Virus record (IMG/VR): IMGVR_UViG_3300010354_012227
Coordinates: 1 to 33,828 of that record
From: a virus
Reading direction: 5' to 3' (one strand)
DNA length: 33,828 nucleotides
Positions 1 through 33,828 of the stretch are shown piece after piece (the first letter of the stretch is position 1; each line of letters opens with the position of its first letter). Both the position numbers and the translations under genes were made by a program. The notes below the pieces were generated by a model. That model saw only the letters and a program-made list of their open reading frames with translations. It was not told where the DNA came from and did not search any database.

Positions 1-335
<335 letters not shown>

Positions 336-353
336 TTATAAAGTAAGATCTAT

Positions 354-400
354 TTGGGCACTATGCCCTGTAAACTACCCACATAATGTTGCAGTTTACG
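354..400 (-). promoter_or_regulatory. dnaK leader with two stem-loops
   Basis: Between the late-promoter octamer and the dnaK start the transcript can form two hairpins: GTAAACT/AGTTTAC arms (370-376 and 393-399, 16-nt loop) and GGGCA/TGCCC arms (356-360 and 364-368, 3-nt loop). Neither is followed by a U-run. No CIRCE element is present. They may be mRNA-stabilising or regulatory; function is not established. Confidence 0.4.
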
Positions 401-404
401 AATT

Positions 405-412
405 TATTTATC
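405..412 (-). promoter_or_regulatory. late-type promoter GATAAATA upstream of dnaK
   Basis: Reverse-strand GATAAATA matches the T4/cyanophage late consensus NATAAATA (T4: TATAAATA). It overlaps the exonuclease stop codon and would give a dnaK leader of about 73 nt containing the two hairpins. Confidence 0.45.
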
Positions 413-995
413 TCTGATTGGCCAGTGGAGTTATTAATTTTCCGTCGATTGAACTAGAAGATCTTAATCTCTTAAACACATTCTGTACTCCCACGGCCTG
501 ATTCCAAGCATCTTCTAATGCATGATGTTTTAATACCGGAGGACGCTGGGGATCCACACCAATATCAAAAAGTGTACGGGTATCTCTAACTTCCCAAAAT
601 TGCCACGGAATGGCTTTACCAATTTTTCGAAAAATATTTTCACAAATAATAATATCAAAGCCAGCACCGTGACTCCAAACTCGTTTGGCGCCCCAACAGA
701 ATTTGTAAAGTTGATTCATAGCATCAACAATATCAATCCTTCCATCGGGATTGAATGCCTCATCTTGTGCGGCTTGACTTTGACTACTCCACCAATCTAA
801 AGTTGATTGGCTAACTGTACCGCCAATCTTATCACAACTATCTATATCAACTTTAACGTAAAATTTTTCCATACTTGGTTCTTCAATGTCTGAACCAAAA
901 GGGTCAAATTTTACTGCTCCTATAGTTAAAATAGTAGCAGTAGGGAGAACATCTAAAGTCTCCATATCGATCATAATATCGGTATTTGAGGTCAT
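408..995 (-). CDS. DEDD-family 3'-5' exonuclease, T4 DexA-like
   Basis: A 195-aa protein with the exonuclease I motif DIMIDMETL near the N-terminus (acidic D and E metal ligands), the Exo II region around VWSHGAGFDIIICEN, and the Exo III-type HHALEDAWNQA near the C-terminus. The layout and length fit RNase T/DexA-like phage exonucleases that degrade single-stranded DNA ends. The frame extends to an ATG at 1034 that overlaps the guaC stop (TAATG). I prefer the ATG at 995 because a near-perfect sigma70 promoter (1002-1030) lies inside the extension and its predicted +1 is exactly this A. It may help recycle host DNA into the nucleotide pool together with guaC and nrdAB. Confidence 0.85.
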   Translation of the reverse strand: MTSNTDIMIDMETLDVLPTATILTIGAVKFDPFGSDIEEPSMEKFYVKVDIDSCDKIGGTVSQSTLDWWSSQSQAAQDEAFNPDGRIDIVDAMNQLYKFCWGAKRVWSHGAGFDIIICENIFRKIGKAIPWQFWEVRDTRTLFDIGVDPQRPPVLKHHALEDAWNQAVGVQNVFKRLRSSSSIDGKLITPLANQR

Positions 996-1001
996 ACCTT
1001 T

Positions 1002-1030
1002 ATTATACTTTCTATTGTTATAGAAGTCAA
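1002..1030 (-). promoter_or_regulatory. sigma70 promoter for exonuclease, leaderless geometry
   Basis: On the reverse strand TTGACT (1030-1025), a 17-nt spacer and TATAAT (1007-1002). Seven bases past the -10 is position 995, the A of the ATG, so the transcript would start with AUG. A longer guaC read-through mRNA would instead present the upstream TAATG start. Confidence 0.7.
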
Positions 1031-1033
1031 GCA

Positions 1034-2068
1034 TTATTTTACAAAGACGTCGTTTATCTGTCTGTTAACACGAATAAATGTCGTGCATTTTGATAATTGT
1101 TTTAAAGTAGGTGCTCCTACATAGGTACAAGTACTACGAAGACCTCCTAAAATATCCAATACAGTATTACGAATTGGGCCTTTATATTTTACTTCTACAG
1201 TACGTCCCTCACTCGAACGGTATTCTGCTATACCGCCGTGATGTTTGTTCATAGCAGTATCTGAACTCATACCATAAAAGATAACTTTAGGTTCTTGTCC
1301 TTCTTCTTGGATGACTGTGCCGCCACCTTCGTCGTGTCCTGCCAGCATACCTCCCAGCATTACAAAGTCCGCACCAGCGCCGAAAGCCTTAGCAACATCA
1401 CCAGGGCAAACACATCCACCATCAGCAATAATATGAGCGCCAAGACCATGAGCGGCATCGGCACACTCAATAATAGCACTAAGTTGTGGGTAGCCCACAC
1501 CAGTTTGGATACGAGTAGTACAAACGCTACCAGGGCCAATGCCCACTTTAATAATATCTGCCCCACGTAAAATTAACTCCTGTGTCATGTCTGCGGTAAC
1601 AACGTTACCAGCAATAATAGTTGCGTGTGGATATGTTGTTCTAACTTTACTTACGAAATCTCCAAAGTGTTCACTGTATCCGTTGGCCACATCGATACAG
1701 ATAAAATGTATTTCTGGATAAGAATTAATTATCTGTCGTAGTTTTAAAAAATCTTTATCGCTGGTACCTGTGCTGACAGCAAAATAATTACCGCCAATTT
1801 TGCCTACAGTAAAACCTAACTCGCTTTCGTCATAGTTTTTTACCAAGCAGGTAAACATCCTGTGTTCGTATAATGTTTCTGCCATATGAAGTGTGCCAAC
1901 ACCGTCCATATTAGCAGCCATTACAGGAATACCAGTCCATTCTGTTTTACTGTGTTTAAATTTGTATGTACGACTTAAATCTACTTCTTTACGACTAGAT
2001 AGTGTGCTACGTTTAGGACGGATTAAAACATCCTTAAAGTCTAATTTGACTTCATCTTCAATGCGCAT
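1034..2068 (-). CDS. guaC: GMP reductase
   Basis: A 344-aa protein very close in length (E. coli GuaC about 347 aa) and sequence to Gua[21 protein letters not shown] at the N-terminus, the GPGSVCTTR loop with catalytic Cys183, the [11 protein letters not shown] and ADGGC phosphate-binding segments, and [12 protein letters not shown] near the C-terminus. The CBS domains typical of IMP dehydrogenase are absent, which separates GuaC from GuaB. It reduces GMP to IMP with NADPH, so a phage copy could convert guanylate from degraded host nucleic acid toward adenine nucleotides. A GAGAAAGG ribosome site precedes the ATG. The stop overlaps a possible ATG of the exonuclease frame (TAATG). Confidence 0.95.
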
Positions 2069-2082
2069 ATGATACCTTTCTC

Positions 2083-2664
2083 TTATCTTAATCCGTAATT
2101 AAAAGCGATTGATATTCTTTCGTCTTTTGATTGATTTCCCTGAACTGCATGTTTTAACCACGATGGAAATAATAAAGTTCGATGATCCTTGCTCTCATAG
2201 ATTATCTTGGTGCTGTTAAAATAATTATAAGTGCTCAAATTAGAAGGAATATAATATTCAGCGTCGTCACTCCTAAAAAATTCTATATTTCCAGAGTTCT
2301 TAGGAACCCTCACATAATAGCAACCACTAATGAGAGATCCTCTATGATTATGAACGGAATTATAAGATCCCTGCTTATTAATGTTTATCCATATATTGTA
2401 TAGGTTTAGAGGAGGCAACCCGCAATCTAATCTTATCGTTTCTACCACACCGTTAAGAAAGTTTACAAGTTTGAATACCTCCGGATCTGCAGTTCGGCTA
2501 TCAAGAAATTTGCTTTGCCAACCAACATAATTTGTATTTGTTGCTCCTTGCGGATCCTCTGTTTGTAAATTATATGCGAAATCAATAATTTTTTGATTAT
2601 CAACGTCCAAAAAATCGACAGACCAGATCGTCGACGGAAACCAGTTGTCCGTTTTTATTTCCAT
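2083..2664 (-). CDS. putative 2OG-Fe(II) oxygenase family protein
   Basis: A 193-aa protein of the type often found in T4-like aquatic phages. The core reads [18 protein letters not shown] at about 103-120, matching the H-x-[HD]...SGxYYV signature of this oxygenase family. The distal histidine lies in WLKHAVQGN, and an arginine for 2-oxoglutarate in [10 protein letters not shown]. These fit a double-stranded beta-helix dioxygenase that hydroxylates an unknown substrate. It sits between guaC and rpsU with short gaps, as part of a minus-strand operon. Fold assignment is fairly secure; activity and substrate are not. Confidence 0.75.
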
Positions 2665-2671
2665 TTGCTAA

Positions 2672-2911
2672 TTAAAATAATTTTTGTGGTAACTGATTTT
2701 CTCTTAGTTTTTTACGCCAACGTGCTTTGGCAGCAGATTTTTTACGTTTACGAACGCTAGTGGGTTTTTCATAAAATTCTTTTTTACGTAAATCGTCCAA
2801 CACTCCGGAATCATCGACTTTCTTTTTAAATCTTCTTAAAAGTTGGTTTATATTTTCGTTATCTTTGGCAAAAGCTGTTCTACCTGATAATTGATTATTA
2901 GATTTGTTCAT
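2672..2911 (-). CDS. rpsU: phage ribosomal protein bS21
   Basis: A 79-aa basic protein with the bS21 pattern: NINQLLRRFKKKVDDSGVLDDLRKKEFYEKPTS (split here only by description) followed by a Lys/Arg-rich helix RKRKKSAAKARWRKKL. bS21 sits at the 30S platform near the anti-Shine-Dalgarno helix and affects initiation. Phage-encoded bS21 is established in aquatic and huge phages and is thought to bias ribosomes toward phage mRNAs. The first 14 bases overlap the upstream gene's end, so the two are probably translationally coupled. An N-terminal extension of about 18 residues precedes the conserved core. Confidence 0.88.
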   Translation of the reverse strand: MNKSNNQLSGRTAFAKDNENINQLLRRFKKKVDDSGVLDDLRKKEFYEKPTSVRKRKKSAAKARWRKKLRENQLPQKLF

Positions 2912-3287
2912 TATTTTCCATTCTTAATGTAAGTAAATTAACTACATCCTGCTCTGAATATATAGCAGATTTATTGATCATACTAAAAGTTTTTAATGTT
3001 CCAAAATAATAAGAATTTTTCTGGGCGGCAATGTATCCTACAAGAGATTCATTTTTAGATTCTGCATTGAAAATTATGCAATCAGATTTGGGTTTTTTAT
3101 CAAAAAACCATTGAATAGGATCCTGGATTCTATAGATATATGCAGTTACAATACCGTTGTGTTTAACTTTCAACAGTGCAGAAGAGACCAATTGATTTTG
3201 TGATTCGTCTAAATCAACTAGCATTAATCTATAACTGTCTTGGATGAAATCGTCTGGTGATGTTACAAGTATTACGTTATCTGCCAC
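2898..3287 (-). CDS. hypothetical phage protein, 129 aa
   Basis: This gene starts at GTG 3287 with AAAGG a few bases upstream, immediately after the stop of the membrane-protein gene. It overlaps rpsU by 14 bases. The protein is soluble, mixed alpha/beta in appearance, without cysteine pairs or a recognisable motif. Its fixed place between a membrane protein and bS21 suggests one transcription unit. I do not recognise a function. Confidence 0.7.
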   Translation of the reverse strand: MADNVILVTSPDDFIQDSYRLMLVDLDESQNQLVSSALLKVKHNGIVTAYIYRIQDPIQWFFDKKPKSDCIIFNAESKNESLVGYIAAQKNSYYFGTLKTFSMINKSAIYSEQDVVNLLTLRMENNEQI

Positions 3288-3289
3288 TA

Positions 3290-4738
3290 TCAGCCTTTCT
3301 TAATACGATTCCAAATAGTTGATTCATTTTGTTCGGCGTTTTGTGTATAACCCTCTATTCTTCTTTGGTTTTTGTTATCTGCCGACTGCCCTGTCTCTCC
3401 ATCCATCGAGTTATCTTTTTTTTTAACTTCAGACTCAGATATATGATCTTCCAATCTCTCGTCTAAACCAATGTAATGACCCCTATCGTCATTTTTCTTT
3501 TCTAATTGTTCCTGAGCCCATTTTGCTGCTTCTTCGGCTGCTTCATCATCGCTGAAATCTGGCTTGGCTCTAAGATATTCTTCCCAGGGTAGATCATTGA
3601 TAAGTCCTCTTTCTAGTAGCATTCTCTGATGCTTAACACTATTTTCTGGATTTTCTGCCTTCCATAATTTCATGGCTTGTTTTTCGTTTTCAGCAGCAGC
3701 TTCTATAATTGCTTCCTCTGCCTGTTCTTCATCAACGGCTTTTTCAGCCTCGGCAATCATTTCGTTCCATTCGTCTAATGGTTTTTTATCATCAGGTTTA
3801 ATATTTTTTTCAATATCTTCTTCTACTTTATCCTTGATAGTTTTATTTTGTGAAATAGGGAAAGGCCACGGACTTTGTTCATAGTCTTTAGATTCCTCTT
3901 CAAGATTATCTTTTTCTGCATCTTTAGATGGTTCTTCTTTATCTCTAGTTAATTCTTCTTGTTGACGAAACCATTGGAAACTATATTGGCTAGCCAGTAA
4001 TAGAATCACAGCCAAGGGGTCAAATACGAGAACAATGACAATAATAACCCAACGAACTGCACGTTCCAATAGATCACCGTCTGGATTATCACCATATATC
4101 AATGCGGCGATATATTTGATTGGTCCTACTTCTGCTTCTACTTTACGTAATTCTTTAGCGATCGGAGCACGTTCTTCATTAAGTTTAGCAATAGCGGCCT
4201 GTGATTTAGCAATATCACCCTGCAGTCTTGTTCTTTCGGCCTGTTGATTTCTACGGATCTGAACAGCACGTTCTGCACCTTTGGCATCATCGGTTCTGCC
4301 TAGAACCTGATCAACCTGGGCATCCATCTGCGACAGTGCCTTTCTAGCGGCGTCTATGTTAGATCTTTCTGTTTTGATTTTTTCATCTATGAGTCCTACC
4401 TTGTCAGCAACATCTCCTGTAGGAATGGCTTGATCTAAGTGTGCTTTAGATAGATAACCAAAAATTCCCATTGATGTTAATAGCATCAGGGCCACAATTG
4501 CAGTAAGCAAATAGGTCTTTAAAAATCGAGGAGCTCTAGTCCAATTCTGTTTCAGCCAGACCGTGGCAGATAGTTTACCTATTTCTAAAACTATGCCCAT
4601 GATCATGATAGGGATCACAGCCGCGGCAAAAATAGCCATTAATCCTGCCACAGAATAATAAATGGCGACAGCGGATATAGATAATCCGCTTATAAGGGCC
4701 AAGTAGGCAATGAACTTGTCGCTCTTGTTTATATTCAT
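3290..4738 (-). CDS. membrane protein with coiled coil and long acidic tail
   Basis: About 482 aa from the ATG at 4738; a TTG at 4744 is also in frame. Three hydrophobic segments lie within the first ~100 residues (YLALISGLSISAVAIYYSVA, the AAAVIPIMIMGIVLEIG region, LTAIVALMLLTSMGIFGYL). A predicted coiled coil (about 120-205) follows, then a fourth membrane span (WVIIVIVLVFDPLAVILLLAS, about 232-252) and a highly charged Glu/Lys/Asp-rich tail of about 230 residues with a WxxE-like composition. The tail would be cytoplasmic if the four spans pair. Similar 'coil-containing' membrane proteins occur in T4-like phages of aquatic bacteria; the role is unknown. Confidence 0.75.
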   Translation of the reverse strand: MNINKSDKFIAYLALISGLSISAVAIYYSVAGLMAIFAAAVIPIMIMGIVLEIGKLSATVWLKQNWTRAPRFLKTYLLTAIVALMLLTSMGIFGYLSKAHLDQAIPTGDVADKVGLIDEKIKTERSNIDAARKALSQMDAQVDQVLGRTDDAKGAERAVQIRRNQQAERTRLQGDIAKSQAAIAKLNEERAPIAKELRKVEAEVGPIKYIAALIYGDNPDGDLLERAVRWVIIVIVLVFDPLAVILLLASQYSFQWFRQQEELTRDKEEPSKDAEKDNLEEESKDYEQSPWPFPISQNKTIKDKVEEDIEKNIKPDDKKPLDEWNEMIAEAEKAVDEEQAEEAIIEAAAENEKQAMKLWKAENPENSVKHQRMLLERGLINDLPWEEYLRAKPDFSDDEAAEEAAKWAQEQLEKKNDDRGHYIGLDERLEDHISESEVKKKDNSMDGETGQSADNKNQRRIEGYTQNAEQNESTIWNRIKKG

Positions 4739-4745
4739 GAACAAA

Positions 4746-4753
4746 TATTTATT
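4746..4753 (-). promoter_or_regulatory. late-type octamer AATAAATA at membrane-protein start
   Basis: Reverse-strand AATAAATA lies 8 nt before the ATG at 4738. If used as a T4-type late promoter, the transcript would begin about 2 nt before AUG and lack a Shine-Dalgarno site. The A/T composition makes a chance match possible. Confidence 0.35.
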
Positions 4754-5180
4754 ATCTTATCCAACGCCAATTACCATGTGCATTATCAAAACAGGCTGTT
4801 TGGCTAAATGTCCTTTCAACTCCATAGGCAACAGATTGTACGTGTATTCTTCGACAATAACCGGAACCATTAGGCCATGTCATCACAGGAATAGAATATC
4901 CGCTGGCACCATCTCTATACCAATCAACCCTCTGTCCGTTCTCAGCGAACATCACTGCGTGTGTAACAGATTGATTATATGCCGATCTTTGATTATCATT
5001 TAAAGTCTTAAACCAACCAAAGGACACATTTACTAACTCATTAACAAATGAATCACTTTTATATTCAAAAAATCTTGGATTATTGATATCGTTGGCTAGG
5101 ACGGGATTAGCGACCAATAGCATCAACAATTTCCCAACTGCCATCAGGTTTCTGACAACTGATACCTTTGCGCTGGACAT
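4752..5180 (-). CDS. exported protein, 17-kDa-antigen-like C-terminus
   Basis: About 142 aa. The chosen ATG at 5180 has GGAGG 5 nt upstream; the frame also opens at TTG 5192. A signal peptide is visible (basic n-region, hydrophobic LMAVGKLLMLLVANPVLA, probable cleavage before ND). The C-terminus has GYCRRIHVQSVAYG...TACFDNAHGNWRWI, the paired-cysteine pattern of the rickettsial 17-kDa surface antigen family. The gene overlaps the preceding lipoprotein gene by about 74 bases and shares the same C-terminal pattern, so the two look like diverged paralogues. Likely periplasmic or outer-membrane associated. Confidence 0.65.
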   Translation of the reverse strand: MSSAKVSVVRNLMAVGKLLMLLVANPVLANDINNPRFFEYKSDSFVNELVNVSFGWFKTLNDNQRSAYNQSVTHAVMFAENGQRVDWYRDGASGYSIPVMTWPNGSGYCRRIHVQSVAYGVERTFSQTACFDNAHGNWRWIR

Positions 5181-5457
5181 CATTTCCTCCAATTCTCATC
5201 CAATATGTAAACTCTCCACAATAAGGACTAAAACCAACCCTAGACGCAGTGAGTCTTTTAATTTGATCATCTGTACACTCAACCAATGTAGCACTTTCCA
5301 CTGTCTTGCCATTTTGTAACAGTATCGTTTGATTAGTATGACAATACTGCGGTTTTTTAGCCACAACTTTGGTGCTACTACAACCTACCGACGAGATTAG
5401 AACGAACAAAGATATAGCCGGTATGCATAGATAGTTTTTTACAGTGTATGGATTCAT
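5107..5457 (-). CDS. lipoprotein, 17-kDa-antigen-like C-terminus
   Basis: A 116-aa protein with a lipobox LISSVGC at residues about 20-26, predicting a lipidated Cys26. The C-terminal part YCGEFTYWMRIGG...GISCQKPDGSWEIV has two cysteines and the DGSW ending seen in the 17-kDa surface-antigen family. The ATG shares one base with the stop of the upstream lipoprotein gene (TAATG). The start of the next exported gene lies inside this one. An envelope-modifying role, such as superinfection exclusion, is possible but unproven. Confidence 0.68.
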   Translation of the reverse strand: MNPYTVKNYLCIPAISLFVLISSVGCSSTKVVAKKPQYCHTNQTILLQNGKTVESATLVECTDDQIKRLTASRVGFSPYCGEFTYWMRIGGNDVQRKGISCQKPDGSWEIVDAIGR

Positions 5458-5936
5458 TACTGAGCCTTGGCTTGCTTGGCTTCAGAAATCAATTGATCAA
5501 ATGTAGTTTTAGGCATCTTTAATCTAACAAAAGTATAATGTCTATCGCCCATAGTAAAATGCCCTACTTCTCTCTGCAAATGTTCGCGAATAGTGGTATT
5601 CTTTACCTGATATGCGATTACAGTTTTGGTGGTCTTTTTATCGTTATTAAACTCAATTCTAGTTTCGCTATTAACTTCACTATTAATGCGTTTAGCAAAG
5701 TTATTCATGGCGATCGCATACATCTGTTCTTCCGCTGCCTGAGCGTGAATCGATTCACCTGCACCGCAGGCATATGCATATTCTTTACTCCGCCAAAACC
5801 ATCCTTCGGTACCTGCCTGGGCGCAACTTTGATACCAACTAGGTTGTGCGTAAGTTTTACGATTATCTACTTCTTTCATTGAGGAGCAACCGGTGATAGC
5901 CGCTGCCAAAATACCTATTGTGATTGCCTTTTTCAT
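5457..5936 (-). CDS. lipoprotein, LPP20-like
   Basis: A 159-aa protein with a clear lipoprotein signal (MKKAITIGILAAAITGCSS, lipidated Cys17). The mature part has SWYQSC, ACGAGES and a helix-rich region ending in a strand-helix (YTFVRLKMPKTTFDQLI). The pattern resembles LPP20/LPOB-type outer-membrane lipoproteins, a tentative assignment. It is the first gene after a sigma70 promoter (5971-5999) and has a CACACAGAAAGG leader like four other genes of the window. Together with the next two genes it forms a block encoding three exported proteins. Confidence 0.7.
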   Translation of the reverse strand: MKKAITIGILAAAITGCSSMKEVDNRKTYAQPSWYQSCAQAGTEGWFWRSKEYAYACGAGESIHAQAAEEQMYAIAMNNFAKRINSEVNSETRIEFNNDKKTTKTVIAYQVKNTTIREHLQREVGHFTMGDRHYTFVRLKMPKTTFDQLISEAKQAKAQ

Positions 5937-5970
5937 AATTGCCTTTCTGTGTGTGAATTAATACACTTTA

Positions 5971-5999
5971 ATTGTAACATCGTTAATGATCAAAGTCAA
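5971..5999 (-). promoter_or_regulatory. sigma70 promoter for the exported-protein block
   Basis: Reverse strand TTGACT (5999-5994), 17-nt spacer, TACAAT (5976-5971). Predicted start is near 5964, giving a leader of about 28 nt with an AAAGG ribosome site before the ATG at 5936. Confidence 0.65.
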
Positions 6000-6016
6000 C
6001 AAAGATTTTTACCAAT

Positions 6017-6322
6017 TTATTTAAAGAAAATTAATGCCATCATTACGGCTTGAATAATAAATCCTATGCCTATGGTAACTATGTTTAACATATCTTTTTG
6101 GATAGTGGCTTTGATAAACATCAAGGTTAACCCAGTCCATACTAGCAATACAAGATCAACTCCCGGCAATCTATCAGTTAAACCGGCCATTACTGCCAGT
6201 AAACTGGGCACCGTACTAGCGTGTAATACGATAGCGGCCAGCCATCCGAATGTTTCTGCCGAAATGACAGAAATTTTGGTTTGAATAAATTCCTTAAATT
6301 TAGTTAGGTTGTCAATTATCAT
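6017..6322 (-). CDS. small three-span membrane protein, holin candidate
   Basis: 101 aa with three hydrophobic segments: WLAAIVLHASTVPSLLAVMA (about 27-46), VDLVLLVWTGLTLMFI (about 55-70) and NIVTIGIGFIIQAVMMALIFF (about 79-100, split here by description). It has a short charged N-terminus and ends in a single Lys. The ATG overlaps the stop of the SleB-type hydrolase gene (ATGA), so expression is coupled. Size, topology and coupling fit a class I holin, but no sequence family was recognised. Confidence 0.65.
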   Translation of the reverse strand: MIIDNLTKFKEFIQTKISVISAETFGWLAAIVLHASTVPSLLAVMAGLTDRLPGVDLVLLVWTGLTLMFIKATIQKDMLNIVTIGIGFIIQAVMMALIFFK

Positions 6323-6873
6323 AGTCGCCTTTCTTTTTCACGATAAAAAATATGTTGTCCGATCTTACCAATCTGTTCATGCGGCCATCTTGGATTTACA
6401 TAAGTGGCATGATAATATAATGCATCTTTCAAAATCGATAATCTAAATCCCTCTAACAAAACTTTTTTAGCAACTTCATAACTTTCATTGTAGGCTGCTT
6501 TGTTTACTGGTCTGGCCTTGTGAACAGAATCGCAGTACCATGAGAATTGGCACACGACCTTGTCTATTATGACATTTTTCTGATAAACTACTCCGCAGAC
6601 ATCATTGCCAAATTTGCCAGTGGCTACTCGATTCATAGTGACCTGTGCCACGGCAACTTTGCCCTCAAACGGTTCATATCCGGCTTCTCTATAGATATTG
6701 ATGGCAAGGCAATCTAGTTGCTGCTCTCTAGTTTTAATGCTAACAACATCCTGGCTATAATAGCCATTTTTCTCTTTCAAATTAGCAAATTTTGATGTTG
6801 TTAAATTTTGAACCAAAAAGGCCACTGCTAATAATCCTAATACATAGGATGCAAATTTAATCGACTTTTCCAT
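6319..6873 (-). CDS. SleB-type cell-wall hydrolase with N-terminal signal anchor
   Basis: 184 aa from ATG 6873, chosen because AGGAGG lies 5 nt upstream; an ATG at 6888 falls before that site. An uncleaved-looking hydrophobic segment (ASYVLGLLAVAFLVQNL) occupies residues 8-24. The hydrolase_2/SleB core follows: LAINIYREAGYEPFEGKVAV with the probable catalytic Glu, VTMNRV, CQFSWYCDS and a terminal HATYVNPRW. SleB-like enzymes cleave peptidoglycan glycan strands. The N-terminal anchor suggests a signal-arrest-release endolysin or a periplasm-tethered enzyme. The downstream small membrane protein overlaps by four bases. Confidence 0.82.
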   Translation of the reverse strand: MEKSIKFASYVLGLLAVAFLVQNLTTSKFANLKEKNGYYSQDVVSIKTREQQLDCLAINIYREAGYEPFEGKVAVAQVTMNRVATGKFGNDVCGVVYQKNVIIDKVVCQFSWYCDSVHKARPVNKAAYNESYEVAKKVLLEGFRLSILKDALYYHATYVNPRWPHEQIGKIGQHIFYREKERRL

Positions 6874-6892
6874 AAGTCCTCCTTTCATTTAG

Positions 6893-6912
6893 TGTTGCGA
6901 TATTTTGCAACA
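6893..6912. promoter_or_regulatory. inverted repeat GTTGC/GCAAC before the hydrolase gene
   Basis: TGTTGC and GCAACA arms flank an A/T-rich 8-nt centre just upstream of the hydrolase ribosome site. A similar CGTTG...CAACG repeat sits in the rIIA promoter. It could be an operator half-site pair or a weak mRNA hairpin. Confidence 0.3.
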
Positions 6913-6933
6913 ATACATTACAGGGAGTAAACT

Positions 6934-7137
6934 TCACGAGGCTCTTGAAAGAACCCTGGGTTCGTGTAGTTTGTCTCCATCAGCGACAGGTCTCATAACC
7001 TCTGTCACCTTTGGCGAACTTGACCGCCCGAATCTCACGGGTTTCTCATAGGCCAAGACTCGCGGAACCTGTTCGTCTAGTGAGTACTTAGGTTCAACTA
7101 TCTTAGTTTCTTTGCGAAACGTATTTTTATATAGCAT
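6934..7137 (-). CDS. hypothetical 67-aa protein
   Basis: Starts at ATG 7137, three bases after the predicted start of transcription from an extended -10 promoter (TGCTATAAT, 7147-7155). The protein is basic and proline-rich with repeated charged PKV/PRV patches (VPRVLAYEKPVRFG, HEPRVL) and has no membrane span or known motif. The frame extends upstream to 7239, overlapping the HNH gene's 3' end, but that extension has no ribosome site. Function is unknown. Confidence 0.5.
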   Translation of the reverse strand: MLYKNTFRKETKIVEPKYSLDEQVPRVLAYEKPVRFGRSSSPKVTEVMRPVADGDKLHEPRVLSRAS

Positions 7138-7146
7138 ACTTTCTCT

Positions 7147-7155
7147 ATTATAGCA
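7147..7155 (-). promoter_or_regulatory. extended -10 promoter TGCTATAAT
   Basis: Reverse strand TATAAT (7152-7147) preceded by TGC, an extended -10. The -35 match (TCGATA, 17 nt upstream) is weak. Predicted start is near 7140, so the mRNA leader would be only about 3 nt. Confidence 0.5.
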
Positions 7156-7168
7156 CGAAAACCGGTAA

Positions 7169-7633
7169 TTATCGACGAATTTTGATAATATTTCCAATAA
7201 AGTCTTCAAAAACGCTGTCAGGCCAAGTACTTTTGGCATTGTTCACCCAATGTGTGGTAAATCTTACATTACCTTTGACATAACCTTTACTGTTATCAAT
7301 TCTATCAAGACTGCCGCGATAAGCATTTTTCATCGATCGAGTACCAGATTCGGTTTGCATTTTAACACCGCTGACTGCACACAATCCGTTTTGACTATGC
7401 CATAGTTCTTCAAGATATTTTCTATCTAGGTCAAATTCCCAACCATTATTTCTTGCTCGTTTAGCACTATCTGTTAAAATGGTTACAGATAACCAAGGAC
7501 CAATATTTTGTTGGGCATTTTCAAAGGCACGTTGTTTATAGGCTTCGCGTCTATCCATTTCTGTTTCCTTGTCGCTAACGTTATTAGATGTAAAATTTCC
7601 TTTCATTTCAAACAGTTCATAAAACATAGACAT
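7169..7633 (-). CDS. HNH-like endonuclease
   Basis: 154 aa. The C-terminal half has LWHSQNGLCAVSGVKM, then SLDRIDNSKGYVKGNVRFTTHWVNNAKS, the order typical of phage HNH/EndoVII-like nucleases: one Cys, SLDRID, GYxxGNV, N-x-x-K. A canonical zinc CxxC pair is missing, as only a single Cys is visible. The ATG at 7633 has GGAG 7 nt upstream and begins just before the previous gene's stop. Free-standing HNH genes in T4-like phages are usually mobile homing enzymes; its target is unknown. Confidence 0.7.
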   Translation of the reverse strand: MSMFYELFEMKGNFTSNNVSDKETEMDRREAYKQRAFENAQQNIGPWLSVTILTDSAKRARNNGWEFDLDRKYLEELWHSQNGLCAVSGVKMQTESGTRSMKNAYRGSLDRIDNSKGYVKGNVRFTTHWVNNAKSTWPDSVFEDFIGNIIKIRR

Positions 7634-7636
7634 TTT

Positions 7637-8029
7637 TTATCTCCTCATTTTTGAAATTTCTACTGCTTGCTCATCTGAAAAAATTGGAACAGCATTACTT
7701 TTATGCATTGTTCCAATACCTTTAATCATTGTACCCGTATAAATTTTGTCCGGAGTTTTGACACAAGGGCCTCCAGTAAACGGAAGACTAGGAATTTTGG
7801 GAGATTCTCTGCCAGGCGGCGGGCTTAGATTATAAGAACTTTCGGCTAGGCTACCGGCAGACAAAGCACGGCGTCTCTTCTTTTCTTCTAATTCCAAACC
7901 CCATTTCTTCTGTAGTGCTTGCCAACTTTCTTCCAATTCTCTAGCCTTTCGTGCCTCGTCCGAATTACGAAATTTCTTTTTGCCTTTTTTCTTGCCAGTG
8001 GTGGTAAGCCAAGGGCCTTCAAGATGCAT
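7637..8029 (-). CDS. conserved basic phage protein, 130 aa
   Basis: N-terminal GPWLTTTGKKKGKKKFRN and a Lys/Arg-rich helix (EESWQALQKKWGLELEEKKRRR) lead to a C-terminal segment IYTGTMIKGIGTMHKSNAVPIFSDEQAVEISKM. I recall this C-terminal layout from many T4-like phages, without an assigned function. Two starts are possible: ATG 8029 (12 nt after GGAGG) or TTG 8035 (6 nt after it). The ribosome site is in the 3' arm of a 13-bp inverted repeat whose loop contains the gene's own promoter, so translation probably depends on which promoter made the mRNA. Confidence 0.7.
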   Translation of the reverse strand: MHLEGPWLTTTGKKKGKKKFRNSDEARKARELEESWQALQKKWGLELEEKKRRRALSAGSLAESSYNLSPPPGRESPKIPSLPFTGGPCVKTPDKIYTGTMIKGIGTMHKSNAVPIFSDEQAVEISKMRR

Positions 8030-8040
8030 ACTCAAAAGAA

Positions 8041-8096
8041 ACCTCCAAACTTGTTTATGATGTTTCTATTATAACATCAAGTTTGGAGGTTGTCAA
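8041..8096 (-). promoter_or_regulatory. sigma70 promoter nested in an RBS-sequestering hairpin
   Basis: A perfect 13-bp inverted repeat (8041-8053 and 8078-8090) flanks a 24-nt loop. Reverse-strand TTGACA (8096-8091), 17-nt spacer and TATAAT (8073-8068) are consensus. Transcription would begin near 8061, inside the loop. Read-through mRNA from ahpCD includes both arms and would bury the GGAGG ribosome site (8046-8042). mRNA from this promoter lacks the first arm and leaves the site open. Confidence 0.75.
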
Positions 8097-8102
8097 TACT
8101 AA

Positions 8103-8618
8103 TTAATTTTGTAAAACTTTGGATACTGCCGTTATAACTGAGGCAATGCGCCCAATATCACGAAGTTGTTCTACTGTATAACCTGCTTTCTTGAGTGTGT
8201 CGTAGTGTGACTTAACACAGAAATGACATTTGCCAACAATCGAAGCGGACAGTGCGTATGCTTCAAACCTTGCCTGAGTGGTTCCGCCGTGTGTTGCAAT
8301 AGCGTTCATTCTAAGTTGAGCAGGCAGTCCTGATAAATTAATATCTTCAGCCATTTCAACATACGGATACCAGACATTGTTCATAGCCATTAGACTGGCA
8401 GCCGTGATAGCGGCTTCTGCTTCTTTTTGATCTTCAATTTGGCTTTGCATCCAAGTCCACAGTTTAGTATTTCCTGTGGCAAAAGCCGCCGCTAATGCAA
8501 CGGCTTCTGCTTCTTCTTGTGGAAGGGTTGAACGCTTAACTACCGCATCAATATTTAGACGTGTGTCTTTGGCATAGTCGGGAATGGTTTCCTTTAATTG
8601 ATCAACCCAGGCAGTCAT
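8103..8618 (-). CDS. ahpD: alkylhydroperoxidase AhpD
   Basis: 171 aa with the CxxC site and general-base histidine of AhpD: CHFCVKSH at Cys131, Cys134 and His138, and the upstream Glu119 in ARFEAYALS that completes the proton relay known for Mycobacterium AhpD. Length matches the family. AhpD reduces the oxidised C-terminal cysteines of AhpC, using lipoamide/dihydrolipoyl carriers in the known mycobacterial system. The ATG shares one base with the ahpC stop (TAATG), so the pair is translationally coupled. Finding this two-gene peroxide defence beside a phage tmRNA is unusual. Confidence 0.93.
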   Translation of the reverse strand: MTAWVDQLKETIPDYAKDTRLNIDAVVKRSTLPQEEAEAVALAAAFATGNTKLWTWMQSQIEDQKEAEAAITAASLMAMNNVWYPYVEMAEDINLSGLPAQLRMNAIATHGGTTQARFEAYALSASIVGKCHFCVKSHYDTLKKAGYTVEQLRDIGRIASVITAVSKVLQN

Positions 8619-9151
8619 TATAGTGTCTCCCCACCGATTGAACGATTGCAGGCACAGAGTTCGCCAGTTTGTAGAGCGTCAAGCACACGAAGGGTTTCTT
8701 CTGGGCTACGACCAACGTTCAAGTTGTTAACAGTAACGTGTTGGATAACATTGTCTGGGTCAACAATGAATGTTGCGCGAAGTGCGGCACCTGCTGGAGC
8801 ATAGAATACACCAAGTTGCTCGATCAATGACAATTCGCCACGCTGTGTGTCAGCAAACTGGATGTGCTTGATCTTTTTAAGATCTTCGTGAGCGGCCTGC
8901 CATGCTAGTTTGCAGAACTCGTTGTCCGTGCTGCCGGTTAGCAATACTGCGTCACGATCAGAAAAGTCGCTATGTAGTTTGTCATAGGCAACGATTTCTG
9001 TTGGACAAACAAACGTGAAATCTTTTGGATAGTAAACGATTACTTTCCACTTACCTTCAAAACTTTTTTCTGTAATATCAAAGAATTGATCACTACCTGG
9101 ATTGATGCCTACTACGGCAAATGCTTCTAACTTATCACCTACTGTTTTCAT
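8618..9151 (-). CDS. ahpC: peroxiredoxin AhpC (AhpD-dependent type)
   Basis: 177 aa. The peroxidatic site is FTFVCPTEI (Cys49), and the C-terminus GELCACNRS holds two more cysteines (Cys166, Cys168). That three-cysteine arrangement is the AhpD-coupled AhpC class, not the AhpF-coupled EVCPA class. It reduces hydrogen peroxide and alkyl hydroperoxides in the cytosol. A GGAGAG site and a CACACACAAAGGAG leader precede the ATG, and a sigma70 promoter lies at 9207-9236. No other gene separates it from ahpD. Likely protects the infected cell, or ribonucleotide reductase, from oxidants. Confidence 0.95.
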   Translation of the reverse strand: MKTVGDKLEAFAVVGINPGSDQFFDITEKSFEGKWKVIVYYPKDFTFVCPTEIVAYDKLHSDFSDRDAVLLTGSTDNEFCKLAWQAAHEDLKKIKHIQFADTQRGELSLIEQLGVFYAPAGAALRATFIVDPDNVIQHVTVNNLNVGRSPEETLRVLDALQTGELCACNRSIGGETL

Positions 9152-9206
9152 TTAAACTCTCCTTTGTGTGTGTTTGAAAACTCTTCAGTATTATCACTGA
9201 TGACTT

Positions 9207-9236
9207 ATTATATATCCTATTAAAATATAAAATCAA
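9207..9236 (-). promoter_or_regulatory. sigma70-like promoter for ahpCD
   Basis: Reverse strand TTGATT (9236-9231), 18-nt spacer, TATAAT (9212-9207). Predicted start near 9200 gives a leader of about 49 nt ending in CACACACAAAGGAG. Confidence 0.55.
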
Positions 9237-9285
9237 TAGATTTTGCCTAAATATTTTTTTATAACGTTAATAGGAAATTTTAATA

Positions 9286-9311
9286 ATAAAAAAGCACCCG
9301 AAGGTGCTTTT
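9286..9311 (-). terminator. intrinsic terminator of the tmRNA gene
   Basis: Reverse-strand AGCACC-TTCG-GGTGCT hairpin followed by a run of T. It lies directly after the coding piece of the permuted tmRNA and before the ahpC promoter. Confidence 0.85.
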
Positions 9312-9472
9312 GGTATTTTCTGTTACGAGGTATTTCCTACCCTAGGCTGCGTTTAGGCAGCCAATGCAAATCTTTCGTCGTTTGCGTTTACGTTTTTGCT
9401 TGATTTAGGGTCATCGCCTACCCTGCTGTCCACTCTGTTACTCTTTGCCCTGTCGAAACCATGACTGGCCCA

Positions 9473-9547
9473 TCATAAGAGGACTATGGCAAAAACTACC
9501 AGAACAACTACCACGCCAATTGCTAAAGGTGTCAAGTCGTCGTTCAT
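9473..9547 (-). CDS. 24-aa membrane peptide inside the tmRNA spacer
   Basis: Within the spacer excised between the two tmRNA pieces is a complete small ORF: AAGGAG, 7 nt, ATG at 9547, 24 codons, TGA at 9473. Its stop is one base before the mature 5' end of the coding piece. The peptide has an acidic start (MNDDLTP) and then 17 hydrophobic residues rich in Val and Leu, a single membrane span. The ribosome site begins two bases after the CCA end. It resembles tiny phage membrane proteins; the fit to the spacer could be accidental. Confidence 0.55.
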   Translation of the reverse strand: MNDDLTPLAIGVVVVLVVFAIVLL

Positions 9548-9628
9548 ACTAATCTCCTTATGGTGGACCAGGCGGGAGTCGAACCCGCGTCCAGAACACT
9601 TTTCTCTCGGCTTCATACAGCAATAAAA

Positions 9629-10039
9629 TTATTTAATCCAACCTATCTTTTCATTGGCTGATTTACGTCGATCGTGCTCTTCTGGAGTATTTGGATATCT
9701 CCAAGCCCAGACTGCAACCAATGTCATAAACACTGCGGTTGAAATTATACCGATGGGTTTTACTCCGCCTGTCCACATTAATATAAGGCTTAATGACATC
9801 ATTGTCAACATCAAATAGCGTAGCTTCTGTGGAAAAACCCTTTTGGTTTGCCAATTCATAAGGAACGGTCCAAAAATCTTGTGATTGTAAATCCAACGGT
9901 GCATACGCTCTGATCCTTTAGAAAAGCAGTATGCTGAAAATACGATGAATGGACTGTACGGTATGCCTGGAGTAACAACCCCAATATAGGCCAAGCCCAA
10001 ACTAATAAATCCCAAAATGTTCCAAAATAATTTTTTCAT
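9629..10039 (-). CDS. DUF454 (YbaN-like) membrane protein
   Basis: 136 aa. The N-terminal MKKLFWNILGFISLGLAYIGVVTPGIPYSPFIVFSAYCFSKGSERMHRWI region carries the DUF454 pattern: LG..GxxxPGxPxxPF, then a Cys-Phe-x-KGS and RMHxW motif. Two further spans follow (LMLTMMSLSLILMWTG, ISTAVFMTLVAVWAW). It is an inner-membrane protein of unknown function, in a family also carried by some aquatic phages. Its stop codon abuts the 5' end of the tmRNA transcript region, and it lies directly after the PAAR gene. Confidence 0.8.
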   Translation of the reverse strand: MKKLFWNILGFISLGLAYIGVVTPGIPYSPFIVFSAYCFSKGSERMHRWIYNHKIFGPFLMNWQTKRVFPQKLRYLMLTMMSLSLILMWTGGVKPIGIISTAVFMTLVAVWAWRYPNTPEEHDRRKSANEKIGWIK

Positions 10040-10040
10040 G

Positions 10041-10304
10041 TTACCCCGCTATTACGTTTCCGCTGCCTGAAGCAGCATGACCGCAGGTAGCAGCATCTCC
10101 TGCTCGGCAAATAAGAATACCATTTGCTTTAACTGTTCCGCTACTGCCGCTCATGACCGGTCCCGAATGTGGTGACTTACCATGTCCCGCAACTGCGGCG
10201 CCTTTTACAACTATGGGAGCACCATTTACAAAAACAGTAGGTGCTAGATTGCCAACAATTGTACCTCCTGCTGTATCTGTACCTACTCGGCTAACTCCTG
10301 GCAT
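10041..10304 (-). CDS. PAAR-domain spike-tip protein
   Basis: 87 aa with the glycine-rich PAAR pattern: MPGVSRVGTDTAGG, NGAPIVVKGAAVAGHG, then SGPVMSGSSGTVKANG and ICRAGDAATCGHAASGSGNVI. Histidines and a cysteine (HG, CGH) are placed as in the zinc-binding cone of PAAR proteins. In T4-like phages such a protein (T4 gp5.4) caps the membrane-piercing spike of the baseplate. It is a virion component, the strongest structural marker in this part of the window. Confidence 0.9.
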   Translation of the reverse strand: MPGVSRVGTDTAGGTIVGNLAPTVFVNGAPIVVKGAAVAGHGKSPHSGPVMSGSSGTVKANGILICRAGDAATCGHAASGSGNVIAG

Positions 10305-10306
10305 GA

Positions 10307-10600
10307 TTATCCTGCGATAGCGATACCCGTGGTACCTTGTGTATATTGATTTGCAAACTCTTTATCGGTTGTAGTAATAACCATTACAGATGATTTAAAT
10401 AAGGTTAAATCTTTCTCTAAATCTACGGTAAAAAGAAAAGGAATCATACCCATTCCTTTTGGTCCTGCACTTAGCGTCAGTGGTTTGGAAATTTTATAGG
10501 AAGTTGCGGTTTCTTCGACAAGTCTAGCGATTAATTCTTCGCCATTTATTAGTTTCACCGTAACTATTGATCCTTCAATTAAACCTTTGTCAATTAACAT
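10307..10600 (-). CDS. Sm-like phage protein, 97 aa
   Basis: The first half reads as a small beta-barrel: GSIVTVKLINGEELIARLVEE, followed by YKISKPLTLS. This is the strand pattern of LSm-like folds (V.V.L..GEE..A.l). The middle has PKGMGMIPFLFTVD and the C-terminus TQGTTGIAIAG. Comparable Sm-like proteins are common in T4-like cyanophages and pelagic phages, with no proven role. Only one base separates it from the glutaredoxin stop, so the genes are probably co-transcribed. Confidence 0.65.
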   Translation of the reverse strand: MLIDKGLIEGSIVTVKLINGEELIARLVEETATSYKISKPLTLSAGPKGMGMIPFLFTVDLEKDLTLFKSSVMVITTTDKEFANQYTQGTTGIAIAG

Positions 10601-10858
10601 TTATACCCTTCCGTCTCCGTAGCCCTGTCCGTCCCATTGTTCGAACAAGTTTTTAAGTTCTGTGAATCCACCGATTAATTTATCATCTAAAAAAATCTGT
10701 GGTACCGTTCTCGCTCCTGGCACTGCTTCTAATAGATCTTCTCTAGTATAACCGTCACCTATTTTGCGCTCTTCAAAACTAATACCTTTTTGTTTAAGTA
10801 ATGCTTTTGCTTGATCGCAATATGGACAGTTGTATTTGCTCCATACTACCGCTCTCAT
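10601..10858 (-). CDS. glutaredoxin (electron donor for ribonucleotide reductase)
   Basis: 85 aa, the usual size of a monomeric glutaredoxin. The active site CPYC is at residues 11-14 (KYNCPYCDQAKALLKQK), the glutathione-binding cis-proline motif is RTVPQIF, and the C-terminal GGFTELKNLFEQ helix is typical. In T4-like phages a glutaredoxin next to nrdA/nrdB (the T4 NrdC role) re-reduces the C-terminal cysteines of NrdA. Its location just downstream of nrdB on the same strand supports that. Confidence 0.93.
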   Translation of the reverse strand: MRAVVWSKYNCPYCDQAKALLKQKGISFEERKIGDGYTREDLLEAVPGARTVPQIFLDDKLIGGFTELKNLFEQWDGQGYGDGRV

Positions 10859-10869
10859 TTTTTTCCTTT

Positions 10870-11040
10870 CTAACTTGAATAAATTGTTTTTCCTTTGCTA
10901 TCGACAACCCTAACTAATAAAGCACCTGCTCTTTTTTTCCGCAATGCCTCTGCAATAGCAGCAGATTCGTTAGAAAACGAACTAGCGTTTTTCCAAGAAT
11001 CGAATGGACTTTTCATTTTGTATTGTGCTTTATAGTTCAT
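10870..11040 (-). CDS. hypothetical 56-aa protein between nrdB and glutaredoxin
   Basis: ATG at 11040, only two bases after the nrdB stop, and TAG at 10870. The protein has an aromatic N-terminus (MNYKAQYKMKSPFDSW), an alanine-rich helix with a KKR patch and a C-terminal strand-turn (LVRVVDSKGKTIYSS). It fills the gap between nrdB and the glutaredoxin gene exactly and has no known family. Expression would be coupled to nrdB. Confidence 0.6.
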   Translation of the reverse strand: MNYKAQYKMKSPFDSWKNASSFSNESAAIAEALRKKRAGALLVRVVDSKGKTIYSS

Positions 11041-11042
11041 GT

Positions 11043-12143
11043 TTATATAGCTGGTAACGCATCGTAGTCAATATTTTCACTCATCACACCAATCACATAA
11101 TTGGTGCTTTCATTTTCCTGCAGGGCTGTCTGTTTTTTGCTGGTATCACTGTGTTTATTAAACCAGGGAATAGGCGTAGATTTTGGTGCAGGGTTATTAT
11201 ATTTAATACCGATTTCTTTCAATGCCACTGCGGCAGTATAATCGACAAAATCGCGCAAGATGTTGGCATTCAACCCAATCACAGGACCTTTTTTGAATAG
11301 ATAATCTGCCCATTCTTTTTCTTCACGTATCACATCTATGTACATTTGATAAACTTCTGCTTCGCATTCTTCTTTGGCGCGAACGAATCTCGGATCCTCT
11401 TTGACCACCTGATTGATGAGCCAAGCGGTCCACCCTTTGTGTAAGAGTTCATCTTGTAGAATCAGGCTGATAATATTGCCGTTGCCGATAAAGATCTTGT
11501 TTTCGACCATTGCTAATGATGTGGCAAAGGATACCATGAAGCGAAATGCTTCTAAGGCATAGCTGGCATTTAACGCCAACCAGATAGCCTTAACGTGTTC
11601 CTGTTCTGGAAATTTTTCTCCCAGTTCTTTACGGCAGTTGATCATATGTAGACGTTCATAATACAAACCTATGCTAGAAGCCATATCAATAATAGGTTTG
11701 GTGTCGTGGATAGTGTTAAACACTTCTTTAGGCACGTTGTAGATGTTACGGATAATATGGCTGTAACTACGACTGTGGATGTTGGTTTCAAAGAATGTCC
11801 AGTTGTAGACCAGTGCTTCTAGTTCTGGTAGACTCACGACCGGAGTAAAGATTTGACTTGGGCCGCGACCCTGCAGACTGTCAAGAGCCGTTTGCCTAAG
11901 CAGGTTGCTAGTGAAGATATGTTTAACTGCATCCGATGCGTCCTTGAAATCTTGAGCGTCTTTGGTTAGGCTAATCTCTTCCGGAACCCAAAAGAAACCT
12001 CGTGCAGTTGTTTCAAAATCTTGTACCTTTTTATATTTGACCTCTTCAAATCGTTGAATAGTCACAGGCCCAGCCGGATCTAAAAACATTTTTCGATTAA
12101 GATAATCAGTGTCTTGTTTTAAATTATATTGCGCTAAACTCAT
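11043..12143 (-). CDS. nrdB: class Ia ribonucleotide reductase beta subunit
   Basis: 366 aa. The radical site is HSRSYSHI with Tyr127. Di-iron ligands by comparison with E. coli are Asp88 (ALDSLQGR), Glu119, His123, Glu198 (LEAFRF), Glu232 and His235 (DELLH). E. coli reads SETIHSRSY, whereas this protein reads FETNIHSRSY: one extra residue lies between the third and fourth ligands. The C-terminus YVIGVMSENIDYDAL is the NrdA-docking tail. The ATG overlaps the nrdA stop (ATGA). It makes and holds the tyrosyl radical for deoxynucleotide synthesis. Confidence 0.96.
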   Translation of the reverse strand: MSLAQYNLKQDTDYLNRKMFLDPAGPVTIQRFEEVKYKKVQDFETTARGFFWVPEEISLTKDAQDFKDASDAVKHIFTSNLLRQTALDSLQGRGPSQIFTPVVSLPELEALVYNWTFFETNIHSRSYSHIIRNIYNVPKEVFNTIHDTKPIIDMASSIGLYYERLHMINCRKELGEKFPEQEHVKAIWLALNASYALEAFRFMVSFATSLAMVENKIFIGNGNIISLILQDELLHKGWTAWLINQVVKEDPRFVRAKEECEAEVYQMYIDVIREEKEWADYLFKKGPVIGLNANILRDFVDYTAAVALKEIGIKYNNPAPKSTPIPWFNKHSDTSKKQTALQENESTNYVIGVMSENIDYDALPAI

Positions 12144-14479
12144 AATTTACATGCCTCGCAATCTTCTTCTAATAATTCAGTAGGTTCAGCATGATAACCA
12201 TTGCTCTGTTCGTGGTATCCGTTGCTGTGTGTGATTTCTTCTTGCTTTGCGCCTGCTTTATTGATAAGGCTGTAGTAGAAAGTCTTGATGCCCCACTTGT
12301 GCGCTAACATAAGATTTTTTACTATCAGTGTAGTAGGAACTTTTCTTCCAGGAAAGTGCGCAGGATTATAAAAGGTATTGGTAGATATACTTTGATCTAC
12401 ATACGCTGCCAATACTGCTGCCGTCTTGATGTAACCTACACAATCTGTTTGTTCCCACATTTGCTGATACTTGTTTTTCAATTTGTGATACTCTGGTACC
12501 ACCTGTGTAAATGAACCAGCCTTAGACTCTTTGGTAGAGATCAAGCTCATCGGCATCTCTATTCCATTTGTGCTATTAATAACAACACTGCTAGACTCGA
12601 CTGGAGCGATAGCCATAAGAGTAGCATTTCGTACACCATGTTCTTTCATCTCCTTGCGTAAGGGCTCCCAATCAAGTTCTGGTTTGAAGTTGGCTAATTC
12701 GTCTACACCCTTGGCTCTTAATTCCCAGGGAAACATTCCCTGACCGTATCTAGTTTTATCGCTATCAAGGCAACGACCACGTTCTTTGGCCAATTCAACT
12801 GTGGCCTCTGTAAGATAGTAGGCCTGATGCTCCATCCATGATTTTACATCAGCCAGCGCATCTTTCTCTCCGTATTTGTATCCACGCTTGGCGTGCCAGT
12901 AGGCTAGATTAGTGACGCCGATGCCCAATGGCTGGATCTCGTCGTTGCTTAGTTTGCTTTGTATCGACAAGAAGTCTTGGTAGTCAAGGATGTTACACAG
13001 GCTACGTTGTAGAATCCTGCAGGCTCTACGCATATCCTCTGGGTTACGGAACGATCCCCAGTTGATAGATCCCAGTGTACATAACGCTATGCGACCATCA
13101 GCATCGTCTAATCGTTTAAATGGACGTGTGGGTAATAGGATCTCACAGCACAGGTTACTTTGATAAATCGTATGATATTCTGGATCAAACGGTCCTTGAT
13201 TCATTACATTATCAATGAATACGAGATATATTCGACCCGTGTCTGTGCGTTCTTTTAGTATACCACCCTTGAAAACATCTTCGGCATTCATGACCTTTTT
13301 ACGTAGATCACGACGTCTTTCGTATTTTAGATATAGTTCTTCAAATTTCGCTGTATCTTTATAAAATGCTTCGTACAAATCAGGTACTTCATTGGGATCA
13401 AAGAAAGTAATATCTTCTTTGTTTTTAAAACGACGCCAAAAGAATGCTGATAGTACAACTCCATAGTCCATGTGTCTTACACGGGTTTCTTCTGTTCCTT
13501 GGTTGTTCTTGAGAACAATGAGATCGTCAAACTGATGATGCCAGATAGGATAGAATACAGTTGCTGACGCATTTCGAATACCTCCTTGTGAACAGGAACG
13601 TAGATCACCAAACCACTTCTTTAAGAATGGGATCATTCCTGTGTGCATGATTTCGCCGCCGCGGATGGGAGATCCTAGGGGACGTAAACGACCAATCTCT
13701 AGACCAATGCCAGCACGTTTGCTGGCATACTTGGCCATCATCTCACCAGAAGCAAATATGCTATCCAGATCGTCGTCACTGCGGATAAGAACACAACTAC
13801 TAAACTGTTTAGTTGGAGTGCCAAGACCAGCCAGCACAGGTGTAGCAAGAGTAAACAGACCATCTGACGCACAGTTGTAATACTCGCGTATGTAACGCAT
13901 ACGTGCCGATTGAGGTTCTTCCTTATGAAAGACCGTAGCGGCCGCGACCATATACCTAACCTGTGGAGTCTCATAGATCTCCTTTGTAGCGCGATTGCGT
14001 ACAAGATACTTCTCAATAAGTTGTTCAATAGCAGCATATGAATACAATTCATCCTTTTCGTGATCGATCATCTCATCCATTTTGTTCCAGTCGTCTTCAG
14101 TATACCAGGTAAGGAGATCAGGAGTATATAGACCTACTGCTATGTTTCGTTTTACGATTTCGTAAAGACGCGGAGGCTCGTAAGAACCATATACGTCTTT
14201 ACGCAACATAGATAACCGTTGTTTCCCTGCTACGAACTGATAATTTGTATGACCTACATCTGGGTTGTGTTCTACATCGATGAGATCTACGATGGCTCTA
14301 AGAGTGATTCCGTCAACTTCTCGAGTTGTAATACCATCATAAAAATGTAACTGTGCTTTGATTTCAATCATCGACTGGCTTACGTCTGCGATACCTTTAC
14401 AGACTTTTGCCACTTGTGCCTGCCACTTTTCAATCATCAATGGCTCTTTGGTTCCGTCTCTTTTAATTACTGTAATCAT
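12140..14479 (-). CDS. nrdA: class Ia ribonucleotide reductase alpha subunit
   Basis: 779 aa, full length and uninterrupted, with no intron or intein. The first ~90 residues are an ATP-cone-like domain (VIKRDGTKEPLMIEKW). The active site shows FSSCVLIRSDDD (redox Cys) and SNLCCEILLPTRP (thiyl-radical Cys and its partner Cys), and the C-terminal shuttle cysteines are DCEACKL. The reverse-strand octamer CATAAATA lies 21 nt upstream of the ATG. With nrdB and glutaredoxin it forms a complete reductase set for converting host ribonucleotides. Confidence 0.97.
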   Translation of the reverse strand: MITVIKRDGTKEPLMIEKWQAQVAKVCKGIADVSQSMIEIKAQLHFYDGITTREVDGITLRAIVDLIDVEHNPDVGHTNYQFVAGKQRLSMLRKDVYGSYEPPRLYEIVKRNIAVGLYTPDLLTWYTEDDWNKMDEMIDHEKDELYSYAAIEQLIEKYLVRNRATKEIYETPQVRYMVAAATVFHKEEPQSARMRYIREYYNCASDGLFTLATPVLAGLGTPTKQFSSCVLIRSDDDLDSIFASGEMMAKYASKRAGIGLEIGRLRPLGSPIRGGEIMHTGMIPFLKKWFGDLRSCSQGGIRNASATVFYPIWHHQFDDLIVLKNNQGTEETRVRHMDYGVVLSAFFWRRFKNKEDITFFDPNEVPDLYEAFYKDTAKFEELYLKYERRRDLRKKVMNAEDVFKGGILKERTDTGRIYLVFIDNVMNQGPFDPEYHTIYQSNLCCEILLPTRPFKRLDDADGRIALCTLGSINWGSFRNPEDMRRACRILQRSLCNILDYQDFLSIQSKLSNDEIQPLGIGVTNLAYWHAKRGYKYGEKDALADVKSWMEHQAYYLTEATVELAKERGRCLDSDKTRYGQGMFPWELRAKGVDELANFKPELDWEPLRKEMKEHGVRNATLMAIAPVESSSVVINSTNGIEMPMSLISTKESKAGSFTQVVPEYHKLKNKYQQMWEQTDCVGYIKTAAVLAAYVDQSISTNTFYNPAHFPGRKVPTTLIVKNLMLAHKWGIKTFYYSLINKAGAKQEEITHSNGYHEQSNGYHAEPTELLEEDCEACKL

Positions 14480-14499
14480 CTATGTCTCTCGAAGTCTGA

Positions 14500-14507
14500 T
14501 ATTTATG
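14500..14507 (-). promoter_or_regulatory. late-type promoter CATAAATA before nrdA
   Basis: Reverse-strand CATAAATA, predicted start near 14494, leader about 15 nt containing GAGAGA. Confidence 0.5.
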
Positions 14508-14928
14508 GCAACCGGTGGCCCGCCCAGATTTTGTCTGTTTGGATTTGACTCAGTACGTCTTTGCAATCCACTTTGCGAGGTGTATAGTTTAATACGAACT
14601 GATTATCTACTACCAAAAAAAATTTCTTGTTAAAATCTTTTGGTAGCATAGACGTATGTATCTCACAATTAGTGTCCATAAACCGCTGCGTTAATTTTAG
14701 AGTATACAGCATGCCTAAGCAGATAGCAAGATCATCTAATTTGAGATCTAATACCAAATGCCATGGATCGGGCCATTCGGAGGGGTTTTTGGGATCGAGA
14801 TATTGATTAACGAACGGAGCTTTTGACCAAAGGTCAGCCACTTTGTTTAATGGCTGCACATCAACTTCTATACTATCTCTAAAACGTTTCCATTCAGTTA
14901 ATCTATCAGCACCATGTAGATCAAACAC
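14503..14928 (-). CDS. hypothetical phage protein, 141 aa
   Basis: A soluble acidic protein with a WPDPWHLVLDLKLDDLAICLGMLYTLKL core. Its motif of aromatic residues and DLKLDDLA is shared, as I recall, with uncharacterised proteins of T4-like phages. It overlaps the end of the tail-fibre gene by 8 bases and ends just upstream of nrdA. No catalytic motif is visible, and its function is unknown. Confidence 0.68.
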   Translation of the reverse strand: MFDLHGADRLTEWKRFRDSIEVDVQPLNKVADLWSKAPFVNQYLDPKNPSEWPDPWHLVLDLKLDDLAICLGMLYTLKLTQRFMDTNCEIHTSMLPKDFNKKFFLVVDNQFVLNYTPRKVDCKDVLSQIQTDKIWAGHRLP

Positions 14929-16510
14929 CGTAACTGATTTTATATGAAATAGTTCCAGTCGCGCCGGAAGACAGTGGATTCATATATGACAATAGTATTG
15001 TTTCAAGACCGCTATCTCCGTTGTTATCTTTGAACTCTACGTTAAATTGAAAATTTGTCATAAGCACTCCTCCTGGGTCAGTTGCAAATGGTGTTGAATA
15101 AGCAAAATTGTCTGCGAAAGATAGTTCTCCCTGATCTTCCGAAATCATAATAACTATTTGCCCATATCTTGAATGGGCTCCTAGATCTAGGACATAGTCT
15201 ATATAAGTATAACGATTATAAGCACTAAAAACCGATAACGGTCTAAAACTATCAGAAAGATAAATTTCTGAGTAGTTCATATCTATCAAAGATGTTTTTG
15301 CTGAATTAAAAACCTCAGGTATTGAAGCAGTTGTACTGACGTTAGTAAATCCACCGGCCTGATGTCTGTCGAAAAGGCATTCTAAAACTACATTTCCTTG
15401 TTTCTGACCAAATGAAACAATGGTATCTGTCGGGTTCGCAGAAGAATTAGTATTATTTCCACAATTTTTAAAATCCGATTTATAAATTAGAGTTCCTAGA
15501 CCATAATCCGATATAAATGCATTGGCTGCTATTTCTTCGAATTTACAATTTGTAATTTGCCAACGATTTCCCTGGTTAATGATTCCATTTATCAAAATGC
15601 TAGTATGACCTACAAAAAATTTACATCTATCAAATATTACCGTGGTATCGTAATTTGGAGGATTACTGGGATCAACAACAATTTGATCTGATTTAACTGA
15701 CAATAAGTTAGATTCCCACACGCAATTTTGGAAAGTTACTTCAGTTACTTTGGTTCCCGGAAGAGAATTTTCCCAACGCACAGCAGCAGGTTGGTTAGCA
15801 ATAGTTCCTGGAGGGTCTCCTAATTCGTAATCCGAAACCCATCTTACATTTTCAAACAATGATTGAGTTATACCTGTAATATCAGTCTGACCATCAGTCC
15901 GACTAATGGTTAAATCACTTATGTGAATATCTCTAGGTCTATTTGTAGATGTAAATTCAGAAATCTCTTCCCCGTCTGGGCCTATGAAGAAAATATTATA
16001 ACCATTTAGTTCTAAAACAACACCTTTTTGTGTTTCACCTTTAATCTTTGCAGTTGTTGGGATTCTTAGATTTGAATTGAGTACATATACGCCGTTGGGT
16101 ATAAACAAAACTTTTTTAAATTTTGTATCTGAATTTCTAAATAACTGATTAAACGCATTTTCAAAAACTTCTACGTTGTCTGTATTGCCATCTGGCACCG
16201 CGCCAAAATCTATCACAGAAACATACTCATCTAGTTTATCTTGTAGAGTTCGTGATGTAGTAAGGTATATAGAAGGATCTGGCTCGGCAAATGTATAGGC
16301 AGATGCTAACTCTAAAATATTGTCATGTTCTGTTAATATTTTTGTATTTCCGACATACGGGGCGCCTTCTGCTACCGATCCGTTACCAATAAACAATTCT
16401 TGAGAATCTATAGCCCAGGCGAATTCAGCAGAACTTAATTGCGGAACGCCTATACCTGTGTTTTTCTGTCCCCTACGGACCTGTATTTTAGAAATCTGAA
16501 CGACAGCCAT
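14921..16510 (-). CDS. tail fibre or tailspike with pectate-lyase-type beta helix
   Basis: 529 aa. The N-terminus (VQISKIQVRRGQKNTGIGVP, SAEFAWAIDSQELFIGNG) is the adaptor layout used by T4-like aquatic phages to attach host-range proteins. From about residue 95 it reads VSVIDFGAVPDGNTDN, the entry of a pectate-lyase-3-like right-handed beta helix, followed by repeated short strands with N and G turns. This suggests a receptor-binding spike that binds or cuts surface polysaccharide; no catalytic residues were identified. A GATAAATA late octamer 22 nt upstream fits a late structural gene. Confidence 0.8.
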   Translation of the reverse strand: MAVVQISKIQVRRGQKNTGIGVPQLSSAEFAWAIDSQELFIGNGSVAEGAPYVGNTKILTEHDNILELASAYTFAEPDPSIYLTTSRTLQDKLDEYVSVIDFGAVPDGNTDNVEVFENAFNQLFRNSDTKFKKVLFIPNGVYVLNSNLRIPTTAKIKGETQKGVVLELNGYNIFFIGPDGEEISEFTSTNRPRDIHISDLTISRTDGQTDITGITQSLFENVRWVSDYELGDPPGTIANQPAAVRWENSLPGTKVTEVTFQNCVWESNLLSVKSDQIVVDPSNPPNYDTTVIFDRCKFFVGHTSILINGIINQGNRWQITNCKFEEIAANAFISDYGLGTLIYKSDFKNCGNNTNSSANPTDTIVSFGQKQGNVVLECLFDRHQAGGFTNVSTTASIPEVFNSAKTSLIDMNYSEIYLSDSFRPLSVFSAYNRYTYIDYVLDLGAHSRYGQIVIMISEDQGELSFADNFAYSTPFATDPGGVLMTNFQFNVEFKDNNGDSGLETILLSYMNPLSSGATGTISYKISYGV

Positions 16511-16531
16511 TGAAATACCCTCTATATAGGA

Positions 16532-16539
16532 TATTTATC
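16532..16539 (-). promoter_or_regulatory. late promoter GATAAATA for the tail fibre gene
   Basis: Reverse-strand GATAAATA with a predicted start near 16526 and a 15-nt leader carrying GAGGG before the ATG at 16510. Confidence 0.62.
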
Positions 16540-17233
16540 CGTTCAGCTTATAGTATTCTTCTACCTTACCTAGCCAGAGATCTTGATATTTGTTAAAATC
16601 TGTAGGCCATAGGTCAAATTGTTGATATTCACAGTTACGGCTGCACATGAACACATGACCTTCGCGGATGTCTGTGCCGTAGACTTCATTATGTGCTAAT
16701 ATATAAGCCACTAACTGCATTTTATAGTCGTCAACCCACTCTTCTTTCTTAGGTTTGTTTGTCTGCTTGTAATCGCAAACTGATGGATTATCTTTATATA
16801 CTGCTACTAGATCAGTGGTTCCTGAATATAATCCTGGAAAATATAGACTCTGTTCCATAGCCCATACTTCGTCAATATTACTTAGGCCGTTCTGTATGAT
16901 CACATCAGCCATTGCATTAGCCTGAACATGCACTGGATTATTTCCCGGCTGTCTTTGCAGGCCTGCTATAAATCTTTCGAGATTACTATGCATGGCTGTA
17001 CCTACGCCTGCGGCTTCTGTGGTAATTTGTCGGGCTTTTTCTTCTCCTATACGTTTTTTCCATTCATTCAGTGCTGTCATATCTTTGGTAGCACTTAGAA
17101 TAGTAGTAACCGAAGGAAGACTCTCCCCGTCTGGAGTAAGGTATACCCGTTTTCTAGTCACAGGATCATTGACCTGTGTGCAGTTTTTATATTGAAATCG
17201 TTCGATGAACGGGGGAGGATTGTATTGTGTCAT
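16535..17233 (-). CDS. PD-(D/E)XK nuclease, RecB-like
   Basis: 232 aa. The motifs are LPSVTTILSA near the N-terminus, GVGTAMHSNLERFI (RecB-type GxxxHxxLE helix), the catalytic core YSGTTDLVAVYKDNPSVCDYKQ with Asp and the D-Y-K pair, and YKMQLVAYILAHNE (QxxxYxxA helix). These are in the order of Cas4/RecB-family nucleases. In T4-like phages such proteins are taken to act in DNA recombination or processing. The start is near the end of the window's run of virion-associated genes. Confidence 0.82.
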   Translation of the reverse strand: MTQYNPPPFIERFQYKNCTQVNDPVTRKRVYLTPDGESLPSVTTILSATKDMTALNEWKKRIGEEKARQITTEAAGVGTAMHSNLERFIAGLQRQPGNNPVHVQANAMADVIIQNGLSNIDEVWAMEQSLYFPGLYSGTTDLVAVYKDNPSVCDYKQTNKPKKEEWVDDYKMQLVAYILAHNEVYGTDIREGHVFMCSRNCEYQQFDLWPTDFNKYQDLWLGKVEEYYKLNG

Positions 17234-17265
17234 CCTGTATATATTACAGGATTAGATAATATTTG

Positions 17266-17652
17266 TCAAATCTGAGGTGTTGCTTGACTTTGAGCTAATT
17301 GTCCTGCTGCGGCGCCTGCTGCTGTTTTATCTACGGCTGCTTGGCTATCTTCGGGTCCTTTGGTTCCGTCGCCCTCGGGTTGTTCATCTGGTGCTCCCGG
17401 GACGTTCAATTCTATGCCCTTATCATTGAAATTCTTTACTAAATTTTGTATAGCAGGGCTTGCATCATACATTGCCTTAAAAGTTTCGTAGTCAGCAGAT
17501 ACTTCGAAACCGTTACTTCTTAGCACCTGTTGCAGCCCATTCCAATTTAATTTTGCAGGTGCTTTTTTAGATGCGGCTCGACCAATATAGTTACGGAGAA
17601 CCATAACAAATTTATCTACGCCATCGTCACCTGCAAATTCAAAAAATCTCAT
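17266..17652 (-). CDS. hypothetical phage protein with MRFFEF start
   Basis: 128 aa. It starts MRFFEFAGDDG, has a helical middle (FVMVLRNYIGRAASKK, LNWNGLQQVLRSNGFEV) and ends in a low-complexity Ala/Gln/Pro/Gly tail. Its ATG overlaps the stop of the next upstream gene (ATGA). The N-terminus resembles the T4 capsid-targeting sequence (MKTYQEF), also seen here in two other genes, so it may be an internal head protein. That is inference. Confidence 0.6.
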   Translation of the reverse strand: MRFFEFAGDDGVDKFVMVLRNYIGRAASKKAPAKLNWNGLQQVLRSNGFEVSADYETFKAMYDASPAIQNLVKNFNDKGIELNVPGAPDEQPEGDGTKGPEDSQAAVDKTAAGAAAGQLAQSQATPQI

Positions 17653-17915
17653 CCTAGTGTTGCCAATTGTTTTCTTAGATCTGCTAACTGTTGCTCAGTT
17701 TGCTTTATCTGATCTTGTAGTTGTTTCTTTTGCTCTTGTTGTTGTTTAACCATCATGGCTGCCTGTTTAGGATCAACTCCCCCGGGTGGCTGACCGGCCG
17801 GGGCTGCCTGAGCAGATCCTGGTTGAGCAGGAGCAGTGGTGGGAGCCGCATTCATCGGAGCGAGTTCTTTGACCTGTAAGAAATCGCCGGCGTTAATAAA
17901 ATCTACAAATCTCAT
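17649..17915 (-). CDS. hypothetical coiled-coil phage protein with MRFVDF start
   Basis: 88 aa. The N-terminus is MRFVDFINAGDFLQ, followed by a Pro/Ala-rich linker and a C-terminal Gln/Lys-rich coiled coil (about residues 55-86, KQQQEQKKQLQDQIKQ). Stop and start overlap the next gene. It is probably packaged or scaffold-like, judging by the shared N-terminal pattern and composition; no family is recognised. Confidence 0.58.
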   Translation of the reverse strand: MRFVDFINAGDFLQVKELAPMNAAPTTAPAQPGSAQAAPAGQPPGGVDPKQAAMMVKQQQEQKKQLQDQIKQTEQQLADLRKQLATLG

Positions 17916-18740
17916 TTAACCTGCCAAAACTTTTAATAACCGACTTTGATAGTCTATAGATTCTCTCTGTTCTCTGCCTGCTGCCTCAATACCGCCAGCG
18001 GCTGGTTCTGCAGCGGCGAATTCATCTGCTTCCGGAGCGGCTGGTTCTTCGGCTGGCATATTCATTTCATCAGGAGATGCTGGAGACATATCTCCTTCTG
18101 CGCCTGCTTCTGGTTCAGCACCTAACATACCTGCTGCCTGTTCTTCACCTGTAAGTTGACGTACACCGGTGGCTAAAGTTTCTCGTGTGGTCTTAAGATT
18201 TTCTAAGGCTTGTTGTATCGCTGGAGCAACTGCTGAAATAAAACTCTTGGCCTGCTCTGAACCCATTTCATCGCGAATGGAATCGCCTAACTGTAGTAGT
18301 GTATCGTTTTCCATACCAGAAAGTTCTTCGATCCAACGGCCTACTCTGTCTACCATAGTTTTTGCTGTGACGATAGCACTGGCCTGTTGTACTTCGCCTT
18401 CCTGTAATGTTGCCATTTCTTCTCCTTGGGATTCTTCTACTGATTTTTTCTCGACATTTACGTCTTCAGTCTCTATTGCAAATTCTTCTCGCTGAGCGAT
18501 TTCTGCATTTATAGCGTCAAGCATCCATTGTGCTTGAGTAAGAGCATCATTTTCTAAATTCTCATTAAATCCGCTCTGGCTGCGAACTTGGCTTATTTGT
18601 GTACGCAGTTTATTTCGGGCATCTTGTAGTTGATGCAGATCAAATTGTTCTAAACTAATCTTTTTTCCAAATGTTTTTTGTAGGCTTTCATTAAGCCTTT
18701 GTGGTGTTCTGTTTATTTTAAAAAGGTCTATGGTTTTCAT
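17916..18740 (-). CDS. helical acidic phage protein, 274 aa
   Basis: The first 100 residues are helical (MKTIDLFKINRTPQRLNESL, LHQLQDARNKLRTQISQ, AQWMLDAINAEIAQREEF). The C-terminal third is low-complexity, rich in Glu, Ala and Pro. The pattern suggests a scaffold or internal head component, and similar proteins are common next to structural genes of T4-like phages. An AATAAATA late octamer lies 24 nt before the ATG. Confidence 0.62.
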   Translation of the reverse strand: MKTIDLFKINRTPQRLNESLQKTFGKKISLEQFDLHQLQDARNKLRTQISQVRSQSGFNENLENDALTQAQWMLDAINAEIAQREEFAIETEDVNVEKKSVEESQGEEMATLQEGEVQQASAIVTAKTMVDRVGRWIEELSGMENDTLLQLGDSIRDEMGSEQAKSFISAVAPAIQQALENLKTTRETLATGVRQLTGEEQAAGMLGAEPEAGAEGDMSPASPDEMNMPAEEPAAPEADEFAAAEPAAGGIEAAGREQRESIDYQSRLLKVLAG

Positions 18741-18763
18741 ATGTATGATCCGAAGTTATTTTA

Positions 18764-18771
18764 TATTTATT
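18764..18771 (-). promoter_or_regulatory. late-type promoter AATAAATA
   Basis: Reverse-strand AATAAATA; predicted start near 18758 gives a 17-nt leader for the gene starting at 18740. Confidence 0.45.
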
Positions 18772-19211
18772 CAGAGTTGTGCTAAAGTTCTGGCTTTATT
18801 CTTTAATACTTCAGCGCGATCTCTGCTTTGACAGTACCTACTGTACAAAAAGTCTGCTTTTTCATAATCTTTTTTTTCTATAGATTTTTGATATTGTTTA
18901 CGTAGTAATTGACTATCTATAAACCATTTTCCATATTCTTGATCTACATTGTATAATTCTTGGGCTTTTATACTATTTGTGTTTTTGTAGCTAATATTGG
19001 CTAATTTCACAGCGACTGCATTTAAAAAAACATCTTTAAACAAAATTTTATCATTTTTTTTAATGTGTTTTAGATTATGATCGCTGACAATTAAAACATC
19101 TCCTACAAGAATTCCTTCTTCTGTCTTTATAGGCAGTAGTTGATGTTTTTGTGCTAGATTTTTTTGCGCTGAGCTTATGAATTGCTCTAAACGCTTTGAA
19201 ATATCAGTCAT
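18771..19211 (-). CDS. hypothetical phage protein, 146 aa
   Basis: A Lys-rich soluble protein. The first part is beta-like (IKTEEGILVGDVLIVSDHNL, ILFKDVFLNAVAVKLANI) and the C-terminal half is helical with YQKSIEKKDYEKADFLYSRY. It has no cysteine pair and no recognised motif. A hairpin ending in UUUU precedes the ATG and may be the upstream gene's terminator. Confidence 0.6.
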   Translation of the reverse strand: MTDISKRLEQFISSAQKNLAQKHQLLPIKTEEGILVGDVLIVSDHNLKHIKKNDKILFKDVFLNAVAVKLANISYKNTNSIKAQELYNVDQEYGKWFIDSQLLRKQYQKSIEKKDYEKADFLYSRYCQSRDRAEVLKNKARTLAQL

Positions 19212-19213
19212 AA

Positions 19214-19234
19214 GAAAAGGACCTATGGTCCTTT
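19214..19234 (-). terminator. hairpin terminator between two minus-strand genes
   Basis: AAAGGACC/GGTCCTTT arms with a 3-nt loop, then TTCTT on the reverse strand, directly before the ATG at 19211. It could end the transcript of the 19252-19569 gene or occlude the downstream ribosome site. Confidence 0.6.
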
Positions 19235-19251
19235 ATTTACAAGTATCTTTT

Positions 19252-19569
19252 TCAGTGAAAGATTTTTACAATATTATCAAAATGCCCAGAAATGAATCCA
19301 ATGACGGCTAAGCCTCCTAGAATTAGATACATCCATTTTTGCTTGAACTCTTGCAATTCTGAAATCTTAGCATCTAGTTCCGAATGTGTATTTTTAATCG
19401 ATTTGGCCAGTTCAGCATGTTGAGTGCAGGATGCATCATACATTTGATCGAGACGTTTATTGATGCCTGCACCCATAGTGTTGACATCGATTTTAATCTC
19501 ATCTATTTTTTCGTCTAAGTTAGTCACTTGTACTTCTACAACGCTAACTCGTTCTGCTACCGTGGGCAT
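19252..19569 (-). CDS. coiled-coil protein with C-terminal membrane span
   Basis: 105 aa: about 70 residues of heptad-rich helix (VSVVEVQVTNLDEKIDEIKI onward) followed by a transmembrane segment KWMYLILGGLAVIGFISG at about 78-95. The architecture is that of XhlA-type phage haemolysin-like or holin-accessory proteins, with the coil outside or inside the membrane. AGGAGAAGG precedes the ATG and a GATAAATA late octamer sits about 80 nt upstream. The role is inferred from architecture only. Confidence 0.62.
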   Translation of the reverse strand: MPTVAERVSVVEVQVTNLDEKIDEIKIDVNTMGAGINKRLDQMYDASCTQHAELAKSIKNTHSELDAKISELQEFKQKWMYLILGGLAVIGFISGHFDNIVKIFH

Positions 19570-19650
19570 TAAGCCTTCTCCTGTTAAGTCAAGTTCTCTT
19601 TAGAGACATGTGCCTAAAATTAAAAGCCTAATTATTTGCCTAGTACAAAT

Positions 19651-19658
19651 TATTTATC
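19651..19658 (-). promoter_or_regulatory. late-type promoter GATAAATA
   Basis: Reverse-strand GATAAATA with a predicted start near 19645; the leader to the ATG at 19569 is about 75 nt. Confidence 0.5.
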
Positions 19659-19662
19659 CAAC

Positions 19663-20058
19663 TTATGAAATCTTATCTATCCAGATATTCTGATTTGTTC
19701 CTTTGGTTTGAAATATCGCGGGAAATATTTCAACTGTATTATTTAATCGATTTATTATAGGAACACCTTGTAAGTCTTCTTTTAATAGAAAAACAGAATC
19801 ATTTCCTTTGGCGAAAACACTGTCTCTTTCTGTGTAGAATTCCCAGATCCAATATGAGCCCGACCCTTGTATGAAATCTGGCAATCGACCATCAAGGAAT
19901 TTTGGATCGGTATCCCATTCTATATTTGCTCTAATACCTATGGCTTGTATAAGGCTATTGAAGTTAGCCTGTTGGCCGATTTTCAATCTGTCAGTTTCAG
20001 TTCTTGTAGCCTTGCTGCGTGTGATATCCACTAAGGTGGTGATCTTGTATCTTTCCAT
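19663..20058 (-). CDS. conserved phage structural-type protein, 131 aa
   Basis: The N-terminal ITTLVDITRSKATRTETDRL and KIGQQANFNSLIQAIGIRAN patterns recur, as I recall, in T4-like phages of aquatic bacteria. The protein is beta-rich with aromatic WIWEF and IWIDKI segments and no catalytic motif. It sits downstream of a strongly expressed virion-type gene. A baseplate or head role is a guess. Confidence 0.65.
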   Translation of the reverse strand: MERYKITTLVDITRSKATRTETDRLKIGQQANFNSLIQAIGIRANIEWDTDPKFLDGRLPDFIQGSGSYWIWEFYTERDSVFAKGNDSVFLLKEDLQGVPIINRLNNTVEIFPAIFQTKGTNQNIWIDKIS

Positions 20059-20081
20059 AATATGCTACTATTTACAGAGAT

Positions 20082-20109
20082 AAAAAAAGAGCGGAATAAA
20101 TCCGCTCTT
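20082..20109 (-). terminator. intrinsic terminator after the virion-protein gene
   Basis: Reverse strand AGAGCGGA-loop-TCCGCTCT (8-bp stem) followed by seven T. It ends the transcript of the gene at 20137-20496. Confidence 0.88.
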
Positions 20110-20136
20110 CCCTTCCCATCCCTGGAGAAGTATATT

Positions 20137-20496
20137 TTACATACCTTCTAGGTCAGTTGGCTCGGTGACTGTTACTGTTGCTGCGTCTGACAAAGTTGCA
20201 ACGCCACCAGAAACAGTGAAAGTTCCTGTGTCTAATACTTTAGCGATAAAAGTAGCGACAGAACCAATGTTGGTTGAATGGCGATCTGCTACCATGTAGA
20301 TTTCTGAACCGTCGGCTTTAGTTTGGACGATTGAACAGAAAGAACCTAGTGCATCTGTTACTTTTGCTGCTGCTGCGTCTGTAGCCATTGCTGCTAATCC
20401 GCCGCTTAGAACGACTTTGTAAACAGTTTGATGATTTAAACGCTGAATTGTACCACGAGCGACTGCTGTGGGATTTACTCTTGTTACGCTTGCCAT
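20137..20496 (-). CDS. probable virion (head decoration or fibre) protein
   Basis: 119 aa, beta-rich and Ala/Thr/Val-rich: SVTRVNPTAVARGTIQRL, YKVVLSGG, FIAKVLDTGTFTVSGGVATL. No Cys cluster or enzyme motif is visible. The gene is built for high expression: a late octamer (20545-20552), a stable 5' stem-loop, a GAGGAG ribosome site and its own terminator. Such monocistronic late units usually encode abundant capsid or decoration proteins; the exact part is unknown. Confidence 0.6.
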   Translation of the reverse strand: MASVTRVNPTAVARGTIQRLNHQTVYKVVLSGGLAAMATDAAAAKVTDALGSFCSIVQTKADGSEIYMVADRHSTNIGSVATFIAKVLDTGTFTVSGGVATLSDAATVTVTEPTDLEGM

Positions 20497-20520
20497 GATA
20501 TTTTCTCCTCTTTATCTATA

Positions 20521-20552
20521 GTCCCGCTCCGGGACCGGCACATTTATTTATT
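20521..20552 (-). promoter_or_regulatory. late promoter AATAAATA with 5' stem-loop
   Basis: AATAAATA at 20552-20545 would start RNA near 20539, and a GTCCCG-GAG-CGGGAC hairpin (20535-20521) then lies at the very 5' end of the message. A 5'-terminal hairpin of this kind commonly protects bacterial mRNA from decay. Confidence 0.6.
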
Positions 20553-20583
20553 GATTTTGAATGAAAATAGGTGTATAGGCGTC

Positions 20584-21804
20584 TTAATCGGCTCGGAATG
20601 GGGTCCAGCGATCTCTAGGCACTAATTTAACAGCATCTTTAGTGCTAACGTAGCCTTCACCGCCGGGCTTGCCGCCCGTGTTAGCAGTGATGTCGCCTTC
20701 TGCCGCATCTAGTTCATCTATTACTTCATTCTTGGCTTTCATCAATTCTGTCACTAGACTGAACATAGTATCGAGTACTCCTGGGTTACCACTAGAAAGA
20801 TCTGCTATCTTTTTTTGTTTGGGTGCTGAAACTTTACTGCTGGGCAACCAAGCGAAAAATGATTTCGTGTTAATATTATCCAGCGCCTTGGCCTTGCTTT
20901 GTGCGTTGACGAAAGTGTAAATTATAGATTGTAAATCGCTGAGTCCGGCCTGAGGAGTCAATATTTTATCTATTTGAGCAGAATTTTTCCTAACTAATTG
21001 TTCTATCTGTGCTAGGTTGTCTGCGTTGACTGCTGGCCTATGGCTGACATAGGTCTGACCAAAAACTGTCAATTCTGGGTTGCCGGAAAAAATTTCAGGT
21101 TGGTCAAAATCTTCGCCGCCCTTGTCTCCAAAATAATCAAACTTCTTATGCGCTGCCACCGCTATCTTGCTTTTGCTTAATTTTTGCCCTATGGCGCTGG
21201 TGGCTTTCACAGCATACGTGGTTTGATTAGGAGTAAAGTTTAACTTCCCGTCTGCTCCTTGATAGGGCTTGCCAGGATGGAACAGGATATCTCCATACAC
21301 ATAGCCACGGAAATCCGCAGGCGTTGCCTTTTCGAATATAGGCCACATGGCTGCCATATCACCTGCGAACTTGGCACGCCATTCTTCACCCTTGCCACGG
21401 CTCTGTATGAACTGTGATAACTCTTCTGGACTAGATGATTTGCCTTCTTCACGACCCCAGTTGTTCTTGCCTACCATGCGAAAGGTGCCGTCATCGTCAC
21501 GACCCCAGTACACAGTGGGATTTCCATCCCACTTGATTGAAATCTTAGTAGCAGGGCTGGCTAGATCTTTTAGGATCTGTATCGCCCTAGCACCGCCATT
21601 GGGCTCTGTGAATATTAGATCCTCTAAGTGATTGAATTCTCTGCCTACTTTTTTAGGAGCAGGGGTGTCATCTTCATTTATACTTTCGTTTTTCTTACGG
21701 CCAGCACAGTGAGCCTTCTGGCTAAAACCTTTGGGGTTTGAGCAGTTGATAGAACGTTTGTACTTGTCGCTCCACTTTTCAGTTATGATTTCAAATGCTC
21801 TCAT
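20584..21804 (-). CDS. ligase-type nucleotidyltransferase with phage N-terminal segment
   Basis: 406 aa. The N-terminus MRAFEIITEKW is followed by a Cys-containing segment CSNPKGFSQKAHCAGRKK and a linker. From about 86 the nucleotidyltransferase core begins: KISIKWDGNPTVYWG has the KxDG motif I (Lys91, Asp93, Gly94) of covalent DNA/RNA ligases. GYVYGDILFHPG at about 167-178 resembles motif IIIa, and TTYAVKATS may be motif IV. It overlaps the upstream Pol-beta-type gene (ATGA). It is likely an end-joining or repair enzyme; substrate unknown. The MRAFEI start hints at packaging in the capsid. Confidence 0.68.
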   Translation of the reverse strand: MRAFEIITEKWSDKYKRSINCSNPKGFSQKAHCAGRKKNESINEDDTPAPKKVGREFNHLEDLIFTEPNGGARAIQILKDLASPATKISIKWDGNPTVYWGRDDDGTFRMVGKNNWGREEGKSSSPEELSQFIQSRGKGEEWRAKFAGDMAAMWPIFEKATPADFRGYVYGDILFHPGKPYQGADGKLNFTPNQTTYAVKATSAIGQKLSKSKIAVAAHKKFDYFGDKGGEDFDQPEIFSGNPELTVFGQTYVSHRPAVNADNLAQIEQLVRKNSAQIDKILTPQAGLSDLQSIIYTFVNAQSKAKALDNINTKSFFAWLPSSKVSAPKQKKIADLSSGNPGVLDTMFSLVTELMKAKNEVIDELDAAEGDITANTGGKPGGEGYVSTKDAVKLVPRDRWTPFRAD

Positions 21805-22586
21805 TTTACTATGTTGATCATCCTACGCATCCAGCCTATGCTACCTGGTTGGTAACTTTCTAATGCTTCATTCTTAGGCAGTTCTATGCCTGAGCGGCCC
21901 AGTGTTTCTCTAGCAGCAGAAACTAATTCTTCATAATTAGGTAACTTTCTAATATAAGCGATTATGCTTTCTACTGAACGTATGTCTTTGATCTTGGCTG
22001 TTTGACCTAACAGTTGCTTGGCTATGACGTTCCAGTCATCGCCTCCAGGTATGGTTTCATCTGTTTCTGCGTTCATCAATCCGAATTTAGGTGAATATTT
22101 CATACCTCTGGCACGGGCTATAGAACTCAGCAGAATGTGTCTATGTTCTCCACGATAAGGACTGTCAGGGGTGCTGCCTAGCATACTTCCTTGTTGGAAT
22201 TTAGGATTGGCTGAAAACATAAAATCTGTCTGTGCGAATCCGTTGGAGGGATCTCCGTTGATAGGAGTCTTTAAATGTACATTGTCTCCGCTGAGTTTCA
22301 CTGAATCTTTGCCGAAAAGACTGCGAAGTTTATCTGCGAATTCTGTCTTGTTGATTTCATTAGCATCCACGGATAGATCCAAATCACCCGAATCTGCTTT
22401 GCGACCGGTGGTGCCTAACCACTTGATCGGAACACCTTCTTCGTCTTTGTCAGTGGAAAAATCCACACCTGTTTCTTTTTCTAGATAGGCTATGGTAGGT
22501 GCTATCTCTGCTCGAGTTATCCTGCGTGTAAGAGGCTGCTTATCGGCACTTTTAAAAACATTGCCGCCTTCATATAGTTCATTCAT
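21801..22586 (-). CDS. Pol-beta superfamily nucleotidyltransferase
   Basis: 261 aa. The family signature is a G-rich loop followed by two acidic residues: LGTTGRKADSGDLDLSVD (Asp68, Asp70), with a third acidic residue in QTDFMF (Asp121). These are the metal ligands of Pol-beta-type nucleotidyltransferases. It is preceded by LYEGGNVFKS and has a helical C-terminus (ELVSAARETLGRSGIELP). Start and stop overlap both neighbours. T4-like aquatic phages carry similar genes next to the ligase-like gene; possible roles are tRNA or DNA end modification. Confidence 0.75.
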   Translation of the reverse strand: MNELYEGGNVFKSADKQPLTRRITRAEIAPTIAYLEKETGVDFSTDKDEEGVPIKWLGTTGRKADSGDLDLSVDANEINKTEFADKLRSLFGKDSVKLSGDNVHLKTPINGDPSNGFAQTDFMFSANPKFQQGSMLGSTPDSPYRGEHRHILLSSIARARGMKYSPKFGLMNAETDETIPGGDDWNVIAKQLLGQTAKIKDIRSVESIIAYIRKLPNYEELVSAARETLGRSGIELPKNEALESYQPGSIGWMRRMINIVK

Positions 22587-22863
22587 CTTTTGATTCTTCT
22601 AATTTACGTTTTTGTCTGCGTTCTTCAGCGATCCTTCGCACACCTCTGACGAATTTGGCAGGATCCTGCCCTTTGATGGCGTTGATCAATCTACGCTCTA
22701 GTTCATCTGCCTGTTCTGGCTCATAGTTTTTATGGATGCTTTCTAACAGATTGATAGCAGAATTGATAATGTTGGTGGCCCTGCTTTCAACTAGCGAATC
22801 TGTGCTGCGCACTTCGGCTATGCTGTTAAGTTCCTGCAGAATGCTTCTAGTTCTTAGTTTCAT
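22579..22863 (-). CDS. small helical protein leading the nucleotidyltransferase cassette
   Basis: 94 aa, helical and highly charged: SRATNIINSAINLLESIHKN, YEPEQADELERRLINAI and a basic Arg/Lys-rich tail. Its 3' end overlaps the Pol-beta-type gene by 8 bases, so it is probably co-translated with it. Its promoter is the sigma70 site at 22907-22935. It may be an adaptor or regulator of the two enzymes, an inference. Confidence 0.6.
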   Translation of the reverse strand: MKLRTRSILQELNSIAEVRSTDSLVESRATNIINSAINLLESIHKNYEPEQADELERRLINAIKGQDPAKFVRGVRRIAEERRQKRKLEESKDE

Positions 22864-22906
22864 AAGGTACCCAAATTCTATAATGTATTTAACTGATCAG
22901 CAGTCT

Positions 22907-22935
22907 ATAATAAACTATCTATTTTTGATTGTCAA
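22907..22935 (-). promoter_or_regulatory. sigma70 promoter for the nucleotidyltransferase cassette
   Basis: Reverse strand TTGACA (22935-22930), 17-nt spacer, TATTAT (22912-22907). It is divergent from the plus-strand promoters 6 bp away. Confidence 0.7.
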
Positions 22936-22940
22936 CTAGG

Positions 22941-22977
22941 TTGTTTTTTGTGCGATCGCAATATATAATGATAAATA
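22941..22977 (+). promoter_or_regulatory. tandem sigma70 and late promoters
   Basis: TTGTTT (22941-22946), 17-nt spacer, TATAAT (22964-22969), immediately followed by the late octamer GATAAATA (22970-22977). The small-gene cluster could thus be transcribed both early and late. A short hairpin (ATCAGT/ACTGAT, 22979-22996) opens the leader. Confidence 0.65.
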
Positions 22978-23023
22978 AATCAGTAGAAACACTGATTCTA
23001 CATACACTTACAGAGAGAACAAA

Positions 23024-23143
23024 ATGAAAAAATTTATAGATTTTTTATCGGGCCTATTTGAATCTTGGGCCACTGCTAGGGCGGCAACAGAACTGACCCG
23101 TAGAGGTATGCACGAAGAAGCCAAAAGACTCATGCAGAAGTAA
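23024..23143 (+). CDS. 39-aa hypothetical protein
   Basis: ATG at 23024 with AGAGAG upstream and TAA at 23143. The start MKKFIDFLSGLFESWATARA is amphipathic, followed by TELTRRGMHEEAKRLMQ, a helix. It is the first gene after the tandem early/late promoters and ends one base before the next ATG. No family is recognised. Confidence 0.6.
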   Translation: MKKFIDFLSGLFESWATARAATELTRRGMHEEAKRLMQK

Positions 23144-23144
23144 A

Positions 23145-23348
23145 ATGGACTTCAAAGAGATACCCTTCCAATTATGGGGACCTTGGCGCAATCAATGGGG
23201 TTACATCACTGCTGTAGCGCAGTTCAGTGATGAAGACCTCATACTTAAAAGCCTTACTCCAGATAATCGTAAAGTGGTGAGACGCTTTACCCATTGGGAA
23301 GATTGCGCTAAATTCATCGAATTGATCGAGCAAGATCGGAGGTTTTAA
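23145..23348 (+). CDS. 67-aa hypothetical protein
   Basis: A compact aromatic-rich protein: MDFKEIPFQLWGPWRNQWGY, then FSDEDLILKSLTPD and FTHWEDCAKFIELIEQD. Starts one base after the preceding stop, so translation is probably coupled. No known domain. Confidence 0.6.
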   Translation: MDFKEIPFQLWGPWRNQWGYITAVAQFSDEDLILKSLTPDNRKVVRRFTHWEDCAKFIELIEQDRRF

Positions 23349-23416
23349 TCATGATAACCATTGACCCCATGCAGCCTTACATATATAATACATTTAACAC
23401 AAACACAGGAGGAGTT

Positions 23417-23638
23417 ATGTTCGGACCAGACTTTTACATTGATAGCATCCAGAATATGAAGAAAGTTGTAACTAATCAGATTTTCGTAGATGCTACTCTA
23501 AACAAAGCGGCACACGCCTATATCGATGCCCAGACCAAATTCGCCAAAGTTGTAGCAGGTAATGCTATCGACATGGCTAAATATTCTGTGGAAACTGCCA
23601 GTAAGTATTGGTTTCCTAAGAAGGAAGGTACCGCCTAA
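23417..23638 (+). CDS. 73-aa phasin-like phage protein
   Basis: The ATG at 23417 is chosen because ACAGGAGGAG lies just upstream; the frame is open from 23351. The protein MFGPDFYIDSIQNMKKVV... is helical with amphipathic repeats, ending YSVETASKYWFPKKEG, similar in feel to phasin-type helices. Related short proteins occur, as I recall, in T4-like aquatic phages next to the following gene. The function is unknown. Confidence 0.62.
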   Translation: MFGPDFYIDSIQNMKKVVTNQIFVDATLNKAAHAYIDAQTKFAKVVAGNAIDMAKYSVETASKYWFPKKEGTA

Positions 23639-23670
23639 GGTACGAGACATACACACACAAGGAGAAAATT

Positions 23671-23955
23671 ATGTCAAACAATCAATTGTTCACAGCACCA
23701 GAAATGAAAGCACCAGAAGTTAAGTTCAATAAGAATGGCTATGAGATCCGCACAGAGATCTTGGAAATGGCCAAGGATCTTGTTCACTCTGAATACACTT
23801 ACAAGTGGCAGGGTTGGGAAATGTCCAGCAAGCGTGACGAGAAAAGCGGTCAGATCGTTACCACAGTCGGTATGCCTGAGTTTCCTGGTTTAGATAAAGT
23901 ATTAGAAACCGCCGAAAAAATGTACGCATTTGTTAATCAAGGCGTTAAGAAGTAA
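23671..23955 (+). CDS. conserved phage protein, 94 aa
   Basis: The layout is an N-terminal NNQLFTAPEMKAPEV leader, KFNKNGYEIRTEILEMAKDL, then a beta-rich TYKWQGWEMSSKRDE and a C-terminal helix. This pattern is familiar from T4-like pelagic phages and cyanophages, but without known role. A CACACAAGGAG leader precedes the ATG and an intrinsic terminator follows 40 bases later. Confidence 0.65.
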   Translation: MSNNQLFTAPEMKAPEVKFNKNGYEIRTEILEMAKDLVHSEYTYKWQGWEMSSKRDEKSGQIVTTVGMPEFPGLDKVLETAEKMYAFVNQGVKK

Positions 23956-23994
23956 TATTACGCTCATAGAGCATTATATAATATAGTAGGAATA

Positions 23995-24016
23995 AGCCCC
24001 CGGAAGGGGGCTTTCT
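23995..24016 (+). terminator. intrinsic terminator after the plus-strand small genes
   Basis: AGCCCCC-GGAA-GGGGGCT followed by TTCTATT on the plus strand. The convergent desaturase stop lies just beyond, so it separates the two operons. Confidence 0.8.
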
Positions 24017-24017
24017 A

Positions 24018-24719
24018 TTATCGAACTCGAGCTAATCTAAAAAATTGCAGTACCTTGATATACATCCAACCTATGTCAACCTCCCACTTGCGCTGACGGA
24101 AGTTTGCTGATGCACCATTTGCGTGATGGTTGTTATGTAACTCTTCACCGCCAATCCATACTGCCCAAGGCCATAGGTTTCGGCTGGTGTCTTTGGTGTC
24201 TGTGTTACGATATCCCCACCAATGGCTAAGTCCGTTGATTACTCCTGCTGCCCAGAAAGGTATCCATAACATCTGAACACCCCAGACCACAAATCCCACA
24301 GGGCCAAAAAGAACAAGATCTATGATCAACATTATGAGAATCCCTAGGCGACTGTGCGGGGTGTATAACTTTTCCTCTATCCAATCATTAGGTGTACCGT
24401 GTCCTAGTTCCTGGATTAGTATTTTGTTTCTTGCTGCTTTGGCATAAAGCAAAGCACCGCCAAACAGTACACGCCATATACCGTAGACTTTTGGGCTATG
24501 CGGATCCTGTTCTGTATCTGATGCTTGGTGATGTTTTCTATGAATGGCCACCCATTCTTTGGTAACCATACCTGTGGTAAGCCATAACCAAAAACGCATA
24601 AAGTGTGCGACCACAGGATGAAATTGTACTGCACGATGTGCCTGGCTACGGTGTAGATACAGAGTAACGCAGGCAATAGTGATTTGTACCATCACCAAGG
24701 TATAGATTATTATTAGCAT
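24018..24719 (-). CDS. membrane fatty acid desaturase
   Basis: 233 aa with the three histidine boxes of acyl desaturases: HRSQAH (His23-His28), HRKHH (His60-64) and HNNHH (His195-199). Hydrophobic spans separate the boxes, and a di-iron site is predicted. It is shorter than bacterial stearoyl desaturases (about 300 aa or more). The ATG shares a base with the aldolase stop (TAATG). Phage desaturases could adjust host membrane lipids at low temperature or supply unsaturated chains. It is the last gene of the aceA operon. Confidence 0.88.
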   Translation of the reverse strand: MLIIIYTLVMVQITIACVTLYLHRSQAHRAVQFHPVVAHFMRFWLWLTTGMVTKEWVAIHRKHHQASDTEQDPHSPKVYGIWRVLFGGALLYAKAARNKILIQELGHGTPNDWIEEKLYTPHSRLGILIMLIIDLVLFGPVGFVVWGVQMLWIPFWAAGVINGLSHWWGYRNTDTKDTSRNLWPWAVWIGGEELHNNHHANGASANFRQRKWEVDIGWMYIKVLQFFRLARVR

Positions 24720-25345
24720 TAATAGTTCCCTGAGGCTAGAACGATTTTACAGATGTGTTCTAAACGCTCAATGTGTTCGAAGGATCTCCAAGGTGTAGAG
24801 TCTATGGCAACAACTCCGTGACCTTTAATTCCTACGATATCGTACTTAATCTCTCCTGTCTCTTCATTTAAACCCAACATTTTGTGACACTGGTCTCCTA
24901 GTTCTTGTGAGATAGGAGGAACATCTCCTACATTGGGTGCTACTCTAGTATATCTACTGAGTTCTGGAAAATGTCTAGCAAGTTCGCTTAACTCAATACC
25001 CGCATGCATGGCCGCCACTATATAGGTAGGATGTATGTGTGTGACTACACGTACTTCATCGCTGTGTATTTTTTTCTGTAGACCGAAATGTAAAGGCATT
25101 TCACCTGTGGGACGCAATCCCTGGCTGATATCACTGTAAGGCATTTCTTGCCATAGAGTAACAGGTCCAGATATGATTTTGATCTTTTTAAATTGATCTG
25201 GCTGTAGGGTTTGTTTGCGTACACCGCTAGGTGTCACATAAAAATGATCTCTATCGTGATGGCGAATAGATATGTTGCCATCTCTGCTGGTGATCCAATT
25301 TCGTTTGTAGGCTTCTACCAGGATATCACATATAGTTTCTAACAT
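24719..25345 (-). CDS. class II aldolase/adducin-family protein
   Basis: 208 aa. The family features are DGNISIR (phosphate-binding), GEMPLHFG with the catalytic Glu, and HIHPTY with zinc-binding His residues, followed by GHGVVAID. Zinc-dependent members include fuculose- and rhamnulose-phosphate aldolases, ribulose-phosphate epimerase and the methionine-salvage dehydratase MtnB. The sequence does not allow a choice of substrate, but an uncommon GEMPLH instead of SSE/SSD suggests divergence. It is packed between the 38-aa ORF and the desaturase with overlaps at both ends. Confidence 0.8.
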   Translation of the reverse strand: MLETICDILVEAYKRNWITSRDGNISIRHHDRDHFYVTPSGVRKQTLQPDQFKKIKIISGPVTLWQEMPYSDISQGLRPTGEMPLHFGLQKKIHSDEVRVVTHIHPTYIVAAMHAGIELSELARHFPELSRYTRVAPNVGDVPPISQELGDQCHKMLGLNEETGEIKYDIVGIKGHGVVAIDSTPWRSFEHIERLEHICKIVLASGNY

Positions 25346-25461
25346 TAAAGATCCTTAAAGTTCACCCAGATGGCAGTTATAAAAAGACAGAGCCATAGAA
25401 TAAAAAATAATATAGCTCTGTTTCTTTTACGTACCGGCGTGTTTTGCCAATATTTGATCAA
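25345..25461 (-). CDS. 38-aa membrane peptide overlapping aceA and the aldolase
   Basis: Starts at TTG 25461 whose bases TTGA overlap the aceA stop, with AGAGGA 8 nt upstream, and stops at TAA 25345 which shares a base with the aldolase ATG (TAATG). The peptide has a basic stretch (PVRKRNR) and then a span [17 protein letters not shown]. An exact fit between two genes with both overlaps suggests it is translated. An alternative view is that the embedded ACAGAGC/GCTCTGT hairpin with a following T-run is an aceA terminator. Confidence 0.5.
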
Positions 25462-26732
25462 TGAAATTGTTCCTCTTCTGTGCTGCCTTTCAGAGCCTGT
25501 GTCGAAGCATCTTTCTCTACAGTGGTTGTTAATAGATCAAAGTAACTAGTGCCTACTTCACGCTGGTGTTTGACTGCTTCGAAGCCTCGGTCCGCAGCAG
25601 CAAATTCTTTTTCTTGTAGTTCCACAAACGCAGGCATGCCATCCCTAGCATAGCCATAAGCCATATCGAACATATGGTAATTAAGATTGTGAAAACCAGC
25701 GAGAGTGATGAACTGGAACTTGTAACCCATTGCTCCCAATTCACGTTGGAAACGGCTAATTGTGTCTGCATCTAGATTCTTCCTCCAATTAAAACTGGGC
25801 GAACAGTTATAGGCTAGCATTTTGCCCGGAAAGTGTTTATGTACTCGTTCTGCGAATTGTTTCGCGAAATCGAGATCGGGTTTCCCTGTTTCACACCATA
25901 CAAGATCGGCATAAGGTGCGTATGCGACTGCTCGGCTGACTGCTTGCTCGAGTCCGTTGCGGGTTCTATAGAAACCCTCGACAGTTCTTTCACCAGTAAG
26001 AAAAGGAACGTCATTAGGATCAATATCGCTAGTGATAAGGTTACCGGCTTCGGCATCAGTTCGTGCGATAACAAGAGTAGGCACGCCCATAACATCAGCA
26101 GCGAGACGAGCGGCAACAAGTTTATTGACTGCTTCTCTGGTTGGTACAAGGACTTTTCCTCCCATATGACCACACTTCTTAGCACTAGCCAGTTGGTCTT
26201 CAAAATGGACACCTGCGGCACCTGCCTCAATCATGTCCTTCATCAATTCATATGCGTTTAAAACTCCACCAAACCCTGCTTCAGCATCTGCTACTATAGG
26301 GGCGTAGAAGTCTTTCTCGCTGCCTTCACTCCATGCGATCTGATCGGCACGAGAAAAAGCATTATTGATTTTCTTAACAACTGCGGGCACAGAATCTGCT
26401 GGATACAAACTTTGATCAGGATACATATCTCCTGCTAGGTTTGCGTCTGCGGCTACCTGCCACCCACTCAAATATATAGCCTTTAAACCTGCTTTGACCT
26501 GTTGTAGGGCCTGCATACCAGTTAAGGCGCCCAGTGTATGAACATAATCTTCTTCTAGTAGAAGACGCCATAGTTTTTTGGCTTGATCAACAGCAAACTG
26601 ATTTGGGTAAGTCTTTGAGCCTTGTAAGCGAACGACTTCCTCTGCTGTGTATGGTCTCTTTATTCCATTCCAACGAGGATTTAGGGTCCAATCCTGCTGG
26701 ATAGCCTGCTGTCTCTGTGTGCGATTACTCAT
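25458..26732 (-). CDS. aceA: isocitrate lyase
   Basis: 424 aa, the bacterial length (E. coli about 434). The catalytic signature KKCGHMGGK has Cys187 and His189. The Mg2+ and substrate region [10 protein letters not shown] lies near 148, GVHFEDQ near 174, and the C-terminus ends GSTEEEQFH. All are typical of active AceA. It splits isocitrate into glyoxylate and succinate, the first step of the glyoxylate shunt; malate synthase is not in the window. It is preceded by an ACACAAGGAG leader and a CATAAATA octamer, and heads an operon with the 38-aa ORF, aldolase and desaturase. Phage-borne aceA is rare in my knowledge. Confidence 0.96.
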
Positions 26733-26758
26733 TTAGAATCTCCTTGTGTGTATGCGAT

Positions 26759-26766
26759 TATTTATG
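26759..26766 (-). promoter_or_regulatory. late-type promoter CATAAATA before aceA
   Basis: Reverse-strand CATAAATA, 27 nt upstream of the ATG, would start RNA near 26753. It is the only promoter-like match seen for the aceA operon. Confidence 0.5.
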
Positions 26767-26807
26767 GCTGTGCAACATTAATTGACAAAATAATAAACTG
26801 AGTAGAT

Positions 26808-26829
26808 AAAAAAGCCCGCCGAGGCGGGC
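26808..26829 (-). terminator. intrinsic terminator upstream of the aceA operon
   Basis: Reverse strand GCCCGCC-TC-GGCGGGC followed by six T. It ends transcripts of the 27125-26850 gene and insulates aceA. Confidence 0.9.
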
Positions 26830-26849
26830 AAAGGTGACTCCGCTATGTG

Positions 26850-27125
26850 CTACTGGCTGTTTTTAATACATTCGATTAGAGTCCTAGGACTATCTAATGA
26901 ATAATATACACAGTCTTTTTCTAGATGCACAGAAAGGCCCCCTATTTGTGCTAAATTTACAAATTCCCGAATAGTAATTTTTTGAGTGTGGGATCTAGAT
27001 ACTTTTCGTCTAATTCGCCACATCTTTGCATCTTTCATCAATGGAGATATAACGACATTGACCAAAGAGGCCATTGCCCAGTTAGGAGAAAGATCGTTAA
27101 GTGGGAATATCTTAATTTTCATCAT
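26850..27125 (-). CDS. hypothetical 91-aa protein
   Basis: A basic, mostly beta/alpha protein (KIKIFPLNDLSPNW, KMWRIRRKVSRSHTQKITIR, VHLEKDCVYYSLDSPRTL). It overlaps the upstream gene by 14 bases and is followed by a strong terminator. No domain is recognised. Confidence 0.6.
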   Translation of the reverse strand: MMKIKIFPLNDLSPNWAMASLVNVVISPLMKDAKMWRIRRKVSRSHTQKITIREFVNLAQIGGLSVHLEKDCVYYSLDSPRTLIECIKNSQ

Positions 27126-27483
27126 CGATTCTTTTTATTATATCTCTTAGACGATAAGCCACTGTTTGGTCAAATTCTGCGTTTTCTAGATAACCAGTAG
27201 CGATATAGTGCATGAATTCAGAGTGAGTCATGCCCGAATAATCCTGCACAGGTTCTCCATTGATCTCTTTGATAAATTTAGCACGAAAACGATACCAATC
27301 TTTCCTAGATAGATTGCTTTCCTGTATATCCAATGGATTGTAATTAGGTCTGGTAATTCCTAACAGATTATCTTCAAACTGTTGTTTTTCTTGTTTTTCT
27401 TTTTTGATACGATCAAGAAGTGCTTGAACTTTAGTTCTAGCAGGAAAAGGGCCTATATATTTATTTTCTAATTTTCTAGACAT
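27112..27483 (-). CDS. hypothetical 123-aa phage protein
   Basis: A charged helical protein: KVQALLDRIKKEKQEKQQFE, SRKDWYRFRAKFIKEI, HSEFMHYIATGYLENAEF. Overlaps its neighbours at both ends (27476-27483 and 27112-27125), forming a compact three-gene operon. No known family. Confidence 0.62.
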   Translation of the reverse strand: MSRKLENKYIGPFPARTKVQALLDRIKKEKQEKQQFEDNLLGITRPNYNPLDIQESNLSRKDWYRFRAKFIKEINGEPVQDYSGMTHSEFMHYIATGYLENAEFDQTVAYRLRDIIKRIDDEN

Positions 27484-27682
27484 CGTCCTCTCCTATATTA
27501 TAAACAGCACTTAGGGCAGTGAGTAATTTTTTGTAGTTTTCTTGTGCGGCTGCATAACCGTCATCATATCCTTCTTTGTATAAAGGATTAGATTTTAATT
27601 CCTGTTCATCAGCGTTTATATCAGCTAACATCTTTCTTAGACTGCCGCGGCCGCCAGGAGGGAAGGGTGGTGTAAATTTCAT
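27476..27682 (-). CDS. hypothetical 68-aa protein
   Basis: Starts MKFTPPFPPGGRGSLRKML and contains the repeated-looking YKEGYDDGYAAAQENYKK segment, which is Tyr/Asp/Gly-rich. The gene lies directly downstream of the rIIA-like gene, 14 bases away. Its function is unknown. Confidence 0.55.
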   Translation of the reverse strand: MKFTPPFPPGGRGSLRKMLADINADEQELKSNPLYKEGYDDGYAAAQENYKKLLTALSAVYNIGEDDV

Positions 27683-27696
27683 AATGGTTTCCTTTA

Positions 27697-29748
27697 TTAA
27701 ACAAGGGTAGGAACTTTTCCGCCAACAGATTCAAATCTGTTGTTAAGTTCTGATAATTGTGTTTTTAAGGATAAATCTAAAATTTTAGATTTGTCTTTAA
27801 ATTGTTTTTTCGCCTCGTGAATTTGTTCTATCCACTTATCTGCATGAGTGCTTAAACAAGCAGGATCGATAACTTTTTCAAAATCTTCTTCATAACCCGG
27901 TTTACCTTGTTTAACTAATCCGTATACAAGTCCGGTACCGACTAGATTAGTAATCAATTTAACACTAATATCATATGCTAGTTCTTCCACTTCCTGCGAA
28001 GTGGGACCGACATCATCGAGAAGATATTCTTGCGCCATTGCTACAGCCGGATATGTGGCATTGATAAACAAAATATTTTGATCCTCGGCATACTCTCCCG
28101 CTTTATACTTAAACGTGGGACTAACTGATGCTCCTTTGATATCTTGGTCTTCAAGAACTATAGGAGTTGGAGCATTTTTAATTATTTTTTGTTTACCTGC
28201 GAGGGCAGGAACAAGTCCAGCACCATTTGTTATGCCTTGATTAGAGTTTCCTGGCTTAGCACCCGGAATTAGGCTCGATTTTTTGTTAGGATTTGTATTT
28301 GGTTTAGATCCGCTTGTGTTATTCTTAATTTTTTCAGCAGGTTGATACAAATTTAATCGATCCATTAAATTTTGCCAGTCTTGCTGAAGATCGTCTAGAT
28401 TAGAAGGTTTAGGGGCGAATTGCTTCATCTTATCCTTAAACCAAATAGGCATGTTGTTATAGATTTCGTGCTTGTAATCTGTAAATAAAATCTTTGCCTT
28501 ATCAAAGGTGTTTGTTTGTAGTTCTGTACGATATCGATCTGTTACAATATCTTCGGATTCGGGAATGTGGACAAAGACTCGGAAATACTTAAATCCATAA
28601 AGAATACCACATTCCTTGGCCGCTGGTTGCCATTGCTTATAAGCATCATCGCCGCCGCCACCGCGGACATCATAAAATTCATTCTTGTAAATGATTCCAG
28701 AAAAAGTAGGGCAAGTTGCTGGAGTACCAATTACGCTTTCTGGTTTGTCAAAATTTGAATCAGGATTTCCTTCTTTATCTCTTGATTCGTGAGGGCCATC
28801 ATACACATAAGTGATATTAATAGTACCATTTTGTACAGGATCGTCGATATCTACCTGTGTAGAGTGTGTTGGTATGGAAATAGTTTCAAATTGAACTTTA
28901 TTAGGATGTAATTTTGATTTTTTGTTTAATACTCCCATAATAGTTTCAAAAGGTGCTGATCCACTACCTCCCTTGCTGTGAAAATCGGATCTTATCTCAA
29001 CATCATCTGGCACAAACGAAAATCTTTTGTATAATTCGTTCATTGCCCAAGCGGTTCTTTTATTATTGTAGTTACTTTTAACAGGAACATCGTCGTCTAA
29101 TAGTTTACCGTAAGGATTGGTTGTAGTATCTTGCTTTGGATCATTCCCACAAAGAATAATATAGGTCCAATCTTCTTCACTATCAAGTCCCGATGGATTC
29201 GTAACTGTTCCAAAAGTTTCTATGATTGTTGATTGATTGTTAAACAATGAAGTAATGTTAACTACATCTGTAGTTCCGCCATCACCGCTAGGAAAATCTT
29301 GCCGCTCGTATCGTTCTTCTTTGGTTATTGGATCAACTGCTAAACGCAGCACAACCATATTGACTTCTTTGTTACAACAAGAAACCCAAATCATTCCCGA
29401 TTTATTTACGGGCAAGGCAGAAACTTTGGCTCCTTCTCCAAAATTATTATGTACTCCTTGTACTTTACCAATCGAACTTGATAAGTCTGTCGCCTTGCGC
29501 AGATTATGAGAACTCATGCCAGGCCCGGTGTTGAAAATACCAAACTTGTGTTTAGAATAAAAGCCTTGAAATCCAAACCATGCCGGATCAGTATCTCTGA
29601 TCTTGATCTGTTTTTTGCCGGAAGTTTGTTTTGATGTTGCCTCTAGGGCGTTTTGAAACAATTCTCGAAGCATCAAGTCTTTGCTTTTTGCTTGATTAAT
29701 TGTGCGAGTTACAAGGCTACCCACATTGCCAATAGTTAACGCTGTCAT
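27697..29748 (-). CDS. rIIA-like GHKL-ATPase membrane-integrity protein
   Basis: 683 aa. The Bergerat-fold boxes are in order: LRELFQNALEATS (Glu29, Asn33), IFNTGPGMS (G1, Asn73/Gly75/Gly77), and VHNNFGEGAKVSA (G2, Gly104/Gly106). The rest is a large unannotated body with a Ser/Asn/Lys-rich linker around 470-500. The arrangement matches T4 rIIA, which counters Rex-type abortive infection and phage exclusion. The gene has an AAAGGAGT site and its own promoter region with competing hairpins. Confidence 0.72.
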   Translation of the reverse strand: MTALTIGNVGSLVTRTINQAKSKDLMLRELFQNALEATSKQTSGKKQIKIRDTDPAWFGFQGFYSKHKFGIFNTGPGMSSHNLRKATDLSSSIGKVQGVHNNFGEGAKVSALPVNKSGMIWVSCCNKEVNMVVLRLAVDPITKEERYERQDFPSGDGGTTDVVNITSLFNNQSTIIETFGTVTNPSGLDSEEDWTYIILCGNDPKQDTTTNPYGKLLDDDVPVKSNYNNKRTAWAMNELYKRFSFVPDDVEIRSDFHSKGGSGSAPFETIMGVLNKKSKLHPNKVQFETISIPTHSTQVDIDDPVQNGTINITYVYDGPHESRDKEGNPDSNFDKPESVIGTPATCPTFSGIIYKNEFYDVRGGGGDDAYKQWQPAAKECGILYGFKYFRVFVHIPESEDIVTDRYRTELQTNTFDKAKILFTDYKHEIYNNMPIWFKDKMKQFAPKPSNLDDLQQDWQNLMDRLNLYQPAEKIKNNTSGSKPNTNPNKKSSLIPGAKPGNSNQGITNGAGLVPALAGKQKIIKNAPTPIVLEDQDIKGASVSPTFKYKAGEYAEDQNILFINATYPAVAMAQEYLLDDVGPTSQEVEELAYDISVKLITNLVGTGLVYGLVKQGKPGYEEDFEKVIDPACLSTHADKWIEQIHEAKKQFKDKSKILDLSLKTQLSELNNRFESVGGKVPTLV

Positions 29749-29781
29749 TAAATGACTCCTTTATATGTTAGTACCTAACAA

Positions 29782-29796
29782 ACCTCGACACGAGGT
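29782..29796 (-). promoter_or_regulatory. leader hairpin ACCTCG/CGAGGT
   Basis: A 6-bp stem with a 3-nt loop lies in the rIIA leader. GTACCT upstream can pair instead with the AGGTAC that overlaps it, giving two mutually exclusive hairpins. This is a pattern seen in switches and attenuators, without proof here. Confidence 0.4.
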
Positions 29797-29816
29797 ACTC
29801 TGTTTAGGATATCATT

Positions 29817-29849
29817 ATTATATCTTCGTTGTTTGAAATATGCAACGAA
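29817..29849 (-). promoter_or_regulatory. sigma70 promoter for rIIA with overlapping inverted repeat
   Basis: Reverse strand TTGCAT (29845-29840), 17-nt spacer and TATAAT (29822-29817). A TTCGTTG/CAACGAA inverted repeat (29825-29831 and 29843-29849) spans the -35 and spacer, an operator-like position. Confidence 0.55.
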
Positions 29850-29869
29850 TTATGGTAATTCATTTCGCC

Positions 29870-29896
29870 AAAATAAAAGGTGCTCGAAGCACCTTT
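29870..29896 (-). terminator. intrinsic terminator after the structured RNA region
   Basis: Reverse strand AAAGGTGCT-TCG-AGCACCTTT followed by TATTTT. Its stem sequence resembles the tmRNA terminator. Confidence 0.8.
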
Positions 29897-30000
29897 GCCA
29901 AACTTAATTGGCGTCATCTAACCATTTTGCCTCGCCGGGCTCACCCTAGGGTCTTTGCTGGTTTGCACCACAGTAGAACGCTCTTTATAAGAGCATGTTT
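29897..30000 (-). ncRNA. structured intergenic RNA candidate
   Basis: Between the HNH gene and its terminator is about 100 nt with no ORF but several possible stems on the minus strand: GCTCT/AGAGC, AACCA/TGGTT enclosing a palindromic ACCCTAGGGT, and GCC/GGC. It is unlike coding DNA of the neighbours. It does not match the tmRNA, glutamine or c-di-GMP riboswitch patterns I know. It may be a 3' UTR, an HNH-linked element, or an independent small RNA. Confidence 0.35.
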
Positions 30001-30002
30001 AT

Positions 30003-30548
30003 TTAATTAATAAAGGTCCAACCCTTATAGGATTTGTACTCGCCTTTAACTAACTTGTACGCCTCAGAAGTTCTACTAAAGTTATAGGCTTTTGACAGGT
30101 CTCCGGTTGTTCCGTAGAACTCTCCATGTTCTGGATGTTTGAAAGTATAAAAGGTTGCACGACTTTTCGTAAGAGCTCCTACTGTTTTTTTATGTTCGTC
30201 GGTTCTTTTGTAAGTTTTAAAAGAATCCGGGCGTTCTAACTTTCTTCTTTTTTGAGATTCTGATATTTTTCTTTTAGTTTCTTCGGAATGGGTTTTACCG
30301 TAGAAGGGATTTGACTCCCCGGGTCGGGACGAGTTTAAAGACATCTTTTCTTTTAACATATCATCCTTACCTATAAGTCCTGCAAGTCCCCGCCAAGCGA
30401 GATAGTCTTCTTGTCTTTCATATTGCTCATATAATAGACGATGTGCTTCGGCATGTTCTTCAACCGTTAAGTACACAAGATTGGAGTCATCATCTGTTCC
30501 GCCAGCGTGTCTTGGTATGATATGATGTTTATGTAATACTTTTTCCAT
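30003..30548 (-). CDS. HNH homing endonuclease with NUMOD3-type motif
   Basis: 181 aa from ATG 30548; the frame extends to 30746 but no ribosome site supports it. The N-terminal catalytic motif is HKHHIIPRHAGGTDDDSNLVYLTVEEHAEAH, an HNH pattern (described in parts). GKTHSEETKRKISES near residues 84-98 is the NUMOD3 DNA-binding motif found in homing endonucleases. The C-terminal FYGTTGDLSKAYNFSRTSEAYKLV is a NUMOD1-type helix-turn-helix region. A late octamer (30554-30561) sits 5 bases before the ATG. It is a free-standing mobile enzyme, adjacent to the structured region. Confidence 0.85.
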   Translation of the reverse strand: MEKVLHKHHIIPRHAGGTDDDSNLVYLTVEEHAEAHRLLYEQYERQEDYLAWRGLAGLIGKDDMLKEKMSLNSSRPGESNPFYGKTHSEETKRKISESQKRRKLERPDSFKTYKRTDEHKKTVGALTKSRATFYTFKHPEHGEFYGTTGDLSKAYNFSRTSEAYKLVKGEYKSYKGWTFIN

Positions 30549-30553
30549 AATAT

Positions 30554-30561
30554 TATTTATC
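30554..30561 (-). promoter_or_regulatory. late-type octamer GATAAATA at the HNH start
   Basis: Reverse-strand GATAAATA whose predicted +1 is the A of the HNH ATG, a leaderless layout. A/T-rich context makes chance possible. Confidence 0.4.
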
Positions 30562-30583
30562 AAGGTTCTATTAGATTGGGGAC

Positions 30584-30612
30584 TTGACAAATATATCGAA
30601 TGAGTGTATAGT
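30584..30612 (+). promoter_or_regulatory. consensus sigma70 promoter, leaderless geometry
   Basis: TTGACA (30584-30589), 17-nt spacer, TATAGT (30607-30612). The predicted +1 is base 30619, the A of the HAD gene's ATG. An in-frame GTG at 30604 lies upstream of +1 and cannot be the start from this promoter. Confidence 0.78.
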
Positions 30613-30618
30613 ATAAGC

Positions 30619-31203
30619 ATGAAAAAGATTATTTTAACCGATTGTGATGGCGTAATTCTGGATTGGGAATACGCATTCTCAGTTTGGATGGAGCAACACG
30701 GATTTAAAACCGTAGAAGACAGCCAGTTCAAATACGATATCGGCAAACGCTACAGCATCGAAAAGGATCAAGCCAAAAAATTAATTAAAATGTTCAATGA
30801 ATCAGCGCATATGGGGTTTCTTCCTCCCTTGCGTGATGCTATGTTCTATGTGAAAAGACTGCACGAAGAACACGGTTATACATTCCATTGTATCACTTCA
30901 ATGAGCGCAGACGAAAACGCACAAGAACTTCGTAAAATGAATCTGCGCAAGCTGTTCGGCAAGACTGCTTTTACAAAATTTATAATCTTAGATACTGGAG
31001 CAGATAAAGACGAAGTATTAGGACAGTACCGAGATAAGGGCTACTGGTGGATTGAAGATAAGATTACCAATGCCGAAGCCGGATTTGCTGTAGGATTAAG
31101 ATCATTAATTATGGAACACGGTCACAATATGGATTATGACAATGTGAATATTCCTAGAGTAAAAAATTGGAAAGATATCTATGAGTGTATTGTGCAAGAA
31201 TAA
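30619..31203 (+). CDS. HAD-family 5'-nucleotidase-like phosphatase
   Basis: 194 aa from the ATG at 30619. HAD motif I is LTDCDGVILDW (nucleophile Asp8, Asp10), motif II is in CITSMS, and motif IV is WWIEDKITNAEAG. The length and the YFW/GKRY-type cap resemble deoxyribonucleotidase-like proteins of T4-like phages. It would hydrolyse nucleoside monophosphates, supplying or balancing pools. It opens the plus-strand operon toward speD. Confidence 0.8.
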   Translation: MKKIILTDCDGVILDWEYAFSVWMEQHGFKTVEDSQFKYDIGKRYSIEKDQAKKLIKMFNESAHMGFLPPLRDAMFYVKRLHEEHGYTFHCITSMSADENAQELRKMNLRKLFGKTAFTKFIILDTGADKDEVLGQYRDKGYWWIEDKITNAEAGFAVGLRSLIMEHGHNMDYDNVNIPRVKNWKDIYECIVQE

Positions 31204-31214
31204 TATGCTAGTAT

Positions 31215-31222
31215 TATAAATA
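31215..31222 (+). promoter_or_regulatory. T4 late promoter TATAAATA for speD
   Basis: Exact T4 consensus octamer with predicted start near 31228 and a leader of about 17 nt carrying AGGAG before the ATG at 31245. Confidence 0.7.
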
Positions 31223-31244
31223 GTCTCGTAATTAGGAGATATAA

Positions 31245-31601
31245 ATGTATTGGGGTTATCATTTGATGTTAGACTGTTCGGGCTGCGATATCGAAAAAGT
31301 TTCTAATCGAGACAACATCTACAATTTTGTTAAAGATTTGGTAGACCAAATAGATATGGAATCTCACGGCGAGCCTATAATAGAGTATCTGTTACCCGGT
31401 GATCCTAAACAAGGGTTTAGTTTATTGCAATTGATCACAACATCGAATATCAGTGCTCATTTTATGGAACTTGATGGTACTGCATATTTTGATATCTTTA
31501 GTTGTAAAGAATTTGATATCGAAATAGCAAAAAAAGTAGTAGGAGATTATTTTGGTCCTAAAAAAATGCGAGTAAATTTCTTAACAAGACATGCTGATTG
31601 A
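31245..31601 (+). CDS. speD: SpeD-like S-adenosylmethionine decarboxylase homologue
   Basis: 118 aa, the size of class 1b SpeD. Aligning with the Thermotoga enzyme by spacing, the pyruvoyl-forming Ser is Ser67 (ITTSNISAH), the acid/base His is His72 and the catalytic Cys is Cys87 (DIFSC). The interval of 15 residues between His and Cys is conserved. The usual Glu-Ser cleavage pair is Thr-Ser here, so processing or substrate may differ. Aquatic phages are known to carry speD-like genes, and some SpeD homologues act on arginine or ornithine. A consensus late promoter drives it. Confidence 0.75.
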   Translation: MYWGYHLMLDCSGCDIEKVSNRDNIYNFVKDLVDQIDMESHGEPIIEYLLPGDPKQGFSLLQLITTSNISAHFMELDGTAYFDIFSCKEFDIEIAKKVVGDYFGPKKMRVNFLTRHAD

Positions 31602-32307
31602 TTTTGTCAAAGTGCCCTACACAACAGGTCCTAATATGATTCGTAACACAGGACCTGTTTTTATTTCACCTCCTAATCAAAATATAATAAATCAAAAGAA
31701 AGAACAAATAGAAAAATTTGGAAAAGATCTATACTCACAGGAAAATAATATAGAAAAAATCATAGCCAAGGCTGCCGAATATTGTAATGTTTACACTGAC
31801 AATGTTTTAGATCTAGCATTACGGTTAGAAGAAGATGTGGCCATAATGTACCAAGGTAGATTAGCGGCTATTTGTTTTTGTTTTCCAAGCGGATTTATTC
31901 CTAGCGAGAGAGTTGGTATGATGCTAGAAGACATTCATAAACCTGTGGCAGATGGAGAAATGTTAGTAAAAGCATCTCCAGGAATCGCTAGAGTAATGAC
32001 TGAGCAAAATAGTTTTCGCAGGTGGGTATGGACAATTACAAATAATGATAACCTAAGTAATCATCCCTTGACAAAAATAAAAAAAACTCCTCAATCAATG
32101 GATGATTTATATTTCCGTTGGGAAACACAAACCACGGCAAGAGTCGACAACGAAACAAGTTTGTTCTTTGTGAAAGTAGATGTTGTACCTCTGCGTGAAG
32201 TATGGAACAAAAAAATACTAGAAAGTATTAATACTATGTCGGACGATGTCTTGACTTATAAAAACTTACACGAAGTTAAAGAATTACTAAATACTCTCGG
32301 GGAGTAA
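31591..32307 (+). CDS. DUF3445-like (haem-dependent oxidative N-demethylase family) protein
   Basis: 238 aa. The core CFPSGFIPSERVGMMLEDIHKPV matches the FPSGW-P-xx-K-x-G...IHxPV signature of DUF3445. FRRWVWTIT and RWETQTTARV...LFFVKVDVVPL follow in the family's order. Family members bind haem and oxidise methylamines. It is shorter than usual (about 300 aa), lacking an N-terminal section. It starts inside speD's end (31591) or at ATG 31636. An intrinsic-terminator-like hairpin lies across that second start. Its stop codon forms part of the riboswitch. Confidence 0.62.
   Translation: MLIDFVKVPYTTGPNMIRNTGPVFISPPNQNIINQKKEQIEKFGKDLYSQENNIEKIIAKAAEYCNVYTDNVLDLALRLEEDVAIMYQGRLAAICFCFPSGFIPSERVGMMLEDIHKPVADGEMLVKASPGIARVMTEQNSFRRWVWTITNNDNLSNHPLTKIKKTPQSMDDLYFRWETQTTARVDNETSLFFVKVDVVPLREVWNKKILESINTMSDDVLTYKNLHEVKELLNTLGE
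31623..31664 (+). terminator. terminator-like hairpin within the start of the DUF3445-like gene
   Basis: AACAGGTCC/GGACCTGTT (9-bp stem, 19-nt loop) followed by TTTATTT. It lies in coding sequence and could attenuate transcription of the downstream genes after speD. Confidence 0.5.
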
Positions 32308-32382
32308 CTAGCCTGAAAGGGCTCTGTATATCGTCAACACGGAGAAATCCCGGTATATAGACAAAGCGGTGAGACCATAACT
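32296..32382 (+). promoter_or_regulatory. yybP-ykoY manganese riboswitch
   Basis: The conserved elements appear in order: GGGGAGTAAC (32299-32308), CGTCAACACGG (32332-32342), CCCGGTATA, ACAAAGCGGTGAGACC (32361-32376). These are the sequence marks of the yybP-ykoY aptamer, which senses Mn2+ and controls Mn exporters. It sits directly before a TerC-family gene, the classic partner. The first strand GGGGAGTAA also encodes the last codons and stop of the upstream gene. A U-rich segment and AAGGA site follow; whether control is by termination or ribosome access is unclear. Confidence 0.87.
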
Positions 32383-32396
32383 TTTTAAGGAAAATT

Positions 32397-33086
32397 ATGG
32401 AACTCTTTACACTCCAAGCCCTATGGGCATTCTTAGCAATCATACTGATAGACATCGTATTGGCAGGAGATAACGCACTGGTTATAGGAATGGCTGCTAA
32501 TAAACTTCCAGACCACCTACGCAAGAAAGCAATCTTCTGGGGAACCTTTGGTGCCATTGCCATTCGCTTTGTGTCAGTGGCTGCACTTACATACCTATTA
32601 ATGATTCCAGGCTTACGTGCCATTGGTGCCGCGGCACTGATATGGATTGGTTGGAAACTGGTATTTGATCATAGCGAACACAACATCGAAGCCAAAGACA
32701 CCTTCTGGGGAGCCATCGGTACTATCGTAGTTGCTGATGCTGTTATGGGCGTAGACAATGCTCTAGGTATTGCTGCGGCCGCACAAGGAAACTTTGTGTT
32801 GATCATTGCTGGTTTACTAATCAGTGTGCCAATTATCTTATTCGGCGCCACTTTAGTCAGCAAGATTCTACAACGATGGCCCGACACAGTATTCCTAGGA
32901 TCATTTGTGTTGTTTGCTGTTGCTATGTTGATGCTGATGAAGGAACCTTTAATGGCTAGTTGGTGGGCGGGATTAGAACCGATAATCGCCAAGCCGTTAC
33001 CTTGGCTAGTCGCACTAGTACTCACTGCTGTTCAGTATAACAAGGCTCGTTTACATTTACATAAACGATATTTGTTTAGGTCATAA
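32397..33086 (+). CDS. TerC-family (YjbE-like) integral membrane protein, probable Mn2+ exporter
   Basis: 229 aa with the TerC signature: IDIVLAGDNALVIGMA (about 20-35) and ADAVMGVDNALGIAAAA, two repeated Asp-Asn metal-binding helices, and about seven membrane spans. Members under yybP-ykoY control export Mn2+. A typical YjbE-like length is 220-230 aa. An AAGGAAAA site lies 7 nt before ATG. It is followed by a strong terminator. In a phage it could tune host metal levels or, with AhpCD, oxidative stress. Confidence 0.9.
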   Translation: MELFTLQALWAFLAIILIDIVLAGDNALVIGMAANKLPDHLRKKAIFWGTFGAIAIRFVSVAALTYLLMIPGLRAIGAAALIWIGWKLVFDHSEHNIEAKDTFWGAIGTIVVADAVMGVDNALGIAAAAQGNFVLIIAGLLISVPIILFGATLVSKILQRWPDTVFLGSFVLFAVAMLMLMKEPLMASWWAGLEPIIAKPLPWLVALVLTAVQYNKARLHLHKRYLFRS

Positions 33087-33111
33087 AAAAAGCCCCTTCC
33101 GGGGCTTTTTT
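33084..33111. terminator. bidirectional intrinsic terminator
   Basis: AAAAAAGCCCC-TTCC-GGGGCTTTTTT serves the TerC gene on the plus strand and pstS, which converges on the minus strand and ends within it. Confidence 0.92.
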
Positions 33112-33828
33112 AATTCTTAATCTGTGTCCAGATCCGTTGTCTAATTTGATTTGTCAAACTGTCTGGCAATGGAACATAGTCTAATTCCAATGCTGACTGT
33201 CTACCATTCTTAAATGCCCAATCAAAAAACTTTAGAGCCTCCTGACTCTGTTTCTTATCTGTGGGATCCTTATACATTATGATGAATGATGCCGTGCTTA
33301 TAGGCCATACATTTTCTCCACGCTGATCAACGATGCTCAAACCCATACCTGGCACCGAGAACCAATCAGCACCTGCGGCTGCGGCTGCGAATGTTAGGTC
33401 ATCTGGGTGTACCCAACGACCACTTTTGTTCTGCATCTGTAGATATGTTAATTTGTTTTTCTTTACGTAGGCATATTCTACATAACCTATGCTGCCTCTA
33501 ATACGTTCAACGTTAGCCGCGACACCTTCATTGCCTTTGCCGCCTATGGCCGTAGTCGGGATCCATTTGACAGCAGGACCACGGCCTACACGATCTAACC
33601 ACTCTTTGCTCACGGAACTTAGATAGTCAGTGAAGTTGAATGTTGTGCCAGAACCGTCAGCACGATGCACCACGGTGATGCTTTCGTTAGGCAATGTCTT
33701 GCCTGGATTGAGAGCGGCAATCTTTGGATCATTCCAGCGAGTGATGTTTCCCATATAAACATCTGCTAACACAGGACCAGTGATGCGTAGTTCGCCTGGT
33801 TTGAATCCCTGTAAATTTACAATGGGCA
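33110..33828 (-). CDS. pstS: PstS phosphate-binding protein, C-terminal part
   Basis: The frame is open to the window end; about 238 residues are visible, lacking the signal peptide and N-terminal lobe. Conserved features are NLQGFKPGELRITGPVLADVYMGNITRWNDP (described in parts), TVVHRADGSGTTFNFTDYLS with the phosphate-contacting ADGSGTT loop, and a GSIGYVEYAYV motif. It binds phosphate in the periplasm for the Pst ABC transporter. Phage pstS genes are well known in cyanophages and pelagic phages. The promoter and any Pho-type control lie outside the window. Confidence 0.93.
   Translation of the reverse strand, partial: PIVNLQGFKPGELRITGPVLADVYMGNITRWNDPKIAALNPGKTLPNESITVVHRADGSGTTFNFTDYLSSVSKEWLDRVGRGPAVKWIPTTAIGGKGNEGVAANVERIRGSIGYVEYAYVKKNKLTYLQMQNKSGRWVHPDDLTFAAAAAGADWFSVPGMGLSIVDQRGENVWPISTASFIIMYKDPTDKKQSQEALKFFDWAFKNGRQSALELDYVPLPDSLTNQIRQRIWTQIKN

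Follow-up and report, generated by a model that had tools for sequence, protein, structure and literature searches.

Two-piece tmRNAs are common in aquatic phages (PMC9004378), and the sequence that intervenes between the two pieces is described in a 2025 tmRNA database paper as absent from the mature tmRNA; inside it, a tRNA was noted in one archaeal-MAG case and a repeat in another single case (PMC11915505). The locus described here raises the question of whether such a spacer can also be a protein gene. The window, i.e. the whole stretch of DNA that was analysed, is a 33.8-kb virus record in IMG/VR (33,828 nucleotides). It contains an intact permuted tmRNA gene on the minus strand, and all features of that gene and of its two neighbours given below are on that strand.

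Covariance-model scores for the tmRNA were 155 bits with RF01850 and 142 bits with RF04321 (RF04321 gathering score 47), over the tRNA-like domain, and ARAGORN called a tmRNA* with the tag ANDERFALAA, whose reading frame, with its stop, occupies positions 9353..9385. The acceptor piece, comprising the T arm and the encoded CCA (9561..9622; RF04321, RF01850 and the ARAGORN tmRNA* call), is transcribed first and precedes the coding piece, and the tag frame ends in ALAA. The coding piece begins with its mature 5′ base, the G at 9471, and was placed by ARAGORN and RF01850/RF04321 at 9312..9471, its outer end being approximate (up to the terminator). The acceptor ends pair with one another (GGGCCAG with CUGGUCC), with G3-U70 kept. 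The tmRNA of the window is a regular member of the known permuted class (RF04321/RF01850), with the same gene order, tag and alanine identity pair. Tags of 24–31 residues are encoded by many phage permuted tmRNAs (L255, L241, L377, L012 and others); one long tag, ANADTFDFSAMSFTGNTVSGKSKVALAA, was observed in 10 ORF-bearing loci, and the long tags are shared between phages and combined freely with different spacer peptides.

An intervening spacer of 89 nt (9472..9560), absent from the mature tmRNA, separates the CCA (last base 9561) from the 7-bp 5′ strand of the acceptor. Its first base, directly after the CCA, is also the first base of a Shine–Dalgarno (SD) sequence, UAAGGAG (9554..9560), which recurs in ORF-bearing spacers and is a 7-nt match to the 3′ end of 16S rRNA. 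Downstream is a 24-codon ORF, MNDDLTPLAIGVVVVLVVFAIVLL, with its UGA (9473..9547); the AUG is at 9547 and the UGA ends at 9473, one base ahead of the mature 5′ G. A preliminary description of this DNA, which reported an 89-nt spacer with AAGGAG, ATG, 24 codons and a TGA one base before the mature RNA, proved exact in both coordinates and layout. The anatomy would fit a single transcript serving as both RNA and mRNA, with a promoter-like site upstream of the tmRNA and ORF and an intrinsic terminator downstream of them (9290..9311). The candidate promoter, TTGACA-17-TATATT (9780..9808), lies within the upstream gene and was identified by its consensus match (11/12). Sigma70-like matches 250 to 60 nt before the CCA were found in 62 of 427 loci, in comparison with 9.6 in mononucleotide shuffles.

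The peptide has an acidic N terminus, one hydrophobic stretch and no positive charges, and these features fit a single-pass inner-membrane peptide; the best 17-residue hydropathy in its group, 3.34, is that of a membrane-spanning segment. A peptide of 24 residues would be completed while still largely within the ribosome. No Pfam family was found for it, there was no tblastn match in phage records, and no recognisable relative was found outside tmRNA spacers.

Permuted phage tmRNAs were collected with two IMG/VR scans in which no ORF was demanded (more than 100 loci each among the matches listed) and with a third IMG/VR pattern, consisting of a purine-rich SD after the CCA, an ATG and a terminal TGATGG, in which the frame was not required (84 stretches, the full set of matches). 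The layout of the window, with SD, ATG and ORF in the spacer, is present in dozens of IMG/VR phage contigs. It is clear that the frame is kept: in 52 of the 56 unique spacers of the third pattern the ATG begins an open frame that is in register, and in a further two an in-frame TTG does so, against a chance expectation of approximately 6% for an open, in-frame spacer (about 1/3 in frame × 0.18 open). A shuffle test, which gave 61/198 against 3.4, is inflated because an ATG was demanded in some of the scans, and the fair figures are those of the scans without that demand. With no ORF demanded, ORFs were present in 0 of 120 spacers of about 36–66 nt and in 21 of 119 of about 69–98 nt, both among the matches listed, and in 49 of 106 of about 100–128 nt; for spacers of 132–162 nt the share was approximately 24 of 31 unique sequences (list judged by eye). 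The ORF share thus increases with spacer length, from 0/120 up to about three quarters.

To assess selection on the encoded peptides, spacers were compared as nearest-neighbour pairs (n=33), from which the start codon and the five terminal codons, the stop among them, were excluded. The pN/pS was 0.35 (bootstrap 0.24–0.46), in comparison with 0.86±0.09 for neutral simulations with the same spectrum, none of 300 of which was as low; the remaining two frames gave 0.84 and 1.62. Differences at codon positions 1, 2 and 3 numbered 104, 53 and 165, respectively. For the group that includes the window (29 spacers, 44 loci) pN/pS was 0.22, and for the remaining groups, pooled, 0.39. Between the window and locus L241, with the same codons trimmed, there are 11 synonymous changes and no replacement change. 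Judged by these substitution patterns, the spacer ORF is under purifying selection for its amino-acid sequence. Alignment of related spacers, the check suggested in the preliminary description, thus found frame, ribosome-binding site and synonymous bias all kept, and the free variation, frameshifts and missing ribosome-binding sites by which an accidental ORF was to be recognised were not seen within the family. Since these three properties are kept across related phages, one primary transcript would carry both a tmRNA and a protein gene. The preliminary interpretation is supported in part; near relatives often have a non-coding spacer or an unrelated ORF.

Further phage spacers contain unrelated ORFs of 19–68 codons, again with the SD directly after the CCA. 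Clustering gave 36 ORF groups, six probable chance hits having been dropped, and 13 of the groups contain at least two distinct spacers. Set aside as probable chance ORFs were those of L004, L121, L133, L169, L232 and L270, and also that of L023. By hydropathy, 15 of the 36 groups are membrane-like and 21 are not. The longest ORFs are in longer spacers (68 codons in L305 and 65 in L308); a 41-residue membrane family occupies the spacers of L337, L350, L355 and L358, and a family of 30 residues, MKYTALCP, is cysteine-rich. The 44-residue protein from the L347 spacer matches PHROG 13558 (1e-12), a family that in 85 phage records is matched by a gene standing on its own; one cargo at least is therefore a known phage protein. 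L249, L260 and L279 share a clearly non-hydrophobic spacer peptide, MNILDLPEEYVPLVPDDFSFYPVSL, with mostly synonymous changes; its conservation indicates that membrane character is not required at the spacer site. Three classes of stop were observed. In the first, to which the window belongs, the UGA lies within the terminal UGAU; in the second the stop is somewhat earlier, at −7 to −13; in the third there is none in the spacer, and the frame enters the mature coding piece, with end points that vary among close relatives. The stop-less groups are MKYTALCP, MKSLLEIGKW, MPVDMYYY and MKIDITAEHEG.

The neighbourhood of the tmRNA gene allowed the history of the spacers to be followed. The upstream neighbour is a DUF454 (YbaN-like) membrane protein (9629..10039; PF04304, 4e-29), and the downstream neighbour, an AhpC/TSA peroxiredoxin (8618..9151), marks by its synteny the conserved neighbourhood of this phage group. 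On a tree of the DUF454 protein from 65 loci, spacers must have switched between the ORF-bearing and the other state 15 times or more, with 12 of the switches forced by well-supported branches, this count being approximate because some loci scored as lacking an ORF (e.g. L380) carry one that was missed by the SD filter. Over approximately 1 kb upstream, 250 nt of the coding piece and 1 kb downstream, L036 and L377 agree completely or almost completely, and their acceptor pieces differ at one position in 70; the sole further difference is in the spacers, which encode a membrane peptide (82 nt) in one and a cysteine-rich peptide (101 nt) in the other. The pairs L041/L282 and L221/L354 are similar cases. 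Unrelated spacer cores were found in 36 of the 185 locus pairs in which both flanks are at least 88% alike; the swap events may be fewer than the pairs, since variants from a single phage population may be present among the contigs. The window and L241 have the peptide in common, with little similarity beyond the tmRNA and with different tags.

These sequence comparisons show unrelated ORFs and non-coding spacers replacing one another between near-identical phages. Because wholly different spacers occur in phages identical over kilobases, the spacer behaves as a swappable cassette for a cargo gene, and because near relatives often have a non-coding spacer or an unrelated ORF, the peptide would be optional cargo and not part of tmRNA function. 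The cassettes are probably swapped when the conserved halves of the tmRNA gene recombine homologously, which is the simplest mechanism.

Among cultured phages, NrdB is closest to that of Xanthomonas phage X1 (63%) and to those of the Stenotrophomonas menderaviruses (55%). Permuted tmRNAs are present in Xanthomonas X1 and Stenotrophomonas Marzo, and their spacers are without an SD-ORF. The tag and a beta_tmRNA match suggest a betaproteobacterial host for the window. A search for the same pattern across 84,980 species of bacteria and archaea (one genome per species) gave a single match, beside a tRNA and not in a tmRNA; the trait therefore looks phage-specific, in a comparison counted by species genome and not by bacterial permuted tmRNA. 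The contig also carries an unusual metabolic set, an isocitrate lyase (25458-26732, minus strand; PF00463, 2e-106) adjoined by a class II aldolase-like gene (24719-25345) and a fatty acid desaturase (24018-24719). An IMPDH/GMP-reductase-domain protein (1034-2068, minus strand), a TerC-family membrane protein (32397-33086, plus strand) and a periplasmic solute-binding-like protein (33110-33772, minus strand) were also observed.

Whatever the class of phage spacer, its nine 5′-terminal bases pair with those at positions 5 to 13 counted from its 3′ end, forming a stem that closes the precursor. Folding and pair counts (102 ORF-bearing and 192 other spacers) place its strands in the window at 9552..9560 (5′ strand, which includes the SD) and 9476..9484 (3′ strand, which coincides with the final ORF codons, ...CUC UUA). 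In non-coding spacers the stem pairs covary freely, pair 5, for example, being C-G in 77, A-T in 47, T-A in 29 and G-C in 23 (n=192). In ORF-bearing spacers the SD is the 5′ strand, and pairing is kept largely via A-U and G-U; the first pair is T-A in 57/102 and A-T in 26/102. Mean duplex energies are −7.5 kcal/mol for ORF-bearing spacers versus −11 kcal/mol for non-coding spacers. That unrelated peptides end alike (VLL, VFF, VSL) is explained by the identity of the 3′ strand with the ORF end. Spacers of phage permuted tmRNAs almost invariably end in UGAU or UAAU, and, since UGAU pairs with ACCA save for one C-A mismatch, the acceptor helix seems to continue into the spacer stem. The sequences thus show, in terms of predicted pairing, that the ribosome-binding site forms part of the closing stem common to all phage pre-tmRNAs. 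The tie of peptide synthesis to tmRNA processing that the preliminary description proposed would thereby have an anatomical basis.

The predicted probability that the SD is paired is 0.94 in the precursor and 0.40 when transcription has reached no further than nt 45 of the spacer; for the window the values are 0.84 and 0.33, respectively, and its precursor fold has a z of −2.5 versus shuffles. From this difference between precursor and nascent RNA we infer an order in which translation comes first and stem closure after it, so that the stem would gate translation of the ORF. Ribosomes would read the ORF on the primary transcript as it is being synthesised, at a time when the SD is free and the ORF 3′ end does not yet exist; once transcribed, that end would pair with the SD and shut off initiation. 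The same pairing would complete the helix in which cleavage releases the tmRNA, presumably, as in the maturation of tRNAs and tmRNAs generally, by RNase P and the 3′-processing enzymes. Each transcript would then yield a short burst of peptide, followed by one tmRNA, and the peptide of the window would go to the inner membrane. These expectations are those of a folding model, and ribosomes engaged on the ORF might melt the stem all the same.

That a gene should lie inside an RNA segment that is later removed has precedents. In group I intron tmRNA genes a homing endonuclease ORF likewise lies within a removed segment of the tmRNA gene (PMC11915505), but the phage spacer is no intron, is not spliced, has no endonuclease match and carries interchangeable ORFs. 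The spacer of the window was rejected as a group I intron with an ORF, as it follows the CCA and precedes the coding piece instead of interrupting the T loop, and its peptide has no Pfam match. miPEPs, too, are encoded by short ORFs that lie in the portion of a non-coding RNA precursor, the primary microRNA, which is later discarded (PMC9953219); they are eukaryotic, with mRNA-like precursors, whereas the phage spacers have the SD in a processing stem and cargo that is exchanged between phages. Bacterial dual-function RNAs (RyhB/RyhP) likewise provide one RNA function and one peptide from one transcript (PMC5331693), but with the ORF within the functional RNA rather than in an excised part. 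arfA, a small-protein gene under tmRNA surveillance, resembles the stop-less spacer ORFs (PMC10107115), unlike the window ORF, which ends in a stop codon of its own. In the open-access literature, permuted tmRNAs with coding spacers were not found to have been reported, and none of the intron ORFs, dual-function RNAs or miPEPs joins an SD in a processing stem with exchangeable cargo.

The best explanation, which as a whole we regard as probable, is that the spacer is a nest for one small protein gene, translated from the nascent RNA, shut off by closure of the stem and serving as accessory cargo. Such nests would be distributed over a large set of mostly aquatic phages, the window representing the membrane-peptide type. 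That cargo is exchanged so rapidly between phages otherwise identical suggests accessory roles, as in phage–host or phage–phage conflict, and it is in interactions of this kind, rather than in tmRNA function, that a peptide so quickly replaced by others most likely serves. A broader proposal, which we put forward tentatively and consider doubtful, is that phage tmRNA spacers are hypervariable cargo sites translated only co-transcriptionally, before the SD is locked, and that stop-less products are tagged by the released tmRNA, so that the peptide would read out rescue capacity during infection.

A related alternative is that the excised spacer is itself the messenger; where stop-less, it would be a non-stop mRNA whose product is tagged by the same tmRNA and accumulates only when rescue capacity is short. 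The stop-less groups that read into the mature piece with variable ends are in its favour, and arfA offers a precedent for tmRNA-controlled non-stop expression (PMC10107115). However, the window group and many others have a stop inside the spacer, and processing at the encoded CCA may destroy the spacer, so this reading is judged unlikely. Less credence still is given to a cis-acting leader, in which translation as such, and not the peptide, would regulate tmRNA processing. The location of the SD in the processing stem is consistent with it, and a ribosome at the stop codon would, by the presumed geometry, cover the 5′ end of the coding piece; but the amino acids are under selection, and many phages with the same flanks lack any ORF. 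A cis effect may nevertheless coexist with a functional peptide.

The preliminary description raised the possibility of a holin-like or toxic product, and a membrane killer of the holin or type-I-toxin kind, timed by tmRNA processing, is suggested by the size and hydrophobicity of the 24-residue peptide, these being the points in its favour. Hydrophobicity was the sole basis of the original suggestion, which the 21 of 36 groups that are not membrane-like do not bear out. Holins typically have a charged flank or a second helix, and the peptide has neither; no family was matched in Pfam or by tblastn in phage records, and soluble, cysteine-rich and coiled-coil-like ORFs also occur at the site, so that the spacer site itself is not a lysis locus; the probability of this reading is accordingly low. 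Finally, an accidental ORF, arising where a U-rich spacer pairs with an SD-like purine strand and is by chance open and hydrophobic, is extremely improbable: the closing stem does impose U-rich last codons (V-L-L, V-F-F, V-S-L), the stop-supplying UGAU also ends non-coding spacers and the majority of short phage spacers have no ORF, but the explanation is rejected at the family level by the tests of frame (52/56 in frame and open), codons (pN/pS 0.35 even with the last five codons trimmed, and only synonymous changes between the window and L241) and breadth (unrelated soluble ORFs in further spacers, one of a known phage family).

What had been supposed to be processing waste is, on the preferred reading of a small-protein nest, a coding and rapidly exchanging gene site in the tmRNAs of many phages, including contigs of 280–353 kb. 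Dozens of small phage proteins are revealed where gene finders would not look, inside an RNA gene, and a possible reason is provided for the carriage by phages of two-piece tmRNAs with long spacers. The site also offers a clean system for the competition between RNA-precursor folding and translation, and the turnover of cassettes in otherwise identical phages hints at roles in phage–host or phage–phage conflict.
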